Shown here in pieces: positions 1 through 64,000 of a stretch of 64,000 nt of DNA. A program made the translations under genes and the position numbers. The notes under the pieces are model-generated. The model searched no databases. It had not been told where the DNA came from and worked only from the letters and a program-made list of their open reading frames with translations. The stretch is from positions 930,001 through 994,000 of the forward strand of contig NZ_NEVU01000002.1 of NCBI RefSeq assembly GCF_002261355.1. Direction: 5' to 3'. The stretch comes from Bordetella genomosp. 12 (GTDB taxonomy: Bacteria; Pseudomonadota; Gammaproteobacteria; Burkholderiales; Burkholderiaceae_B). Numbering within the stretch: the first letter of the stretch is position 1; each line of letters begins with the position of its first letter.

Positions 1-187
1 CCAGGGGGCTGACATGCATGCCGAGCAGGTAAAGTTCGCCATCGCGCACGATGACGTAACTCTCCTTGAGCTGGACGCGGCCGGCACGAATGGCCTTGAC
101 CTCCCAGCCTTGCAGCACGATGCCGGCCTCGTAGCGGTCTTCGATGAAATAGTCGTGCGTGGCCTTGCGATTATCGATAATGCTCAT
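1..187 (-). CDS. smpB: SsrA-binding protein SmpB, N-terminal part (runs off left edge)
   Basis: This is the amino-terminal 62 residues of SmpB, the protein that delivers tmRNA to stalled ribosomes for trans-translation. The translation begins [20 protein letters not shown] and continues with [11 protein letters not shown] and [15 protein letters not shown], which matches the first half of the SmpB oligonucleotide-binding barrel. The carboxy-terminal half and its basic tail lie beyond the window edge. It is transcribed away from ratA, with 65 bases between the start codons. The smpB|ratA divergence is a conserved arrangement in proteobacteria, which supports both calls. Confidence 0.95.
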
Positions 188-252
188 AGACGCAATGAAT
201 GGGGCGCGCGATGCCGGTAAAATCCGATCATTCTAGCGATTTGCGATAGGCG

Positions 253-687
253 ATGCACAAAGTACAACGCTCCGTCCTGGTTCCCTACAGCGCGGCCCAG
301 ATGTTCGACCTGGTTGCCGCAGTGGAGAAGTACCCTGAATTCATGCCGTGGTGCGGCGGCACCGAGGTGCAGTCGCGCAGCGAGCACGGCATGCAGGCTT
401 CCGTTCTGATCAGCTTTGCCGGGATGAAGCAGCGTTTTACCACGCGCAACACCCACGACTACCCTAACCGCATCGATCTGGAGCTGGTCGACGGGCCTTT
501 TTCCAGTCTGGTGGGCCATTGGGTGTTCCAGCCGCTGGCCGAGGATGCCTGCAAAGTGCTGTTCACCCTGGAGTACGCGTTTTCCAATCGCGCGCTCGAA
601 ATGGTCGTCGGGCCGGTATTCAACCGCATCGCGACCAGTTTCATCGAGTCGTTCACCAAGCGGGCGCAGCAGGTTTATGGCGAATGA
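253..687 (+). CDS. ratA: RatA-family protein (Coq10/START-like ubiquinone-binding or toxin RatA)
   Basis: A 144-residue START/Bet v1-fold protein. The N-terminus MHKVQRSVLVPYSAAQMFDL, followed by EKYPEFMPWCGG and later GPFSSLVGHWVFQPL, is typical of the RatA/Coq10 family. In E. coli RatA has been described as a toxin that blocks ribosomal subunit association, and the mitochondrial relatives bind ubiquinone. The sequence does not tell which activity applies here. The next gene, rnfH, overlaps its 3' end by 11 bases, which is the usual ratA-rnfH pairing and implies translational coupling. Confidence 0.9.
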   Translation: MHKVQRSVLVPYSAAQMFDLVAAVEKYPEFMPWCGGTEVQSRSEHGMQASVLISFAGMKQRFTTRNTHDYPNRIDLELVDGPFSSLVGHWVFQPLAEDACKVLFTLEYAFSNRALEMVVGPVFNRIATSFIESFTKRAQQVYGE

Positions 688-1009
688 GCTGCGCGTCACC
701 GTCTGCCATGCGCGCGATGACGCCATCTGGCTGCGTGAACTGACGCTGCCTGCGGGTTCGACCCTGGAGGATGCGCTGACCGCCAGCGGATTCCGCCAGG
801 CGTTTCCCGAGGTCGATCCCTGGCAGGAGGGCGTGGGCATCTATGGGCAGCGCGCCCAGGCGCACACGGTGCTTGCCCAGGGCGATCGGGTGGAGATCTA
901 CCGGGCGCTCAGTTTCGATCCCAAAGAATCGCGCCGGCGGCGCGCCGAACATCGGCGCGCAAGGCTGAGCAAAACGGGCGCCCGCCCGCGTCCGGCAGGG
1001 CTGCTCTAG
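677..1009 (+). CDS. rnfH: RnfH-family ubiquitin-like protein
   Basis: A 110-residue protein of the RnfH family (beta-grasp, ubiquitin-like), historically linked to Rnf electron transport or to the RatA toxin-antitoxin pair; its biochemical role is unsettled. The ATG at 677 gives MANELRVTVCHARDDAIWLR, the family N-terminus. A longer in-frame opening begins upstream inside ratA, but it adds residues unlike the family and was not used. The segment DRVEIYRALSFDPKESRRRR near the end is the conserved RnfH motif, followed by a basic tail. It overlaps ratA by 11 bases. Confidence 0.88.
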   Translation: MANELRVTVCHARDDAIWLRELTLPAGSTLEDALTASGFRQAFPEVDPWQEGVGIYGQRAQAHTVLAQGDRVEIYRALSFDPKESRRRRAEHRRARLSKTGARPRPAGLL

Positions 1010-1078
1010 GCCCGGCAGGGCGCCGCCGCGCGCCCGTCCTCTCCGTGTTTCCTCCAGCCTGGCAAGTCTTGCCGGCGA

Positions 1079-1100
1079 TTTACGTTTACGTTAACGTCAT
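1079..1100. promoter_or_regulatory. Putative LiuR-type (MerR family) operator
   Basis: Three ACGT tetramers lie at 1082-1085, 1088-1091 and 1094-1097, exactly six bases apart. The last two form the perfect palindrome ACGTTAACGT. The element sits about 75 bases before the acyl-CoA dehydrogenase start. LiuR, the MerR-family regulator of branched-chain amino acid catabolism in proteobacteria, binds ACGT-rich palindromes, and the operon behind the site is of that type. Assignment to LiuR is an inference from context; the regulator gene is not in the window. Confidence 0.5.
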
Positions 1101-1173
1101 GCCAAGCCGAGGGCACCGGTCTTGCTGACTGGCGCGACCGCAGACGGATCACAACAACTTGAGGAGACAGCCG

Positions 1174-2328
1174 GTGGATCTTGAACTCACCGAGGAGCAG
1201 CGCGCATTTGCTCAGGCCGCGCGCGATTATGCGCAAGGCGAGCTCGCGCCGCATGCGGCGCATTGGGACGCGGAGGGCATTTTCCCGCGCGAGGCCTTTG
1301 CCCGTGCCGGCGAGATGGGGTTTTGCGCCATCTACGCCAGCGAGGACATTGGCGGCTTGGGCCTGCCCCGGCTCGACGCCACGCTGGTATTCGAGGAAAT
1401 GGCCGCCGTGGATCCGTCTACCACGGCGTTTCTGACGATCCACAACATGGCCACCTGGATGGTGGGCAAGTGGGGCAGCGACACGGTGCGCCAGGAGTGG
1501 GGTGAGGCCCTGGCCAGCGGCCGGAAGCTGGCCTCCTATTGCCTGACCGAACCCAATGCGGGCTCGGATGCGGCGTCGCTGGTCACGCGCGCCGAGCGCG
1601 TGGGCGGCGACTTCGTGCTCAATGGCGCCAAGGCTTTCATCTCCGGCGGCGGCGACACGGATTTGCTGGTGGTCATGGCGCGCACCGGCGCGGCGGGCCC
1701 GGCAGGCGTCTCCGCATTCGCGGTGCCGGCCGACGCCGCCGGCATCAGTTACGGCCGCAAGGAAGAGAAAATGGGCTGGAACAGCCAGTCCACCCGGCCC
1801 ATCAGCTTTGAAAACGTGCGCGTGCCGGCGGGCAATCTGCTGGGCGCCGAGGGCGAGGGTTTCAAGATCGCCATGAAGGGCTTGGACGGCGGGCGCATCA
1901 ATATCGGCACCTGCTCGGTGGGTGCGGCGCAGGGCGCGCTGGACGCGGCACGCCGCTACATGGACGAGCGGCGGCAGTTCAATCGCAAGCTGTCGGAGTT
2001 TCAGGCTCTGCAATTCAAGCTGGCCGATATGGCCACCCATCTGGTGGCGGCGCGGCAGATGGTGCGGCTGGCGGCCTGCAAACTGGATAATGGTTCGGCG
2101 GACGCGGGCACCTATTGCGCCATGGCCAAGCGTTTTGCCACCGATATGGGGTTTCAGATCTGCCTGGATGCCCAGCAGATCCACGGCGGGTACGGCTATT
2201 TGCGGGACTACCCGTTGGAGCGCCTGGTGCGCGATACTCGAGTGCACCAGATCCTGGAGGGCACCAACGAGATCATGCGTGTGATCGTGGCCCGCCAGTT
2301 GCTGGAAAAGGGAGCCGACATTCGATGA
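1174..2328 (+). CDS. Acyl-CoA dehydrogenase, probably isobutyryl-CoA dehydrogenase
   Basis: A 384-residue FAD-dependent acyl-CoA dehydrogenase. Family signatures are CLTEPNAGSDAASL (flavin/substrate region), the FNRKLSEFQALQFKLADMA helix, and QIHGGYGYLRDYPLERLVRD with ILEGTNEIMR at the C-terminus. The GTG at 1174 is chosen because GAGGAGA at 1161-1167 is well placed as a ribosome binding site; the TTG at 1159 would precede that site. The next two genes are 3-hydroxyisobutyryl-CoA hydrolase and 3-hydroxyisobutyrate dehydrogenase, so the substrate is inferred to be isobutyryl-CoA from valine. Isovaleryl or short straight-chain substrates cannot be excluded from sequence alone. Confidence 0.88.
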   Translation: MDLELTEEQRAFAQAARDYAQGELAPHAAHWDAEGIFPREAFARAGEMGFCAIYASEDIGGLGLPRLDATLVFEEMAAVDPSTTAFLTIHNMATWMVGKWGSDTVRQEWGEALASGRKLASYCLTEPNAGSDAASLVTRAERVGGDFVLNGAKAFISGGGDTDLLVVMARTGAAGPAGVSAFAVPADAAGISYGRKEEKMGWNSQSTRPISFENVRVPAGNLLGAEGEGFKIAMKGLDGGRINIGTCSVGAAQGALDAARRYMDERRQFNRKLSEFQALQFKLADMATHLVAARQMVRLAACKLDNGSADAGTYCAMAKRFATDMGFQICLDAQQIHGGYGYLRDYPLERLVRDTRVHQILEGTNEIMRVIVARQLLEKGADIR

Positions 2329-3500
2329 GCAACGTTGTCCTGTTTGAAGAGCGGATTGCCGACAATGGCGCGCGGCTGGGCGTGGCCACGCTCAATACGC
2401 CGCAGACGCTCAATGGTCTGTCGCTGGAGATGGTCGACCTGCTGGATGCGCAATTGCGCGCCTGGGCGCGTGATCCGGCGGTGGCCATGGTGATATTGCA
2501 AGGCGCCGGCGGCAAGGCGTTTTGCGCCGGGGGCGACCTGCATGGCCTGTATGCCAGCATGCTCGAGCACAAGGGGCAGGGGCCCTGGGCCAATACCTAT
2601 GCGCGCGATTTTTTCGGGCGCGAATACCGCCTGGATTACCGCATTCACACCTATCCCAAGCCCATTCTCTGCTGGGGCAGCGGCATTGTGATGGGCGGAG
2701 GCGTGGGCCTGATGATGGGCGCCAGCCACCGCGTGGTCAGCGAGACCTCGCGCGTGGCCATGCCCGAAATCACGATCGGCCTGTTTCCGGACGTGGGCGG
2801 CAGCTGGTTGCTTAACCGCATGCCGGGCCGCGCCGGGCTCTTTCTGGCCCTGACCGGCGCCAACTTGAATGCATCGGATGCCATTCATGCGGGGATGGCG
2901 GATTTCCGGCTGGACGCGGGGGATTGGCCGGCATTTTGCGAGGCCTTGCTGCATCAACCCTGGGCCAGCCAGCCCGGCGGTCCCGGCAGCGGCAACCTGG
3001 CGCCTCGGTCGATCAATGACGGCCTGCTGCGCCAGGCGCTGTTGGCGCACGAGCCCGCCGCGCCGCTGGAACCGGGCCCGCTGCGGCAACATGCTTTTCT
3101 GGTCAATAGCGTGTGCGGCAGCAACCGCGTGGACGAGGTCTACGAAGAAATCGCCAGCCTGAAAGACCATGCCGATCCGTGGCTGGCGCGCGCGGCCAAA
3201 ACCCTGCTGGCCGGCGCGCCCGGCTCGGCGCGCCTGGCGTTCACGCTGCTGCAGCGCACGCGCCTGCGTTCCCTGGCCGATGTATTCCGCTGCGAGTATG
3301 TAGCCGCCCTGGCCTGCGTGGCCGAGGGCGATTTCCAAGAGGGGATACGGGCGCTGCTGGTCGACAAGGACAAGCAGCCGCGCTGGGATCCGGCATCGCT
3401 GGCTCAGGCCGACGAGGCCTGGGTGCAGCGCTTTTTCGACGAACCATGGCCCGCGGGTACGCCCCATCCGCTGGCCGATCTGGGACCCGGCTTCGCTTGA
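2325..3500 (+). CDS. 3-hydroxyisobutyryl-CoA hydrolase (enoyl-CoA hydratase/isomerase fold)
   Basis: A 391-residue crotonase-fold protein, longer than ordinary enoyl-CoA hydratases and of the length expected for HIBCH. The oxyanion-hole segments GGKAFCAGGDLHGLY and GSGIVMGGGVGLMMGASHR are clear, as is MPEITIGLFPDVGGSW with the catalytic-type Glu. The HIBCH-like C-terminal extension ends in VQRFFDEPWPAGTPHPLADL. It would release 3-hydroxyisobutyrate from its CoA ester in valine breakdown. The ATG at 2325 overlaps the stop of the preceding dehydrogenase (ATGA); an upstream in-frame opening inside that gene is not the start. Confidence 0.88.
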   Translation: MSNVVLFEERIADNGARLGVATLNTPQTLNGLSLEMVDLLDAQLRAWARDPAVAMVILQGAGGKAFCAGGDLHGLYASMLEHKGQGPWANTYARDFFGREYRLDYRIHTYPKPILCWGSGIVMGGGVGLMMGASHRVVSETSRVAMPEITIGLFPDVGGSWLLNRMPGRAGLFLALTGANLNASDAIHAGMADFRLDAGDWPAFCEALLHQPWASQPGGPGSGNLAPRSINDGLLRQALLAHEPAAPLEPGPLRQHAFLVNSVCGSNRVDEVYEEIASLKDHADPWLARAAKTLLAGAPGSARLAFTLLQRTRLRSLADVFRCEYVAALACVAEGDFQEGIRALLVDKDKQPRWDPASLAQADEAWVQRFFDEPWPAGTPHPLADLGPGFA

Positions 3501-3543
3501 GCCGGCCCTTTCATAACGAAACCACAGGCAGGAGACAGGCATC

Positions 3544-4434
3544 ATGAGCAGCATTGCATTTATCGGTCTGGGCAATATGGGCGCGCCGATGGCGCTGAAT
3601 CTGGTCAAGGCCGGGCATCAGGTCGTGGTCTATGACCTCGTCGCCGAGGCCGTCGGCAAGCTTACCGAGGCGGGCGCGCGCGCCGCTTCCAGCGCGGACG
3701 CCGCCGTCGAAGGCGCCGAGATCGTGATCACCATGCTGCCGGCCAGCAAGCACGTCGAAGGGCTCTATCTGGAGCGGGATCTGCTGGGCAAGATCAAGAC
3801 CGGGGCCCTGGTCATCGACTGCAGCACGATCGCGCCGGATGCGTCGCGCAAGGTGGCCGCGGCCGCGCTGGCGCGCGGGCTGGAGATGGTCGATGCGCCC
3901 GTGTCGGGGGGCACGGGCGGGGCGGTGGCCGGGACGCTGACCTTCATCGTGGGCGGCACGTCGGCCGCGCTCGAGCGCGCCCGTCCCGTGCTGGAGAAAA
4001 TGGGCAAGAACATTTTCCACGCCGGCGAGTCCGGCGCGGGGCAGGTCGCCAAGATCTGCAACAACATGCTCCTGGGCATTCTGATGGCCGGCACCTCGGA
4101 GGCCCTGGCGCTGGGGGTATCCAATGGGCTGGACCCCAAAGTGCTGTCCGACATCATCGCCAAGAGCTCGGGCCGCAATTGGGCCACCGAGCTGTACAAC
4201 CCCTGGCCCGGCGTGATGGAGCATGCGCCGGCTTCCAAGGGCTATGCGGGCGGATTTGGCGTGGACCTGATGCTCAAGGATCTGGGCCTGGCAGCCGAAT
4301 CGGCGCTGGTGTCGCGCGCTTCGATTCCGCTGGGCGAGCTGGCGCGCAACCTGTACAGCCTGCACAGCAACGGCGGCAGCGGCAAGCTGGATTTCTCCAG
4401 CATCGTCAACCTCTACGCCAGCGATCGCGAGTGA
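3544..4434 (+). CDS. mmsB: 3-hydroxyisobutyrate dehydrogenase
   Basis: A 296-residue NAD-dependent beta-hydroxyacid dehydrogenase. The N-terminal dinucleotide signature IAFIGLGNMGAPMALNLVKA, the substrate loop DAPVSGGTGGAVAGTL and the catalytic lysine segment GQVAKICNNMLLG are all present. It oxidises 3-hydroxyisobutyrate to methylmalonate semialdehyde, the step after the preceding hydrolase. GGAGA about eight bases before the ATG is the ribosome binding site. The methylmalonate-semialdehyde dehydrogenase that normally follows is not in this operon and must be elsewhere. Confidence 0.93.
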   Translation: MSSIAFIGLGNMGAPMALNLVKAGHQVVVYDLVAEAVGKLTEAGARAASSADAAVEGAEIVITMLPASKHVEGLYLERDLLGKIKTGALVIDCSTIAPDASRKVAAAALARGLEMVDAPVSGGTGGAVAGTLTFIVGGTSAALERARPVLEKMGKNIFHAGESGAGQVAKICNNMLLGILMAGTSEALALGVSNGLDPKVLSDIIAKSSGRNWATELYNPWPGVMEHAPASKGYAGGFGVDLMLKDLGLAAESALVSRASIPLGELARNLYSLHSNGGSGKLDFSSIVNLYASDRE

Positions 4435-4500
4435 ACCCGCGCCGCACATGATCTCGGCGCACCGGGGACAGGCCAGGGCCGACGCCCCGGGCGCGCCCGC

Positions 4501-4522
4501 CACCGCCCGCTCGCGGGCGGTG
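4501..4522. terminator. Perfect GC-rich hairpin after the valine operon
   Basis: CACCGCCCGC at 4501-4510 pairs perfectly with GCGGGCGGTG at 4513-4522 across a two-base loop. It lies between mmsB and the next plus-strand gene. There is no run of T after it, so it is not a classical intrinsic terminator, but it could pause polymerase or protect the mRNA 3' end. A TATACT at 4534-4539 just after it could be the -10 element of the VIT gene promoter. Confidence 0.4.
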
Positions 4523-4565
4523 CAGTCGCGGTCTATACTCGCCTGGCCCTGAGTCTGGAGTGCGC

Positions 4566-5255
4566 ATGCCCGCTGCCGAACATCATCGTATCTTTCGCGC
4601 CAATTGGCTGCGCGCCGCGGTGCTGGGCGCCAATGACGGCATCGTCTCCACGGCAAGCTTGATCACCGGTGTGGCCGCCGCGCAGGCCTCCCATGCCATG
4701 ATTCTGACTTCCGGCATCGCGGCGCTGGTGGCTGGCGCGTTGTCGATGGCGGCCGGCGAGTACGTCTCGGTTCATTCGCAAGCCGACATCGAGGCGGCCG
4801 ATCTGCGCATCGAGCAGCGCTCGCTCAAGCTCAATTCCGCGCAGGAATTGCAGGAACTCACCCATATCTATATCGAGCGCGGCGTCGAGCCGGGCATGGC
4901 GCAAGCCGTGGCCCAGCAATTGACCCGCCACAACGCGTTGGACGCCCATGCCCGCGACGAGCTGGGTATTTCGCTTTACAACCGGGCGCGGCCCGTGCAG
5001 GCCGCGCTGGCTTCGGCGGCCGCCTTCGCCAGTGGCGCGGCCTTGCCCTTGCTGGTGGCGGCGCTGTCGCCCATGGCGATGTTGATTCCGGCCGTCACGA
5101 GCGCCTCGCTGGTGGGGCTGGCGGTGCTGGGCGCCATCGCCGCCCGGGCCGGCGGCGCGCCCATGGGGCGCGCCGCCTTGCGCGTGACGCTGTTGGGTGC
5201 GGCCGCCATGGCCCTGACGGCAGGGGTGGGGGCGCTGTTCAATGTGTCGGTCTGA
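4566..5255 (+). CDS. VIT/CCC1-family transporter (probable Fe2+/Mn2+)
   Basis: A 229-residue integral membrane protein of the VIT1/CCC1 family. The first transmembrane segment carries the signature LGANDGIVSTASLITGVAAA and the second AGALSMAAGEYVSVHSQADI, both characteristic. The middle is a charged, helical soluble region, and three further hydrophobic helices follow at about 130-225. Relatives move ferrous iron or manganese out of the cytoplasm. The ATG at 4566 follows CTGGAG at 4555-4560; a GTG six bases earlier would bury that site. It is convergent with ygfZ. Confidence 0.88.
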   Translation: MPAAEHHRIFRANWLRAAVLGANDGIVSTASLITGVAAAQASHAMILTSGIAALVAGALSMAAGEYVSVHSQADIEAADLRIEQRSLKLNSAQELQELTHIYIERGVEPGMAQAVAQQLTRHNALDAHARDELGISLYNRARPVQAALASAAAFASGAALPLLVAALSPMAMLIPAVTSASLVGLAVLGAIAARAGGAPMGRAALRVTLLGAAAMALTAGVGALFNVSV

Positions 5256-5273
5256 GCGCGGCGCGGGCCGGCA

Positions 5274-6248
5274 TCAGGCCGGTTCGATGGCGTAGGGCAG
5301 ATCCACCAGGGTGATGGCGGGCCCGTCGGGCGCGCCCAGGCGCAATTGATTGGCCGGCAAGGCGGCCAGGGTGGTCTCGAACAGCAGGCTGGCCGCGTCG
5401 CCGGCGTGCGCGGCGTCGATGACCCGGCCCACCGGCTCGCCCGCCGCCGAGGCGTCGTAGATGTCCACGCCGGCCGCAGGCACGGGCAAGGCCGTGACGC
5501 CGTGCGCCATGCGGCGCTTGACCGTGCCGCGATAGTGGCTGCGGGCGACGACTTCCTGTCCGGGATAACAGCCTTTGGTAAAGCTGACGCCGCCGATCAG
5601 TTCGAGATTGACGGTTTGCGGAATGAACAGATCCTGGGTGGCGGCCGCGATCCACGGCAGGCCGGCGGCCAGATCGGCGGCGCGCCAGCTGTCTTCGTCG
5701 CCCAGGCCGAGCAGGGCAGCCAGGGCCGCGCCGTGGCTGTCGAGCTGCTGGGCGTCGGCGATCCACCACCAGCGCAGACCCGCGCCTGGCGCGGCGATCC
5801 AGGTGCCGCTGGGCAGCTCGGCGCGCGCCCAGGCCGTGCGGGGCAGCTCCCCGCCCGCGGCCTGCGACAGGGCATCGCATTGGGCCGGTTCGGCCATCAC
5901 GCCGGCCACCGCGCGCTCGGCCAGGCTGATCTTGACCTTGGCGCGCAGCACGAACATCGACAGGCGCTTGGCCAGCGCCTCGGCCAGATCGGCACGCACG
6001 AGCGCCTGCACGGCGTCGGCGCCGTCGCGCCACAGGACCAGGGTGGCAAGCAGGCGGCCCTTGGCCGTGCAGTAACCGGCGAAGCGGGCGCCGTCGGCGG
6101 GCAGGCCGGTGACATCCTGCGTCAATTGGCCGTGCAGAAAACTCAGGGCATCGGCGCCGGCGGCAACGAGAACGCGCAGCCCCGGCAGCGGGGCAAAGCG
6201 CGGCGAACCTTCAGGACGGGAGACGATCGAATCGGTCAGTGGGTGCAT
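5274..6248 (-). CDS. ygfZ: YgfZ/GcvT-domain folate-binding protein (Fe-S cluster maintenance)
   Basis: A 324-residue protein related to the glycine cleavage T protein. The family signature KGCYPGQEVVARSHYRG with its conserved cysteine is present in the C-terminal half, and an N-terminal GcvT-like domain contains LSFLHGQLTQDVTGL. YgfZ uses tetrahydrofolate to support iron-sulphur enzyme activity. The start is taken at 6248 (MHPLTDSIV); an in-frame ATG at 6290 would add 14 residues and cannot be ruled out. It is divergent from mltG, the usual neighbourhood in Burkholderiales. Confidence 0.9.
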   Translation of the reverse strand: MHPLTDSIVSRPEGSPRFAPLPGLRVLVAAGADALSFLHGQLTQDVTGLPADGARFAGYCTAKGRLLATLVLWRDGADAVQALVRADLAEALAKRLSMFVLRAKVKISLAERAVAGVMAEPAQCDALSQAAGGELPRTAWARAELPSGTWIAAPGAGLRWWWIADAQQLDSHGAALAALLGLGDEDSWRAADLAAGLPWIAAATQDLFIPQTVNLELIGGVSFTKGCYPGQEVVARSHYRGTVKRRMAHGVTALPVPAAGVDIYDASAAGEPVGRVIDAAHAGDAASLLFETTLAALPANQLRLGAPDGPAITLVDLPYAIEPA

Positions 6249-6380
6249 GACTGAGGCTGGCGTGGCGAGCGGGTTGTGCAAACTTCTCATGATACCCGTG
6301 CGCGGGCGGCGGCTGCGATAAGCCCGCAAGCCCGGCAGGGCCGGCGTGGGGGGCCACGATCCATTAAACTGCGCACTCTT

Positions 6381-7397
6381 ATGAAAAAACGCTTTGGTTT
6401 CTATTTTCTAATGCTCCTGCTGGTGGCGGCGCTGGCCCTTGCCGGCGCGGTGGCGGGCGCTTGGTACTGGATGAACCAGCCCTTGCGGCTGGCATCGGAC
6501 CGGGTCGACTTCGTCGTGGATCCGGGCGCCACGCCGCGCGCGATTGCGCGCGCGCTCAACGCGGCCGGCGTACCCGTCTGGGAGCCGGGCTTTGTCTGGA
6601 TGGCGCGGCTGTCGGAGCGCGACAAGCAGATCAAGGCCGGGGGCTATCAGGCCATCAACGGCGACAGCCCCTGGCTGTTGCTCGAGCGGCTGGCGCGAGG
6701 CGATATGTCGCAGCGGCAGGTGACGTTTCTCGAAGGCTGGACCTTCCGCCAGATCCGCGCGGCGCTGCGCGAGCATCCCGACGTCAAGCAGACCCTGGGC
6801 GAGGTCAGCGATGAAGCCCTGATGGAGCGGCTGGGCGCGGACATCAAGCAACCGGAGGGGATGTTTTTCCCGGACACGTATGTGTTTACGCCCGGCAGCA
6901 CCGATTACGACATCCTGCGCCGCGCCTACCAGGAAGGGCAGCGCGTGCTGGCCTCGGCCTGGCTCAAGCGCGACCCCGATCTGCCCATGGCCACGCCCTA
7001 CGAGGCCTTGATCATGGCCTCCATCATCGAGAAGGAGACCGGCCACGGACCGGAGCGGGCGCGCATCTCCGGCGTGTTCGCCAACCGCTTGCGCCTGGGC
7101 ATGCTGCTGCAGACCGACCCGACCGTGATCTACGGCATGGGCGAGAACTACCAGGGCCGTATCCGCCGGCGCGATCTGCAAGCCGACACGCCCTGGAACA
7201 CCTACACCCGGCCGGGCCTGCCGCCCACGCCGATCGCCGCGGCCGGACGCGCGGCGCTGGATGCCGCCGTCCAGCCGGAAAAACACAAATTCCTCTATTT
7301 CGTCTCCCGCGGTAATGGCACGAGCGAGTTCTCGGCCAATCTGTCGGAGCACAATCGCAATGTATCCCGCTTCATCCTGGGACAAGGGCAGAATTGA
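6381..7397 (+). CDS. mltG: Endolytic murein transglycosylase MltG (YceG-like)
   Basis: A 338-residue inner-membrane protein with one N-terminal transmembrane helix (about residues 6-30) and a periplasmic YceG domain. The catalytic glutamate lies in [19 protein letters not shown], and [13 protein letters not shown] and [17 protein letters not shown] are conserved family motifs. It cleaves nascent peptidoglycan strands and so limits glycan length. The ATG at 6381 gives a short basic lead before the membrane helix, as expected; upstream in-frame codons lack this. Its TGA shares one base with the tmk ATG. Confidence 0.93.
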
Positions 7398-8020
7398 TGA
7401 CAGGACGCTTCATCACGCTGGAAGGTGTGGACGGTGCCGGCAAAAGCAGCCACACCGCCTGGCTGGTCGACACCTTGCGCCAACGCGGGCTGGACGTCGT
7501 GGCCACGCGCGAACCGGGCGGCACGCCGCTGGGCGAGCGCCTGCGCGAACTGGTGCTCAATGAAGACATGGGTCTGGACACCGAGACGCTGATCATGTTT
7601 GCCGCGCGCAGCGAGCATCTGCGCCAGGTGATCGCGCCGGCGCTGGCGCGGGGGGCCTGGGTCGTGTGCGACCGCTACACGGATGCGACCTACGCTTATC
7701 AGGGCGGCGGGCGCGAACTGGGCGCGGCGCGCGTGGCCGAGCTCGAGCAATGGCTGCGGCCGGCGCTGCGGCCCGACCTGACCTGGCTTTTCGATGTGCC
7801 GCTGGCGGTGGCCCGCGCGCGCATGGCCGGTGAGCGCCAGCTCGACCGTTTCGAGCAGGAAGCCGAGGCTTTCTTCGAGCGCACGCGTCAGGCTTACCAC
7901 GCACGCGCGGCCGCCGAACCCGGCCGCATCCACATCATCGATGCCAGCCAGACGCTCGATCAGGTCAGGCTCACCCTGCAGGCCGATCTGCAGCAGTTCG
8001 TGGCGCGGCAACAGGCATGA
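7397..8020 (+). CDS. tmk: Thymidylate kinase
   Basis: A 207-residue dTMP kinase. The P-loop is [15 protein letters not shown] near residue 10, followed by [13 protein letters not shown] and the DR-Y motif in [20 protein letters not shown]. It makes dTDP from dTMP. It overlaps mltG by one base and holB by four, forming the conserved mltG-tmk-holB string, so these genes are almost certainly cotranscribed and translationally coupled. Confidence 0.96.
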
Positions 8021-9072
8021 GTCTGGCTCAGTTCGCACCCTGGCATCTGGAAACGGCCCGCGCCTGGTTGGGCCAGCGCGAGCGCTTTGCCCATGCCTGG
8101 CTGATTCATGGCACGGCAGGCATCGGCAAGCTGGATTTCGCGGCCGCGGCCGCGGCCAGTCTGCTGTGCGAGGCGCCGCGCCAGGGGCTGGCGTGCGGGG
8201 CCTGTCCCGCCTGCGCCTGGGTCGCTTCGGGCAATCACCCCGATCTGCGCCGCATCCGTCCGGATGCGCTGGCGCTGGAGGAGGGCGCCGAGGCCGCTGA
8301 AGCCGCCGAAGAGGGCGCCGAACCCGCTGCCGGCACGGGCAGCAAGAAAGCCCCTTCCAAGGAGATCCGGATCGATCAGATCCGCAGCCTGGAATCCTGG
8401 TTCAACACCGCGACCCATCGCGGCGGCTGGCGCGTGGCGCTCATCTATCCAGCCCAGGCTCTCAATACGGTGGCGGCCAACGCCTTGCTCAAAGTGCTCG
8501 AAGAGCCGCCTGCCAACACGGTGTTTCTGATGGTGGCCGACGCGCCGGACCGCTTGCTGCCCACCCTGGTGTCGCGCTGCCGCCGTTTGCCGCTGGCGAT
8601 GCCGGATGCAGCCACGGCGCTGGCCTGGCTGCAGGCGCAGGACGTGGCCCAGGCGGCGGACTGGCTGGCCGCCGCCGGGGGCGCCCCGCTGGCCGCGCGC
8701 CGTCTGGCCGCACAGGCCGACAGCCCGGTACCCGCGTGGCTGAGCAGCCTGGCGCAAACCCTGGCAGCCGCACGCGCGACCGACGTCGGCACGCTGGCCG
8801 AAGCGCTGGAGAAATTGCCAGCCGCCGAATGGCTGGACACGCTGCAGCGCTTTTTTACCGATCTGAATCTGGCGGCCCACGGGGCGGCCGTGCGTTACTA
8901 CCCCAGCCTGGCGCAGGCCACGGAGGCGACGGCCCGCCGCGCGCAGCCGGCGCAATTGGCCGAAACCGGCCGCTGGATCACTCGCCAGCGCGCGCTGGCC
9001 GGGCACCCCCTGAATGCCAAACTCTTTGCCCACGCCGCCTTGCAACGCGTGGTGCTATCCTGCCAAGGCTAG
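8017..9072 (+). CDS. holB: DNA polymerase III subunit delta'
   Basis: A 351-residue clamp-loader delta' subunit. The N-terminal AAA-like domain has the degenerate P-loop [11 protein letters not shown] and a zinc-binding cysteine cluster in [38 protein letters not shown] and LVSRCRRL are the conserved sensor and arginine-finger region. Between the zinc module and [12 protein letters not shown] sits an Ala/Glu-rich low-complexity insertion of roughly 25-30 residues (8272-8360) that most delta' subunits lack. It starts with an ATGA overlap on tmk. Confidence 0.93.
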
Positions 9073-9091
9073 GCTATCTGCCTGATTCCCC

Positions 9092-9862
9092 ATGTACGTC
9101 GATTCCCATTGCCATTTGAATTTCCCTGAGCTGGCCGCCGACTTGCCGGCGGTGCTCGAGCGCATGGCCGCCAACCAGGTCACGCATGCGCTGGTGGTCA
9201 GCGTCAATATGCCGGAATGGCCCGGTCTGATGGATCTGGTCCGTCCGCAGCGCCATTTGTGGGCGTCGGTCGGCGTGCATCCCGACTATGAGGACACGCC
9301 CGATCCCACGGCCGAGGAGTTGGTGCGCCTGGCGCAGGATCCCAAGGTCGTCGCCATTGGCGAGACCGGACTGGACTACTATCGTTTGAGCGAGCCGCTG
9401 GATTGGCAGCGCGAGCGCTTCCGGCGCCATATCCGCGCCGCCCGCGGCGCTGGCTTGCCGCTTATCATCCACACCCGCAATTCAGCCGAGGACACGGTGC
9501 GCATTCTCAAGGAAGAGGGCGCGGCGGAAGTCGGCGGGGTGATGCACTGTTTTACCGAGAGCTGGGAAATCGCCCAGGCCGCGCTCGACCTGAATTTCCA
9601 CATTTCGCTGTCGGGCATCGTCACGTTCAAGAATGCCGCGATCGTGCATGAAGTGGCGCGCAACATGCCGTTGGATCGTCTGCTGATCGAGACCGACTCG
9701 CCGTATCTGGCGCCCGTGCCTTACCGGGGTAAGCTTAACGATCCATCCAAAGTGATCCATGTGGCCGAGAAGATCGCCGAGCTGCAGGGTCGCACCGTGG
9801 CCGAGGTGGCGCAGGCGTCGACGGAAAATTTCTTTAAGCTTTTCAGTAAGATAGAGAGATAA
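9092..9862 (+). CDS. TatD-family metal-dependent hydrolase
   Basis: A 256-residue TIM-barrel metallohydrolase of the TatD/YcfH family, often with 3'-5' DNase activity. All metal ligands are visible: DSHCHL at the N-terminus, the Glu of GETGLDYYR, the His of IHTRNS, the His of MHCFTES and the Asp of ETDSPYLAPVPYRG. Position 19 bases after holB matches the frequent holB-tatD (ycfH) order, so it probably belongs to the same transcript. Confidence 0.92.
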   Translation: MYVDSHCHLNFPELAADLPAVLERMAANQVTHALVVSVNMPEWPGLMDLVRPQRHLWASVGVHPDYEDTPDPTAEELVRLAQDPKVVAIGETGLDYYRLSEPLDWQRERFRRHIRAARGAGLPLIIHTRNSAEDTVRILKEEGAAEVGGVMHCFTESWEIAQAALDLNFHISLSGIVTFKNAAIVHEVARNMPLDRLLIETDSPYLAPVPYRGKLNDPSKVIHVAEKIAELQGRTVAEVAQASTENFFKLFSKIER

Positions 9863-9898
9863 CTGAAAGTATATTCTCGTTTACACAAGGAGCGTGGC

Positions 9899-10708
9899 AT
9901 GCGGGTGAGGATCAAGATGTCCGCGGCGGCGGCGGCCGGGCTGCTGGCCCTGACGCTGGCCAGCCATCCGGTGTCGGCCCAACAGGTCGAGGTGCCGCAG
10001 AATTGGTGGTTCTATGTGCACAATGATAGGCCCGCCGAACTCAAGACCTTGCTCGGCCAGGGCGCGGACCCCAATGTGCGCTTCAAGAATGGCCAGCCGG
10101 CCATCATGCGCGCGGTGGTCGACGGCGCCTGGGGCGTGTTCGACGTTTTGGCCGCAGACCGGCGCACCGACGTCAACATTGAGAATCCCGCCGGCGAGAC
10201 GCCTTTGATGTATCTGGCGCTGGCCGGGCAGACCGAGCGGGCGCGCAAACTGATCGCCCGTGGCGCCCAGGTCAACCGTCTGGGCTGGACGCCCTTGCAC
10301 TACGCGGCCTCCAAAGGGCAGGTCGACACCGCCAAGCTGCTGCTGGCCAAGGGCGCGATGGTCAATGCACCCTCATCAGAAGGGCGCACTCCGCTCATGA
10401 TGGCCGGCTATTCCGGCAATCGCGACATGGTGCAATTGCTGCTTAATGCCGGCGCGGATCCCACCACGCAGGATCTCAAGGGCCAGACCGCATCGGATTG
10501 GGCGCTGGCGGGCAAATGGGGCACGCTGTCGCAGGAGTTGCAACGCATCGCGGAGAAAGCCTGGCAGGCGCGCGAGGCGCAGCGCGGCGCGCCCGGCGCC
10601 GGCGCGGCCGTGGAGCCCGCGCCGGCCGCTGCCCCGTCCGTGCCCGATCCCGAGCCGGCTGGCGAGGTGCGCGGCGTCTCAGGCGTGCGGCTCAATTCTT
10701 ACGAGTAA
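9899..10708 (+). CDS. Exported ankyrin-repeat protein
   Basis: A 269-residue protein with an N-terminal signal peptide (about residues 1-28, cleavage probably after VSAQ). Ankyrin repeats follow, at about 45-215, for example AKLIARGAQVNRLGWTPLHYA-like units, SKGQVDTAKLLLAKGAMVNA and SGNRDMVQLLLNAGADP. The tail is rich in Ala, Pro and Glu and ends LNSYE. Ankyrin repeats bind protein partners, but the partner is not evident. AAGGAG precedes the ATG. A Rho-independent terminator follows it. Confidence 0.88.
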   Translation: MRVRIKMSAAAAAGLLALTLASHPVSAQQVEVPQNWWFYVHNDRPAELKTLLGQGADPNVRFKNGQPAIMRAVVDGAWGVFDVLAADRRTDVNIENPAGETPLMYLALAGQTERARKLIARGAQVNRLGWTPLHYAASKGQVDTAKLLLAKGAMVNAPSSEGRTPLMMAGYSGNRDMVQLLLNAGADPTTQDLKGQTASDWALAGKWGTLSQELQRIAEKAWQAREAQRGAPGAGAAVEPAPAAAPSVPDPEPAGEVRGVSGVRLNSYE

Positions 10709-10743
10709 GGCCGCCGCCGCTTGGCGGCGCCGCCACACCTACC

Positions 10744-10765
10744 GCCCCGTCAGGGGCTTTTTTTT
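10744..10765 (+). terminator. Rho-independent terminator of the ankyrin gene
   Basis: GCCCC at 10744-10748 pairs with GGGGC at 10753-10757 across the loop GTCA, followed directly by eight T residues. It ends the plus-strand run that begins at mltG. Confidence 0.85.
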
Positions 10766-10815
10766 CGTCTGCATGCTCAAATTTCAGGAAATCTGACTGG
10801 GGTTTTCCCTTGTCA

Positions 10816-10854
10816 TTCTCAACAAATGGGAATGTTGAATTTGTATTTTGAGAA
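10816..10854. promoter_or_regulatory. Inverted repeat before the iclR-family gene
   Basis: TTCTCAA at 10816-10822 is the exact reverse complement of TTGAGAA at 10848-10854, with an AT-rich spacer in an otherwise GC-rich region about 50 bases before the regulator start. It may hold the promoter and an autoregulatory operator for the IclR protein. This is inference from symmetry and position only. Confidence 0.4.
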
Positions 10855-10902
10855 AAATCGCTAATCTGTCGGCATTGAGTATCTGTCTGAGAGACGGCTT
10901 TG

Positions 10903-11637
10903 ATGCAGGAACAGATTGCGGGCGGTGCCGACCGGGTGCTGTATGTGCTGGCGACCTTGGCGCGCCATGAGAGCCCGCTGACCATCGCCGCGCTGGCCGA
11001 ACAGACGGGCCTGGCCCAGAGCACCCTCTACCGGCAGATCGCCTTGCTCAAGCGCTGGGGTTTCGTGCTGGAGCAGGCTGGCGCGTATGGGCCGGGTCCG
11101 GCCTGTGTGCAATTGGCGCGCGGTTTCGATCAATCGTCCTTCCTGATCCAGGAGTCCCAGGACGACATGGCGCGGCTGGCCGCCGAGTCCGGCGAAAGCG
11201 TGGGCCTGCTGGTCGCGGTCAAGGACCAGGCCGTGTGTCTGGACATGGTCGAGAGCCAGCATCCGCTGCGTTGTTCTTTCGTCAAGGGCAAGGGGCTGCC
11301 GCTGGTCAAGGGCGCTTCGGCCAAGTCCCTGCTGGCCTTCATGCCGGCCGCGCGCCTGCAGACCCGCCTGGAAGAACTGGGCGCGGCCGGCGCCGACCTG
11401 GCCGCGCTGGAGCGCGATCTGCTGACCATACGGCGTCAGGGCTACGCCATGACCGACAGCGAAGTCGATGCCGGGGTCTGGGGCGTGAGTGTCCCGGTGT
11501 TCCGCCGCCCCGCCCAAGCCGTGGCCTCGATCACGCTCATGGCGCCGTCGACACGCGCCGCTGCCCGTACCCAATCCCTGGCCGCCATGACCATGGCGGC
11601 CGCTGAACGAATTTCCGCCCGACTGGCGGCCCATTAA
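10903..11637 (+). CDS. IclR-family transcriptional regulator
   Basis: A 244-residue regulator with an N-terminal winged helix-turn-helix (about residues 10-70, including LAEQTGLAQSTLYRQIALLK). The C-terminal IclR effector domain includes LVKGASAKSLLAFMPA and YAMTDSEVDAGVWGVSVPVF. IclR proteins bind small catabolic effectors. The ABC importer and ureohydrolase genes directly downstream in the same direction are the likely targets. The ATG at 10903 is preferred over an adjacent in-frame TTG. Confidence 0.9.
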   Translation: MQEQIAGGADRVLYVLATLARHESPLTIAALAEQTGLAQSTLYRQIALLKRWGFVLEQAGAYGPGPACVQLARGFDQSSFLIQESQDDMARLAAESGESVGLLVAVKDQAVCLDMVESQHPLRCSFVKGKGLPLVKGASAKSLLAFMPAARLQTRLEELGAAGADLAALERDLLTIRRQGYAMTDSEVDAGVWGVSVPVFRRPAQAVASITLMAPSTRAAARTQSLAAMTMAAAERISARLAAH

Positions 11638-11672
11638 GCACTACGTACCACCCCCGACCGATAGGACGCACC

Positions 11673-12416
11673 ATGACGACTCGCCGCCAACTGCTTACCG
11701 CCGCGCTGACACTGGGTCTGACGCTGAGCTGCTCCAGCTCCTTTGCCGCAGAGACCATCCGCGCCGTGACCGACGCGACTTTCCCGCCGATGGAGTTCGT
11801 CAAAGACGGTAAACGCACCGGCTTTGATATCGAACTGGTCGAAGCCCTGGGCCAGGCCATGGGCAAGAAGATCGAGTGGATCGACATTGATTTCAAGGGT
11901 CTGATCCCCGCACTGCAGGCCGGCCGCGCCGACATCGCCGTGTCGGCCATTTACATCACCGACGATCGCAAGAAAGTCGTCGACTTCACCGATCCTTACT
12001 ATGCCGGCGGCCTGGTGGTCGTGACCAAGAAGGACGGCGCGATCAAGAGCGTCAAGGATCTGGACGGCCACAAAGTGTCCGTGCAAGTGGGCACCAAGTC
12101 GGTCAACTATCTGCGCGACAACTTCCCCAAGGTGCAGCGCATCGAAGTCGAGAAGAATCAGGAGATGTTCAACCTGGTGCAGATCGGGCGCAGCGACGCG
12201 GCCGTCACCGGCAAGCCGGCGGCCAAGCTGTTTGCCCAGAGCACGGCGGACCTGACCGTGCTGGCCGAGCAGGTGACCACCGAGGAATACGGCATCGCCA
12301 TCCCCAAGAGCAAGCCGGAACTGACCGCCGAAATGAACGCCGCGCTCAAGAAGATCAAGGCTGACGGCACTTACGATCGCCTGGTCAACAAGTGGTTCGA
12401 GGCCCCCGCCAAATGA
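11673..12416 (+). CDS. Polar amino-acid ABC transporter, periplasmic binding protein
   Basis: A 247-residue family 3 solute-binding protein with a signal peptide (about residues 1-25, after SSSFA). Family motifs are FPPMEFVKDGKRTGFDIELV near the mature N-terminus and FKGLIPALQAGRADIAVSA, followed by ITDDRKKVVDFTDPYY. It would capture a polar or basic amino acid and deliver it to the permease and ATPase that follow. The ureohydrolase at the operon end suggests histidine, formiminoglutamate or a guanidino compound, but the ligand cannot be read from the sequence. Confidence 0.9.
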   Translation: MTTRRQLLTAALTLGLTLSCSSSFAAETIRAVTDATFPPMEFVKDGKRTGFDIELVEALGQAMGKKIEWIDIDFKGLIPALQAGRADIAVSAIYITDDRKKVVDFTDPYYAGGLVVVTKKDGAIKSVKDLDGHKVSVQVGTKSVNYLRDNFPKVQRIEVEKNQEMFNLVQIGRSDAAVTGKPAAKLFAQSTADLTVLAEQVTTEEYGIAIPKSKPELTAEMNAALKKIKADGTYDRLVNKWFEAPAK

Positions 12417-13081
12417 CACTGGATTTTTCTCCTGTCTTCGCTGATTTCAGCGCCCTGCTGGATGGGGCGCTGGTCACCGTCGAACTGACGGCGTGCTCCC
12501 TGTTGCTGGGCTGTGTGATCGGCCTGCTGGTCGGCGTGGGCCGGCTCAACCCCAAGCACCGCTTCGTCTACAACCTGTGCAGCACTTATCTGCTGTTTTT
12601 CCGGGGCACGCCGCTGCTGGTGCAGCTGTTCATCTGGTTCTTCGGCTTGCCGCAGTTCGGCATCGTGCTGCCGGCGTTCGCCTGCGGTGTGCTGGGCCTG
12701 GGGATTTACTCCGGTGCTTATGTGTCGGAGATCGTGCGCGGCGCCATCCAGTCGGTGGATCGCGGCCAGACCGAAGCGGCCCGTTCGCTGGGCATGTCCT
12801 CCGGGCAGGCGATGCGCATCATCATCCTGCCCCAGGCCGTGGTGCGCATGATTCCGCCGCTGGGCAATGAATTCATCGCCCTGATCAAGAACTCCGCCCT
12901 GGTGTCGCTGCTGACGATCCACGATCTGATGCATGAGGGGCAGAAGATCATCAGCGTGTCCTACCGGTCGCTGGAGACCTATCTCGTGATCGCGTTGATG
13001 TACCTGGTCCTGACGACGGCCACCACGATGATTCTGCGCAAGATCGAGCAACGCTTGCGCGCCGGAGGAATGGTGCAATGA
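12413..13081 (+). CDS. Polar amino-acid ABC transporter, permease
   Basis: A 222-residue inner-membrane permease of the HisMQ/GlnP type. Hydrophobic helices begin at about residue 22. The EAA-loop region reads [20 protein letters not shown], and [20 protein letters not shown] is the typical early motif. The ATG at 12413 overlaps the preceding stop by four bases. Only one permease gene is present, so the channel is presumably a homodimer. Confidence 0.92.
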
Positions 13082-13842
13082 GCACGCAAGAAATGATCAA
13101 GATCCGCGGCCTGCACAAGGCCTTCGGTGACCACGAAGTGCTGCGCGGCATCGATTTCGATATCAAGCCCTCGCAAGTGGTGGTCGTCATCGGCCCCAGC
13201 GGCTCGGGCAAGAGCACGCTGCTGCGCTGCTGCAATGGCCTGGAAGTGGCCCAGAAGGGCACGATCGAGATCTGCGGCCATGCCTTGCTGGATCATGGCA
13301 AGCAATTGCCCGAGGCCCAATTGAACCGTCTGCGCATGCAGGTGGGCATGGTGTTCCAGTCGTTCAATCTGTTTCCGCATCTGTCGGTGCTGGATAACGT
13401 GACGGTCGGCCCGCGCACCTTGCGCGGCCTGGGGCGCCAGGAAGCCGAACAACTGGCGCACGATCTGCTGGCCAAAGTGGGCCTGGCGCACAAAACTACG
13501 GCGATGCCAGGCTCCTTGTCGGGCGGGCAGAAGCAGCGCGTGGCGATTGCGCGCGCCTTGGCCATGAAACCCGAAGTCATGCTGTTCGACGAGCCGACGT
13601 CGGCGCTGGATCCGGAGCTGGTCGGTGAAGTGCTCCAGGTCATGAAGCTGCTGGCCAAGGAAGGCATGACCATGATGGTGGTCACGCACGAAATGGGTTT
13701 CGCCCGCGAGGTGGCCGATGTCGTGGCCGTGATGGACGGCGGCGTGATTCTGGAATCGGGCCCGCCGGAGACCATCTTCAGCAACCCGCGCGAACCGCGC
13801 ACGCGCGAGTTCCTGCAAGCCGTACTGAGTTCGCAATCATGA
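13078..13842 (+). CDS. Polar amino-acid ABC transporter, ATPase
   Basis: A 254-residue ABC ATPase of the HisP/GlnQ family. The Walker A motif is GPSGSGKST, the signature is [16 protein letters not shown], Walker B is [20 protein letters not shown] and the H-loop is VVTHEMGFA. It energises the importer encoded by the two preceding genes and overlaps its neighbours by four bases on each side. Confidence 0.95.
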
Positions 13843-14786
13843 GCCAGGCCATCCCCGCGATCTGGCGCGCGCGCGATGACAGCGGCGAGCGCGGTGATAC
13901 GCGCCGCATGGCGCACATCATCGCCCCGGCCGGCCGCCAGCCGGCGGCGGGCGAAGCCGCCTTGCTGGGCTTTGCCTGCGATGCCGGTGTGCTGCGCAAC
14001 CAGGGCCGTCCGGGCGCCGCGCAAGGGCCGACGGCCATCCGGCGCATGTTGGCCGGCATCCCCGTGCATGGGCTGGATATCCTGCACGACGCTGGCGATG
14101 TCGCCTGCGATGACGGCGATCTGGAAGCGGCCCAGCAGCGCTATGCCGCCGAGGTGGCGCGCTTGCTGGCCGCCGGGGCGCGCACCCTGGCGCTGGGCGG
14201 CGGCCACGAAATCGCCTGGGGCAGCTTCATGGGCCTGCGGCAGTGGCTCGACGCCAGCGCGGATGACGGCCCGGTCCTGGTGCTGAACCTGGATGCGCAC
14301 TTCGACCTGCGCACCGGGCGCCCGGCCAGTTCGGGCACGCCCTTCGATCAGGTGGTCACGCTGTGTGCCGAACGCGGCCTGCCGGTGCAATACGCTTGCC
14401 TGGGCGTGTCGCGCCTGAGCAATACGGTGGCGCTGTTCGATCGGGCGCGAGAGGTGGGGGCGTTCTGGGTCGAAGACGTGGACATGCGTGAAGCCGACCT
14501 GGCCGCCCGTCTGGCCGATGTCGACCGGCTGGTGGCCCAAGCCCGTCACGTCTACCTGACGGTGGATCTGGACGTGCTGCCTGCCTGCATCATGCCGGGC
14601 GTGTCGGCGCCCGCCGCGTATGGCGTGCCGCTTGACGTGATCGAACGCATCGTCACCCGCGTGGCCGCCAGTGGCAAGCTGCGGCTGGCCGATCTGGCCG
14701 AGGCCAATCCCGACTTCGACATCGACAATCATGGCGCGCGCGTGGCGGCGCGGCTGGCCTGGCGGATTCTCTCCTGCTGGCGATGA
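13839..14786 (+). CDS. hutG: Formimidoylglutamase-like ureohydrolase
   Basis: A 315-residue member of the arginase/agmatinase/formimidoylglutamase family. The manganese-binding motifs are [15 protein letters not shown] and TVDLDVLPA. The flanking SGTPFDQV and [13 protein letters not shown] resemble HutG more than arginase or agmatinase. HutG splits N-formiminoglutamate into glutamate and formamide in histidine breakdown. No other hut gene lies in the window. Translational coupling to the amino-acid importer suggests that the importer feeds this enzyme. Confidence 0.8.
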
Positions 14787-14884
14787 CTCAGCGGCGCGTT
14801 GGCGTCTGACGCTTTGGTTTCGGCCGGTTTGCGCTTATTGTGTGGACCGGCCCGCGCCTTTTGCGCGGGTGATGGAGATCGCAG

Positions 14885-15601
14885 ATGAATACGCCAGCTC
14901 GCGCGCATGCCGGGGACGACGAGGCCTTCAAGGCGCTTGCCGGCATCACCACCGCCACCTTGACCACTGTTCTGCTTAAAAAAGGCCTGCGCAATGTATG
15001 GATACGCGGCGCCTTTCCCCTGGCCCCGGGCTTGCCGCGCACGGTAGGCAGGGCCTTTACGGTGCGCTTCATTCCGGCTCGCGAGGACCTGGCCACCCCG
15101 GCGTCCTGGAGTTCTCCCAAGTCCACCCGCGCGGCCATCGAGCAGATGCCGGCCGGCTGCATCGCGGTGGTCGATGCGCAGGGCGTGACGGACGCCGGCT
15201 TCTGGGGCGACATTCTGTGCGCGCGCATGGCGCATCGTGGGGTGGCGGCGCTGGTCAGCGACGGCGCCGTGCGCGACCTGGCGGGCGTGCTGTCGACCGG
15301 CTTGCCGGTGTGGGCCGCCGGCGCGGCCGCGCCGCCCTCGGTGGCCGCGCTCACCTTCGTCGACTGGCAGCAGCCGGTCGGCTGCGGCGGGGTGGCGGTG
15401 TTTCCGGACGACGTCATCGTGGCGGATCAGGACGGTGCGGTGGTGATCCCGGCCGCCCTGTTGGCTGAGGTCGTGGCCGAGTCGCTCGAGCAAGAGCGGC
15501 TCGAAGGCTGGATCATGCGCGAGGTCGAGCAGGGCGCGGCCTTGCCGGGGCTGTATCCGCCCAACGCCGAGCACAAGGCGCGCTATGAAGCCAGTAAATG
15601 A
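14885..15601 (+). CDS. RraA-fold protein (aldolase/decarboxylase or RraA-like)
   Basis: A 238-residue protein of the RraA/HMG-CHA aldolase superfamily. GFWGDILCARMAHRGVAALV and SDGAVRDLAGV contain the conserved Gly-Asp, Arg and Asp positions that bind the metal and pyruvoyl group in class II pyruvate aldolases. These residues are usually absent from true RNase E regulators, so a small-molecule lyase or decarboxylase is more likely. It is 98 bases after hutG and may belong to the same unit. A GGAGA precedes the start. The substrate is unknown. Confidence 0.75.
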   Translation: MNTPARAHAGDDEAFKALAGITTATLTTVLLKKGLRNVWIRGAFPLAPGLPRTVGRAFTVRFIPAREDLATPASWSSPKSTRAAIEQMPAGCIAVVDAQGVTDAGFWGDILCARMAHRGVAALVSDGAVRDLAGVLSTGLPVWAAGAAAPPSVAALTFVDWQQPVGCGGVAVFPDDVIVADQDGAVVIPAALLAEVVAESLEQERLEGWIMREVEQGAALPGLYPPNAEHKARYEASK

Positions 15602-15646
15602 AGCCGGCACAGGCGAGACGCCGGCGGCGTGACGCCAGCCCCAACA

Positions 15647-15671
15647 AGCGGCCCTCCGGGGCCGCTTTTTT
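15647..15671 (+). terminator. Rho-independent terminator after the RraA-fold gene
   Basis: AGCGGCCC at 15647-15654 pairs with GGGCCGCT at 15659-15666 across the loop TCCG and is followed by a run of T. It closes the iclR-to-rraA stretch. Confidence 0.88.
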
Positions 15672-15720
15672 GTTATGGGCGAGGCTTGATCGTGGTGCCC
15701 GTCAGACAGGCGATTTATTA

Positions 15721-15764
15721 ATACGTCCCCATTAAATATTTTGAATATATATATGGTGACGTAT
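15721..15764. promoter_or_regulatory. Long dyad operator in the gdhA promoter region
   Basis: ATACGTCCCCAT at 15721-15732 and ATGGTGACGTAT at 15753-15764 are reverse complements with one mismatch in twelve. The 20-base spacer is entirely A/T except for one G. The dyad lies 48-91 bases before the chosen gdhA start, overlapping the likely promoter. Such symmetry suggests a dimeric regulator contacting two major grooves. The protein is not identifiable from the window. Confidence 0.55.
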
Positions 15765-15811
15765 CAATGTCGCGAGTAGAATTTCGCAAACTCAGTCCGG
15801 AGATCGCTTTC

Positions 15812-17101
15812 ATGTCTCAACTCCCCGCTCACGCCTTGCCTTCCTACCTGGATGCCGAACATCTCGGCCCCTGGGGCGTCTACCTGCAACAAGTCGACCG
15901 CGTCACGCCCTATCTGGGTTCGCTGGCCCGTTGGGTCGAAACGCTCAAGCGCCCCAAGCGCGCGCTGGTGGTCGATGTGCCCATCGAGCTGGACAACGGC
16001 AAGATCGCCCACTTCGAGGGCTATCGTGTGCAGCACAACACCTCGCGCGGCCCCGGCAAAGGCGGTGTGCGCTTTCACCAGGACGTCACGCTGTCCGAAG
16101 TGATGGCCCTGGCGGCCTGGATGTCGATCAAGAACGCGGCGGTCAACCTGCCGTACGGCGGCGCCAAGGGCGGTGTACGCCTGGATCCGCGCAATATGTC
16201 GCATTCCGAACTCGAGCGCGTCACGCGCCGCTACACCAGCGAGATCGGCGTGATCATCGGGCCGACCAAGGATATTCCCGCGCCTGACGTCAACACCAAT
16301 GCCCAGACCATGGCCTGGATGATGGACACGTACTCGATGAACGAGGGCGCGACCGCCACCGGCGTGGTGACCGGCAAACCGATCGCCCTGGGCGGCAGCC
16401 TGGGCCGGGTGGAAGCCACCGGGCGCGGCGTGTTCGTGGTGGCCTGCGAAGCGGCCCGTGACCGCAACGTGCCGGTGCCGGGAGCCAAGGTCATCGTGCA
16501 AGGGTTCGGCAATGTGGGCGGCACCGCAGCGCGCTTGTTCCATGAGGCGGGCGCGCAAGTGATCGCCGCCCAGGATCACACCGGCACGGTGCACAACGGC
16601 GCCGGGCTCGATGTGCATAAGTTGCTCGCGCACGTGGCCGCCACGGGCGGGGTGGCGGGTTTCTCCGGCGGCCAGGCCTTGGACAATGCCGAGTTCTGGA
16701 CCCTGGAAACCGATTTCCTGATTCCCGCGGCCCTGGAGTCCCAGATCACCGAGGCCAACGCCGCCAAGGTGCGGGCCAAGATCGTGGTCGAAGGCGCCAA
16801 CGGCCCGACCACCCCGCAAGCCGATGACATCCTGCACGACAACGGTGTCTACGTCGTTCCCGACGTGCTGGCCAATGCCGGCGGCGTGACGGTGTCGTAC
16901 TTTGAGTGGGTGCAGGATTTCTCCAGCTTCTTCTGGAGCGAGGAAGAGATCAACCAGCGCCTCGAGCGCATCATGCGCGAGGCCTATGCCGGCATCGCCC
17001 AGGTGGCGCGCGAGCATAAGGTGACCCTGCGCACGGCCGCCTTCATCGTGGCGTGCACGCGCATTCTGCAGGCGCGCCAGGTGCGTGGCCTGTACCCCTG
17101 A
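15812..17101 (+). CDS. gdhA: Glutamate dehydrogenase
   Basis: A 429-residue Glu/Leu/Phe/Val dehydrogenase. The catalytic lysine region is [14 protein letters not shown], with [10 protein letters not shown] before it. The Rossmann signature is [21 protein letters not shown], and [11 protein letters not shown] and [14 protein letters not shown] follow. It interconverts glutamate and 2-oxoglutarate. The ATG at 15812 ([14 protein letters not shown]) has CCGGAG upstream and gives the usual length. An in-frame ATG at 15767 abuts the dyad operator, has no visible ribosome binding site and was not chosen. Confidence 0.93.
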
Positions 17102-17162
17102 GCGGGGGCAGACAGGTCGTTGTTACCTGTCCTGCAGATAATCGGGGTTTCCGGCCCCTCCG

Positions 17163-17192
17163 AAACCGCGCGGCATGCCGCGCGGTTTTTTA
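17163..17192 (+). terminator. Rho-independent terminator of gdhA
   Basis: AAACCGCGCGGC and GCCGCGCGGTTT form a 12-bp perfect stem around the loop AT, with the right arm running into TTTTTT. The A run on the left may let it also act on the opposite strand. Confidence 0.9.
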
Positions 17193-17261
17193 TTGTCCGT
17201 GCGTGCTGCCGGGGCGGCAGGCGGGCGGCCGGCGGACCCCATTTCTGCGAGCACACCCGTC

Positions 17262-17825
17262 ATGGCCCACGACGATACGGCGGCACCGGCACCGACTGCC
17301 TGGCGTCTTTTCCTGATTTTCGCGCGCATCGGTCTGACCAGTTTTGGCGGCGGACTCAGCGGCTGGCTGTACCGCGAGTTCGTCCAGGACAGAGGCTGGA
17401 TGAGCGAAGAGGCGTTTTTCAATGGCCTGGCGCTGTCGCAGGCCTTGCCGGGCGTCAACGTCAAGAACATGGCGATATGGATCGGATACCGCCTGGCTGG
17501 CGCGCGCGGCGCGCTGGCCGGTTTCCTGGGCATCATCCTGCCGCCCGCGGTGTTTATTGTCTGCCTGTCCATGGTGATCGCCGAGCTGACCCGGTTTCCC
17601 TTGACCCATGTGGCGCTGGCCGGGGCGGCGGCCGCCGCCATCGGTCTGTCCGCCAATATGGCCATCGCCGCGGCAGTGCGGCTGCCGCGCCGGGTCATGC
17701 CCTGGATTTTCATGGTGACCACCTTCGTGGCGGTGGGTCTGCTGAACTGGCCGCTGGTGTGGGTGGTCTTGGCCGAGGGGGCCGCCAGTATTGCGCTGGA
17801 GTATCGCCGCCTGGGAGGGCGTTGA
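17262..17825 (+). CDS. Chromate transporter, N-terminal half-size subunit
   Basis: A 187-residue membrane protein of the CHR (chromate ion transporter) superfamily in its half-length form. FARIGLTSFGGGLSGWLYRE carries the conserved FGGG motif near the N-terminus, and ALSQALPGVNVKNMAIWIGY corresponds to the Q-PGP-like motif. The ATG at 17262 begins a soluble lead before the first helix. The next gene encodes a second half, so the pair presumably makes a heterodimer. CHR proteins export chromate, although some homologues have other anion substrates. Confidence 0.88.
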   Translation: MAHDDTAAPAPTAWRLFLIFARIGLTSFGGGLSGWLYREFVQDRGWMSEEAFFNGLALSQALPGVNVKNMAIWIGYRLAGARGALAGFLGIILPPAVFIVCLSMVIAELTRFPLTHVALAGAAAAAIGLSANMAIAAAVRLPRRVMPWIFMVTTFVAVGLLNWPLVWVVLAEGAASIALEYRRLGGR

Positions 17826-17826
17826 G

Positions 17827-18372
17827 ATGGACAGAAGCTTGTGGGCGCTGTGGATGGTGTTCGCGCCGCTGTCGCTGGTCACCATCGGAGGCGGGCAGGC
17901 GACGCTGGCGGAGATTCAGCGCCAGGTGGTCGATGTCCATCACTGGATGACGGCGCAGCAGTTTCTCAATGCCTTTGCCATCGCGCGGCTCTCGCCCGGC
18001 CCGGGGTCGCTGCTGGTGACGCTGATCGGTTGGCAGGTCAGCGGCTTCTGGGGGGCGGTGGTGGCCTCCCTGGCGATCTTCGGCCCGACGGCCTTCCTGA
18101 TCTATGGGGTGGCTTATCTGTGGCGCCGCCAGCAGGGCGCGCGGTGGCAGCGGGCGCTGGAGGCGGGGCTGCGCCCGGTGGCGGCAGGGATGATTCTGGC
18201 CGCGGTGTACGTGCTGCTGACCGCCCTGGAGGGCGGCTGGGCCGCACGCGGGATCACGCTGGCGGCCACCTTGCTCGTGATGCGCACGCGCATCAACCCG
18301 CTGTTGCTGGTGTTTGGCGGCGCTGCTGCCCTGGTGCTGCTGCAGGCGATGGGCTGGGGTCCCACCGCCTGA
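17827..18372 (+). CDS. Chromate transporter, C-terminal half-size subunit
   Basis: A 181-residue second half-size CHR protein that starts one base after its partner's stop. FAPLSLVTIGGGQATLAEIQ and FAIARLSPGPGSLLVTLIGWQ are the GGG and PGP motifs, and several hydrophobic helices follow. A GGAGG at the end of the previous gene serves as its ribosome binding site. The paired small-CHR arrangement implies opposite membrane topology of the two halves, a known feature of the family. Confidence 0.88.
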   Translation: MDRSLWALWMVFAPLSLVTIGGGQATLAEIQRQVVDVHHWMTAQQFLNAFAIARLSPGPGSLLVTLIGWQVSGFWGAVVASLAIFGPTAFLIYGVAYLWRRQQGARWQRALEAGLRPVAAGMILAAVYVLLTALEGGWAARGITLAATLLVMRTRINPLLLVFGGAAALVLLQAMGWGPTA

Positions 18373-18394
18373 GCCCAGGCTGGCCGCCGCCCGT

Positions 18395-19219
18395 TCAGGA
18401 CTTGGTGACCAGCAACTCCGGTTTGACCACGCCGCGCAGTTCGCTCCAGGGCAGCAGCAGTTCCGGTTCGCCGTGGGAGTAAGGGGCGATGGAATAAGCG
18501 TCGTACTTGACCACCAGACCATCGCGGGTGACCGCGACGTTGTCGGTTTCCTGGAAGGGCCACATCTTGTCGTAGGCCGCCGGATCGCGCTTGGCGTCTT
18601 CGTTGCCGGCCAACCATTTGCGATGGGCCTGTTGCAGCACCTTGACATAGGCCGGGCGGCGGCCGGGGATGAGCAGATCGTCCAGGCGCAGCAGGTGGCC
18701 GCCCGCGATCTCCCAATTGAGATAGAGCGTGGCCGGAATGCCGTGGGCCGCGCCGGTGAAGTATTGGTTGGTATGCAGTTCGACGGCGATCACGCCCTGG
18801 GCCACGTCTTTGACATTGGCTTTGAAAAAGGTGTTGTCGCGCCCCTGGGCGTTGCGCCAGAAATACTGGGTGTATTCGGTCAGGTTGTTGTATTGGCCGC
18901 GCAACTTGCTGTCCACGCCGGTCAGGCTGGCCAGGATGTGGTCGACCGCCTGAGTCAGTTTGGGGATGTCGGGAAACGCCACGCTGTCGATTTCGATGGC
19001 GGGGCATTCGCCGGTGCAGCCCGGTTTGACGCCTTTCCATTCGATGTGTTGAGTCTTGACGTCGCCGATGTTGGCGCTGCCGGTCGCTTGCGGCGCGCCG
19101 CCGGCCGGCAGGCTGATATTGGCGGGCGGCGCGCTGCTGCAGGCAGCCAGCAGGGCGAGGCCTAGGCAGGCGGCCAGCCGGGGGGCCGACCGGGCAAAGC
19201 GGATGGGGATCTGGGGCAT
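18395..19219 (-). CDS. Lipoprotein of the DUF3298/RsiV-like family
   Basis: A 274-residue predicted lipoprotein. The N-terminus MPQIPIRFARSAPRLAACLG leads into a lipobox ending LLAAC, and a short Ala/Pro/Gly linker follows. The globular part contains ELHTNQYFTGAAHGIPATLY and LLRLDDLLIPG, which match the DUF3298 domain (RsiV-type C-terminal domain). RsiV binds lysozyme in Bacillus, but no such role should be assumed here. The start at 19219 sits just after AAGGAGG. An upstream in-frame opening has no such site. Confidence 0.82.
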   Translation of the reverse strand: MPQIPIRFARSAPRLAACLGLALLAACSSAPPANISLPAGGAPQATGSANIGDVKTQHIEWKGVKPGCTGECPAIEIDSVAFPDIPKLTQAVDHILASLTGVDSKLRGQYNNLTEYTQYFWRNAQGRDNTFFKANVKDVAQGVIAVELHTNQYFTGAAHGIPATLYLNWEIAGGHLLRLDDLLIPGRRPAYVKVLQQAHRKWLAGNEDAKRDPAAYDKMWPFQETDNVAVTRDGLVVKYDAYSIAPYSHGEPELLLPWSELRGVVKPELLVTKS

Positions 19220-19269
19220 AGGGCCTCCTTCGTGCAAAACACCCGGCGCGCGCGAGGCGCGCCCCGGGC

Positions 19270-20046
19270 TCAAGGTACGAGTGTCAACCACTCCTGGGTG
19301 GCGAATTTTTCGTCGACCTGTTGCTGGGCCGCCGCCACGGTGCTGGCGGCCAGCGCCACGGGCTCGAGCGGCGCCATGGCCGCGAAAGTCTGCAGCATGC
19401 GTTCGATGATGGCTTCGCGCGCCAGGCCGGTCTGGCTGCGCAAGGGGTCGACCCGCTTCTTCGCGCTGGTCGTTCCCTTGTCGGACAGCTTCTCACGCCC
19501 GATACGCAAGACTTCGACCATCTTGTCGGCATCGATGTCATAGGACATCGTGACGTGATGCAGCACGGCCTTGCTGCGCCGTGCCTGGGCCGCGCCGCCT
19601 ATCTTGCCGCCCTCGGAGGCGATGTCGTTGAGCGGTTGATACCAGGCTTTGATACCCAGGTCGTGCAAGGCTTTGATGACCCAGGAGTCCAGAAAGGCGT
19701 ACGACTCCTGGAAACTCATGCCAGCAACAAACTCCTGCGGCACCGACAGCGAATAAGTAATGGAATTGCCGGGCTCGATGAACATCGCGCCGCCGCCGCT
19801 GACGCGTCGCACCACGGATACGCCGTGGCGCTGCGCGCCGTCGGCATCGACTTCATTGCGCAGGGATTGGAAGCGGCCGATGACCACGGCCGGCGCGGCC
19901 CATTCCCAGATGCGCAGCGTGGGCGGACGCAGGCCGGCGCCGACTTCGTCGGTGATGACGGCATCCAGGGCCATGTGCAGCAGGGGTTGCTGAGGCGCTT
20001 CGTGCACCAGCTGCCAGCGGTAGTCCTTCCAGTCGGGGCGGCTCAT
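19270..20046 (-). CDS. Lipoate-protein ligase A catalytic subunit (LplA family)
   Basis: A 258-residue biotin/lipoate ligase domain. VVRRVSGGGAMFIEPGNSIT contains the conserved RR-GGG lipoate-binding motif, and GGKIGGAAQARRSKAVLHHV the KI-G-AQ motif with the catalytic lysine. DKGTTSAKKRVDPL follows. It lacks the C-terminal accessory domain of E. coli LplA. That domain appears to be encoded by the overlapping gene just upstream, as in the two-protein ligase of Thermoplasma. Role: attaching lipoate to E2 and GcvH proteins. Confidence 0.85.
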   Translation of the reverse strand: MSRPDWKDYRWQLVHEAPQQPLLHMALDAVITDEVGAGLRPPTLRIWEWAAPAVVIGRFQSLRNEVDADGAQRHGVSVVRRVSGGGAMFIEPGNSITYSLSVPQEFVAGMSFQESYAFLDSWVIKALHDLGIKAWYQPLNDIASEGGKIGGAAQARRSKAVLHHVTMSYDIDADKMVEVLRIGREKLSDKGTTSAKKRVDPLRSQTGLAREAIIERMLQTFAAMAPLEPVALAASTVAAAQQQVDEKFATQEWLTLVP

Positions 20047-20318
20047 GCGAGCGCCCTGCGCACGACGACGGCCACCGCTTCGGGCGAAAAGCCGAACAGT
20101 TCGGCGTCGGCCGGCAGCGCCTGCCGCACGGCTTGCGCCAGCTGAGCCTCGTCGGCGTCGGCCGGCAGGCCGGTCAGGGCGCGGTTGATGCAGGCCAGCG
20201 CTTCCGGGGGCTCCAGGAAGAAGTCGCCGCTGATACGGACTTCGGTGAGCAGGCCGTGGCCGATCGCCACATCGGCGACCACCAGTTTGCCGCCCGGGAC
20301 TTTGTATTCGCCATGCAT
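20043..20318 (-). CDS. Lipoate-protein ligase accessory (C-terminal domain) protein, LplB-like
   Basis: A 91-residue protein matching the accessory C-terminal domain of lipoate ligases. It starts MHGEYKVPGGKLVVADVAIG and contains ISGDFFLEPPEALACINRAL, the typical GDFF-x-PxE motif. In archaea the separate domain is needed for lipoyl-AMP formation by the catalytic half. The four-base overlap with the LplA gene downstream supports a two-subunit enzyme. Without that context it would pass as hypothetical. Confidence 0.78.
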   Translation of the reverse strand: MHGEYKVPGGKLVVADVAIGHGLLTEVRISGDFFLEPPEALACINRALTGLPADADEAQLAQAVRQALPADAELFGFSPEAVAVVVRRALA

Positions 20319-20334
20319 GGGGGCGGACCCTCCT

Positions 20335-20799
20335 TCATTGCAGCGCGAGCTTCATGCCCTCATGGGTGGCATGAAAGCCCAGCGCGAGATAGAAGCGCTG
20401 CGCATCGGCGCGTTGCTTGTCGGTTGTCAGTTGTACCAGAGCGCAGCCGCGCTGGCGGCATTGCTCGATGGCCCATTCGAAAAAAAGGCGGCCGGTGCCG
20501 GCGCCGCGCTCGCTGGCCGCCACCCGCACGCTTTCGATCTGGCCGCGCCAGGCGCCCTGGCGCGACAGGCCAGGTATGAAGCTGATCTGCATGCAGCCGA
20601 TGACCTCGCCGGCGCGCTCGGCCACGGCCAGCAATTGGTTGGCATCGTCGTCGATGGCTGCAAAGGCGCGCACATAGGCACCATTGGGCGGCTGCGTCGG
20701 GTCTTCGCGGTTCTGACCCAAGGCGTCGTCACTCAATAGCGCGACCAGCACGGGCAGGTCGGCAGCACGGGCACGGCGAAAGTGCAGGGCGCAGCACAT
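20335..20799 (-). CDS. GNAT-family N-acetyltransferase
   Basis: A 154-residue acetyltransferase. The acetyl-CoA binding loop is VRVAASERGAGTGRLFFEWA, and the last strand-helix region is QRFYLALGFHATHEGMKLAL. The start at 20799 (MCCALHFRRARAADLPVLVA) gives the usual family N-terminus; a longer frame runs back through the glutathione peroxidase gene. The substrate is unknown. It lies 13 bases after gpx and 16 bases before the lipoate ligase pair, so these four genes look like one operon. Confidence 0.85.
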   Translation of the reverse strand: MCCALHFRRARAADLPVLVALLSDDALGQNREDPTQPPNGAYVRAFAAIDDDANQLLAVAERAGEVIGCMQISFIPGLSRQGAWRGQIESVRVAASERGAGTGRLFFEWAIEQCRQRGCALVQLTTDKQRADAQRFYLALGFHATHEGMKLALQ

Positions 20800-20812
20800 G
20801 GCGGGGCGGCGC

Positions 20813-21304
20813 TCAGGCCGGGGCGGACAGGGCTTGTTCGATGGCGTCGGCCAGACTGACGGGTGCGTCGGTCGGCGCATAGCGCGCGATGACCTGCCCG
20901 TCGCGCCCGACCAGAAATTTGGTGAAGTTCCACTTGATGGCTTCGGTGCCCAGCACGCCGGGCTTTTGCTCTTTGAGCCAGCGGTACAAGGGGTGGGCGT
21001 CGGCGCCATTGACGTCGATCTTGGCGAACAGCGGAAAGGTGACGCCGTATTGCGTGTCGCAGAACTGGCGGATCTCGGTGGCGTCGCCGGGCTCCTGGCG
21101 GCCGAACTGGTTGCAGGGGAAAGCCAGCACGGTAAACCCCTGATCGGCAAAGCGTTGTTGCAGTTCTTCCAGGCCGGAGTACTGCGGGGTAAATCCGCAA
21201 TGTGAGGCGACGTTGACCACCAGCACGACCTGCCCGCGCCATTGCGCCAGCGGCAATTGCTCGCCGGCAAGGGATGTCGCGCTGAAGTCATAAAGAGTGG
21301 TCAT
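20813..21304 (-). CDS. Glutathione peroxidase family protein
   Basis: A 163-residue thiol peroxidase of the GPx family. The peroxidatic cysteine is in VNVASHCGFTPQYSGLEEL (about residue 36), the catalytic Gln is in AFPCNQFGRQEPG and the Trp is in IKWNFTKFLVGRDG. The second cysteine in FPCNQ is the resolving position of thioredoxin-dependent members, so it probably reduces peroxides with thioredoxin and not glutathione. No signal peptide is seen, so it should be cytoplasmic. Confidence 0.92.
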   Translation of the reverse strand: MTTLYDFSATSLAGEQLPLAQWRGQVVLVVNVASHCGFTPQYSGLEELQQRFADQGFTVLAFPCNQFGRQEPGDATEIRQFCDTQYGVTFPLFAKIDVNGADAHPLYRWLKEQKPGVLGTEAIKWNFTKFLVGRDGQVIARYAPTDAPVSLADAIEQALSAPA

Positions 21305-21383
21305 GCTGCCTCCGGGGGGTGACGGGCCGGACAGGCCCCGATCCGAAAGTGTAGCTCGCCGCAGCCCCGGCGGCACGAGGCAA

Positions 21384-22565
21384 TCAGACCAACTTCAGAT
21401 CCAGGGGGCGCACGCCGGGAAACACCGCCGCCAGGCGCTTGGCGTCCATGCCGTAGAGGCGGGCGAAGAGCCCGCCGAACAAGGCGCGGTATTCCGTCAG
21501 GACGGGGTAGTCGCGATCCTGGAACAGCTTGCCGGGCGCGACCGCCACCTGTTCGCCGGCAATGCGGCCGCCGCGCACCTGCCCGCCCATGACCCAGTAC
21601 ACGGTGCCATGCCCGTGGTCGGTGCCGCGCGTGCCGTTCTCGCGGAAGGTGCGGCCGAATTCGCTGATGACCACGACGGTGGTTTTCTTCCAGGCCGGGC
21701 CCATGGCCTGTGCGTAGGCGTTCAAGGCCTGGCCCAGTTGCTTGAGCTTGCCTGCCAGGGACCCGCGTGCATCGCCCTGATTGACATGGGTATCCCAGCC
21801 GCCGACGTCGACAAAGCCCAGGTTGTAGCGCTCGCGCATGAAGCCGGCGATGCGTTGCGATTCCGCCTGCAGACGGCTGACGGTCAGGGACTTGCCATTG
21901 GCTTCATTCTGCTCGGCGTCCATGCGCTGGGCCGCGTTCTTGAGATCCATGCCCTCGATCACGCGGTCTTCGAGTTCGGTGCCCTGGTACATCTCGGTGA
22001 TGATGCGCCCCTGCGTGTCGTTGAGCCGGCCTTTGCGGGCTGCGCCGGCCAGGCTGATGTTGGGCACGCTGGCCTGGCCACGGAAGATCTGGGGCACATC
22101 CTGGGTGAACGCGACGGCCGGCATGCCCAGTTGTTGCGCCAGGCGGTTGAGAAAGCCGGAGTTCACGCGGGCCGGCCCGTCGTCGGCGGCCGCGCCGCGC
22201 TCGATGCGGTTCTGCGTTTCGAAGTGGCTGCGGGTGAGGTCTTCCGTGCCGGCAAAGGGCACGAAGGCCAGCTCGCCGCGCTGGTAATAGGGCAGCAGCG
22301 TGTCGGCCAGGGCCGGGTGCAGGCCCCAGCCGTCGGCCAGCGGCAGCGCGGCATCGGGCCCGCTGCCGGCGCGCGCCACGGCTATGGTGGGGCGGCTTTC
22401 GTAATAGAAATCGCTTTGCGGCACCAGGAGGCTGGCCGCGTCGTAGGCGCCGCGCATAAACACCACCAGCAGGCGCTGGTCGGTGGCGGGCGCGGCCAAC
22501 AGGCGGGTGGCGTGCAGCGTCAGCGGCAGGCTGGCGGCCAGGGTGAGGAAGTCACGGCGTTTCAT
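21384..22565 (-). CDS. DUF1501 family exported protein (Tat signal)
   Basis: A 393-residue protein of the DUF1501 family. It opens with a twin-arginine type leader, MKRRDFLTLAASLPLTLHAT, so it is probably folded before export. FMRGAYDAASLLVPQSDFYY, VGGWDTHVNQGDARG and VVISEFGRTFRENGTRGTDH are the conserved segments, reminiscent of the alkaline phosphatase/sulfatase fold. It is preceded by a DUF1800 gene, its usual partner. The function of the pair is not established. Confidence 0.88.
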   Translation of the reverse strand: MKRRDFLTLAASLPLTLHATRLLAAPATDQRLLVVFMRGAYDAASLLVPQSDFYYESRPTIAVARAGSGPDAALPLADGWGLHPALADTLLPYYQRGELAFVPFAGTEDLTRSHFETQNRIERGAAADDGPARVNSGFLNRLAQQLGMPAVAFTQDVPQIFRGQASVPNISLAGAARKGRLNDTQGRIITEMYQGTELEDRVIEGMDLKNAAQRMDAEQNEANGKSLTVSRLQAESQRIAGFMRERYNLGFVDVGGWDTHVNQGDARGSLAGKLKQLGQALNAYAQAMGPAWKKTTVVVISEFGRTFRENGTRGTDHGHGTVYWVMGGQVRGGRIAGEQVAVAPGKLFQDRDYPVLTEYRALFGGLFARLYGMDAKRLAAVFPGVRPLDLKLV

Positions 22566-22589
22566 GGCGGGCCTCGGCAGTCGGGGTGT

Positions 22590-24125
22590 TCAGCGGCGCA
22601 TAAAGGGCGGCGCGGCGAGCAGATAGGTGTTGGCGTCGACCACGTTGCGGGTCTGGGCGATGGCATCGCGGCTGGTGGCCGGCCACGCGGCAAAAGGCGA
22701 CGGTTCGGCGTAGGCCTGGCTCAGGCGCGAGAGTTTCATGCGCGGCCGGGCTTCGTCCTTGGCCTGGTAGAAACTGCCCGTGGCCGCGGCAATAGCGCGC
22801 GCGGCTTCGAAGCGCGCGTTGAGCTGCCCGGAGCCAGACCAGTCGTTCTGGGTCAAGGGATAGCCGTCCGGCGTGAGGCGCCCGTAGAGTGGCTGGCCCA
22901 GCGTGCCGATCAGCGTGGCCACCGCCTGCGCGTTGATCAGCGGGGGCTGGTCATGCAGTGCCAGGCGCAGCGACGAGTACACATAGTGCACCGGGTCCTT
23001 GAACTTGCCGTCCTTGAGTGAGGCCGTGAAGGCCGGCGAGTTGAACAGCACGCGCAATACGGACGCGATATCGCCCTCGCTTTGCTGGTAGGCGCGGGTC
23101 AGTTGATCCACCAGCGCCTGGGGAGGCGTATCGGCGACGAAGAAGGTGGCCAGCTTGCGGCTGATGTGGCGCGCCGTGGCCGGATGGCTGGCCAGAATGT
23201 CCAGCGCCTGTTCCACCTCGGCCCAGCCGCGGCCTTTGATGGTGTGGCCCAGCAGCACCTTGTCGCCATAATCATGGCGCGCCGGGTTGAACTCGAAGAG
23301 CCCGTCGCTGATGAGCTCGGCGGCGTGCGGGCCTTTGGGTTTGGCGGGCTTGCCGCTCAAGTTGATGCCGACGCCCGTGAGCACACGGGCGAGCTCCTGC
23401 ACGTCGCGCTGGGTGTAGCCGCCATCGACGCCCAGGGTATGCAGCTCGAGCAGTTCCCGGGCGTAGTTCTCATTGACCTTGCCATCGCGGCTGGCGGCAT
23501 TGTCCAGGTAGACCAGCATGGCGGGCGAGCGCAGGGTGGCGGCCAGCAGGTCGCGGAATTTCCCCAGTGAGCGCGGCCGCAGCGCCTGCGCTTCATACGC
23601 ATCGAGCGTGACGCCGACATAGCCCTTGTTGAGCCAGACGTTGAAGTGGTTCATCCAGAACCAGGTCATGTGCTCCTGCAGCTGATTGGGCGAATACAGC
23701 GCCAGCCAGACGGCGCGTTCGCGCGCCTGCTGGCCTCTTTCGCGCATGGCGCGGTTGGCCTCGCGCCGGGCCTGTAGTTGCTCGTCTGGGTCCTGGATGT
23801 GCTTGTTCTGGGCGATGCGCTCGCGCAGCGCGACCGCCGCCTGCGCAGCCGGGATGCTGGAAATGGGCAGCGCGGCGATGCGCGCGGCCACCTCGGGCGG
23901 CAAGGCGGCCCGGGCGGGCGGTTTGAGTTGGTTCTGCAGCCAGGCTTCGTAGCCCTGTTGCCGGGCCTGGGCGAGCGTCTCGGGCGTGGCACCCCAGGTG
24001 ATGCGGTTGATGCGGGCGTAGAGATCATCAGGCACATCGGCGGCACAGGCCTGCGCCGCCAGGCCTGCGGCAAGCAGGAGGGCGGACAGGGTATGGCGCG
24101 GGCGGGGCAAGGACAGCGTCATCAT
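22590..24125 (-). CDS. DUF1800 family exported protein
   Basis: A 511-residue protein of the DUF1800 family with a Sec-type signal peptide (cleavage probably after AQACA, near residue 28). Conserved segments are WFWMNHFNVWLNKGYVGV, YLDNAASRDGKVNENYAREL and LLELHTLGVDGGYTQRDVQE. It lies 24 bases upstream of the DUF1501 gene, a pairing found across many bacteria. Two adjacent ATG codons make the exact start uncertain by one residue. Confidence 0.88.
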   Translation of the reverse strand: MMTLSLPRPRHTLSALLLAAGLAAQACAADVPDDLYARINRITWGATPETLAQARQQGYEAWLQNQLKPPARAALPPEVAARIAALPISSIPAAQAAVALRERIAQNKHIQDPDEQLQARREANRAMRERGQQARERAVWLALYSPNQLQEHMTWFWMNHFNVWLNKGYVGVTLDAYEAQALRPRSLGKFRDLLAATLRSPAMLVYLDNAASRDGKVNENYARELLELHTLGVDGGYTQRDVQELARVLTGVGINLSGKPAKPKGPHAAELISDGLFEFNPARHDYGDKVLLGHTIKGRGWAEVEQALDILASHPATARHISRKLATFFVADTPPQALVDQLTRAYQQSEGDIASVLRVLFNSPAFTASLKDGKFKDPVHYVYSSLRLALHDQPPLINAQAVATLIGTLGQPLYGRLTPDGYPLTQNDWSGSGQLNARFEAARAIAAATGSFYQAKDEARPRMKLSRLSQAYAEPSPFAAWPATSRDAIAQTRNVVDANTYLLAAPPFMRR

Positions 24126-24292
24126 GGAGAACCGGGGCAGGGAAACAGCGAATCAGACTGCACTATGGCGGATAAATTCCCGACCCGCGGCGCGCTGAAA
24201 CGCTACGACACAGATGGTTTTTACCTGTTTGCCGCCCGCGGAGCACTAACATCGGTGGGAATCAACCGCGAATTATCTGGAGTATCAGCGAG

Positions 24293-24616
24293 ATGCAGGG
24301 CCTGACCGAACGTCTGGAAGCCATGCTTGCCAAAGGGCAGGACAACATGTTGTTGCGCTTTTCGCTGGGCAAAGCCTACGTCGAAGCCCAGCGCCATGCC
24401 CTGGCCGTCGAGCATCTGCGCGCGGCGCTGGCTTTCGACCCCGCCTATTCGATCGCCTGGAAATGGCTGGGACGCGCGCTCCTGGAGTCAGGGGATACGG
24501 CAGGCGCGCGCCAGGCCTGGGAGTCCGGCATGGAGGCCGCGCGCGGCCACGGCGACCAGCAGCTCATCAAAGAGCTGACCGTGTTCTTGCGGCGCCTGGA
24601 CAAACAGGGGCTGTGA
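24293..24616 (+). CDS. Small tetratricopeptide-repeat protein
   Basis: A 107-residue soluble protein with two or three TPR-like helix pairs: LLRFSLGKAYVEAQRHALAV, HLRAALAFDPAYSIAWKWLG and RALLESGDTAGARQAWESGM. TPR units mediate protein binding; no partner is visible. It is divergent from the DUF1800 gene and converges on phrB with seven bases between stops. Confidence 0.85.
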   Translation: MQGLTERLEAMLAKGQDNMLLRFSLGKAYVEAQRHALAVEHLRAALAFDPAYSIAWKWLGRALLESGDTAGARQAWESGMEAARGHGDQQLIKELTVFLRRLDKQGL

Positions 24617-24623
24617 GCGCGGC

Positions 24624-26036
24624 TCAGGCCGGCGCGGACGGCAGGCTGGCAAACGCCTCGATGGCGCGCAGGCGGCTGGTTTTGAGGTCCGCGATGGCCT
24701 CGGGATAGCCGGCGGCATGCCGTTGGGCGGCCGACGGCTCGTGGATGGATTTATCGTCCAGGCCGGCCAGTTCAGGCAGCCAGCGGCGCAGAAAAACGCC
24801 CTGGGGATCGAATTTGCGCGATTGGGTGATCGGATTGAAGACGCGGAAGTAAGGCACGGCGTCGGCGCCGGTCGAGGCGCTCCATTGCCAGCCGCCATTA
24901 TTGGCGGCCAGATCGCCGTCGATGAGGTGCGCCATGAACCAGGCCTCGCCCAGGCGCCAGTCCAGCAGCAGGTTTTTGGACAGAAACATCGCGCTGACCA
25001 TGCGCAGCCGGTTGTGCATCCAGCCGGTGGCCAGCAACTGACGCTGCGCGGCGTCGACCAGCGGAATGCCCGTGCGGCCTTGTTGCCAGGCCGCCAGATC
25101 CTCCGGCGCGTCGCGCCAGGCGAGATAGCGGGTTTCGGGCCGCATGGGTTGATGCATGGACAGGGCAGGGTAAGCGGCCAGCAAATGCAGATAGAACTCG
25201 CGCCAGAGCAACTCCGTGATCCAGACGCGCGCGCCGGCCTGCCCGCTGTCGATTTCACCTTGATTGTTGCGCAGTGCCGCGCGCAGGCATTGCGCCGCTG
25301 AGAGCACACCGCAGGCCAGATAGGGCGATAGCGCGCTGGTGCCGTCCAGGGCGGGAATATCGCGGCGCTCGTGGTAGCGCGGCAATCCCGCGTCGAGGAA
25401 ATCGCGCAGCCGCGCATGGGCGGCGTCTTCGCCCGCGGGCCACAGCCGCGCGAGCGCCGGGCTGACGGCCGGCCCGATGGCCGGCACGGCTGCCGCGGGC
25501 AGGGCCGGGCCTTGCGCTGCCGGCGCGCGTCGTGCCGCCGGGGGTGCGCTGCGCAGGATGTCGCGGCAGGCGCGCGCGTAGGGGGTGAAGACCCGGTAGG
25601 GGTCGCCTTTGCCGGTGCGCACGGAGCCCGGCGGCAACAGCGTGCCGCCGTGATGCGTCGTCAAGCTCACACCCAGCGCCTGCAGACGCGCGGCGCAGGC
25701 CTGATCGCGGCGCCGCTCATTGATGCCCCACTCGGCATTGATGTGCACGTCGGCGATGCCGTGGTTGGCGCAGAAGGCCGCCAGCGCGTCTGGCGCTTCT
25801 GACCAGTCTTGCACCGTCAGGATAGCGAGCTCGATGCCCCGTTGCGCCAGGGTGGCGCCCAGGGCTTGCAGATTGCGCTGCCAGAAATCCACTTTTGCCG
25901 CGGCGTCGCCATGCGCGCGCCACTGGCCTGGCGCGGCGAGAAACACCGCACGGACATGGCCCTGGGCGGCGGCCTCGCTCAGGGCAGGGTTGTCATGCAG
26001 GCGCAGATCGCTGCGCAGCCAGACCAGGGTATGCAT
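24624..26036 (-). CDS. phrB: Deoxyribodipyrimidine photolyase
   Basis: A 470-residue class I DNA photolyase. WLRSDLRLHDNPALSEA starts the antenna-chromophore domain. The C-terminal FAD domain has GRTGIPLVDAAQRQLLATGW, MHNRLRMVSAMFLSKNLLLD, HLIDGDLAANNGGWQWSAST and PYFRVFNPITQSRKFDPQG, which match CPD photolyases. It repairs UV-induced pyrimidine dimers using blue light. Confidence 0.95.
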   Translation of the reverse strand: MHTLVWLRSDLRLHDNPALSEAAAQGHVRAVFLAAPGQWRAHGDAAAKVDFWQRNLQALGATLAQRGIELAILTVQDWSEAPDALAAFCANHGIADVHINAEWGINERRRDQACAARLQALGVSLTTHHGGTLLPPGSVRTGKGDPYRVFTPYARACRDILRSAPPAARRAPAAQGPALPAAAVPAIGPAVSPALARLWPAGEDAAHARLRDFLDAGLPRYHERRDIPALDGTSALSPYLACGVLSAAQCLRAALRNNQGEIDSGQAGARVWITELLWREFYLHLLAAYPALSMHQPMRPETRYLAWRDAPEDLAAWQQGRTGIPLVDAAQRQLLATGWMHNRLRMVSAMFLSKNLLLDWRLGEAWFMAHLIDGDLAANNGGWQWSASTGADAVPYFRVFNPITQSRKFDPQGVFLRRWLPELAGLDDKSIHEPSAAQRHAAGYPEAIADLKTSRLRAIEAFASLPSAPA

Positions 26037-26193
26037 GGGGCATCAGAAGAGAAAAGGGGCAGCGTCATTCTAGCGGCCGCTCGGGGCGCCGGTGTGTATC
26101 GGGGCAGATCGCGGCCTGGCTCGCCAAAGGCTTGAAACCCTTGCAAACGGGGCGCGCCGCGCGCGTTGCCGCAGCCGGCGGGCGTGGCGGCGC

Positions 26194-26223
26194 TTGACGC
26201 CGGCCCGCGGGCAGTCATGTAAT
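26194..26223 (+). promoter_or_regulatory. Candidate sigma-70 promoter of the CoA-transferase gene
   Basis: TTGACG at 26194-26199 and TGTAAT at 26218-26223 are separated by 18 bases and lie about 45 bases before the chosen start. The match is moderate and no experimental support is available. Confidence 0.4.
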
Positions 26224-26266
26224 CGTCATGACCCCCTCACCTGAATTCTGCGCCATGGGAGATTTT

Positions 26267-27727
26267 ATGGACTCGCGCTCCTCCTTCAGTCAGGCCGGCG
26301 GCCTCGCCCCGCAGGATGGCCTGGCGTTCTCGGCCTTGCGTGCGCTCTGGCGCGACGCCGGCCTGCCCGCGGCCGCGCTCGACAATGTGGTGCTGTCCGG
26401 CCAGGATCCGGTGCTGCCCTCGTCCTTTGCCGTGGGAACGGCGGCGCAGGTCAGTATCGCAGCGGCGGGGCTGGCCGCGGCCGAACTCTGGCATTTGCGC
26501 GGCCAGCCCCGGCAGCAGGTGGCCGTCGACATGCTGCATGCCGCCCAGGAGTGCCGTAGCTACTTCACGATCAACGGCGTGATGCCGGATCAGTGGGACA
26601 AGATCTCCGGCGCCTACGCCTGTGGCGATGGCGGCTGGGTGCGCATCCACGCCAAATTCGCCCACCATCGCGATGGCGCGCTGGCGTTGCTGGGTTGTCC
26701 GACCGGAGAGCGCGCCACGCGCGCCGATGTCGCTCAGGCCCTGCAACGCTGGAAGGCGCTGGAGTTCGAGCAGGTCGCCGCGGATGCCGGTCTGGTCGTG
26801 GCAGCCATGCGCCGCTTCGACGAGTGGGACGCGCATCCTCAGGCGGCCGCGCTGGCGGATCAGCCGCTGGTGAGCATCGAGCGGATCGGCGATGCCGATC
26901 CGCGGCCCTTGCCGGCGCATGCCGACGTGCTGGCCCGCCCCTTGCAGGGCGTACGCGTGCTGGACCTGACGCGCATCATTGCCGGGCCGATCGGCGGCCG
27001 CACGCTGGCCGCGCATGGCGCCGACGTGATGCTGGTCAATTCGCCGCATCTGCCCAATATCGACAACATCATCGAGACCAGCCAGGGCAAACTCTCGGTC
27101 CATGCGGACCTGGAGACCGCCGATGGCCGCATCGCGCTGGGCAATCTGCTGCGCAGCGCGCAGGTGTTCGTGCAAGGTTACCGCCCGGGCGGCATGGAAG
27201 CCCTGGGTTTTGGGGCGCAGGAAGCCGCGCGCATCCGCCCTGGCATCGTGTATGTGTCGCTGTCGGCTTATGGCGCTCGCGGCCCCTGGGCCAACCGGCG
27301 CGGCTTCGATTCGCTGGTGCAGACAGCCACCGGTTTCAATCACGCCGAAGCCCTGGCCGCCGGCCAGGCCGAGCCCAAACCGCTGCCGGTGCAGATCCTG
27401 GATTACGCCTCGGGATTTCTTATGGCGTTCGGGGCCCAGGCGGCGCTGCTGCGGCAGGCCACCGAAGGCGGCAGCTGGCAAGTGCGGGTGTCGCTGGCGC
27501 GAACCGCCTTGTGGTTGCGCAGCCTGGGCCGGGTCGACGATGGTTTGAACTGCCCCATGCCGGCGGTGGACGATCTGCTCGACACCACGGAAACCGGTTT
27601 CGGCACCCTGAGCGCCGTGCGCCATGCCGCAAGGCTGTCGGCCACACCGGCGGTGTGGGTGCGGCCCTCGGCGCCGCCCGGCACGCATCCCACGGTGTGG
27701 CCGTTCCAGGGGACGCTGGCGGGGTAG
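26267..27727 (+). CDS. CaiB/BaiF (family III) CoA-transferase
   Basis: A 486-residue protein of the formyl-CoA transferase/CaiB/racemase superfamily. VRVLDLTRIIAGPIGGRTLA, followed by DVMLVNSPHLPNIDNIIETS and VQGYRPGGMEALGFG, are the core motifs; SLSAYGARGPWANRRGFDSL and LDYASGFLMAFGAQAALLRQ follow. An N-terminal region of about 200 residues precedes the core, as in double-length members. The ATG at 26267 (MDSRSSFSQ) follows GGGAG; ATGs at 26228 and 26255 are possible. The acyl substrate is unknown. Confidence 0.82.
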   Translation: MDSRSSFSQAGGLAPQDGLAFSALRALWRDAGLPAAALDNVVLSGQDPVLPSSFAVGTAAQVSIAAAGLAAAELWHLRGQPRQQVAVDMLHAAQECRSYFTINGVMPDQWDKISGAYACGDGGWVRIHAKFAHHRDGALALLGCPTGERATRADVAQALQRWKALEFEQVAADAGLVVAAMRRFDEWDAHPQAAALADQPLVSIERIGDADPRPLPAHADVLARPLQGVRVLDLTRIIAGPIGGRTLAAHGADVMLVNSPHLPNIDNIIETSQGKLSVHADLETADGRIALGNLLRSAQVFVQGYRPGGMEALGFGAQEAARIRPGIVYVSLSAYGARGPWANRRGFDSLVQTATGFNHAEALAAGQAEPKPLPVQILDYASGFLMAFGAQAALLRQATEGGSWQVRVSLARTALWLRSLGRVDDGLNCPMPAVDDLLDTTETGFGTLSAVRHAARLSATPAVWVRPSAPPGTHPTVWPFQGTLAG

Positions 27728-27760
27728 ACTAGGGGGCCCATCCCCCCGCAGGAGCTCACG

Positions 27761-28120
27761 ATGTCGCCCACGCATGCCGCCACCATCTATCACAACCCGC
27801 GCTGCGGCACGTCACGCACCGTGCTGCAGGCCTTGCAGGATGCCGGTTACACCGTTACGGTCATCGAGTATCTCAAGACGCCGCCTTCGCGCCAGACGCT
27901 CGCGGGCCTGATTCAGCAATCGGGCCTGAGCGTGCGCGAAGCGATACGCAGCAAAGAGTCGCTCTATCAGGAACTCGGGCTGGACGATGCGCAGCGCACC
28001 GATGATGACCTGCTCGATGCCATGGTCGACAACCCCATCCTCATCAACCGGCCTTTTGTGGTGACCGACAAAGGCGCGCGCCTGTGCCGGCCGGCCGATG
28101 TCGTGCAGGACATCCTCTAA
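27761..28120 (+). CDS. ArsC-family arsenate reductase-like protein
   Basis: A 119-residue thioredoxin-fold protein. The active-site segment YHNPRCGTSRTVL has the catalytic cysteine near residue 13, and DNPILINRPFVVTDKGARL carries the conserved Asn-Arg-Pro. These are the features of glutaredoxin-coupled ArsC, which reduces arsenate to arsenite. No ars operon genes adjoin it, so it may be one of the many ArsC/YfgD-like proteins of uncertain substrate. An AGGAGC precedes the ATG. Confidence 0.88.
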   Translation: MSPTHAATIYHNPRCGTSRTVLQALQDAGYTVTVIEYLKTPPSRQTLAGLIQQSGLSVREAIRSKESLYQELGLDDAQRTDDDLLDAMVDNPILINRPFVVTDKGARLCRPADVVQDIL

Positions 28121-28143
28121 GCGCGCCGGCCCGGGCGCGGGCC

Positions 28144-28698
28144 TTATTTGCCGGCAGGATGGCTGGCGCGCCAGGCCTTGAGGGCTTCGAGCGTGTTGGG
28201 CACATGATGCTCGGGGCTGAGGTCGGTGAATTCGTACACCACTTCGCCTGCCGGAGAGATCACATAGGACGTACGTTTTGCGGCCTCGGGGCGTTTATCC
28301 GATACCGCGTCGTAGGCCTTCATGATCTTGCCGTCGGTGTCGGCGGCCACCGGAAACTTACCGCCGCATTCGCTGACGGAGAATTTCTTCAGGGTATCGA
28401 TGTTGTCGGCCGACACGCCGATGACGGTGGCGCCCAGCGCCTGATACTGCGGCACGGCTTCGGCGAAGTTGCGTGCTTCCAGTGAGCATCCCTGCGTGAA
28501 GGCGGCCGGATAGAAATACAGCACCACCGGACCTTTCTGCAGCGCCTGGGCCAGGTCGAAGGAAAAAACCTGGCCGCCCTGGGCGGCTTGGGCGGTAAAC
28601 GGCGCGGCCTTGGCGCCGGGCGCGAGCGTGGCTTGCGCCGCGCCGCCTTGGGTGGCCAGCGCGACAGCGGCAGCCAACATCAGTGCATGCGTTTTCAT
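28144..28698 (-). CDS. Periplasmic peroxiredoxin (AhpC/TSA, BCP-like)
   Basis: A 184-residue peroxiredoxin with an N-terminal signal peptide (about residues 1-23, ending QATLA). The peroxidatic cysteine is in YPAAFTQGCSLEARNFAEAV, and a second cysteine in FSVSECGGKFPVAAD may resolve it. It should reduce peroxides in the periplasm, unlike cytoplasmic BCP. The start at 28698 is preceded by a good AGGAGACC site on the minus strand; a longer upstream frame is not supported. Confidence 0.88.
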   Translation of the reverse strand: MKTHALMLAAAVALATQGGAAQATLAPGAKAAPFTAQAAQGGQVFSFDLAQALQKGPVVLYFYPAAFTQGCSLEARNFAEAVPQYQALGATVIGVSADNIDTLKKFSVSECGGKFPVAADTDGKIMKAYDAVSDKRPEAAKRTSYVISPAGEVVYEFTDLSPEHHVPNTLEALKAWRASHPAGK

Positions 28699-28798
28699 CG
28701 TGGTCTCCTGGGCCATGCCGCCGCTTGCTGCGCAGCGCGGCAGGTCGGCCTCTAATGTACAGACAGAAGGGAAGGACCGCCAGGTACGCGCGGCGGCG

Positions 28799-30061
28799 TC
28801 AGTTGCGCTCCGGCCGCTCGCCGCCACGCCCAGCGCCGCCCTCGGGGCGGCCGCGGCCTTCGGCGCGAGGCGCGCGCGCTTCATGGCCTTGCTGAGGCAT
28901 GGCGGCCGGCCGCTCGTTGAGGCGTTCGGGCCGGCCGGATGGGGCACTGCCCGCGTTGCCGCGGTGGTCCGCGCCCGGGCGGCTCGCATTGTCGGAGCGG
29001 CTGGGGCTGGCGGGCAGGCTGGGCGCAGCCGGCTGGCTGGGACGAGCCTGGCCGCTCGGCGCGGCTGGGCTGCCGCCAGGCCGGCTGCCCGCCACCACGC
29101 CGGGCTGGGCAGGCGTGCCGCCGGGCAGGTTGGGGCGGTTTACGCCCTCGGGGCGGTTGCCCGGGCTCTGGCCCTGGCCGCCGGACGGCCGGGCGTTGTC
29201 GGGACGGCCGCCGTGCAGCGCGTTGCCGCCGGCCGGGCCATTGCCCGCCGGGTTCGGCTTGCCGGCAGTGCGGTAGTCGTCGCTGTTCCAGCGCATATTG
29301 GCGCGCGGCCCGCCAATGGGGGCGTCGGCCACGGTCTGGCGCGGGCCGTCGCCACGTCCGGCCCATTGCCCCCGGTTGTTGCCAGCCCATCGCGCATGGT
29401 CCATCTGATCGCGCGAGGGCGGCGTGCGCCGGTCATTGCGCGCGGCGTCTTCCTGCGGATTGGGGCGGCGATCCAGCCCCCCGGGCCCGCCGTTGTAGCT
29501 GACGCGGCGCCGATCGTAGTTGTTGATGGTGACGTTGTGGACGTAGACGTTGGTCACGCGGCCGGGATACACATTGGTGATGGCCCGGTTGTAGAAGAAG
29601 GCACGGTCGCGCCAATAGCCGCCGACATAGCCCACCCCGAGGTAGCCAAAGCCGTAATTGATGCCGCCATAGAAGCCGACGTGAGGCCCCCAATAGCCGG
29701 CATGCCAGCGATAGACGCCCAGATCGAAAGCCCAATAGCCGGGCGTCCAGAGCGCGCCGACATAGGGGGCGACCACCCAGGCGCCGGGCACCCAGTAAAA
29801 GCCATAGGGGTTGCGGGCCCAGTAGCCGGGCGTCCAGATGTAGCCTTCGCCGGGCACCGGCGGCTGTTGATACACCGGCAGCGCCGGCGGGGGCTGGTCG
29901 CTGACGGCTACCGCGGCCATGTTGGCGGCGGCGGGATCGGCGCTGGCAGGCGCCGCGGCCGCCTCGGGGGGATCGTAGCTGACCTGGGCATGCGCGGGCA
30001 CGGCACAGGCCAGCAAGGCCAGGCTCACCAGGGGGTGAAAGCGGAAAGGGCGCGGGATCAT
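28799..30061 (-). CDS. Exported YXWGXW/BcpO-type repeat protein
   Basis: A 420-residue protein with a signal peptide (about residues 1-25, ending VPAHA). Aromatic WxPGYW-type repeats follow: YIWTPGYWARNPYGFYWVPG, ALWTPGYWAFDL and YRWHAGYWGPHVGFYGG. The second half is low-complexity, rich in Pro, Gly, Asn, Arg and Ser, and basic at the end. The repeats place it among the exported YXWGXW-repeat proteins, whose role is unknown. The start at 30061 has a CTGGAG eight bases upstream. Confidence 0.8.
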   Translation of the reverse strand: MIPRPFRFHPLVSLALLACAVPAHAQVSYDPPEAAAAPASADPAAANMAAVAVSDQPPPALPVYQQPPVPGEGYIWTPGYWARNPYGFYWVPGAWVVAPYVGALWTPGYWAFDLGVYRWHAGYWGPHVGFYGGINYGFGYLGVGYVGGYWRDRAFFYNRAITNVYPGRVTNVYVHNVTINNYDRRRVSYNGGPGGLDRRPNPQEDAARNDRRTPPSRDQMDHARWAGNNRGQWAGRGDGPRQTVADAPIGGPRANMRWNSDDYRTAGKPNPAGNGPAGGNALHGGRPDNARPSGGQGQSPGNRPEGVNRPNLPGGTPAQPGVVAGSRPGGSPAAPSGQARPSQPAAPSLPASPSRSDNASRPGADHRGNAGSAPSGRPERLNERPAAMPQQGHEARAPRAEGRGRPEGGAGRGGERPERN

Positions 30062-30185
30062 GCCTAGCTCCAGGGCGTTACGACATCGGGATGCGAATGC
30101 TTGCAGTGTGCCCGGATTAGGCCATAAGTGCGGGCCCGGGTTGCACGACGAAACCACTCAGAAACGACTCATTCGTGACCATTGA

Positions 30186-31613
30186 TTACGGCGCCTGCAT
30201 CCAGCCCAGTGCCAGGGCCAGCCGGCTGACCAGCGCCTGGGCCATTTCCGGCGAGGCGATGTTGGTAAAACCCATCAAGAGGCCGCCGGTGGCGGCGGGC
30301 CCCATATGCCATTGGCTCAGGGGCGTGACGGCCAGTCCGGCCTGCAGGGCGAGGGTGGCCAACGGCGCATCGGCCAGCGCCGGATCGCGCAAGCGGGCCA
30401 GAATGTGGATGCCGCCAGCCTGCGTTTGTACCTCCAGGTGGCGCCCCAGACGCGCCTGCAGCGCCTGGGCCAGATAGGCGCGGCGGCTGGCATACAGGGT
30501 GCGCATCTTGCGCAGATGGCGGGCGAAGTGGCCCTGCTCCAGGAAGCGGGCCGTGGCGGCCTGGGCGGGTAGCGCCGGCCCGGGCAGATGCCAGGCGGCC
30601 GCGCGAAAGCGCTCGATCTGGCTTTCTGGCACGACCAGGTAGGCCAGCCGCAGCCCGGGGAACAACACTTTGCTGAAGGTGCCGGTATACAGCACCCGGC
30701 CGCCGCTATCGAGGCTTTTGAGCGCTGGCAAGGGGCGGCCGTGGTAGCGGAACTCGCTGTCGTAATCGTCTTCGATGATCCACGCCTGCTGCTGACCGGC
30801 CCATTCGAGCAGGGCCAGGCGGCGAGGCAGGGACAGCGCCACGCCCAAGGGGCTTTGATGCGTGGGGGTGACCACGGCAAAGCGCGCGGTCTCGGCAAGG
30901 CGCCTGCCCTGCTGCACATCCAGCCCCTGTTCATCGACGGGAACCGGCGCCAGGCGCATGCCCGCGCGCTCGAGAAAGTCGCGCGCGTGACGATAACCGG
31001 GTTCTTCGTGCCACCCGAAGTCGCCGCGCTGCAGCACGGCCTGGCAGACGAGTTCCAGCGCGCCGCGGTAGCCCTGGGTGACGAATACCTGCCCGGGGCT
31101 GCACGCGATGCCGCGCGAGATGCCCAGATAGCTGGCGATGGCCCGCCGCAGGTCTTCGCTGCCGTTGGGCGCGGGGTATATCAGGGCGGCGGCGCTCATG
31201 TCGCGGGCGGCATGCGCGGCCAGACGCGCCCAGGTCTTGCGCGGAAAGGCGTCCAGGGCCGGCAGGCCGAGCTGAAACGGCCAAGGCTGCGGCTGGCCGT
31301 CGCTGGCCGGGCGGGCCGTGGCGGTGGCCGGCGCGGCTTGCGGCAGGGCCGCGGGAGCGGCCGCTAACTGCGGCGACACCACGGTGCCGGCCGGCCCGCG
31401 CGGCAGTAAATAACCCTCGCTGGCCAGCAGTTGGTAGGCCAGTTCGACGGTGCCGCGGGCCAGGTTGAGCTCGCTGGCCAGGCTGCGCACCGACGGCACG
31501 CGATCGCCCGGCCGCAGCCGGCCGGCGGCGATGGCCTCGCGCAGGCGTGCGTACAACTGCAGGTAGATGGCCGGCCCCCCCTCGCGGCTGGGCCTGAGTT
31601 GCTGGACGTCCAT
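30186..31613 (-). CDS. MocR/PdxR-type GntR regulator with aminotransferase domain
   Basis: A 475-residue chimeric regulator. The GntR winged helix (about residues 10-75) includes IAAGRLRPGDRVPSVRSLAS and LARGTVELAYQLL. The fold-type I aminotransferase domain has IIEDDYDSEFRYHGRPLPAL and the PLP lysine in YTGTFSKVLFPGLRLAY. Such proteins usually sense PLP or an amine and control a divergent operon. Here the divergent genes encode a GNAT enzyme, an azoreductase-like flavoprotein and an AhpD-like protein. PdxR proper controls PLP synthesis, but no pdx genes are seen, so the ligand is open. Confidence 0.9.
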   Translation of the reverse strand: MDVQQLRPSREGGPAIYLQLYARLREAIAAGRLRPGDRVPSVRSLASELNLARGTVELAYQLLASEGYLLPRGPAGTVVSPQLAAAPAALPQAAPATATARPASDGQPQPWPFQLGLPALDAFPRKTWARLAAHAARDMSAAALIYPAPNGSEDLRRAIASYLGISRGIACSPGQVFVTQGYRGALELVCQAVLQRGDFGWHEEPGYRHARDFLERAGMRLAPVPVDEQGLDVQQGRRLAETARFAVVTPTHQSPLGVALSLPRRLALLEWAGQQQAWIIEDDYDSEFRYHGRPLPALKSLDSGGRVLYTGTFSKVLFPGLRLAYLVVPESQIERFRAAAWHLPGPALPAQAATARFLEQGHFARHLRKMRTLYASRRAYLAQALQARLGRHLEVQTQAGGIHILARLRDPALADAPLATLALQAGLAVTPLSQWHMGPAATGGLLMGFTNIASPEMAQALVSRLALALGWMQAP

Positions 31614-31617
31614 GTTC

Positions 31618-31670
31618 TATGGCCTAGTCAATTAATCAATTCTTGCACCTATTGTATGGGCCATTATTTT
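31618..31670. promoter_or_regulatory. Divergent promoter region of the MocR gene and GNAT operon
   Basis: TATGGCC at 31618-31624 and TATGGGCCAT at 31655-31664 are related blocks in an AT-rich intergenic stretch. TTGCAC at 31643-31648 with TATTTT at 31665-31670 (16-base spacer) could be the plus-strand promoter. MocR regulators commonly bind repeated short boxes in such intergenic regions. This is a low-certainty reading. Confidence 0.35.
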
Positions 31671-31702
31671 CCTAAAGTGAGGGCTCGACGACAAGGAGCA
31701 AT

Positions 31703-32134
31703 ATGAGTTCCCTCCGCTTTAACCATATCGAAACCGATGCCGAATACCTGGCCAGTTTCGCTGTCATGCAGGAGCTGCGCCCGCATCTGCGCGACGCCGA
31801 CGCCTACCGGCAGCAATTGCGCCGCCAGGCCGGGCAGGGGTATCGCCTGCTGGCGGCCTGGCAGGACGACCAGGTCCAGGGCCTGGCCGGCTACCGCTGG
31901 CAGGAAAACCTGATTTACGGCCGTTTCATCTACGTCGATGATCTGGTGACCACGTCGGCGGCCCGCAGCCACGGTGTGGGCGCCATGCTGATCGAAGCCG
32001 TGCGCCAGCAGGCCCGCCAGCAGGGTTGCGCCCATCTGGTGCTGGACACCGCCCTGGGCAATGCGCTGGGTCAACGGTTTTACTTCCGTCAGGGCCTGCT
32101 GGCGGCCGGGATGCATTTTCGCCAGTCTCTGTAG
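31703..32134 (+). CDS. GNAT-family N-acetyltransferase
   Basis: A 143-residue acetyltransferase. FIYVDDLVTTSAARSHGVGA is the pyrophosphate-binding region of the GNAT fold, followed by MLIEAVRQQARQQGC and a GQRFYFRQGL ending. AAGGAG precedes the ATG. It is first in a three-gene operon transcribed away from the MocR-type regulator, which probably controls it. The acceptor substrate is unknown. Confidence 0.86.
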   Translation: MSSLRFNHIETDAEYLASFAVMQELRPHLRDADAYRQQLRRQAGQGYRLLAAWQDDQVQGLAGYRWQENLIYGRFIYVDDLVTTSAARSHGVGAMLIEAVRQQARQQGCAHLVLDTALGNALGQRFYFRQGLLAAGMHFRQSL

Positions 32135-32145
32135 CGGGGCACGCC

Positions 32146-32748
32146 ATGAAACAACTGTATTTTCTGGATTGCAGTCCGCACGGCGAAGGGTCGTTGGGGC
32201 CGCGGCTGGTGCGTGAGGCCCTGGCCGACGCTCAGGTGCCGCGCGTGCTGACCCGCAGCCTGGGCACGCGGCCGCTGGCGCCGCTGAGCACCGACTACGC
32301 CGAGAGCGTGACCAGCGGCGCTGGCCGGGACGCCGCGGCCTTCACGCTTTCCGAACAATTGATCGGTGAGCTCGAAGCCAGCGATGCGCTGTTGATCAGC
32401 ACCCCTATGCACAATTTCGCGGTGCCCGCGGCGCTCAAGCTCTGGCTGGACTATGTGCTGCGCATGGGGCGCAGCTTCACGGTCACGGCGTCGGGCAAGA
32501 CAGGTCTGTTACGCGACCGCCCGACCCTGGTGCTGGTGCGTTCCGGCGGCGTGTTTCGCGGCGAGCAGGCGCGCCAACCCGATTTTCTGACCGATTACCT
32601 GCGCTATGCCCTGTCCATTCTGGGCTTTCACGAGGTGCGCTTTGCCTATGTGCAGGGCTTGACCCCGCAAGCCGACGAGCTGGCGCTGGCGCGCCAGATG
32701 CTGGCCGATTTTTTCCATCCCCTGACCGTTACCGGAGAACCTACATGA
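32146..32748 (+). CDS. FMN-dependent NADH-azoreductase-like flavoprotein
   Basis: A 200-residue flavodoxin-fold oxidoreductase. The N-terminal phosphate loop DCSPHGEGSLGPRLVREAL and the motif TPMHNFAVPAALKLWLDYVL match the AzoR family, which reduces quinones and azo compounds with NAD(P)H and FMN. It lies 11 bases after the GNAT gene, and its stop overlaps the AhpD-like gene. Physiological substrates are more likely quinones or other electrophiles than azo dyes. Confidence 0.87.
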   Translation: MKQLYFLDCSPHGEGSLGPRLVREALADAQVPRVLTRSLGTRPLAPLSTDYAESVTSGAGRDAAAFTLSEQLIGELEASDALLISTPMHNFAVPAALKLWLDYVLRMGRSFTVTASGKTGLLRDRPTLVLVRSGGVFRGEQARQPDFLTDYLRYALSILGFHEVRFAYVQGLTPQADELALARQMLADFFHPLTVTGEPT

Positions 32749-33176
32749 CCGCTTTGCGCCTGCCTTACAACACCCTGGCTTCCGAGGCATACCACGGCTT
32801 TATCGCGACCAAGAAAGCCTTGGACAAAAGCACGCTGGGCAAGGCCCTGATCGAGCTGGTGTATCTGCGGGTGTCGCAGATCAACGGCTGCGCTTTTTGT
32901 CTGGAAATGCACGCGGCGGCGCTGCGGGCTGGCGGCATGCCGCAGGGCAAGATCGACAGCCTGGCCGGATGGCATGCGAGCGCGCAGTTCGATGCGCGCG
33001 AGCGCGCCGCCCTGACCTGGACCGACTCCCTGGTTTATGTCGGCCAGACTCACGCGCCGGACGCCGACTTCGAGCCGCTCAAGGCCCATTTCAGCGATAC
33101 CGAGATCGCCGATCTGAGTTTCGCCATTGCGTTGATGAGCGCCTTCAACCGCCTGGCCATAGGCATGCGCCAGTAG
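32745..33176 (+). CDS. Carboxymuconolactone decarboxylase/AhpD-like protein
   Basis: A 143-residue AhpD-fold protein. VSQINGCAFCLEMHAAALR carries the CxxC and the downstream His of the peroxidase active site. Members act as alkylhydroperoxidases or disulfide reductants. The four-base overlap with the azoreductase-like gene suggests a joint role in redox or electrophile stress. Confidence 0.88.
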   Translation: MTALRLPYNTLASEAYHGFIATKKALDKSTLGKALIELVYLRVSQINGCAFCLEMHAAALRAGGMPQGKIDSLAGWHASAQFDARERAALTWTDSLVYVGQTHAPDADFEPLKAHFSDTEIADLSFAIALMSAFNRLAIGMRQ

Positions 33177-33207
33177 CGCGGCGTAGCGGCCCGCGCGGCC
33201 GTGCATG

Positions 33208-33242
33208 AAAAACCCCCGCGGCCTGACGTCAGACCGCGGGGG
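33208..33242 (-). terminator. Rho-independent terminator of doxX (minus strand)
   Basis: CCCCCGCGG at 33213-33221 pairs with CCGCGGGGG at 33234-33242. Read on the minus strand, the stem is followed by five T (the A run at 33208-33212). It lies just downstream of the minus-strand DoxX gene and may also help separate the converging AhpD-like operon. Confidence 0.75.
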
Positions 33243-33262
33243 TGATGCCGGGGACCGGGGCG

Positions 33263-33670
33263 TCAGTTCCAGCGGCCGCCCGTGCCGCCCAGGCTGTAGC
33301 GCCCGGCGCCGGTGAACATCAAGGCCAGGGCGGTAAAGAGGTACATGCCCTGCAGCTCCAGCGCCCAACCGCCGCTTTGCGGATTGATGCTGCCAAACTG
33401 GCCGGCGTGCACCAGCATCAAGGCGACGATCATATTGGCGAAAACCAGGAAGGCGCCCAGCCGCGAGAACACCCCGACGATGAGCAGTACGGGGCCCACG
33501 ATTTCGCCCAGGTAAACGCCATAGGCCAGAAAGCCCGGCAAGCCATGCGATGACAGCATGCCGGCGATGCCGCCCACGCCGCTACCCAGCTTGAACAAGC
33601 CGTGCATGAGAATGAGGATGCCCAGCGCCAGACGCAGGATCAGTTTGCCGATATCGTCAGATTTATTCAT
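33263..33670 (-). CDS. DoxX-family membrane protein
   Basis: A 135-residue protein with four predicted membrane helices. LALGILILMHGLFKLGSGVG and YLGEIVGPVLLIVGVFSRL are typical of DoxX-type subunits, which are found with quinone oxidoreductases and stress systems but often have no defined role. The start at 33670 (MNKSDDIGKLILRL) is preferred; a longer upstream frame is not supported. A small perfect inverted repeat, TGAGGC-5-GCCTCA at 33704-33720, lies upstream in the promoter zone. Confidence 0.87.
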   Translation of the reverse strand: MNKSDDIGKLILRLALGILILMHGLFKLGSGVGGIAGMLSSHGLPGFLAYGVYLGEIVGPVLLIVGVFSRLGAFLVFANMIVALMLVHAGQFGSINPQSGGWALELQGMYLFTALALMFTGAGRYSLGGTGGRWN

Positions 33671-33833
33671 AGCGGTCTCGCCGGTGGAGTGAGGCAGGTT
33701 GATTGAGGCAAAACGCCTCACGGGGACAGGCGCGGCCATTATTGCAAATTCCGTTCGAACGGCACAAGCCTGACGCCGCCCACCCTGACCGCCCGGGGCC
33801 GAGCCCATGGCGCCGGCCATGCCCGGCGATGCG

Positions 33834-33856
33834 AAGAAAGCGGGCCGCAGCCCGCT
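33834..33856 (-). terminator. Terminator hairpin of the usp gene (minus strand)
   Basis: AGCGGGC at 33839-33845 pairs with GCCCGCT at 33850-33856 across CGCA. On the minus strand the stem is followed by TTTCTTC. It lies about 25 bases after the stop of the universal stress protein gene. Confidence 0.65.
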
Positions 33857-33880
33857 GTGCCTGGCGTGTCCCTGGCTGGC

Positions 33881-34309
33881 TTACTTGACCAGCGTGACCG
33901 GCACGGCAGAGAGGTGTATCACCTTTTGCGCCACCGAGCCCAGCACCAGCCCGCCCACAGCGCCCAGACCGCGCGTACCCATCACGATGCGATCGCAGTG
34001 TTTTTCTTTGGCGTAATCGGCGATGGTCTGCCCCAGCGGCCCGGCGCGCATATCGGCCTGGAAGCGCACGCCGCTGGCCCGGGCTGCAGCCAGGGCGCCG
34101 GCCAGGGCCGCGTCGGACTCGGCCTTGTAATAGTTATCGATGGTGTCCTTGCTCAGGAACATCTTGGCGTGGCCCGAGATGATGGGCAGTTGCACATTGA
34201 GCAGGTGAATCTGCGCGTCGCCGCCGCTTTCTTTGGCCAGGCCGATGGCATCGTTGAGCGCGCGCAGCGCGCAGTCGGAACCGTCAATGGGGACAAGAAT
34301 ATTCAGCAT
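33881..34309 (-). CDS. Universal stress protein (UspA family)
   Basis: A 142-residue UspA-domain protein. It starts MLNILVPIDGSDCALRALND, the nucleotide-binding N-terminus. The ATP-binding motif G-2x-G-9x-G-S is present in MGTRGLGAVGGLVLGSVAQK. Usp proteins support survival in starvation or low oxygen. It lies downstream of the PHA operon, separated by 108 bases that contain a hairpin, so it may have its own promoter. Confidence 0.93.
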   Translation of the reverse strand: MLNILVPIDGSDCALRALNDAIGLAKESGGDAQIHLLNVQLPIISGHAKMFLSKDTIDNYYKAESDAALAGALAAARASGVRFQADMRAGPLGQTIADYAKEKHCDRIVMGTRGLGAVGGLVLGSVAQKVIHLSAVPVTLVK

Positions 34310-34382
34310 GGCGACCTCTCTGTCTGCATGTTATGTGAAAAGAAATCCGCGTATCCATTCTAGGCTGGCCTGGCGTGGCCGG

Positions 34383-34414
34383 TCTTGACCGCGCGCAATC
34401 GGCGCGCGGCAAGA
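34383..34414 (-). terminator. Hairpin after phaB (minus strand)
   Basis: TCTTG plus CCGCGCGC on the left pairs with GCGCGCGG and CAAGA on the right, with one bulged base. It directly follows the phaB stop. There is no T run, so termination may be partial and allow readthrough into usp. Confidence 0.45.
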
Positions 34415-34417
34415 CGG

Positions 34418-35158
34418 TCAGTACTGGCCACCGTTCATGGCAACGTTGCTCCCGGTCATGAAGCCGGCGAGCTCGCTGCAGATAAAGGCGATGAGGGCGG
34501 CGATTTCTTCGGGTTTGCCGAGGCGGCCCACCGGGATCTGCGGCAAGACCGTCTCGCGCAGCACGTCGGGCGGCACCGCCGCGACCATGGGCGAGTCCAG
34601 ATAACCCGGCGACACCGTGTTGACGGTCACGCCTTTGCGCGCGACTTCCAGCGCCAGGGATTTGGTAAAGCCATGGATGCCGGCCTTGGCGGCGGCATAG
34701 TTGGTCTGCCCGAACGCGCCCTTAAACCCATTGACCGAGGAGATGTTGACGATGCGGCCCCAGCCGCGCGAGGTCATGCCCTCGAGGAAGGGCTGGGTCA
34801 TGTTGAACATGGAGTCCAGGTTGGTGCGCAATACCTCGCTCCACGCTTCGGGGCGCATTTTGCGCAGGCTGGCATCGCGCGTGACGCCGGCGTTGTTGAC
34901 CAGGATGTCCACGGTCAAACCATCGGCAGCCAGCGCCTCAGCCAAGTGGCGGCAGCTGCCGTGGTCGCCGACGTCCACGCCGTAGGCCAGGAATTCGCGC
35001 CCCGCGGCCTGTTGCGCCCGCAGCCAGGCCTCGGCGGCCGTGCCGCGCTGGTGGCAGGTGATGATGACCCGGTGGCCCGCGCCATGCAGGGCGTGCGCCA
35101 CGGCCTGGCCCAGCGCGCCCATGCCGCCAGTGACCAGTGCCGTGCGCTTAGCTTTCAT
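34418..35158 (-). CDS. phaB: Acetoacetyl-CoA reductase (PhaB-like SDR)
   Basis: A 246-residue short-chain dehydrogenase. The NADP-binding motif is ALVTGGMGALGQAVAHAL, NNAGVTRDASLRKM follows, and the catalytic Ser-Tyr-Lys set lies in SSVNGFKGAFGQTNYAAAKA. The GFKGAFGQTNYAAAKAG block is characteristic of PhaB and distinguishes it from general FabG. It supplies (R)-3-hydroxybutyryl-CoA for polyester synthesis. It overlaps the phasin gene by 11 bases, and PhaC is encoded by the first gene of the same run. Confidence 0.88.
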   Translation of the reverse strand: MKAKRTALVTGGMGALGQAVAHALHGAGHRVIITCHQRGTAAEAWLRAQQAAGREFLAYGVDVGDHGSCRHLAEALAADGLTVDILVNNAGVTRDASLRKMRPEAWSEVLRTNLDSMFNMTQPFLEGMTSRGWGRIVNISSVNGFKGAFGQTNYAAAKAGIHGFTKSLALEVARKGVTVNTVSPGYLDSPMVAAVPPDVLRETVLPQIPVGRLGKPEEIAALIAFICSELAGFMTGSNVAMNGGQY

Positions 35159-35618
35159 GCCGCTCTCCCAGTGTGCGCAGGGATTGGGTGGCGGCGGACA
35201 TTTGTTCGGCCAGGGTGGTCCACATCCGGCCCGCGGGCGATCCGCTCAGGCCATTGCAGGCCGTGCCCGCTTCCTGCAGCCAGGCATTGCCCGCCTGCGA
35301 TAGGCCGGCGGCTAGCGCGGCCTGTTCGGACAGCACGGTGTGGACGACGGCCGAGGTGGCGTCCAGGCGTGCCTGCCATTGCTGGCGGGCGACATCGCCC
35401 AGCGCCGGGGCGAGGGTCTGCCAGTCGTGCGTCTGCGTCAAGGGGGCGAACGTGGATTGAACGCGGCTGGCGTTGTCGCCCCAGAGGTGCTGGGCCAGCG
35501 CGGCCCAACGGCCCTGGCTCTCCTGCGCCAGGGCGGCCAGGCGCTGGCAGTACGCCAGATTGGCGGTGAACAGCGAGGCCGCCGGCGGGGTGCTGGGTTT
35601 TGAAGTGGTTTTCTTCAT
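35148..35618 (-). CDS. Phasin-family protein
   Basis: A 156-residue, Ala/Gln-rich, probably all-helical protein. It starts MKKTTSKPSTPPAASLFTAN and continues with long amphipathic helices such as LAYCQRLAALAQESQGRWAA, as in phasins that coat PHA granules. It has no signal peptide. The start at 35618 has GGAAGG upstream; the longer frame before it is unlikely. Position directly before phaB and downstream of phaC in one transcript supports a granule role. Confidence 0.78.
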   Translation of the reverse strand: MKKTTSKPSTPPAASLFTANLAYCQRLAALAQESQGRWAALAQHLWGDNASRVQSTFAPLTQTHDWQTLAPALGDVARQQWQARLDATSAVVHTVLSEQAALAAGLSQAGNAWLQEAGTACNGLSGSPAGRMWTTLAEQMSAATQSLRTLGERHES

Positions 35619-35656
35619 GATCCTTCCTTGCAAAAGGTGAAAAGGAGGAGCCCGGG

Positions 35657-36784
35657 TCAGGCAAGCTGACTGAGGGTCTTGCGAAAACGCCCGAGCGAAA
35701 AGGCAAACAAGAGGCTGCCTATGACCAACAGCGCCAGAAACGGCGCCCACACAACATTCAGCCCCGCGCCTCGGTACAGGATAGCCTGCCCCAATTCCAC
35801 AAAATGTGTGGTGGGCGCGGCCAGCATGATGTCCTGAACGAACTGCGGCATGCTTTCACGCGGGGTATTGCCGCCCGAGAGCATCTGCAGGGGCAGCAGC
35901 ACCAGCACCAGCAGCATGCCGAACTGCGGCATGCTGCGGGCCAGCGTCGCCAGGAAGATGCCCATGGAAGTGGTGGCAAACAGGTGCAGGGCCGCGCCGG
36001 TCAGAAACAGGGCGACCGAGCCTTCGATGGGGATGTGCAGGGCGCCGCGTACGACGAAAGTGAGCGACAGGCCGGCGGCCACCAGCACGACCAGCCCCAT
36101 GGACCAGACTTTGGCCAGCATGATCTCGGCCGGCGTGACGGGCATGACCAGCAGATGCTCGATCGTGCCGTGCTCGCGTTCGCGGATGAGCGCCGCGCCG
36201 GTCAGGATGATGGACAACATGGTGACGTTGTTGATGATTTCCATCATGGCGCCGAACCAGGCCTGCGTCAGGTTGGGGTTGAAACGCATGCGCACGGCCA
36301 GGTCTACCGCGGGCGTGTCGGCCTTGCGGTAGCGTTTGACGAAGGCGTCGACCTCGTCGCTGATGATCTGCTGGATGTAGCCGCTGCCGGTAAAGGCCTG
36401 GCTCATGCGGGTGGCGTCGATATTGAGTTGAATCTCGGCCGGCCGTCCGGCCAGGACATCGCGCTGGAAGTTGGGGGGAATGTTGATCCAGAAGGTGTAC
36501 AGCCCGCGATCCATGCCCGCGTCGGCCTGCGCGGCCGTGACATGGGCCGGGGGCGTGAAGTGCGGCGGATAAAAGGCCGCCACGATGCGTTGCGACATGG
36601 GCGAGGCGTCTTCGTCGACCACCGCAATGGGGGCGTTGTGCAGCGTCTCGGGCACCGCCGTGGCGGCGGTGTAGATCATGAGGGTGAAGGACACCGCGAT
36701 GAGGATGAGCATCATCGGGTCGCGGGCCAGGCTCCAGAGCTCTTTGACGCCCAGCCGGTAAATATTGGCGATGTGGCGGCCCAT
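35657..36784 (-). CDS. ABC-2 type permease (YhhJ-like)
   Basis: A 375-residue membrane protein. One N-terminal helix (about residues 23-45) precedes a large extracytoplasmic domain (about 45-175), followed by five hydrophobic segments with IREREHGTIEHLLVMPVTPA, the ABC-2 motif. It matches YhhJ, the partner of the RbbA-like protein encoded just upstream with a three-base gap. Together they should form the inner-membrane part of a drug or metabolite exporter. Confidence 0.88.
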   Translation of the reverse strand: MGRHIANIYRLGVKELWSLARDPMMLILIAVSFTLMIYTAATAVPETLHNAPIAVVDEDASPMSQRIVAAFYPPHFTPPAHVTAAQADAGMDRGLYTFWINIPPNFQRDVLAGRPAEIQLNIDATRMSQAFTGSGYIQQIISDEVDAFVKRYRKADTPAVDLAVRMRFNPNLTQAWFGAMMEIINNVTMLSIILTGAALIREREHGTIEHLLVMPVTPAEIMLAKVWSMGLVVLVAAGLSLTFVVRGALHIPIEGSVALFLTGAALHLFATTSMGIFLATLARSMPQFGMLLVLVLLPLQMLSGGNTPRESMPQFVQDIMLAAPTTHFVELGQAILYRGAGLNVVWAPFLALLVIGSLLFAFSLGRFRKTLSQLA

Positions 36785-36787
36785 GAT

Positions 36788-39532
36788 CTATACCTCCTGC
36801 TTTTTGAGCAGCAAGACCGACGCGCCCAGCAGCACGGGCACGGCAATCAGCAGCGGCCAGAACGAACTGTAGAGGTCCTGCATGTGCAAGGCCTTGCTGA
36901 ACACGCCGCGCGAGATGGTCAGCATATGCGTGGCCGGATAGATCTGGCCGATCAGCCGTCCGCCGCCCTCGAGCGAGGACACCGGGTTGATCAGGCCGGC
37001 GAACTGCACGGCGGGCACCATGGTGCCCATCATGGTGAAAAACAGCGCCGCGATCTGGCTGCGCGTAAAGGTCGAGGCCAGCAAGCCGATGGCGGTCGCG
37101 ATGACGCTATAGATGAGCGCGGCAAGCAGCAATGTGGCAAAGCTGCCCGTGATGGGGACATCGAAGACCGTCACGGCCAGCAATACCATGAGCAGAAAGT
37201 TCAGCATCGCCAGCGCGACATAGGGCGCCTGCTTGCCCAACAGAAACTCCAGCCGGGTGACGGGCGTGACGTAAAGATTGATGATGGACCCCAGTTCTTT
37301 CTCGCGCACCACCGACAGCGCGGTGAGCATCGCGGGCATCATGAGCAGCAACAGGGGAATCACCGCCGGCACCATGGCAGGCAGGCTGCGCACATCGGGG
37401 TTGTAGCGAAAGCGCGACTCGATGCTCACCGCCAGATGCGTCGAGCTGCCTGACTGTTTTCTCGCCTGCTCCAGCAGCCACCCTTGGTGCATGCCTTGCA
37501 CATAGCCGCGCACGGTTTCGGCGCGTTGCGGCATGGCGCCATCTACCCAGATCCCGATCTGCACGTCCTTGCCGCGCTGCACGTCGCGCGCGAAGCCGGC
37601 CGGGATCTCGATGGCCAGGGCGAGTTTTCCGGCTCGCATGCGCTGATCCATATCGGCGTAATCGGTGATGGGAGGCTGCTCGATGAAGTAGCGCGAACCC
37701 GACAGGTTCAGCGCGTAGTCCTGGCTCAGGCCGGTCTGGTCGCGGTCCAGCACGGCGTAGCGCAGGTCTTCGACGTCCATGCTGATGCCAAAGCCCATGA
37801 CGAACATGAGAATCAGCGAGCCGACCAGGGCCAGGGTGGCGCGCACCGGATCACGGCGCAGCTCCAGCGCTTCGCGCCACATATAGCTGGCCGCACGGCT
37901 GATGTGAAAACCTTTGAGGTGATGGCTGGCCGCCTTGGCGCTGTCCGGAGCGGGCGCGCTTGGCGGGGCCGCGGGCGGCGCGCTGGGCTGCGGCCGGGTG
38001 CCGGCGCCGGCCTGCACCAGGTAGTCGATGAAGGCATCCTCCAGCGTGGCGGCGCCGCAATGGCGCGTGATGGCTTCGGGCGTGTCGCTGACCAGCACCT
38101 TGCCCGCATGCATGAGCGAGATTCTGTCGCAGCGCTGCGCTTCGTTCATGAAGTGGGTGGAGATGAAGATGGTCACCTGGTCCTGTCGGGCCAGATCGAT
38201 CAGCAGGCGCCAGAAATTGTCGCGCGCCACGGGATCCACCCCCGAGGTGGGCTCATCGAGGATGAGCAACTCCGGCTTGTGGACCATGGCCACGGCCAGC
38301 GACAGGCGCTGACGCACGCCCAGCGGCAGACTGTCCGGCAGGCTGTCCAGGACGTCGGCCAGGTCGAAGCGTTCGACCATGGCCTGCACCCGGGCCGGGA
38401 TGTCGGCCTCGGGCACATGAAAAAGCCGGGCGTGCAGCACCAGGTTCTGGCGCACGGTGAGTTCGCCGTAGAGCGAAAAAGCCTGCGACATATAGCCCAC
38501 GCGCCGCCGGGTGTCGATGTCGCGCGGGTCGACTTCGTGGCCGAACAGCCAGGCCTGGCCCTCGCTGGCCGGCAAGAGCCCGGTGAGCATCTTCATGGTG
38601 GTGGACTTGCCGCAGCCGTTCGAACCTAGAAAGCCGAAGATCTCGCCCTTGCGGATGCGGAAATTGACGTGGTCGACGGCCACGAAGTCGCCGAAACGCA
38701 TGGTCAGATCGCGCGCTTCGATGGCGACTTGCGCGTTGTCGTCCACGGCCAGCGGCTGAATCACCACGGGCTGGTGGCCGCGCTTTCTTTCCTCGGGCAG
38801 CAGGGCGATGAACGCTTCCTCCAGCGAACTGCTGCCGGTGGAGGCAAGCAGTTCGGCCGGCGTGCCGGTGGCCAGGACGCGGCCGGCGTCCATGGCGATG
38901 AGCCAGTCAAAGCCCTGGGCCTCGTCCATGTAGGCCGTGGCCACGATGACGCTCATGCCCGGGCGGTCCTGGCGGATGCTGCCGATGAGGGCCCAGAATT
39001 GCGCCCGCGCCAGCGGATCGACGCCGGTGGTGGGCTCGTCCAGGATGAGCAGATCCGGATCATGGATGAGCGCGCAGCACAGCCCCAGTTTTTGTTTCAT
39101 GCCGCCCGAGAGCTTGCCGGCCGGCCGATCCAGAAAGGCGTCCAGGCCGGTGGCGCGGGTCAGCTCGTCGATGCGGCGCCGGCGTTCGGCCGCATCATGG
39201 CCGAAGAGTCGGCCGAAGAACTGCAGATTTTCCTCGACCGACAGGGTGGGGTAGAGGTTTTTGCCCAGGCCCTGCGGCATGTAGGCGATACGCGGGCAGA
39301 CTTGCTCGCGATGCTGCGCGTCGGCCATATCGCCACCCAGCACCATGACCTTGCCCGCTTGCACCGCGCGCGAGCCGGCCACCAGCGCCAGCAGGCTGGA
39401 CTTGCCCACGCCATCCGGGCCGATCAGGCCCACCATGCGCGCGGCCGGGAAGTCCTGGGTCAGGTCGTCCAGCGCGACGGTCTTGCCATAGTGCTGGCTG
39501 ACATGCTCAAGCCGGGCGACAGGCTCGCTCAT
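36788..39532 (-). CDS. Double-ATPase ABC exporter with fused permease (RbbA/YhiH-like)
   Basis: A 914-residue fusion. The first nucleotide-binding domain (about 1-240) has [21 protein letters not shown] and [13 protein letters not shown]. The second (about 270-500) has [14 protein letters not shown], a degenerate signature [12 protein letters not shown] and [13 protein letters not shown]. The C-terminal ABC-2 domain (about 545-914) starts with [20 protein letters not shown]. This architecture is that of E. coli RbbA/YhiH. The ATG at 39532 shares one base with the stop of the HlyD gene. Confidence 0.9.
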
Positions 39533-40593
39533 CACGGCACCTTGACTTCGAGATTGGCGGGCCAGGCCGCATCGGGATCGAGCTTGATCCAGGCCACGCC
39601 CGGCAGGCCGGTCTTGACCTGTTCGAGGTGGCGCTGCAGCAGCTCAGGGCTGATCTGCGCCTTGACGCGGAACATGAGTTTCTGGCGTTCGCTGGCCGTC
39701 TCCACGGTTTTGGGCGTGAACTGCGCGGTGCTGGCGACATAGCTGACCGAGGCCGGAATGACGAATTGCGGCGCGGCGTCCAGGATGATGTGCACTTCCG
39801 TGCCCAGGGCCACCTTGCCGGCCGCCTGCTCGGGCAAAAAGAAGGTCAGGTAGACATCGGAGAGATCCACCAGGTTCAGCACCTTGCCGCCGGCGCCGAG
39901 GACTTCGCCAGGCTGGGCCACGCGATACTGCACCCGGCCGTCGCGCGGCGCGCGCAGTTCGCTGTCGACGATGTCGGCTTGCACGCGGGCCACGGTGGCC
40001 TGCGCGGCTTCGATGGCCGAGCCCGCGCCGATTTCTTCCGCCTGGGCGGCCTGGATGGCGGCGTCGGCGGCGGCCACTTGCGCGCGGGCGGCCGCCACCG
40101 CGGCTTCGGCGCTGCGCACGCGGGCACGGTCATCGTCCAGTTCCTGGATGGACGAGGCGCCTTCCTTGGACAGGGTCTGCGAGCGGGCCAGGCGGCGGCG
40201 CGCGGCGTCCAGTTCGCTTTCGCGCTGCACCACGACCGCCTGCGAAGCCTGCTTGTCGCTGCGGCGCAGGGCGACCTGCGCCCGGGCGCTGGCCGCCGCG
40301 TTGATGGCCTGTTGGTGTTGGGCGCGTGCTTCGGCGTGCTGCGCGTTGAGCGTGTCGATCTGCATGCGGGCCAGGGGTTGCCCGGCTTTGACGAAGGCGC
40401 CCTCATTGACCAATACATCCTCCACGCGGCCAGCCAACTTGGTGGCGACGTCGATCTCGGTGGCTTCGATACGGCCATTGCCGCTGACGAAGCCGTCTCC
40501 GGGGCCCCGGTCGTTGAAGGTGCGCCAACCGTAGTAACCGAGCAAGGCCACGACGGCGACGATGGCCAGGGGCAGAATTTTTCGGGCATTCAT
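39532..40593 (-). CDS. HlyD/EmrA-type membrane fusion protein (YhiI-like)
   Basis: A 353-residue periplasmic adaptor with an N-terminal membrane anchor ([20 protein letters not shown]). The lipoyl/barrel-sandwich half [20 protein letters not shown] precedes a long Ala/Glu/Arg-rich coiled-coil (about 85-200), and a closing half has [20 protein letters not shown]. It links the inner-membrane ABC complex to the outer-membrane channel. The start at 40593 is the first sensible one; the longer frame upstream runs through the channel gene. Confidence 0.9.
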
Positions 40594-40606
40594 CTTGGAG
40601 ACCTCG

Positions 40607-42052
40607 TTACGGTTGTTCTGGGGTGGCCGGTGCGACGGCCGGGACGTGCGTGCCGCCGCCCAGCGCGGTAAAGAGCGCGACCTGGCTCGACAGCAGGGCG
40701 CGCTGCGTGCTGGCCCATTGCTGTTGGGCATCGAGCAGGTCGCGCTGCGCGTCGAGGACTTCGAGAAAGGGCGAGGCGCCGTGGTCGTACCGCAGCCGGG
40801 CCAGCCGCGCGCGTTCGGCCTGGGCCTGCACGGTGGCGTGCAGAATCTGCACTTGTTCGGCCAGCCAGTAGCGTGCCGACAGGGCATCGGCGACCTCCCG
40901 GAAGGCGGTCTGTATGCTCTTCTCGTACTGCGCCACGGCCTGTTGCTGCCGCGCCCGGGCCAGTTCCAGATTGGATTGGCGGCGTCCCGCGTCGAAGATC
41001 GGCAGGTTCAGATTGGGGGCGAAATTCCAGGCCAGGCTGCCGCTTTTGAACAGGCCGTCGAGCTGACTGCTGGCGGTGCCGAAGGCGCCGGTGAGCGTGA
41101 TCTGCGGAAAGAAGGCCGCCCGCGCCGCGCCGATATTGGCATTCGCGGCCCTGAGCTGGTGTTCGGCGGCCACGATGTCGGGCCGGTTGGTCAGCAGATC
41201 GGAAGGCAGGCCGGCCGGCAGGTCACGCATGAGCGCTTCGTGCGTCAGGGCATCGGGAGCAGGGGGCACGTCGATCGGCTGGCCGATGAGTTCTTGCAGG
41301 CTCTGCAATTGCGCCGCGCGCGTGCGTTCGAGTTCGGCTCCCAGGGCCGTGGCCTGCTGCCAGAGCGTTTCGACCTGCGTCAGGTCGAGCTTGGAGATCG
41401 AGCCCACCTCGAAGCGGCGCCGGAAGATGCGCAGCGATTCCGCCCGGGTGGCGATGGTCGAACGCGTGAGCGCCAGGCGTTCATCGAGTTCGCGCAGCGT
41501 GAGGTAGCTGTCGGCCACCTGGCTGATGAGCGAGAGCGTGGCCGCCTGCCGTGCCGCGTCGGTCGCCAGGTATTGCTCGAGCGCGGCGTCTTTCAGATTG
41601 CGCACGCGGCCCCAGAAGTCCAGCTCCCAGGACGCCATGCCCAGTCCCACCTGGTATTGCGACCCGGTGACCGGACGGCCCGTGAGGTTGAGATCGCCGG
41701 GGGTGCGTTGGCGTGTGCCGTCGGCGGTTGCGCCCAGGGTGGGGAACTGATCCGCCCGTTGGATGCCGTAGGCTGCACGCGCTTCTTCGACCCGCAGGAT
41801 AGCCAGACGCAAGTCGCGATTATTGTCCAGCGCCCGGGTGATCAGGGCGCGCAACTGCGGGTCGGTGTAGAAGGCCTGCCAATCGACCGTGGCGGCCGCA
41901 GGGCCAGCCTGTTCCGGCTGAACCGCCGGCGCGGCCGGCTGCGGGAAGCGGTCGGCCACGGGCAGGGCCGGCTGTTCGTAGTCTGGCGCCAGCGAGAGGC
42001 AGCCCGACAGCAGGCAGGCGCTGATCGCAAGGCTGAGCAAGCGGCAGGTCAT
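40607..42052 (-). CDS. Outer-membrane efflux lipoprotein (NodT/OprM, TolC family)
   Basis: A 481-residue outer-membrane channel. The signal peptide ends in a lipobox, LLSGCLSLAPDYEQP, so it is a lipoprotein like OprM. Two repeated OEP domains follow, with LTGRPVTGSQYQVGLGMASW and ELDFWGRVRNL in the first and FNLGLNLPIFDAGRRQSNL-like sequence in the second (here APNLNLPIFDAGRRQSN). The gene begins four bases after the phaC stop and ends 13 bases before hlyD. Confidence 0.9.
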   Translation of the reverse strand: MTCRLLSLAISACLLSGCLSLAPDYEQPALPVADRFPQPAAPAVQPEQAGPAAATVDWQAFYTDPQLRALITRALDNNRDLRLAILRVEEARAAYGIQRADQFPTLGATADGTRQRTPGDLNLTGRPVTGSQYQVGLGMASWELDFWGRVRNLKDAALEQYLATDAARQAATLSLISQVADSYLTLRELDERLALTRSTIATRAESLRIFRRRFEVGSISKLDLTQVETLWQQATALGAELERTRAAQLQSLQELIGQPIDVPPAPDALTHEALMRDLPAGLPSDLLTNRPDIVAAEHQLRAANANIGAARAAFFPQITLTGAFGTASSQLDGLFKSGSLAWNFAPNLNLPIFDAGRRQSNLELARARQQQAVAQYEKSIQTAFREVADALSARYWLAEQVQILHATVQAQAERARLARLRYDHGASPFLEVLDAQRDLLDAQQQWASTQRALLSSQVALFTALGGGTHVPAVAPATPEQP

Positions 42053-42056
42053 GATG

Positions 42057-43787
42057 TCATTTCTCCAACACGTAGGCGCCGGGCGCGGCGCCCAGCACCG
42101 GAAGTCCCAGGCGCGGCGCGCCCATGCCCGGCGGTCTGGCGCGCGCCGGTCCGCTATGGCTGTCGAGCCACCGCACCCAGGCTGGCCACCAGGAGCCCTC
42201 ATGCCGGTCCGCCTGATCGCACCAGTCATCCGGCGGCAAACTGGCGGCATGGGCCGCCCGCTCGAGGATGCGATAGGCCCGGCGCGGATGGCCGGGCTCG
42301 CTGACGATGCCCGCGTTGTGGCCGCCGCTGGCCAATACAAATGTCAGCGCTGCGGGGCTCAGATGATGCAGCTTGTAGACCGATCGCCAGGGCGCGACAT
42401 GGTCGCGTTCGGTGGCCACCGCGAAAATGGGCTGGCGCAGGTCGGCGAGCATGACCGCGCGTCCGCCGACGGGGTAGCGGTTTTGGGCCAGGTCATTGTT
42501 CAGGAACAGACGCCGCAGATATTGGGCATGCATGCGCGCCGGCATGCGGGTGGCATCGGCGTTCCAGGCCATGAGGTCATTCAGGGGGCGGCGCTGGCCG
42601 AGCAGATATTCATTGACCAGGCGCGACCACAGCAGGTCATAGGAGCGCAGCATCTGAAACGCGCCGGCCATCTGATCGGCGCGCAGGTATCCGGTGCGCG
42701 CCATCTGCGCCTCCAGCATGCTGATCTGGCTTTCATCGATGAACAGCCCGAGCTCCCCCGGCTCGCTGAAATCCGTCTGGGCAGTAAAGAGCGACAGCGT
42801 GGCCAGCCGGGTATCGCCCTCGCGCGCCAGGGCGGCCGCGGCAATGGCCAGCAGCGTGCCGCCCAGGCAATAGCCTGCGGCGTGGATGCGCTGGCCGGGC
42901 ACGATGGCATTGACCGCGCCGAGCGCGGCGTCCACGCCTTCTGCCAGATACTCGTCCATGCCCAGATCGCGATAGGAGGCGTCAGGATTCTTCCAGGAGA
43001 TGCAGAACACCGTGTAACCCTGATCCACCAGATAGCGGATGAGGGAGTTGTGCGGCGACAGGTCGAGGATGTAGTACTTCATGATCCACGCCGGCACGAC
43101 AAGCAGGGGTTCGGGGTGAACCTTGGCCGTGGCGGGTTCGTACTGCAGCAACTCAATCAGGCGGTTGCGGAACACGACCTTGCCAGGCGTGAGGGCCACC
43201 GCTTTGCCGGGGCGAAAACCATCGGCGCCGGCTGGCGGTTGCCGTTCCAGTTCGCGCAGGGCGTCCTCCAGGGCATGGCGCGCGCCGCGTGCCAGGTTGG
43301 CGCCGCCTTCTTGCCAGGTCTGGCGCAGCACTTGCGGGTTGGTCCAGAAGGCGTTGCCCGGCGAGAACATATCGAGCCACTGGCGCGCCGCGAAGGCGGC
43401 CAGCTGGGCATGGTGGGCTTGCACGCCAGGCACATCGCGCGTGGCCGCGTCCCACCATTGCTGAGTCAGCAAGAACTGCTGCCGGTAAAGCGTGAACGGC
43501 CATTGCTGCCAGGCGGGATCGCTGAAGCGCCGATCGGTGTCCAGGGCGGGGTCCGGCGCGGTGCTGGCACCCGCGGCCATGGCTTGACCCAGGCGCGTCG
43601 CTTGATCGAACGCCAGTTCGCCCAGTGCCAGACGGGTGCCGGGCGCGTTGGCGAGATGGCAGGCCCAATCCATCCAGGCCAGCAAGCCTGCAGCGGGCGA
43701 TAAGGAGGCGGTGCAGCGGGCAAGCGCCGCCTTGGCCGCCCTATCCAGGGCGGTGTGGGCGTGCGAGGGGATCTTGCGCTTGCTCAT
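42057..43787 (-). CDS. phaC: Poly(3-hydroxyalkanoate) synthase, PhaC family
   Basis: A 576-residue alpha/beta-fold polymerase. The catalytic cysteine lies in the lipase-like box HAAGYCLGGTLLA (near residue 306). The Asp in ATERDHVAPWRSVY (about 461) and the His in LASGGHNAGIVSEPGH (about 490) complete the triad. PAWIMKYYILDLSPHNSLIR and FCISWKNPDASYRDLGMDEY are conserved PhaC segments. The length suits a class I enzyme. AGGTGG precedes the ATG. It is the first gene of the exporter-phasin-phaB run. No phaA thiolase is nearby. Confidence 0.92.
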   Translation of the reverse strand: MSKRKIPSHAHTALDRAAKAALARCTASLSPAAGLLAWMDWACHLANAPGTRLALGELAFDQATRLGQAMAAGASTAPDPALDTDRRFSDPAWQQWPFTLYRQQFLLTQQWWDAATRDVPGVQAHHAQLAAFAARQWLDMFSPGNAFWTNPQVLRQTWQEGGANLARGARHALEDALRELERQPPAGADGFRPGKAVALTPGKVVFRNRLIELLQYEPATAKVHPEPLLVVPAWIMKYYILDLSPHNSLIRYLVDQGYTVFCISWKNPDASYRDLGMDEYLAEGVDAALGAVNAIVPGQRIHAAGYCLGGTLLAIAAAALAREGDTRLATLSLFTAQTDFSEPGELGLFIDESQISMLEAQMARTGYLRADQMAGAFQMLRSYDLLWSRLVNEYLLGQRRPLNDLMAWNADATRMPARMHAQYLRRLFLNNDLAQNRYPVGGRAVMLADLRQPIFAVATERDHVAPWRSVYKLHHLSPAALTFVLASGGHNAGIVSEPGHPRRAYRILERAAHAASLPPDDWCDQADRHEGSWWPAWVRWLDSHSGPARARPPGMGAPRLGLPVLGAAPGAYVLEK

Positions 43788-43880
43788 TGCCTGCCACCTT
43801 CAGATCCACGGCACCGGGTCGGCGCCGCTGTTTTGACGGGGGTATGCCTTGCGGCATAGCGGGCGCGTAAAGCCCGCCCG

Positions 43881-43886
43881 AGTATT
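43881..43886 (-). promoter_or_regulatory. Candidate -10 element of the phaC promoter
   Basis: AATACT on the minus strand (4 of 6 to TATAAT) would place transcription start near 43874. The centre of the FNR-type box is then about 44 bases upstream, close to the class II activator position of -41.5. This is inference; no start site is known. Confidence 0.35.
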
Positions 43887-43911
43887 GTCGGCCCGGCGGC
43901 CGATTCCAGCT

Positions 43912-43925
43912 TTGACGCAGATCAA
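43912..43925. promoter_or_regulatory. FNR/ANR-type box upstream of phaC
   Basis: TTGAC-GCAG-ATCAA at 43912-43925 differs by one base from the FNR/ANR consensus TTGAT-N4-ATCAA. It lies in the 202-base region between the divergent phaC and tetR genes. It suggests that low oxygen activates the polyester/exporter operon. Confidence 0.65.
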
Positions 43926-43932
43926 GGTAATG

Positions 43933-43946
43933 ACCGACCAGTCGGT
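43933..43946. promoter_or_regulatory. Palindromic TetR-type operator
   Basis: ACCGAC-CA-GTCGGT at 43933-43946 is a perfect 6+6 palindrome eight bases from the FNR-type box and 43 bases before the tetR start. Its form is typical of TetR/AcrR operators located next to their own gene, so autoregulation and control of the divergent phaC operon are likely. Confidence 0.65.
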
Positions 43947-43989
43947 ATGTAATAGGCCGGTGCCAACCCGCCCTTAGTTTCCGCCTCCG

Positions 43990-44652
43990 ATGATGAATTC
44001 ACAACTCGATCCGGCCCCGAAATCCCGGCGGCGCTTGCCCGCCGAGCTGCGCGTGAGCCAGATACTGGACGCCGCGCTGGCGGAGTTCTCGGCGCGCGGC
44101 TATGCGGCCACGCGGATGGACGACATTGCCCAGCGCGCGCAATTGTCCAAAGGCGGCTTGTATGTGCACTTCACGAGCAAGGAAGAGGTATTGTCGGCGT
44201 TGCTGGACCATTGGCTGCGGCCCATTGCCATCGACCCGCAAGCCATGCTGAGCGGCGTCAGGACACTGCGTGAGCTGGCCGAGCGTCTGGTCAGCCACAT
44301 CCACGCCGCGCTGGCGCAGCCGGCCTTGATGATCACCTTCCGCTTATTGATGGCCGAGGGCGCGCGTCTGCCGGATTTGATCGAACGCTGGGGGCGCGAT
44401 AGCCGCGCCCAGCAAGAGGCATTGGCCGAACTGATCGCGCTGGCGGCCGAACGCGGGCTGTGCCGGCCGCAGGCTGCGGCCCACGCCTGGTTGCTGCTGT
44501 CACCGGCGGTGCATGCGCTGGTGGCGGGTATCGTGTCGGGCCGCGAGGAGATCGCCCGCGACCGCCAGTGGCGCGCGGGCCATATCGAGATGTTGTGCGC
44601 CTTGCTCGCCCCGCCGGAACCGGCCGCCGCCCGCCTGCGATCCGCGGCCTAA
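43990..44652 (+). CDS. TetR/AcrR-family regulator
   Basis: A 220-residue TetR-family protein. The N-terminal helix-turn-helix is ILDAALAEFSARGYAATRMD followed by IAQRAQLSKGGLYVHFTSKE (about residues 20-65). The C-terminal ligand domain is of the kind found in efflux regulators. It is divergent from the phaC/exporter operon with a palindromic operator between, so it is the likely repressor of that operon and of itself. Its 3' end converges on ligD with six bases between the stops. Confidence 0.92.
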   Translation: MMNSQLDPAPKSRRRLPAELRVSQILDAALAEFSARGYAATRMDDIAQRAQLSKGGLYVHFTSKEEVLSALLDHWLRPIAIDPQAMLSGVRTLRELAERLVSHIHAALAQPALMITFRLLMAEGARLPDLIERWGRDSRAQQEALAELIALAAERGLCRPQAAAHAWLLLSPAVHALVAGIVSGREEIARDRQWRAGHIEMLCALLAPPEPAAARLRSAA

Positions 44653-44658
44653 CGCCGC

Positions 44659-47010
44659 TTAACGGTTCAAGCCCAGCCGGCCCAGCATGCGCGGGCCCAC
44701 CTGTCTGCGGCTGGTGGCGTAATCGGCCCAGGGGTTCGGGTTGTTCTCCACCCAGGCGCAAGCATTGCGCAGATTAAAGGCCGGTCCGCGCAGATCCTGG
44801 GCCGGATCGAGCATCTCCCAAGGCAGGGGCAGGGACACGGGCCCTCCCGGGCGGGCGCGCACGGAAAACGCCGCGACAGCGGTGGCGCCGTTGCCATTGC
44901 GCAGGTAGTCCACAAAGATGCGGCCGCGCCGTTTGGCCTTGGCCATATTGGCCACGAAGCGATCGGGCAGCAAACGCTCCAGCCTGTCGGCCAGGCCGTG
45001 CGCCAGCATCTTGACCTCGTCCCAGCCGGCCAGGGGCCTGAGCGGCGCCACGAGGTGCAGGCCCTTGCCGCCGGTGGATTTGAGAAACGGCACCAGACCG
45101 ACCTCCTGCATCAGCCCGCGCGCCAGTTGGGCGCCTTCGACGAGCGTGGCCCAGCTCACTCCTTCGCCCGGATCCAGGTCGAGGATGAGGCGGTCCGGGC
45201 AGTCGTTCTTGGGCGCGCGCGCGTTCCAGGTATGCAACTCGATGACCCCCCATTGCACCAAGGCAATCAAGCCTTCCAGGGTGTCGATCGTGAGATTGCC
45301 CTGCGGGTCGCGGCTGACTCCAGCCGGCAAGGGGGAGGTGATGTGCTTCTGAAAGAAGCCCTTGTGATCGACCCCTTCGGGATAGCGCAAGAGCGCCACC
45401 CGGCGTTTTTGCAGCTGCGGCAGGATACGCGGGCCGATAGCCTCGTAATAGCGCGCCAGCGTCAGCTTGCTGGTGTCGGGCTGGCGCAGCACGATGCGGG
45501 CCGGATGGCTGATGGTGATACGGCGGATCTGTTCCGGCATGGCAGGGGCCTCGGGGCGGACAGGGGGGGCGGGAGCCGGGTCATCGACCTGCGCGGCCGG
45601 TTTGTCGGCGCGCAGGCCGACGAAGGCGGCCTGACGCAAGCGGCCTTCGCGGGTCAGTCCCGCGTAGGTGACCTCGGCCACGAGTTCGGGCTGCAGCCAG
45701 GTCGCCCCTTTGGCGGCGGGCGGCAGATGCACGAAGGGGCTGCCGGGTTGCGTCAAGGCTTGCATGCGGTCCTTCAGGCGGCGCAGGGTGGCGGCGTCAA
45801 ACCCCGTGCCCGCGCGGCCGACGTATTCCAGGCGTTTGCCGCGCCGCAGCCCCAGCAGCAGGGCGCCGAAGTGTTCGCGCCCGCCGGCCGGCGGGGTATA
45901 TCCGCCGATGACGAACTCCTGGCGCGGGCGGCATTTGAGTTTGAGCCAATCCTGACCGCGGCCCGGCGCATAAGGGGCCTCGGCCCGCTTGGCGATCAGC
46001 CCCTCCAGCCCGAGGCGGCAGGCCTGGGCCCAGGCCTGGCCTGCCTGGGCCGCGTCGGCGACCTCGATACTTTGGGTCAGCATGAGCGGCGCGGGCGCCT
46101 GCTCCAGCAGTACCCTCAGCCAATGCTGGCGTTGCGACAGGCTCACCCCGCGCAAGTCGCGGCCTTCCCAGTAGGGTATGTCGAAGACCACGAAGCGCAA
46201 GGCCGAGGCGTCGCCGTCGAGCGCGTTCTGCAGCAACTGGAAGTCCGAAATGCCCTGGCGATTGAACACCACCACTTCGCCGTCCAGCCAGCCCTGGCCC
46301 AGCCGCATGGCGGCGATGGCATCGGCCAAGGCCTGCAGCCGGGCCGTCCAGTCCAGACCGTTGCGGCTGATGAAGCGCACCTTGCCGGCGCGCAGCGCGC
46401 ACGACATGCGGTAGCCGTCGTATTTCACCTCGTAGTTCCAGTGCGCGCCGGGCGGCGGCCGCTCGGCCAGCGTGGCCAGCGGCGGCGGCATGCGGCTGGG
46501 CATGGCGGCGGCTTTGCCGGGCAGGGTGTCCGGCCGCGGCCCAGCCGGCCGGTCCTGCAGTTTGCGCAGCAGCCATTGGTCTGCGCGGGTCTGAATGAGC
46601 GCCCATTCGCCCTGCAGGCGCTGGCCCTCGAGACGAAAGCGCAAATGCCCGCGCTTGAGCGCGCGTGCCGGGTCGCCGTCCATCTGCCAATGGCCGCTAT
46701 CCCAGATGTCGACGTGGCCCGCGCCGTAGTGGCCGGCGGGGATGTCGCCGGCGAACTGCGCATACTCCAGCGGGTGATCTTCCACCCGCACGGCCAGCCG
46801 TTTGATCGCGGGGTCCGTCGACGGCGCCTTGGGCACGGCCCAACTGACCAGCACGCCGCCTATCTGCAGCCGGAAATCGTAATGCAGGCGCCGCGCCGCG
46901 TGCTTTTGCACGACAAAGACGGCGGCGTCTTGCGCACGGATCTCGCCCCTGGGCTCGGGGCTGGCCGAAAAGTCGCGCTTGGCGCGATAGGCCTGCAGCT
47001 TGCCGGCCAT
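44659..47010 (-). CDS. ligD: Three-domain DNA ligase D
   Basis: A 783-residue NHEJ ligase with domains in the order phosphoesterase-ligase-polymerase. The phosphoesterase (about 1-150) has ARRLHYDFRLQIGGVLVSWA. The ATP-dependent ligase has NYEVKYDGYRMSCAL with the adenylated lysine near 193 and EGLIAKRAEAPYAPGRGQDW. The primase-like polymerase (about 500-780) has RLILDLDPGEGVSWATL and LKSTGGKGLHLVAPL. It starts one base after the ku stop and works with Ku on double-strand breaks. Confidence 0.95.
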   Translation of the reverse strand: MAGKLQAYRAKRDFSASPEPRGEIRAQDAAVFVVQKHAARRLHYDFRLQIGGVLVSWAVPKAPSTDPAIKRLAVRVEDHPLEYAQFAGDIPAGHYGAGHVDIWDSGHWQMDGDPARALKRGHLRFRLEGQRLQGEWALIQTRADQWLLRKLQDRPAGPRPDTLPGKAAAMPSRMPPPLATLAERPPPGAHWNYEVKYDGYRMSCALRAGKVRFISRNGLDWTARLQALADAIAAMRLGQGWLDGEVVVFNRQGISDFQLLQNALDGDASALRFVVFDIPYWEGRDLRGVSLSQRQHWLRVLLEQAPAPLMLTQSIEVADAAQAGQAWAQACRLGLEGLIAKRAEAPYAPGRGQDWLKLKCRPRQEFVIGGYTPPAGGREHFGALLLGLRRGKRLEYVGRAGTGFDAATLRRLKDRMQALTQPGSPFVHLPPAAKGATWLQPELVAEVTYAGLTREGRLRQAAFVGLRADKPAAQVDDPAPAPPVRPEAPAMPEQIRRITISHPARIVLRQPDTSKLTLARYYEAIGPRILPQLQKRRVALLRYPEGVDHKGFFQKHITSPLPAGVSRDPQGNLTIDTLEGLIALVQWGVIELHTWNARAPKNDCPDRLILDLDPGEGVSWATLVEGAQLARGLMQEVGLVPFLKSTGGKGLHLVAPLRPLAGWDEVKMLAHGLADRLERLLPDRFVANMAKAKRRGRIFVDYLRNGNGATAVAAFSVRARPGGPVSLPLPWEMLDPAQDLRGPAFNLRNACAWVENNPNPWADYATSRRQVGPRMLGRLGLNR

Positions 47011-47011
47011 C

Positions 47012-47962
47012 TCAGGCCGCCTTGCGCCGGCTCGATCGGGAGGCTGTGCGCGTTGACGCGCTGGTTTTGGCCGCTTTCTTGACCGTCTTTTTCGCCGCTT
47101 TCTTGGCGGTTTTCCTGGCCGCCGATTTGGCCGGCGGGCTAGCCTTGGCCGGGGCTTTGCGCGCCGCGGCGGGTGTGCGCCGGCCCTGGTCGATGCTTTG
47201 TTTGAGCATGGCCATCAGATCCAGCACCTTGGCCGAACCCGGCGCGGCGGCCGGTTCATCGGCCTGGCTCAGGCTATGCGTCTTGCCCGCCTTGACCTTG
47301 GCGCGGATCACCGCCAGCAGGTCTTCGCGATAGCCATCGCGGTACTGCTGCGGATCCCAGTCCAGCCCCATCTCGTCGATCAGGCGCAAGGCCATCTCTG
47401 TTTCGCGCGCGGTGGCGCGCTTGGCGGGCAGTTCCATGTCAGGCGCCTCGCGGATCTCGTCCGCATAGCGCATGGTCACCATCATCAAGGCGTCGCCTTG
47501 CGGCAGCAGCGCGGCCAGATGCTGACGGGTGTGCAACACGACTTGCGCCAACGCCAGACGGCCGCTTTTGCGCAACGCGTCGCGCAGCAGCACATAGCCC
47601 GGCCCGCCGCGCTTGTCAGGCTCCAGGTAATAAGGCGTGTCGTAGAAGTACAGCGGGACCTCGGCGGCCTTGACGAAGCCCAGGATCTCTATGGTCTGCG
47701 TGGCAACGTCATTGGCGCGCCGGAAATCGTCGTCGCTGAGATAGACATAATCGCCTTTCTCGTACTCGTAGCCGCGCACGATGTGCTCGGCGGAGATGGC
47801 TTTGCCGGTGCGTTTATTGATGCGCTGATAGCCGACCGGCGCGTCATCGCGCTTGTCGATCCAGTCGAAATCCAGCCGTGCCGATTGGATAGCCGGATGC
47901 ACGGCCACGGGGATATGCACCAAACCAAAGCTGATCGCACCTTTCCAGAGGGTTCTCGCCAT
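47012..47962 (-). CDS. ku: Ku protein (non-homologous end joining)
   Basis: A 316-residue bacterial Ku. MARTLWKGAISFGLVHIPVA is the hallmark N-terminus. The bridge region has YVYLSDDDFRRAN and YFYDTPYYLEPDKRG. The C-terminal tail (about 255-316) is a Lys/Ala/Ser low-complexity segment with KKAAKKTVKKAAK-like repeats, as in Ku proteins with DNA-binding extensions. It binds broken ends and recruits LigD, encoded next in the same transcript. The start at 47962 is chosen over a longer upstream frame. Confidence 0.95.
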   Translation of the reverse strand: MARTLWKGAISFGLVHIPVAVHPAIQSARLDFDWIDKRDDAPVGYQRINKRTGKAISAEHIVRGYEYEKGDYVYLSDDDFRRANDVATQTIEILGFVKAAEVPLYFYDTPYYLEPDKRGGPGYVLLRDALRKSGRLALAQVVLHTRQHLAALLPQGDALMMVTMRYADEIREAPDMELPAKRATARETEMALRLIDEMGLDWDPQQYRDGYREDLLAVIRAKVKAGKTHSLSQADEPAAAPGSAKVLDLMAMLKQSIDQGRRTPAAARKAPAKASPPAKSAARKTAKKAAKKTVKKAAKTSASTRTASRSSRRKAA

Positions 47963-48219
47963 GTCGGGCTCCTGAGCGCTTGCCAGCGTCCACCATACGC
48001 GGCCCATGGCGGGCGCGTCCAGAAACCTGGCTAAATTGGGGGCTTCAGGGTGACAGCGCGGCGATTTCGGGTAAAAAGGAAGCGTCAGGGTATTGTCAGC
48101 CGGCCATCCGGCAAGCGGGCCGCCATTGCCAATCCGGCCGGGCCGCGTCATGCTGCCAATACGCTGAGCGGTTCTGAATGGCCGGCGCCCGTCGGGGGCG
48201 CCCACAAACAGGAGCAGTC

Positions 48220-48531
48220 ATGAATACCCGTGCCGACAATCCGGTGGCGTTTGGCCGCCTTCCCGCCGATATCGATGCCCGAGGAGGCGATCGACAGGCC
48301 GAAGCCGTGGCGGCACCCGATAATCCGGCAGGGCAGGTAAGCATCAACGCCAAAGTGCTGCCGCCGACCAGCCTGGTCGATGTCCCTAATTTTCCGCCCA
48401 AAGTCCCGCGTGACGGCAACGAAGCGCTGGCCGAACGCCTGCCTGCGATGGACGAGCAGACCGAATCCAACTGGGCTGACGGCAGCCAGCCGCAACCTCG
48501 CGCCAAGAACGCGCGCTCATCGCTGTTCTGA
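48220..48531 (+). CDS. Hypothetical small acidic protein
   Basis: A 103-residue protein that I do not recognise. It starts MNTRADNPVAFGRLPADIDA, is polar with no signal peptide or membrane helix, and is rich in Ala, Pro, Asp and Asn. VLPPTSLVDVPNFPPKVPRD suggests extended structure. AGGAGC seven bases before the ATG and consistent GC3 bias support real translation. It is divergent from ku and could share a regulatory region with it. Confidence 0.6.
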   Translation: MNTRADNPVAFGRLPADIDARGGDRQAEAVAAPDNPAGQVSINAKVLPPTSLVDVPNFPPKVPRDGNEALAERLPAMDEQTESNWADGSQPQPRAKNARSSLF

Positions 48532-48637
48532 GCCGCGCTGGCGGCAAGCCCCCGGCTTCGGGCGTGCGCGCTCGGCCGTGGCCGGCTCTGCAGACGCGGC
48601 GTCCGATGCCGACAGGCAAGCCCAGACCGGAGGCCTC

Positions 48638-48763
48638 ATGTTTTCACGCCCCTGCCATACCCCCTTGAAGCCGACGCCGCAGCAACCGCGTCCCGAGCCG
48701 GGTGATATCCCGGTCGACCCGGACAGCGACATGCCCCGGCGCGACAGCCCCCTGACCGGGTGA
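48638..48763 (+). CDS. Hypothetical 41-residue protein
   Basis: A very short frame, starting MFSRPCHTPLKPTPQQPRPE and ending in a charged, Pro/Asp-rich segment. CGGAGG just before the ATG is a strong ribosome binding site. No domain is recognised and it appears unstructured. It lies between the other hypothetical gene and the LexA-controlled nuclease. A chance frame is possible at this length. Confidence 0.45.
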   Translation: MFSRPCHTPLKPTPQQPRPEPGDIPVDPDSDMPRRDSPLTG

Positions 48764-48781
48764 GCGCGCGGCTGTTATGAT
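48752..48781 (+). promoter_or_regulatory. Candidate promoter of the FAN1-like/helicase operon
   Basis: CTGACC at 48752-48757 and TATGAT at 48776-48781 are separated by 18 bases. Transcription would begin near 48788, inside the LexA box at 48786-48801, which is the geometry expected for SOS repression. Confidence 0.5.
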
Positions 48782-48785
48782 GCTG

Positions 48786-48801
48786 CTGTATATTCATACA
48801 G
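48786..48801. promoter_or_regulatory. LexA (SOS) box
   Basis: CTGT-ATATTCAT-ACAG is a perfect match to the CTGT-N8-ACAG LexA consensus with the usual AT-rich centre. It ends 15 bases before the ATG of the FAN1-like gene and overlaps the inferred transcription start. It implies induction of the nuclease-helicase operon by DNA damage. Confidence 0.8.
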
Positions 48802-48816
48802 TCATCTGCCGCTTCG

Positions 48817-50433
48817 ATGTTGCCTGCGCATCGCTATTACTACCTGCACAACTTCCAACGCGCGCTGGCCTGGATCGCAGCGCGCTACGACGACCTGCTC
48901 GATGACGCCGAGCGCGGCTTCATCGCCCGCTTTGCTGAGCTGCCCCAGCCCGCGCAGGCCTTGCTCGTGCGCCTGCTCACGCGCAAAGGGGATGTCTTTC
49001 GCAGCGCCAAGCTGGCGTACGAGGAAATCGGCGACATTCCGGCCGCGGCGGCACCCTTGCTGGCGCTGGGGTGGCTGGCGGCCGATCCTGATCTCACCAC
49101 CGAAGACCTGGGGCGGCTCTACACCAAGGCCGAGCTGGCCACCTTGGCAGGGGTCAAACCCGGTGTGCGCAAAGAGGCCATGCTGCAGGCGCTGCAAGGC
49201 GCCGGGCCACGGCCGCACCGCCAGTGGTGGCCGCAGGCGCAGGAGGCCGTCTGGCAGGTGCGCGTGGCAGAGATCTGCCAGCGTCTGCGCCTCCTGTTTT
49301 TTGGCAATCTGCGCCAGCAATGGGACGAACTGGTTCTGACCGACCTGGGCATCTATCAATACGAAAGCGTCGATTTTTCGCACGATTCGCGGGCTTTCCG
49401 GCAACGCACGGATGTGGAGGATTATCTGCGCCTGCATGCCTGGCGCGAGCAACTCGAGGCCAGCGGGCCGCAAGCCGATTTACTCCACGCCGTGTCCGCG
49501 GCGGCCAGCTCCAATCCCTGGTTGATGGCCCGGCGCGCGAAGCTGCTCATGCGCATCGGCCAGGCGTGTGAGCGCCTGCGAGACTGGCCGCAGGCCGAGG
49601 CCGCCTACGCCGCCAGCCCATACCGGGGCGCGCGCCATCGCTTGATGCGTGTCTTGGAGCAACAGGGCCGTTTTGAGCAGGCCCACGCCTTGGCGCTCGC
49701 CGCGGCGGCGCAGCCCGAAGACGAAGGCGAAGGCCAGCGCGTGGCGCGCATGCTGCCGCGTTTGCGCCGCCAACTGGGTCTGGCCGCGCAGCGCAAAGCG
49801 CCCGAGCCCGGGATCATCGAGCAAGCCCTGTGCCTGACGTCGTCTACGGAAGGTGCTGCGGTCGAAGTCCTGGCGCGCGATCACTACGCCCGCCAGGGCG
49901 GCAGCGTTCACTATGTCGAAAGCGGCCTGATCAACGGCTTGTTTGGCCTGTTGTGCTGGGAGGCTATTTTCGCGCCCCTGCCGGGCGCTTTCTTCCATCC
50001 CTATCAGCGCGGGCCGGCCGATCTGGCCGCGCCGGATTTCGTGGCGCGCCGGGCCAGCCTGTTCGAGGCCTGTCTGGCGCGTCTGGACGACGGCAGCTAT
50101 GCCGCAAGGATCCGCGAACGCTATCAGGCCAAAGCAGGCATACAGGCGCCTTTCGTCCATTGGGGCATGTTGCAGCCAGCGCTTCTGGACGAGGCGCTGG
50201 CCTGTCTGCCCGCGGCAGACTTGCGGCGTCTGTTCGAGCGCCTGCTGGCCGATCTGGGCGCGCACCGCAGCGGCTTGCCCGACCTTATCCGCTTCGGCCC
50301 TCAGCCGGGCCAGTATGAGTTGATCGAGGTAAAGGGGCCGGGCGACCGGCTGCAAGACAATCAGATCGCCTGGCTGCGCTACTGCGCCCGCCATGGCATC
50401 CCGGCCCGCGTGTGCTATGTGAGCTGGTCATGA
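48817..50433 (+). CDS. FAN1-like VRR-NUC domain nuclease
   Basis: A 538-residue protein of the FAN1 family. The N-terminus HRYYYLHNFQRALAWIAARY and RKGDVFRSAKLAYEEIGD match the FAN1 SAP/HTH region. The C-terminal VRR-NUC nuclease (about 430-538) has the PD-(D/E)xK core GLPDLIRFGP, YELIEVKGPGDRLQDNQ. Eukaryotic and bacterial FAN1 cut 5' flaps and crosslinked DNA. It sits behind a LexA box and overlaps the helicase gene by four bases, so the two proteins are likely to act together. Confidence 0.88.
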   Translation: MLPAHRYYYLHNFQRALAWIAARYDDLLDDAERGFIARFAELPQPAQALLVRLLTRKGDVFRSAKLAYEEIGDIPAAAAPLLALGWLAADPDLTTEDLGRLYTKAELATLAGVKPGVRKEAMLQALQGAGPRPHRQWWPQAQEAVWQVRVAEICQRLRLLFFGNLRQQWDELVLTDLGIYQYESVDFSHDSRAFRQRTDVEDYLRLHAWREQLEASGPQADLLHAVSAAASSNPWLMARRAKLLMRIGQACERLRDWPQAEAAYAASPYRGARHRLMRVLEQQGRFEQAHALALAAAAQPEDEGEGQRVARMLPRLRRQLGLAAQRKAPEPGIIEQALCLTSSTEGAAVEVLARDHYARQGGSVHYVESGLINGLFGLLCWEAIFAPLPGAFFHPYQRGPADLAAPDFVARRASLFEACLARLDDGSYAARIRERYQAKAGIQAPFVHWGMLQPALLDEALACLPAADLRRLFERLLADLGAHRSGLPDLIRFGPQPGQYELIEVKGPGDRLQDNQIAWLRYCARHGIPARVCYVSWS

Positions 50434-52667
50434 AGCTCATGGTGGCGGTGCGCACCTTGTGCGAGTTCAGCGCCCGCAGCGGCGATCTGGACCTGCGCTT
50501 TACCCCCGCGCCCAGTGCGCAGGAGGGCATGGCCGGGCACGCGGCCATCGCCGAGCGGCGTGGCGACGGCTACGAAAACGAAGTCTCGCTCTCGGCCGAG
50601 CATGGCGCGCTCACCGTGCGCGGGCGCGCCGACGGCTTCGATGCCCGCCTAACGCAGCTCGAAGAAATCAAGACGTATCGGGGCGATCTGGCCGCCATGG
50701 GCGCCAACCAGCGCGCCCTGCATTGGGCCCAGGCCCGTATCTACGGGCACATGATGTGCCAGGCGCGCGGATTGCCGGGGCTGACGCTGGCGCTCGTCTA
50801 CGTGGATATCCAGACGCTGGCCGAAACCGTCCTGACCGAATGGCAGGAGGCGTCGGCGCTGGCGGCGCACTTCGCCCAGGCTTGCGAGCGCTACGTGCAG
50901 TGGGCGCAACGCCAGGCGCAACACCGCCGCGCCCGGGATGCCGCCTTGCAGGCCATGCGCTTCCCGCACGGGACCTTCCGGCCCGGGCAGCGCGAGCTCG
51001 CGGTAGCGGTATTCCGCGCCGCGCGCGACGGCCGCGCCTTGCTGGCCCAGGCCCCGACGGGGATAGGCAAGACCTTGGGCGTGCTCTTTCCGGCGTTAAA
51101 GGCCTGCGCGGCGCAAGGCCTGGATAAAGTTTTTTTCCTGACCGCCAAGCGGTCCGGAAGGGGCTTGGCGCTGGGTGCGCTGGCGCAACTGCCGCCCGGG
51201 CTGCGCACGGTCGAATTGCTGGCGCGCGATGCGGCCTGCCTGCATCCGGACAAGCATTGCCATGGCGAATCCTGCCCCCTGGCTCGCGGTTTCTACGACC
51301 GCCTTGCCGCCGCGCGCGATCAGCTCGAGGCCGGGGGGGATTATTCGCAACCGGCGCTGACCCGCGCCGCGCGCGAGCACCAGCTTTGCCCCTACTTCCT
51401 CAATCAGGAGATGCTGCGCTGGGCCGATGTGGTCATCGGCGATTACAACTACTACTACGACGCCAACGGCTTGCTCTATATGTTGACCCAGGCCTGCCAA
51501 TGGCGGGTCGCCGTGCTGGTCGATGAAGCGCACAACCTGGTCGAGCGCGCGCGCGCCATGTATAGCGCTCAACTGCGCCAGACGGCGCTGATTGCCGCGC
51601 GCCGGGCCGCGCCCAAGACCTTGCGCGCGCCCCTCGATGGCCTCAAGCGTTCCTGGAAGTCCCTGGCGGGCAAGGCCGAGGCCGAGTATTCGGTCTATGG
51701 CGACGTGCCACCGGGGCCTTTGGCGGCGCTGCAGAAACTGGTGCAGGCTGTCAGCGACCATCAGGCGCAGACAGCGCAGGCCTTGCCGGCCGACGACGCT
51801 TTGCTCGCCTTTTACTTTGACGCCCTGCGTTTCACGCGGCTGGCCGAACAGTTCGGCGATCACAGCCTGGTCGACCTGCAGCGCCAGGGCGAGGACAGCG
51901 AGCTGGGCTTGCGCAATGTGGTGCCAGCCAGTTTCCTGGCGGCGCGCCATGCCGGCGCGCACTGCACGGTGATGTTCTCCGGCACGATGGGCCCGCAGCG
52001 CTTCTACCGCGAGATGCTGGGTTTGCCTGCCGCCACCGGCTGGCTCGATGTGGCCGGGCCCTTTCGTGCCGAGCAACTGGCCGTGACGGTGGCCGGCCAT
52101 GTGTCGACGCGGCTGCACGATCGTCCGAAATCGGTCGAACCCATCGGCGCCATCATTGCCCGCCAGTATGCCGAACACCCCGGCAACTACCTGGCTTTCC
52201 TGAGCAGTTTCGACTATGCCAGCCAGGTCCAGGCCTGGCTGGCGCGCCATCATCCGGGGCTGCCCGTCTGGACCCAGACGCCGGGCATGGGCGAGCACGA
52301 GCGCGACGCCTTTCTGGCGCATTTCGTCGCGGGCGGGCGAGGGGTCGGCTTCGCGGTGCTGGGCGGCGCCTTTTCCGAGGGGGTGGACCTGCCGGGGGAG
52401 CGCCTGGTCGGGGCCTTTATCGCCACCTTGGGTCTGCCCCAGCGCAATCCGCTCAATGAGGCAATGAAGCAGGTGATGGCGCGGCGCTTCGGCGCCGAGC
52501 ACGCTTATGACTACACCTATCTCTATCCCGGCATGCGCAAAGTCGTGCAGGCTGCCGGCCGCGTCATTCGGGACGAGGCCGATCGGGGCAGCGTGCATCT
52601 GATCGACGATCGGTACCGCTGGGCCCGGGTGCGCCGGCTGCTGCCGCAATGGTGGGACTTGCCCTGA
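50430..52667 (+). CDS. XPD/DinG-type Fe-S helicase with N-terminal Cas4/RecB-like nuclease domain
   Basis: A 745-residue superfamily 2 helicase. The first 170 residues form a PD-(D/E)xK nuclease domain: VRGRADGFDARLTQLEEIKT supplies Asp and Glu-x-Lys, and the QARIYGHMM segment the Gln-x-x-x-Tyr helix. The helicase has Walker A AQAPTGIGKTLGVLFP and the DEAH box VLVDEAHNL. Four Fe-S cysteines lie between these motifs (CLHPDKHCHGESC and QLCPYF). Motif VI is GRVIRDEADRGSVHLIDDRY. The ATG at 50430 overlaps the FAN1-like stop. It resembles FANCJ/XPD helicases of crosslink repair. Confidence 0.9.
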   Translation: MKLMVAVRTLCEFSARSGDLDLRFTPAPSAQEGMAGHAAIAERRGDGYENEVSLSAEHGALTVRGRADGFDARLTQLEEIKTYRGDLAAMGANQRALHWAQARIYGHMMCQARGLPGLTLALVYVDIQTLAETVLTEWQEASALAAHFAQACERYVQWAQRQAQHRRARDAALQAMRFPHGTFRPGQRELAVAVFRAARDGRALLAQAPTGIGKTLGVLFPALKACAAQGLDKVFFLTAKRSGRGLALGALAQLPPGLRTVELLARDAACLHPDKHCHGESCPLARGFYDRLAAARDQLEAGGDYSQPALTRAAREHQLCPYFLNQEMLRWADVVIGDYNYYYDANGLLYMLTQACQWRVAVLVDEAHNLVERARAMYSAQLRQTALIAARRAAPKTLRAPLDGLKRSWKSLAGKAEAEYSVYGDVPPGPLAALQKLVQAVSDHQAQTAQALPADDALLAFYFDALRFTRLAEQFGDHSLVDLQRQGEDSELGLRNVVPASFLAARHAGAHCTVMFSGTMGPQRFYREMLGLPAATGWLDVAGPFRAEQLAVTVAGHVSTRLHDRPKSVEPIGAIIARQYAEHPGNYLAFLSSFDYASQVQAWLARHHPGLPVWTQTPGMGEHERDAFLAHFVAGGRGVGFAVLGGAFSEGVDLPGERLVGAFIATLGLPQRNPLNEAMKQVMARRFGAEHAYDYTYLYPGMRKVVQAAGRVIRDEADRGSVHLIDDRYRWARVRRLLPQWWDLP

Positions 52668-52753
52668 GGGGGCAGGCGGCGATGTCGTGTACGCTGTATT
52701 GTGCGCCGGCCGAATGGCCAGCCCTGTCCATCCCCGCACGAGAGAATCCTGCC

Positions 52754-54049
52754 TTGTCCGAAACGCTCACTGCCAACGAATTGCGCCGCCAACAGCTGGT
52801 CCGCATGAAACGCTGGGCACTGGTGCTGCTGCTGATGATGGTGGCGGGCTTTGTGACCAGCCACCTCATGGGCGGGCAGGGCGCCTGGGCCTGGGTCAGG
52901 GCCTTCTGCGAGGCCGCCACCGTCGGCGCGCTGGCGGATTGGTTTGCCGTGGTGGCGCTGTTTCGGCGTCCCCTGGGACTACCCATTCCGCATACCGCCA
53001 TCATCCCCAACAGCAAGGACCGCATCGGCGAGAACCTCGCGGTTTTCGTGCGCGACCACTTTCTGGATCCCGACAGCCTGCTCGAGCGCCTGCGGGTCTT
53101 CGACCCGGCCGCGCGCCTGGCGCGTTGGCTGTCGCGCCCCGCGCAGGCGCGGGCCCTGGCCCAGGGGGTGCGCCTGACCGCCTTGCAAATGCTGGCGTTG
53201 CTCGACGAACAGGCCGTGCGGCGAGCCATCCGCCAATTCGTCGAGGAGACGGTGCGTCGCTGGGATGCGGCCCAGACCGCGGGCGAGGTCTTGACGCTGC
53301 TGACGCGTGACGGTCGCCACCAGGAGCTGCTTGACGCGGCGCTGGAACGGCTGGCGGCCTATCTGTCGCAAGAGGACGTCAAAGCGCGCGCGTCCGCGCT
53401 GCTGGTCAAGTTTGCCCGCAAGGAATGGCCGCGCATCATCGCCACGGTGGATCTGGTGGCATCGGTCGACAACATGGCCGACAACCTGGCCGACCGCCTG
53501 GCCCGCGCGCTGATGGACGAGTTGCGCGACGTGCTGGCCGAGCCGCAACACCCAGTGCGTCAGGACTACGAGCAATGGATCGTGGATTACATCGGGCGCC
53601 TGCGCGACGACCCGCAGGTCGGCGCGCAGGTCCAGGCCCTGAAAGAAAAATTGCTGGCCGAGCCACGGGTGCAGACCTACGTGCAGGCGCTATGGGACGA
53701 CATTCATGGCGCCTTGCGGCGCGACCTGGAGCGCGACGACTCCGCCTTGGCCCGGCATCTGGAACTTGCCCTGACCGGGCTGGCCACCAAACTGGGCAAG
53801 GACGAGAAGGTGCGCGCCGCCCTCAATGCCCACATCCTGGGCGCGGCGCGCCGCCTGACCGGACGGTTGCGCGCCGGCGTCACCGACCATATCGCGCGCA
53901 CGGTCAAAAACTGGGATGAGCGGCATCTGGTCGATGAGCTCGAACTCAACGTGGGCCGCGACCTGCAGTATGTGCGCTTTAACGGCACCCTGGTGGGCGG
54001 CCTGATCGGCCTGGCCCTGCACGCGGTGGTGCTGCTGCTGCAACGCTAG
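52754..54049 (+). CDS. DUF445 membrane protein
   Basis: A 431-residue protein of the DUF445 family. One hydrophobic helix (RWALVLLLMMVAGFVTSHLM) near the N-terminus and one at the end (GGLIGLALHAVVLLLQR) flank a long helical soluble region with WFAVVALFRRPLGLPIPHTA, IIPNSKDRIGENLAVFV. The role is unknown. The TTG at 52754 (MSETLTANELRRQQ) gives the usual length; an ATG at 52682 is an alternative. It follows the helicase by about 85 bases and may have its own promoter. Confidence 0.82.
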   Translation: MSETLTANELRRQQLVRMKRWALVLLLMMVAGFVTSHLMGGQGAWAWVRAFCEAATVGALADWFAVVALFRRPLGLPIPHTAIIPNSKDRIGENLAVFVRDHFLDPDSLLERLRVFDPAARLARWLSRPAQARALAQGVRLTALQMLALLDEQAVRRAIRQFVEETVRRWDAAQTAGEVLTLLTRDGRHQELLDAALERLAAYLSQEDVKARASALLVKFARKEWPRIIATVDLVASVDNMADNLADRLARALMDELRDVLAEPQHPVRQDYEQWIVDYIGRLRDDPQVGAQVQALKEKLLAEPRVQTYVQALWDDIHGALRRDLERDDSALARHLELALTGLATKLGKDEKVRAALNAHILGAARRLTGRLRAGVTDHIARTVKNWDERHLVDELELNVGRDLQYVRFNGTLVGGLIGLALHAVVLLLQR

Positions 54050-54061
54050 GCCCGGCGCGGC

Positions 54062-54775
54062 CTAGATCGTATTGGCCGACCAGAAAGCCTGGCGGATGGC
54101 CGGCGATGCGGCCAGCGTGGCGGCCACGCGATCCAGATCCTTATCGTCGATGGCGGCCTCGGCCAGCGTCGCCTCGATCTCCACATCGCTGTCGCCGAAC
54201 TGATCGATATTCAGTTCGGACAGGGGCAATTGTTCGGCCTCGAGCACTTCTTCGAGTTTGGCCAGCGCCTGTTGCTGCTGGCCGGCGCCGGTGATCAGAT
54301 GGATGACGGTATTGACCTCGGTGTGCTGCGGCTCGACCGGCTGACGGTTGACGTAGCTCACCACCGGGCGCAGCAAGGTATTGGCGGCCAGCACGAACAG
54401 CGCGGCGGCCACCGCTTCGAGCATCATGGACGCGCCCGCGCAGGCGCCGATGGCCGCCGAACCCCACAGTGTGGCGGCCGTATTCAGCCCGCGGATACTG
54501 CCGCCTTCGCGCATGATGGCGCCCGCGCCCAGAAAGCCCACGCCGGACACCACATAGGAAATGACGCGCGCCCCGCCGTCCGGCCCGCCGATGCGAAAGG
54601 CCAGATCCACGAAGATCGCCGCGCCCACGGAGACCAGAACATTGGTGCGCAGGCCCGCCGTACGTTGCCGTACCTGGCGTTCAAAGCCGATCAGCGCGCC
54701 CAGCACAAAGGCCGTGGCCAGGCTGATGAGCGTATTGGCCAGAGGCAGCCATTGGATATTCTCGAAATTCTTCAT
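54062..54775 (-). CDS. MgtC/SapB-family membrane protein
   Basis: A 237-residue protein with an N-terminal MgtC domain of about four helices: [40 protein letters not shown] and [20 protein letters not shown] carry all the family signatures. A cytoplasmic C-terminal domain (about 150-237) resembles an ACT-like fold. MgtC proteins modulate F-ATPase and magnesium or acid adaptation. The start at 54775 ([19 protein letters not shown]) is preferred over a frame 14 codons longer. Confidence 0.9.
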
Positions 54776-54950
54776 CACGGACTCGTAGAGATTGCGGCCT
54801 GAAGGACCGCCCGCCATTGTCCACGTGTCATGTGAAATTAGCGTTGCGCTGCCGGCGCAGGCGCCGCCGGCCGCTACGAGCCGGCCGGGCCATCGAAAGC
54901 CCGGCGATTATAGGGGGGCGGCGGCGCCCTGGCCAGGCAGGGTGCCGCGC

Positions 54951-54974
54951 GCCCGGCGGGCGTGGCCGCCGGGC
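54951..54974 (-). terminator. GC-rich hairpin after the fecA-like gene (minus strand)
   Basis: GCCCGGC at 54951-54957 pairs with GCCGGGC at 54968-54974, immediately after the receptor stop codon. A second stem (54884-54890 with 54899-54905) follows. Neither has a T run, so termination is uncertain. The rest of 54776-54950 shows no gene. Confidence 0.35.
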
Positions 54975-57488
54975 TCAGTAGCGCACGCTGTACGCCAGGC
55001 CGAAGGTACGGCCCCGGCCGTTGAACTGCAAGGAGTCTGCCGTCATGAGGCCGGCGTAGAGGGTCTGGGCGCGCTGGCTCCACACGGTCTGATAGCGGCG
55101 GTCGAACAGATTCTGGATGCCGACGCTGATCGTGCCGTACTTGTCGAGGTCATACCCGCCAAACAGATCGAAGGTCAGGTAGCCTTTCAGACGATTGCCG
55201 TCGGCATCGCTGAGGTCAAAGTTGCGGTTGGCCTGCAGCCGCAGGGACGCCGGCCCCGAACGCCAGGCGCCGTAGACCGAGGCCTTGGACGGGCTGGCCA
55301 GCGTCACGGTCTGTTTTGCCCAGCCGCCGTCGGCCTGCTGCTGTTCCGAGCGGATGGCCAGCCAGTTGACCCCGGCGCTCCAGCGCGGGTTGAAGGTGTA
55401 GTTGAGTTGACCTTCGATACCGTAGTTGCGCACCTTGCGGTCCTGCAAACCCACCGACAGGGTGATCGGCTGAATGGCCAGGGCTTTGTCGGACCACGCA
55501 TAGAAGGCGGCCGTCTGCAGTTGCCAATCCCCATAATCGCCGCGCCAGCCCACTTCGACCTGGCGGGTCTTGATATTGGCCAGCTCCGACCCGTCGATGG
55601 TGACGGCGCTCAGCAGACGCCAGGTGTCACCTTGCAGACGGTAGTTGCCGTTGCCGTAGTACTTGGCCACGTCCACCAACTCGAAACCTTCCGAGTAGTT
55701 CAGCCAGGTCTGCTGCCGGGCGTCCAGTTTCCAGAGCAGGCCTGCGTTGAACAAGGTGGTGTCATAGGCATTGTCGCCGCCCGGAATGGCCTGCGCCTGC
55801 GTGCCCAGGCCGTTTTGCATGAGTACTTGCTGCGGCACCGGCACGAAGTCGCTCAATTTGACCTTGTTGCGCTGCTGGCGCAGCCCGCCGCTGAGCGTCA
55901 GGCTGTCGGTCAGCCGCCAGTCACCCTGGGCGAAGGCCGCCCAGGTATCGGCGGTGTAGCTGGGATAGCGCTGCAGATTCGCCAGGTTGTCGAAGTCCAG
56001 CCCCCCCGAAGCCAGAGCGCGGTTCCAGTCGAAGTAGGCCGTGCCGCCGTTGAACTTCTCGCGCGAGAACTCCAGCCCGTAGGTGAGCTTGAAGGCCTCC
56101 CAGTTCTTGCTGAGCGCGGTCTTCAAGCCCCAGGTATCGGTGTTCTGTTGCGAGGCGCCGTAGTAGAAGCCGCGGCGGCAAGCCGCTGCCGTGGGGCAGC
56201 TGCCGTCGTTATAGGTGAACTGGTTGGGGAAGGGGTAGAAATCCAGTTTTTCGCGGCGCCAGTACGCCTGGGCGAACAGGTCCTGGCCGCCCAGCACATC
56301 GCGGGCGTTGTAATCGGCCATCAGCAAGGCGCGCTCGGTCGATGGCTTGACGTCGGAGTCAAAGCCTTTACGGATATCGAGCAGATCCGAATTGGCCGGG
56401 CCGGCCAGGGGGATGGCCCCCTGCAGGTTGCGGCCCAGATAGAGCGCCCGTCCGGGGTGGAACTCCGAGTGATAGAACTGGCCCAGCAGCTTGAGCGACT
56501 GCTTGTCATCGAGTTTGATGTCCAGGGTGCCGGAGAGATCGAGCGCCCGGTTGTATTGCAGATCGGTCTGCGTGATGTCGGGCGTAACCTGTTTGCCGCT
56601 GGCGTCATAGGCCGCGCCGTTCTGGGCATAGGCCAGCGCCAGGCGGCCGAAGACCTGCTCGGTACCGCCCTCGACCGACTGCGCGACGCGCCAGTCGAAG
56701 TCCTCCGAACCGGAAAATCCGCTGCGGCCGGCGACTTCGCTGGTAAACGTGGCCGGTCCGGGCGCGCCGCGTTTGGTGACAATGTTGATGATCCCGCCCG
56801 TGGCGCCGCCGCCATAGACGGAACTGGCGCCAGACAGCACCTCGATGCGTTCGATATTGAAGGGCGAGATCGAGTCGAACTGGCGGCTGATATTGCGCAT
56901 CGAATTCAACGACACGCCATCGATCATAATCTGCGCACTGCGGCCGCGCATGTTCTGGGAGTAGTTGGTCCGGCTTTGTGAGCCCAGGTCCAGGCTGGGG
57001 ACCAGGTTGCCCAGCACTTCGGACAGACTGGCGCCGCCGCGGGCCTGCTGTTCGATCTGCTCGCTGGTCAGATACCAGACGGTGCGGGGCAGTTCGCTGA
57101 TCGTGCTGGGCGCGTAGCCGCCCACGACCACCACATTTTCGAGTGTCTGCGCAGCCACTGGCGCCGACTCGACCAGGACCGCGCCAGGCCCGGTAAAGCG
57201 CCAGCTCAGGCCGCTGCCGGCCAGCACACGGTCGAGCGCCTGAGCCGCGGTGTATTGCCCGGCGATGGCCGCTGCGCGCTTGTCCTGGGTGAGCGCGGCG
57301 GGAAAGGAAATCTGTAATTGGTACTGCCGGCCCAGCGTCAAGAGCGCGGAATCCAATGACTGAGCCTGTAACTGCAGGCTTTGCGGCGTTTCGGCCTGTG
57401 CCTGGACGGCGGTGTGGGACAGGGCCAGCGCGAGGGCCAGGGCAATCGGGCGCAAATGTTGTTTCAGCGATGCGGGTTGGGGCTTCAT
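54975..57488 (-). CDS. TonB-dependent siderophore receptor, FecA-type with STN domain
   Basis: An 837-residue outer-membrane receptor. A signal peptide (about 1-32) and an STN signalling domain (about 35-120, with LTQDKRAAAIAGQYTAAQAL) precede the plug domain with RGRSAQIMIDGVSLNSMRNI, IERIEVLSGASSVYGGGATG and IINIVTKRG. The barrel ends in LAYSVRY with the terminal aromatic. The STN domain signals to the FecR anti-sigma encoded upstream. The ligand is a ferric siderophore or chelate that cannot be specified. A nine-base poly-G tract lies 56 bases upstream of the ATG. Confidence 0.92.
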   Translation of the reverse strand: MKPQPASLKQHLRPIALALALALSHTAVQAQAETPQSLQLQAQSLDSALLTLGRQYQLQISFPAALTQDKRAAAIAGQYTAAQALDRVLAGSGLSWRFTGPGAVLVESAPVAAQTLENVVVVGGYAPSTISELPRTVWYLTSEQIEQQARGGASLSEVLGNLVPSLDLGSQSRTNYSQNMRGRSAQIMIDGVSLNSMRNISRQFDSISPFNIERIEVLSGASSVYGGGATGGIINIVTKRGAPGPATFTSEVAGRSGFSGSEDFDWRVAQSVEGGTEQVFGRLALAYAQNGAAYDASGKQVTPDITQTDLQYNRALDLSGTLDIKLDDKQSLKLLGQFYHSEFHPGRALYLGRNLQGAIPLAGPANSDLLDIRKGFDSDVKPSTERALLMADYNARDVLGGQDLFAQAYWRREKLDFYPFPNQFTYNDGSCPTAAACRRGFYYGASQQNTDTWGLKTALSKNWEAFKLTYGLEFSREKFNGGTAYFDWNRALASGGLDFDNLANLQRYPSYTADTWAAFAQGDWRLTDSLTLSGGLRQQRNKVKLSDFVPVPQQVLMQNGLGTQAQAIPGGDNAYDTTLFNAGLLWKLDARQQTWLNYSEGFELVDVAKYYGNGNYRLQGDTWRLLSAVTIDGSELANIKTRQVEVGWRGDYGDWQLQTAAFYAWSDKALAIQPITLSVGLQDRKVRNYGIEGQLNYTFNPRWSAGVNWLAIRSEQQQADGGWAKQTVTLASPSKASVYGAWRSGPASLRLQANRNFDLSDADGNRLKGYLTFDLFGGYDLDKYGTISVGIQNLFDRRYQTVWSQRAQTLYAGLMTADSLQFNGRGRTFGLAYSVRY

Positions 57489-57544
57489 AGGGGTTCCTTG
57501 CTGGGGTCTTTCCGTATAGACGCAACCCGGAGGCCAGAACCCTA

Positions 57545-57553
57545 CCCCCCCCC
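57545..57553 (-). repeat. Poly-G/poly-C tract of nine before the receptor gene
   Basis: Nine consecutive C on the plus strand (G on the coding strand) lie in the 85-base fecR-fecA gap, 56 bases before the receptor ATG, next to an A4T7 run. Tracts of this length are prone to slipped-strand changes and cause phase variation in Bordetella fimbrial promoters. Here it would change spacing in a promoter or leader, not the reading frame. Confidence 0.6.
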
Positions 57554-57573
57554 AGCCAAAATTTTTTTGCGCT

Positions 57574-58488
57574 TCAGCGCCGGGAGACCCAGGCCCAGTT
57601 GCCCAGCCGGGTGACTTTTCCGCCGGCGGCGCGCGCCAGCGTGTCCAGTGCCTGCGGGTGTTGCACGGACACGAGGGAGCTGATGCGTTGCTCGCCCAGG
57701 CCGCCGGCGATCCAGACGCGAGCGCCGGTGTAGCGCGATAACTGATCTACGGCGTCTTGCAGGCTGACATCGCGCAGCATGAGCAAGCCTTCGGCCCAGG
57801 CCGCTTCGCCGAGGGGGTCGAACCGCTGCGCATGCATGCCGCCGGGGCCGGCCTGTACACGCTGACCCGGTGCGAGCACGGCAGGCGGCGTATCCGGGCC
57901 GCAGGCCAGACATTCCACCCGCACCCGGCTTTCCAGCACCGACACGATCGTTTCGGCGTCCTGGCGATTGACCTCGTATCGCGTGCCCAGGGCGGTCGCC
58001 CGGGCCTGAGGGGTGTCCACGGAGAAGGGGCGTGCGGCGTCGGGCGCCACGGTGAACAGAGCACGGCCGTGCAGCAAGCGTACCCGCCGCTCATGGGGCT
58101 GGAAATCCAGCTCGATGGCCGCGCCGGCGTCCAGCACGACCTGGCTGCCGTCGGGCAGACGGGTGGTGAGCACCTGGCCATCGGCGCTGGCGATGACGTT
58201 GGCCGGCGGCGGGACCTGCCGGGCCACCAGCCACCCGGCGACCAGCGCCGCACAGGCCACCGCCGCGATCGCGCGGCGGCGCTGGGTGCCGCGCACATTG
58301 CGGCGCAAGGCCTGACCGTCTACCTGGTTCATCTGCTGCCACAGATGCGCGATGCTGTCATAACAGGAGGCGTGGTCGTCGCGCGCGCCATACCAGCGCT
58401 CGAAGGCCGGATCGGGCAAGTCGGCCGGGCTGGCGCCATTGCGGCGGACCACCCATTGGGCCGCGCGGCGTTCGATGGCAGCGTCCAT
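57574..58488 (-). CDS. fecR: FecR-family anti-sigma/sigma regulator
   Basis: A 304-residue inner-membrane regulator. The cytoplasmic N-terminus (DUF4880-like, RRAAQWVVRRNGASPADLPD and FERWYGARDDHASCYDSIAH) precedes one membrane helix (AIAAVACAALVAGWLVARQV, near 72-92). The periplasmic FecR domain has TRLPDGSQVVLDAGAAIELD and ATALGTRYEVNRQD. It receives the signal from the receptor STN domain and controls the sigma factor encoded two bases upstream. Confidence 0.92.
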   Translation of the reverse strand: MDAAIERRAAQWVVRRNGASPADLPDPAFERWYGARDDHASCYDSIAHLWQQMNQVDGQALRRNVRGTQRRRAIAAVACAALVAGWLVARQVPPPANVIASADGQVLTTRLPDGSQVVLDAGAAIELDFQPHERRVRLLHGRALFTVAPDAARPFSVDTPQARATALGTRYEVNRQDAETIVSVLESRVRVECLACGPDTPPAVLAPGQRVQAGPGGMHAQRFDPLGEAAWAEGLLMLRDVSLQDAVDQLSRYTGARVWIAGGLGEQRISSLVSVQHPQALDTLARAAGGKVTRLGNWAWVSRR

Positions 58489-58489
58489 G

Positions 58490-58984
58490 TCAGTCCTGGG
58501 TCATGGCGAGCCGGCACGCCAGCAGCACCCGGGTCATGTGCTTTTCGATGGTCTTCAGGCTCACGCCCAGGCCATCGGCGATGTCGGCATAGCTCTGCCC
58601 GTCGATTTTGTGCATCAGAAAAATCTGGCGCGTGCGCAGGGGCTGGGCCAGGATGGCGGCTTCCAGGCGCGCGATGAGTTGGCGCAAGGCGACGACCTCG
58701 GCCGTGTCAGGGCTGGCGGCGTCGGGCAATTGGAATTGGGCGTAGCGCTCGATATTGCGGTTTTCGGCCGCTTGCCGGCGTTGCAGGTCGATGGCCAGGT
58801 TGGCCGCCACCTGAAACACATAGGCGCGCAGATTGCCGATGGGCGCGCTCAGGGTGTGCGTGCCCGCCAGTTTGATCCAGGTTTCCTGGGCGCAGTCCTG
58901 GGCGGACTCGCGAGAGCCCGTGCGGCGGGACAGGAAATCGACCAGCTCGCGGTAATGCGTGGCGACTGTGTCGGCAAGCTTCAT
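58490..58984 (-). CDS. fecI: FecI-type ECF sigma factor
   Basis: A 164-residue extracytoplasmic-function sigma factor. Region 2 is YRELVDFLSRRTGSRESAQD with CAQETWIKLAG, and region 4 is LRTRQIFLMHKIDGQSYADI with GVSLKTIEKHMTRVLLACRL. It directs RNA polymerase to the receptor gene when the ferric ligand is bound. A Fur-box-like sequence about 35 bases upstream of the start puts the cascade under iron control. Confidence 0.93.
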   Translation of the reverse strand: MKLADTVATHYRELVDFLSRRTGSRESAQDCAQETWIKLAGTHTLSAPIGNLRAYVFQVAANLAIDLQRRQAAENRNIERYAQFQLPDAASPDTAEVVALRQLIARLEAAILAQPLRTRQIFLMHKIDGQSYADIADGLGVSLKTIEKHMTRVLLACRLAMTQD

Positions 58985-59018
58985 GGCGTGGGCGGCGGCT
59001 AACGTTCGGAGCGCGAAT

Positions 59019-59037
59019 TATAATGAGAAACGTTATC
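59019..59037. promoter_or_regulatory. Fur box in front of fecI
   Basis: The 19 bases match the Fur consensus at 15 positions, the left half being ATAATGA and the right half TTATC. A TATAAT on the minus strand overlaps the site, so binding would block the fecI promoter when iron is plentiful. Confidence 0.65.
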
Positions 59038-59114
59038 AGCATGAAGGAAAAAGCATCTGCTTTCGCGCCGCGCCGGCCCGCCCAGACCGGCGCCCAGGCG
59101 CGCGCCGGGCCTTT

Positions 59115-59131
59115 GCGCCGCCACGCGGCGC
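59115..59131 (-). terminator. Hairpin after the 2-hydroxyacid dehydrogenase gene
   Basis: GCGCCGC at 59115-59121 pairs with GCGGCGC at 59125-59131 around a three-base loop, about 20 bases after the stop of the minus-strand dehydrogenase. No T run follows, so it is only terminator-like. Confidence 0.35.
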
Positions 59132-59153
59132 GGCTAGGCCCAAGCCGGGCGCG

Positions 59154-60134
59154 TTACAGGCTGAACAGGTTGCGCAGCGGCTGCCCGCCAGCCAGCCGGG
59201 TGAGGTTATCGACAAAAATACCGCGCACGCGGTCGGCATTGCCGCTGGAAAACGCAGCGCTATGCGGGGTGACGATGACGTTGTCCAAATCCCACAACGG
59301 AGAATCCGCCGGCAGCGGTTCCTGGTGAAACACGTCCAGAAAAGCGCCTGCCAGCCGGGCGTGGGCGAGCTGCTCGATGAGCGCGGTTTCATCCACCACA
59401 TGGCCGCGCGCCACATTGATCAACATGGCATGCGCTGGCAGCAGCGCCAGCGCCTCGCGGCTGACCAGGTTCTGCGTCAGGGCGGTCAGGGGGCAGGCCA
59501 GAATCAGCCAATCCGCCTCGGGCAGGGCCTCGGCCAGCCGGCCATAGGGTAGGCTGCGTGCGGCTTCGGCCACCGGCGCATCGGAGTGCCGCAAGACCGT
59601 CAGGCTCATCCCCAAGGCTTTGAGGCTGGCCCCGATACGCTGGCCGATGCCTCCCCAACCGACGATGACGGCATGTTGACCCGCCAGGTCGCGGGGCTCG
59701 CGCTCGCCCAGCGTCTGCCAGCGATGCTCGCGCTGCTGCCGGGCAAGCAGCGGCAGCTTGCGCGCCAGCGACAGCAGACCGGCCAGGGCGGTTTGCGCCA
59801 CGACGGCATCGCTGGCGCCTTGCGAGGTCGTCACGCTCACGCCGCGGGCGGCCAGATCGAGATAGATCTGGCGGTCGGCCCCCGCCGAATGCACATGCAC
59901 CCAGCGCAGGCCGGCATTGCCGCGCAGTGCATCGTAGTAAACGGCCGTCGCGGGCTCGACCTGGAATTTGGTCGAATTGCCCGTGATGTCGCGCGAGATG
60001 AAGGCAATGTCAAAGGCCTCATCTGGCCGCTGCAGCCGCCACGAGAAGGGGGCCTGCGCCAGGGCCTGGCTCAGGCGAGGCGCTTCGGCCTCGGAACAGA
60101 GAATGCGCAGCGCGGTGTCAGTTGGTGGGGGCAT
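59154..60134 (-). CDS. D-2-hydroxyacid dehydrogenase
   Basis: A 326-residue NAD(P)-dependent dehydrogenase. The Rossmann motif is GWGGIGQRIGASLKALGM. The catalytic Arg is in INVARGHVVDETALIEQL, the Glu in DVFHQEPLPADSPL and the His in VIVTPHSAAF. It would interconvert a 2-keto acid and a D-2-hydroxy acid. It overlaps the Bug receptor gene by 17 bases and is the last gene of the catabolic cluster, so its substrate probably arises from the aldolase or transketolase-like steps upstream. Confidence 0.9.
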   Translation of the reverse strand: MPPPTDTALRILCSEAEAPRLSQALAQAPFSWRLQRPDEAFDIAFISRDITGNSTKFQVEPATAVYYDALRGNAGLRWVHVHSAGADRQIYLDLAARGVSVTTSQGASDAVVAQTALAGLLSLARKLPLLARQQREHRWQTLGEREPRDLAGQHAVIVGWGGIGQRIGASLKALGMSLTVLRHSDAPVAEAARSLPYGRLAEALPEADWLILACPLTALTQNLVSREALALLPAHAMLINVARGHVVDETALIEQLAHARLAGAFLDVFHQEPLPADSPLWDLDNVIVTPHSAAFSSGNADRVRGIFVDNLTRLAGGQPLRNLFSL

Positions 60135-61068
60135 CGAATTTCTTTACGAGGATGGCCCACTTATCGTATTCGCTCTTGATGAAGCTGGCGAATTGTTCCG
60201 GCGTGCCGCCAAGCGGCTCGGCGCCTTCCTGCAGCATCTGGGTTTTCAACGCGGGCAAGGCGGCATTGACTTCATGGTTGATGGTGGCCACGACCTCGGG
60301 CGGCGTGCCCTTGGGCCCAAAAAAGCCGAACCACGACCCGGCGTCAAAGCCCGGGTAGCCGGATTCTGCGATGGTCGGCAGATCGGGCAGGGTCGATGAG
60401 CGCTTGATGGTACTGACGGCCAGGGGGCGCAACTTGCCGGCGCGAATCTGCCCGATGACCGACGGGATGGTGGCGAACATGAAGTCCAGCCGGCCGGCCA
60501 GCAGATCGTTCAGGGCATCCGCGCCTTTATAGGGAATGTGCGTCGCTTGCGCGCCGAGCTGATCCATCAGCATATAGCTCGACAGATGGGATGAGGTGCC
60601 GACCCCGGTCGACCCATAGTTAAGCGGCTCTTTGCGCGTCTTGGCATAGGCCAGGAAACTCTTGATGTCCTTGGCGGGCGAGGAGGGCGGCACCACCAGC
60701 ACATTCGGCACGGTGGCGATCTGCACCATGGGCACCAGATCGCTCAAGGGGTCATAGGCCAGCTTCATCAACGACGGGTTCACGGCGATCGGGCCGACCG
60801 AGTTGACGATGAGCGTGTATCCGTTGGGCTCGGCACGCACGACGTATTCGGTTCCGATATTGCCGCCCGCGCCGGGCCGGTTCTCGACCACGAAAGGCTG
60901 GCCCAGCTTGCGGGCCAGGATATTGGCCGTGCTGCGGGTGAGCGTATCGGTCGTGCCGCCGGCCGAGAACGCAACCACGGTCTTGACCGGGCGTTCGGGG
61001 TAGTCGGCCGCCTGGGCCGAGGTACAGGCAAAGACCAGCAAGGCACTGGCCAGCATCGGGTGCTTCAT
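60118..61068 (-). CDS. Bug-family tripartite tricarboxylate receptor (TctC-like)
   Basis: A 316-residue periplasmic binding protein with a signal peptide (about 1-20, after AQA). Mature sequence YPERPVKTVVAFSAGGTTDT and VVENRPGAGGNIGTEYVVRA are hallmark Bug motifs, and PYKGADALNDLLAGRLDFMF follows. Bug proteins are greatly expanded in Bordetella and relatives and bind carboxylated ligands. No tctA or tctB membrane genes are adjacent, as is common for orphan Bug receptors. The ligand is unknown but presumably a substrate of this cluster. Confidence 0.92.
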   Translation of the reverse strand: MKHPMLASALLVFACTSAQAADYPERPVKTVVAFSAGGTTDTLTRSTANILARKLGQPFVVENRPGAGGNIGTEYVVRAEPNGYTLIVNSVGPIAVNPSLMKLAYDPLSDLVPMVQIATVPNVLVVPPSSPAKDIKSFLAYAKTRKEPLNYGSTGVGTSSHLSSYMLMDQLGAQATHIPYKGADALNDLLAGRLDFMFATIPSVIGQIRAGKLRPLAVSTIKRSSTLPDLPTIAESGYPGFDAGSWFGFFGPKGTPPEVVATINHEVNAALPALKTQMLQEGAEPLGGTPEQFASFIKSEYDKWAILVKKFDAPTN

Positions 61069-61150
61069 GGTGTCTCCTCGAGAGCGCGATGTTTTTATGG
61101 TTTGCCGGACGGCATCTGACGGCCGCCCGGGTCATGCCTGATGCGCCGCT

Positions 61151-61939
61151 TCAGAGCCGAAAGCCCGGATCCATGCGGTCGAGTTTGCGCAGCAAGGCGG
61201 GCCACTCCATGAGCCCATAAGGCCGGCGCGTACCGGGCTGGTAGTTGTTCCAGGTTTCTTCGAGCACTTCCGGCGGCACGGCCTTGAACGGGCTGCCTGC
61301 GGCCATGGCCGCCAGTTGCGAACGGCAGGCCAGTTCCAGCCGGTGCATCCAGTTGAATGCTTCGCCCACCGAACGGCCCACCGTGAGCGCGCCGTGGTTG
61401 CGCAAGATGAGGGCTTCGCCCGAACCCAGGTCGGCGATCAGCGAGGCCTGCTCGGCCGTATCCAGCACGACACCCTGATAATCGTGATAGCCGATCTTCA
61501 GAAAGCGCATCGCCGTCTGCGTGATGGGCAACAAGCCGCAGTCCAGCGAGGACACCGCCATCGAGGCCCAGCTGTGGGTGTGGATCACGCAATCGACGTC
61601 GTGGCGCGCGCCATGGATGGCGCTATGAATCACGTAGCCCGCCTTATTGATCCCGTAATTCAGATCGCCGAAATCCGGACGGGACAGGATCTTGCCGTCC
61701 AGATCCACCTTGACGAGGCTGGATGCGGTGATCTCCTCGTACATCATGCCGTAGGCATTGATCAAAAAGGCATTGTCCTCGCCCGGCACACGCGACGAAA
61801 TATGATTCGCCATCATGTCCGACATGCCATAGAGGGCGACCAGCCGATAACAGGCGGCCAGATTGACGCGCGCCTCCCATTCTTGGGCGGAGCACTGGGA
61901 TTGCAGGGAAGGAATGGAAAGTACGCCGGGTGCTGTCAT
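61151..61939 (-). CDS. Class II aldolase/adducin-family protein
   Basis: A 262-residue protein of the L-fuculose-phosphate aldolase/adducin fold. The metal-binding and catalytic segments VIHTHSWASMAVSSLDCGLL and LRNHGALTVGRSVGEAFNWM supply the His residues, and HISSRVPGEDNAFLINAYGM is the phosphate-loop region. It may cleave or decarboxylate a sugar-acid derivative. The ATG at 61939 is preferred to a GTG one codon earlier. It lies between the LysR regulator and the Bug receptor gene. Confidence 0.87.
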   Translation of the reverse strand: MTAPGVLSIPSLQSQCSAQEWEARVNLAACYRLVALYGMSDMMANHISSRVPGEDNAFLINAYGMMYEEITASSLVKVDLDGKILSRPDFGDLNYGINKAGYVIHSAIHGARHDVDCVIHTHSWASMAVSSLDCGLLPITQTAMRFLKIGYHDYQGVVLDTAEQASLIADLGSGEALILRNHGALTVGRSVGEAFNWMHRLELACRSQLAAMAAGSPFKAVPPEVLEETWNNYQPGTRRPYGLMEWPALLRKLDRMDPGFRL

Positions 61940-62037
61940 CACGATCCGAGAGGTGGGTGGCGCCGTCTGGCGACCGGTCGTGAGGACTTTATCGGGCTTG
62001 CTGGTCGCCGCCTAGACATCCAGGCGGCATGGGGGCA

Positions 62038-62964
62038 TCATAAATCGAGAAGGGTGGCGCCCGGCCAACTGCCGTGGCGCACCAGACTGCGCATGACATC
62101 GACCAGCACCACGCGCGTGGCCAGCGCCGCCGGCGAAAGCTCATCTTCGTTCAGGCAGCTCACCAGATTGCGGCGGAACAAATAAGGATCTTCAATCGGG
62201 TGCATGTCGAGCAGCCCGCTCTCGACGCGGGCCACGGCCGCGCCGGGTTGAATGGTCGCCATGGCATTGGCCTGCACGATGTCCATGAGCGTGGTCAGCC
62301 CATCGATCTCCACGGCGATCCAGGGTTCGCGTCCCGCGCGCTCGAACGCGGCCTGCACCCAGGCGCGCAACCCATGCGCCTTACTGGTCACCGCCAGGGG
62401 CAGGCCGGCCAACTGGTCGATGTTCACGGGCTGGCCGTCGGGCAGGGCGAGCAAACCGCGCCGCGCCAGCAAAAACAGCTTCTCGTCCAGCACCGCGACG
62501 GCATTGCGGCTCTTGCCGCCATCGTTTTGAAACAGCACCGCCAACTCCAGACGGCGCGACGCCAGCGATTCATTCAGATTGCCGGACAGCCCCTCGACCA
62601 GATGCAGCCGCACGTTGGGATGACGCTCGGCCATGGCCGCGAAAAAATGCCGTGCCACGAGCGAAGCCGTCGTGGGCGTGAAGCCCACGCTGACCATGCC
62701 GGAGAGCCTGGCCTCGCGCGCCGCCGCCACGGCGCTCTCGGCATGGCGCAGCGTCAACTGCGCCTGACGCAAGAAGGCCTGCCCGGCCGGCGTGGGCACC
62801 ACCCCCGTCGGGCTGCGCAGCAAAAGCCGCGTGGAGAGTTCGCTTTCCAGGCGGCTGATCTGCTGGCTGAGCGCCGAGGCCACCACATCGAGGTCACGCG
62901 CGGCGCGGCCGATACTGCCCAATTCGGCCACGCGCACGAAATAACGGAGTTGTCGCAGTTCCAT
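62038..62964 (-). CDS. LysR-family transcriptional regulator
   Basis: A 308-residue LysR regulator. The N-terminal helix-turn-helix is MELRQLRYFVRVAELGSIGR followed by LDVVASALSQQISRLESELS (about 1-60). The C-terminal effector domain has VSVGFTPTTASLVARHFF. It belongs to the CbbR/NAC-like group often beside catabolic genes. It is cooriented with the cluster, which differs from the usual divergent arrangement. The start at 62964 is the family N-terminus; an upstream in-frame extension is not supported. Confidence 0.9.
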   Translation of the reverse strand: MELRQLRYFVRVAELGSIGRAARDLDVVASALSQQISRLESELSTRLLLRSPTGVVPTPAGQAFLRQAQLTLRHAESAVAAAREARLSGMVSVGFTPTTASLVARHFFAAMAERHPNVRLHLVEGLSGNLNESLASRRLELAVLFQNDGGKSRNAVAVLDEKLFLLARRGLLALPDGQPVNIDQLAGLPLAVTSKAHGLRAWVQAAFERAGREPWIAVEIDGLTTLMDIVQANAMATIQPGAAVARVESGLLDMHPIEDPYLFRRNLVSCLNEDELSPAALATRVVLVDVMRSLVRHGSWPGATLLDL

Positions 62965-63021
62965 GGCGCCCAGGGTAAGCGTGGCGCCGGGTCCTGGCAA
63001 GGCGCCGATGCGGGCGCCGTG

Positions 63022-63969
63022 TTAACGCAGGGCCAGGAATGCGCGCGCTATCGCCGGCGCATCCATGCCGAGCTCACGCATGAGATGTTCCGTGCTGGCT
63101 CCATAAGCAAAAACGTCTGGCACGCCAATCCGGCCAAACCGTAAGGCACGGCCGCTCTCGGCTATCCCCTCTGCGAGCGCCGACCCCAAGCCTCCTATGA
63201 TGGAGTGATTCTCGATGGTAAGGACGGTGCCCGCAGCGAGCGCCGCGTCCAGCACGGCGGCTGGGAGGGGCTTGAGATGGGTGACAGCGGCGACGGCGAC
63301 CTGTTTGCCTTCGGCACTAAGCAAATCAGCTGCCGCAAGAGCTAGCGGTATGCTGAGCCCGCAGGCAAGCAGCAGGCCATCGCGCCCGTCGCGCAGTGTG
63401 GCCATTCCGTTGTCGGCTTGCGGGTAGCGTTCGCGCTGGGGGCGAGCTCGGGTCAGGCGCAGATAGACCGGGCCATCATAGGCCAAGGCCGCCTGGACCG
63501 CCTCGCCGGCCTGGCCCGGAGCCGGTTCGATGATGTGCATGTTGGGCAGGGCACGCATCAACGCAATATCGTCGATCGCCTGATGGCTGACTCCGAGCAA
63601 CGTGTCAACGCCAGGAATGAAACCAACCACCTTGGCATTGGCACGGGGGTAGGCCAGTTGCATGGCAAGCTGGTCATAGGCCCGTCGTGTTGCAAAGACG
63701 CTGAAGGTATGCACGAAAGGGATGCGTCCGCAGCGCGCCATACCGCCTGCCATGCCCATCATATTGGCTTCGGCAATGCCGACCTGGAAAAATTGCTGGG
63801 GCAGTTGGTCGCGCAGGAGGTCTGTTTCGGTTGGCCCGCTCAGATCGGCCGTGAGTGCCACGATGCGCGGGTCACGGCGCGCTGCGTCCAGCAGAGCCTG
63901 TCCATAAGGTTTCTCTATCTCGCCCGTACCGCTGCGATCCGTGAAGTCATTGACAGTAAGGCTGCTCAT
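63022..63969 (-). CDS. Transketolase-like C-terminal (pyrimidine-binding) subunit
   Basis: A 315-residue protein matching the second half of split transketolases. PYGQALLDAARRDPRIVALT, QFFQVGIAEANMMGMAGGMA and TFSVFATRRAYDQLAMQLAY are the pyrimidine-domain motifs with the catalytic-type Glu. GVSHQAIDDIALMRALPNMH follows, and the C-terminal domain ends the protein. With the N-terminal TPP-binding subunit encoded upstream it would form one thiamine diphosphate enzyme. Third-position bias seems less GC-rich than in neighbouring genes. Confidence 0.9.
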   Translation of the reverse strand: MSSLTVNDFTDRSGTGEIEKPYGQALLDAARRDPRIVALTADLSGPTETDLLRDQLPQQFFQVGIAEANMMGMAGGMARCGRIPFVHTFSVFATRRAYDQLAMQLAYPRANAKVVGFIPGVDTLLGVSHQAIDDIALMRALPNMHIIEPAPGQAGEAVQAALAYDGPVYLRLTRARPQRERYPQADNGMATLRDGRDGLLLACGLSIPLALAAADLLSAEGKQVAVAAVTHLKPLPAAVLDAALAAGTVLTIENHSIIGGLGSALAEGIAESGRALRFGRIGVPDVFAYGASTEHLMRELGMDAPAIARAFLALR

Positions 63970-64000
63970 ACTTTGACCTCGTTCAGTTCTTGCAGGGCTC
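63966..64000 (-). CDS. Transketolase-like N-terminal subunit, C-terminal end (runs off right edge)
   Basis: Only the last codons are visible, translating as ALQELNEVKV before the TGA at 63966-63968. The TGA overlaps the start of the C-terminal subunit gene by four bases (ATGA). That ending and coupling fit the thiamine diphosphate-binding half of split transketolases. The call depends on the neighbour and not on domain evidence. Confidence 0.6.
   Translation of the reverse strand, partial: ALQELNEVKV

Follow-up and report, generated by a model that had tools for sequence, protein, structure and literature searches.

We know of no established substrate for any RbbA-type exporter; YhiI-RbbA-YhhJ of Escherichia coli is an exporter of this kind whose substrate is likewise not established. 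A second E. coli system, YbhG-YbhF-YbhS-YbhR, is an exporter with a TetR regulator. The PHA synthases called PhaC2 pose a puzzle of their own: in the available portions of the published accounts from two species, they appear as low-oxygen genes with no clear product described. According to those portions, PhaC2 of Bradyrhizobium diazoefficiens is not active as a PHB synthase and the importance of PhaC2 for PHB in Herbaspirillum seropedicae is doubted; the phaC2-fabI operon of the latter is a direct target of Fnr1, and its phaC2 transcripts are 100-fold lower in a triple fnr mutant. Two further partial accounts serve as leads only, one of a HlyD-family protein bound to granules in P. extremaustralis and one of an S. 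meliloti HlyD gene that responds to PHB-cycle mutations and has a putative Fnr/Crp regulator in its region. A low-oxygen-activated locus of B. cenocepacia was also considered, but the available part of its description gives no link to the present operon.

In the window (a 64,000-nucleotide stretch of a Bordetella genomosp. 12 contig), an RbbA-type exporter lies inside a set of PHA genes: phaC, channel, HlyD, RbbA, YhhJ, phasin-like and phaB genes follow one another on the minus strand within positions 34418 to 43787 (Table 1). The first-pass annotation had named the same seven genes in the same order, separated by 4, 13, -1, 3, 38, and -11 bases, and coordinates read from the sequence match these gaps exactly; of its identifications, that of the phasin is weak, and we call this protein phasin-like only. 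The annotation's view of the genes as a single packed unit stands, and neither a promoter nor a terminator was found between phaC and the channel gene: a sigma-70 scan placed its single site in the region on the plus strand, and there were four terminator-like sites (shuffles give 5.8), of which two overlap each other where YhhJ ends. The universal stress protein gene beyond phaB, which occupies the same position in two same-genus genomes (L173 and L178), may or may not be co-transcribed with the operon.

Table 1. Genes and predicted control elements of the operon, in window coordinates (bit scores with model cut-offs)
Feature	Position	Strand	Basis
TetR-family regulator, divergent, 220 aa	43990..44652	+	TetR_N, 64.2 (24)
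Palindrome ACCGACTGGTCGGT, putative TetR operator	43933..43946	-	Alignment of 12 intergenic regions
FNR/ANR box TTGATCTGCGTCAA, predicted	43912..43925	-	Alignment; enrichment upstream of exporter operons
GACAAT, possible -10 hexamer	43884..43889	-	AAT at column in 12/12 aligned regions
phaC, PhaC2-like PHA synthase, 576 aa, first gene of operon	42057..43787	-	PhaC_N, 183.8 (23.7); PHBC_N and Abhydrolase_1 over cut-off
NodT-type outer-membrane channel lipoprotein, 481 aa	40607..42052	-	TIGR01845 (NodT), 424.9 (210.05); LSGC lipobox read by eye
HlyD-family periplasmic adaptor, 353 aa	39532..40593	-	HlyD_3, 62.6 (22.2); HlyD_D23 over cut-off
RbbA, two ABC ATPase domains fused to ABC-2 permease, 914 aa	36788..39532	-	NF033858 equivalog, 1598.9 (1050)
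YhhJ-like ABC-2 permease, 375 aa	35657..36784	-	ABC2_membrane_3, 119.1 (31.6)
Phasin-like protein, 156 aa	35148..35618	-	Phasin_2 (PF09361), 20.1, below gathering score (24.9)
phaB, acetoacetyl-CoA reductase, 246 aa	34418..35158	-	AcAcCoA_reduct (TIGR01829), 324.3 (302.1)
Universal stress protein, directly downstream of phaB	33881..34309	-	Usp, 103.3

The PhaC of the window combines a PhaC_N domain with an alpha/beta hydrolase core carrying the Cys-Asp-His triad, which is invariant in all 106 aligned PhaC sequences, and thus qualifies as a PHA synthase; the assignment extends to the PhaC family only, as its score against the class I model TIGR01838 (507.9 bits) falls below the cut-off of 622.65. 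Similarly, PhaB scores above the general reductase model but reaches 164.3 bits of the 436 set by the stricter PhaB model NF042966, and PF09361 is matched at E≤0.01 by 11 of 15 aligned phasin-like proteins. RbbA, adjoined by a HlyD adaptor and a second ABC-2 permease, has the makeup of an exporter. Comparisons with Bordetella hinzii (L011, where a contig end limits them to PhaC, channel, HlyD, RbbA, and TetR) and with L178 and L173 (all seven proteins plus TetR) give dN/dS values of 0.07 to 0.42: the genes of the operon are under purifying selection.

The region upstream of phaC contains a conserved control element. The palindrome ACCGACTGGTCGGT is exact in the window, L011, L173, and L178 and carries one or two changes in the remaining 8 of the 12 aligned intergenic regions; its form, the FNR box TTGATCTGCGTCAA, and the AAT are shared in front of phaC or, in relatives lacking phaC, in front of the channel gene. 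The TetR gene, too, adjoins the exporter in relatives both with and without phaC. Promoters of FNR class II geometry have their box near -41.5, and GACAAT, if it serves as the -10 hexamer, would place the predicted box at about that distance from the presumptive start site; the sigma-70 scan returned no site for this putative phaC promoter. FNR boxes precede 20 of 42 PhaC-linked exporter operons (the exact box being absent from the other 22) and 9 of 13 that are linked to acyl-CoA module genes without PhaC, versus 4 of 59 unlinked ones; pooled, this amounts to 29/55 against 4/59 (P = 6.7e-8, kinship ignored), and with 59 scrambled palindromes the mean number of matches in the three groups is 0.51, 0.10, and 0.10. 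These predicted boxes support the low-oxygen context in which the first-pass annotation had proposed to compare mutants. The Alcaligenes-type loci L036, L168, and L174 have the whole operon yet neither the exact FNR box nor the palindrome. A search of the genome with PF00325, the sole Crp/Fnr helix-turn-helix model used, gave one match, a protein carrying FNR-like CxxCx5C cysteines.

The pairing of PhaC and exporter is no local accident. The first-pass annotation had proposed comparing gene order among relatives, with an order conserved in none of them counting against it; the comparison finds the pairing in many bacteria. In the family to which the window belongs, 30 of 98 RbbA matches, from 9 genera, have a PhaC no more than 15 kb away, where about 1.6 would be expected from random placement of two PhaC per 4-Mb genome, and 22 of these 30 near pairs are spaced by 3.5 to 3.7 kb; the other 68 RbbA matches, and 46 of 75 PhaC2-like matches (a working label for matches to the window PhaC at E≤1e-150), lack the other partner nearby. 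Among 80 named PhaC loci, an RbbA-type exporter stands beside 21 and a partial one in 3; in the 21, it is downstream and co-directional in 14, upstream and co-directional in 2, and divergent in 5. ABC exporters of other kinds also occur near PhaC (L044, L057, L070, L082, and L080), and in the first four of these loci a different, two-permease exporter is divergent to PhaC; the one adaptor tested, from L057, scores 483.9 bits (cut-off, 393) against NF002939, which we take to be the YbhG model. One further locus, from a Bradyrhizobium MAG (L061), was rejected as the B. diazoefficiens phaC2 locus: the only two neighbors that received a family, ketopantoate reductase and URO-D, do not fit the published neighborhood. 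With kinship ignored, RbbA occurs in 50 of 65 PhaC2 genomes versus 38 of 135 others in the same family, and, more modestly, in 11 of 38 versus 28 of 360 phylum-wide. On an RbbA tree (FastTree), linkage changes at least 20 times, such that no single substrate-specific clade is seen; this tree mixes loci chosen by PhaC, by RbbA, or for their proximity, so that its labels cannot be read as frequencies in the population.

A second association of the exporter is with a fermentative acyl-CoA gene set (FabI, a MaoC-Pta fusion, AckA, thiolase, and DUF3141), in some cases without PhaC. In its extended form (L175, L176, and L227), the module reads TetR-PhaC-FabI-channel-HlyD-RbbA-YhhJ-(phasin)-PhaB-DUF3141-MaoC-Pta. 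Other loci keep TetR-channel-HlyD-RbbA-YhhJ without phaC (L122 to L124 and L182 to L185; L181 likewise, with no TetR mapped), have the exporter with MaoC-Pta or AckA but not PhaC (L132, L188, L208, and L209), or retain exporter and TetR without any module gene (L124, L185, L189, and L190). In two genomes (G758 and G841), phaC is alignable only from residue 86 or 73 onward and may be diverging while the pump is retained. A cargo specific to PhaC is disfavored because exporters persist without phaC, four of them with MaoC-Pta or AckA, and because PhaC2 is inactive or doubtful for PHB in the two species as far as the available accounts describe it. Coupling of the exporter to PHA/acyl-CoA metabolism as a whole is well supported.

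These neighborhoods suggest that the pump serves PHA/acyl-CoA metabolism, and we tentatively propose, as the likeliest reading but with somewhat less than even confidence, a low-oxygen operon that FNR activates and TetR controls and whose pump expels a product of 3-hydroxyacyl/acyl-CoA overflow. When oxygen drops, FNR would bind its box 5′ of phaC and activate the whole run from phaC through the exporter and phasin-like genes to phaB, with the divergent TetR, on the palindrome beside the box, repressing the operon until its ligand is bound. Through PhaB and PhaC, electrons and acetyl-CoA would flow to 3-hydroxyacyl-CoA and on to polymer, and the thiolase, FabI, MaoC-Pta, or AckA added in relatives would turn the acyl-CoA pool into acids with a gain of ATP. 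The pump would consist of an inner-membrane part (RbbA and YhhJ), the periplasmic HlyD, and the outer-membrane channel, and its cargo would presumably be an amphipathic product or by-product of this pool, either a fatty acid, a hydroxy acid, or a short oligomer of 3-hydroxyacids. The first-pass annotation had the exporter moving a PHA-related product; its metabolic setting is strengthened by the recurrent PHA/acyl-CoA neighborhood, whereas the cargo that it named (3-hydroxybutyrate or its oligomers) is not among the supported parts.

Common FNR control alone could explain the linkage, and the pump could then be a general exporter for envelope stress or xenobiotics, in one low-oxygen regulon with the PHA genes, and its cargo would be unrelated to hydroxyacyl-CoA. 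We regard this as a serious, if somewhat doubtful, possibility: it accords with the four loci that keep exporter and TetR without module genes, with the many RbbA lineages that are linked, with the YbhG-like exporter that also stands beside PhaC, and with the best NCBIfam matches of TetR, which all lie below cut-off and include drug-efflux and fatty-acid regulators. However, FNR boxes are rare before unlinked RbbA exporters, and acyl-CoA enzymes recur as partners, variously oriented and within the operon itself, a pattern that shared regulation alone would not demand. Export of a lipid or membrane component, with the PHA genes adjoining since both draw on fatty-acyl metabolism, is quite unlikely; although the RbbA ATPase domains find their best PDB sequence matches in ABCA lipid transporters and FabI is a repeated partner, similarity in ATPase domains says little about cargo, and FabI is the sole recurring lipid-synthesis gene among the gene sets looked for.

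Inheritance by descent, with no functional coupling, would fit the uniform spacing of many of the near pairs in the family; it is very improbable given the repeated linkage changes on the RbbA tree, the several arrangements, the different exporter type beside PhaC, and purifying selection. Least probable, and scarcely credible, is that RbbA is no pump but works on ribosomes during hypoxia: NF033858 is named for a ribosome-associated ATPase/putative transporter, but a HlyD adaptor and a second permease adjoin RbbA in nearly all maps, and an outer-membrane channel does so in many.

Returning to export of an acyl-CoA overflow product, the recurrent operon joins an RbbA-type exporter with PhaC2, FabI, MaoC-Pta, and AckA and so brings both puzzles, that of the pump and that of the synthase, into one testable proposal, a low-oxygen output. 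A more specific and unlikely version is that PhaC2-type synthases make short 3-hydroxyacid oligomers instead of storage granules and that the RbbA-type pump is dedicated to exporting them; PHA-derived oligomers or hydroxy acids would then leave the cell, or reach the outer membrane, by this route at low oxygen. If the wider proposal is true, export would be added to a pathway so far treated as intracellular storage, with relevance to microbial physiology in low-oxygen niches and to hydroxy acid fermentation.

Compared with known systems, the operon has PhaC and PhaB in common with the canonical phaC-phaB locus of the same genome (G000:C2, 331 kb; L140), where no exporter is mapped and whose PhaC is 37% identical to that of the window. 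With H. seropedicae phaC2-fabI and B. diazoefficiens phaC2, likened to it by description and not by clade, it shares a second PHA synthase and, predicted in its own case, FNR/FixK2 control, and FabI stands beside PhaC both in H. seropedicae and in certain operons related to that of the window; the available portions of these descriptions do not mention an exporter. Like YbhG-YbhF-YbhS-YbhR, the exporter is tripartite and of ABC-2 type, but its adaptor scores only 144.5 bits against NF002939, below the cut-off of 393, and RbbA is a fusion accompanied by one permease; a YbhG-like look belongs instead to the divergent exporters at L044, L057, L070, and L082, judged for the adaptor score from L057 only. 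The operon is also close to E. coli YhiI-RbbA-YhhJ: the RbbA model matches in the E. coli control, and in both systems RbbA exceeds the equivalog cut-off and is adjoined by a HlyD adaptor and a YhhJ-like permease. The window exporter differs in having its own NodT channel and TetR, in lying within a PHA operon, and in its predicted FNR box.

Sequence comparison supports well the reading of these genes as one joint operon that recurs in relatives. The seven minus-strand genes described in the first-pass annotation were reproduced from the sequence with the same positions and gaps, and family scans identified PhaC, the NodT channel, the HlyD adaptor, RbbA, the ABC-2 permease (YhhJ), and acetoacetyl-CoA reductase; the window PhaC scores under the NCBI class I cut-off, and the phasin is a weak match under the Pfam cut-off (Phasin_2 is matched at E ≤ 0.01 by 11 of 15 aligned phasin-like proteins). 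A strong promoter between phaC and the channel gene had been named as evidence that would speak against such an operon: a sigma-70 scan returned no site at this junction; the putative phaC promoter gave none either. The end of the YhhJ gene has two weak terminator-like sites that overlap, and such sites are not more frequent in the operon region than in shuffles. Values of dN/dS from 0.07 to 0.42 indicate purifying selection across operon genes; those against the Bordetella hinzii locus (L011) cover PhaC, channel, HlyD, RbbA, and TetR only, because its contig ends. The L011 locus carries the LigD and Ku genes of non-homologous end joining in the same position as in the window.

Gene maps were drawn for 100 loci (20 of the 40 family loci among them chosen for RbbA-PhaC closeness). 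The order TetR–PhaC–channel–HlyD–RbbA–YhhJ–phasin–PhaB, whose conservation in relatives the annotation left to be checked, recurs in L170, L173, L178, and L179. L168 and L174 have this order with a different phasin type, a thiolase, and DUF3141, described in an excerpted source as a family of polyhydroxybutyrate polymerases, and six loci (L163, L164, L166, L169, L175, and L176) add at least one of FabI, DUF3141, AckA, and MaoC-Pta, a bifunctional enoyl-CoA hydratase/phosphate acetyltransferase (726.5 bits for the L080 protein, cut-off 282). We refer to the partner genes that recur beside the exporter as the module.

RbbA was found in 88 of 200 genomes of the window's family, 42 of 300 of its order, and 39 of 398 of its phylum (ranks as labelled by the database tool). 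In the family, 30 of 98 RbbA matches have a PhaC_N match within 15 kb (~1.6 expected); the order yields 5 of 45 and the phylum 3 of 43 (0.7 expected in each). These counts all include the window's own pair. The 30 close family pairs are spread over 9 genus codes; 22 are spaced 3.5 to 3.7 kb apart, and 29 have a PhaC2-like protein, that is, a match to the window PhaC (75 such matches in the 200 genomes), the sole exception being a short frame in G762. One PhaC2-like frame of another genome (G769:C37:6263-7969) has one in-frame TAG according to the search; that genome's other copy, adjoining the exporter, has none.

At thresholds of E ≤ 1e-150 for PhaC2-like proteins and E ≤ 1e-200 for RbbA, 50 family genomes hold both, 15 PhaC2 alone, 38 RbbA alone, and 97 neither (p 6.5e-11), and in the phylum RbbA occurs in 11 of 38 genomes with PhaC2 versus 28 of 360 others (p 3.5e-4; 1e-3 with the window's genome removed); all co-occurrence counts ignore kinship among genomes. 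Where named genomes have a PhaC2 locus without an RbbA-type exporter nearby, 28 of 50 hold one elsewhere, compared with 39 of the 398 phylum genomes (p 2.6e-13, the samples being drawn differently). Module genes lie near 6 of 34 RbbA loci fetched from genomes with the exporter away from PhaC2 (L227, with a nearly full module, L228, L231, L235, L251, and L255). Three more (L224, L226, and L236, from two Sphingobium genomes) have PhaB and thiolase homologues upstream, ~0.7 kb from the exporter operon, a possible further link to PHB precursors.

Among PhaC loci of named genomes (the best 80 of at least 592 relatives, not random, with long flanks on both sides in only 50), an RbbA-type exporter adjoins PhaC in 21, plus 3 partial cases; 14 of the 21 lie downstream and 2 upstream on the same strand, and 5 are divergent. 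In four loci (L044, L057, L070, and L082), the place of the RbbA type is taken by an exporter that is divergent to PhaC and has two separate permeases; the L057 adaptor, the sole one scanned, scores above the cut-off of NF002939, which we take to be the YbhG model, and the L057 ABC protein (603 aa) has two ATPase stretches. The exporter of L080 is of yet another type, scoring 784.8 bits against the RbbA model (cut-off 1050). The window's genome has another phaC with phaB (L140, G000:C2:322000-341500), its PhaC 37% identical to the window's and no exporter mapped beside it.

Features in and around the operon (window coordinates)
Feature	Position	Location	Reading
Palindrome ACCGACTGGTCGGT	43946-43933	TetR-phaC intergenic stretch	TetR-type, putative
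FNR box TTGATCTGCGTCAA	43925-43912	TetR-phaC intergenic stretch	putative
GACAAT	43889-43884	TetR-phaC intergenic stretch	candidate -10 element
RbbA gene	36788-39532 (-)	operon	
LigD and Ku genes	44659-48205 (-)	directly upstream of operon	non-homologous end joining
Small membrane protein gene	33263-33820 (-)	downstream of Usp gene	DoxX-like by eye

Upstream of phaC, next to a divergent TetR gene, an FNR box and a TetR-type palindrome form a putative control element that is well supported as a sequence feature. Taking GACAAT as the -10 element would centre the FNR box at about -41.5, where class II geometry places such a box. Across 12 aligned intergenic regions (the window's and those of 11 near relatives that we selected), the box is exact in 11 and degenerate in L173, the AAT of GACAAT is kept in all, and exact copies of the palindrome occur in 4, the other 8 having recognisable versions with one or two changes. 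The first gene is phaC in six of these regions and the channel gene in six (L122, L123, and L182-L185), and the element therefore accompanies not only phaC but also the exporter. Among 29 TetR-intergenic regions in total, neither palindrome nor exact box was found in L036, L168, and L174, where the whole operon is present, or in L163, L164, and L176. In the window genome, PF00325, the Crp HTH model, has one match, which lies in a protein with FNR-like cysteines (CxxCx5C) as judged by eye.

Of 76 named loci, 20 have an exact FNR box (TTGAY-N4-RTCAA) no more than 400 bases upstream of PhaC, against 0.9 expected. Counted upstream of each exporter operon's first mapped gene, such boxes occur in 20 of 42 PhaC-linked operons (0.56 expected), 9 of 13 module-linked operons without PhaC (0.17 expected), 4 of 59 unlinked loci (0.78 expected), and 10 of 33 in a later-fetched set (0.44 expected). 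Mean matches for 59 scrambled palindromes are 0.51, 0.10, 0.10, and 0.07 in these groups, and the best single scrambles reach 12, 3, 3, and 2; the one reaching 12, YTGAT, overlaps the FNR consensus. According to published reports, Fnr1 directly targets the dksA-phaC2-fabI-Hsero_2407 operon of H. seropedicae; in that species, a triple fnr mutant shows a 100-fold drop in phaC2 transcripts, and PhaC2 may be unimportant for PHB production; in B. diazoefficiens, phaC2 is targeted by FixK2, and its product is not an active PHB synthase. By analogy, these reports would support low-oxygen control and weaken the idea of bulk polymer storage.

The likeliest role of the pump is to export, when oxygen is limiting, a product of the hydroxyacyl/acyl-CoA pool; the closest competing reading is a general pump sharing the same regulon. 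TetR and the exporter are retained in L124 and L185 with none of the module genes searched for. Elsewhere, the exporter is accompanied by MaoC-Pta or AckA, with no PhaC within 13 kb (L132, L188, L208, and L209), or by the phasin, and in some cases PhaB, without PhaC (L122, L123, and L181-L184). The exporter's persistence in loci without phaC speaks against a cargo specific to PhaC, but not against one from the shared acyl-CoA pool.

On a FastTree of 120 RbbA proteins, 26 changes are needed to account for PhaC linkage, and starred branches force 20 of these, the stars being less trustworthy where long rows are present, as with L080 here. PhaC linkage has arisen or disappeared repeatedly, and therefore no single RbbA clade is marked by substrate specificity, if any. 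In all 120, NBD1 has LSGGM and lacks the switch histidine (A, S, or G instead); NBD2 has the histidine, and LP(L/M)G replaces the signature in nearly all. Given this asymmetry, a canonical ATP site is to be expected alongside a degenerate one. The window RbbA has the same asymmetry. A second RbbA exporter in its genome (G000:C3:661738-664440; L004, L121) is 52% identical, with the channel gene after YhhJ and no module genes mapped.

Among open-licence PMC papers, as far as their search entries show, none pairs a PHA synthase with an RbbA/HlyD exporter. The component families are all known, and the system itself is a new variant built from them.
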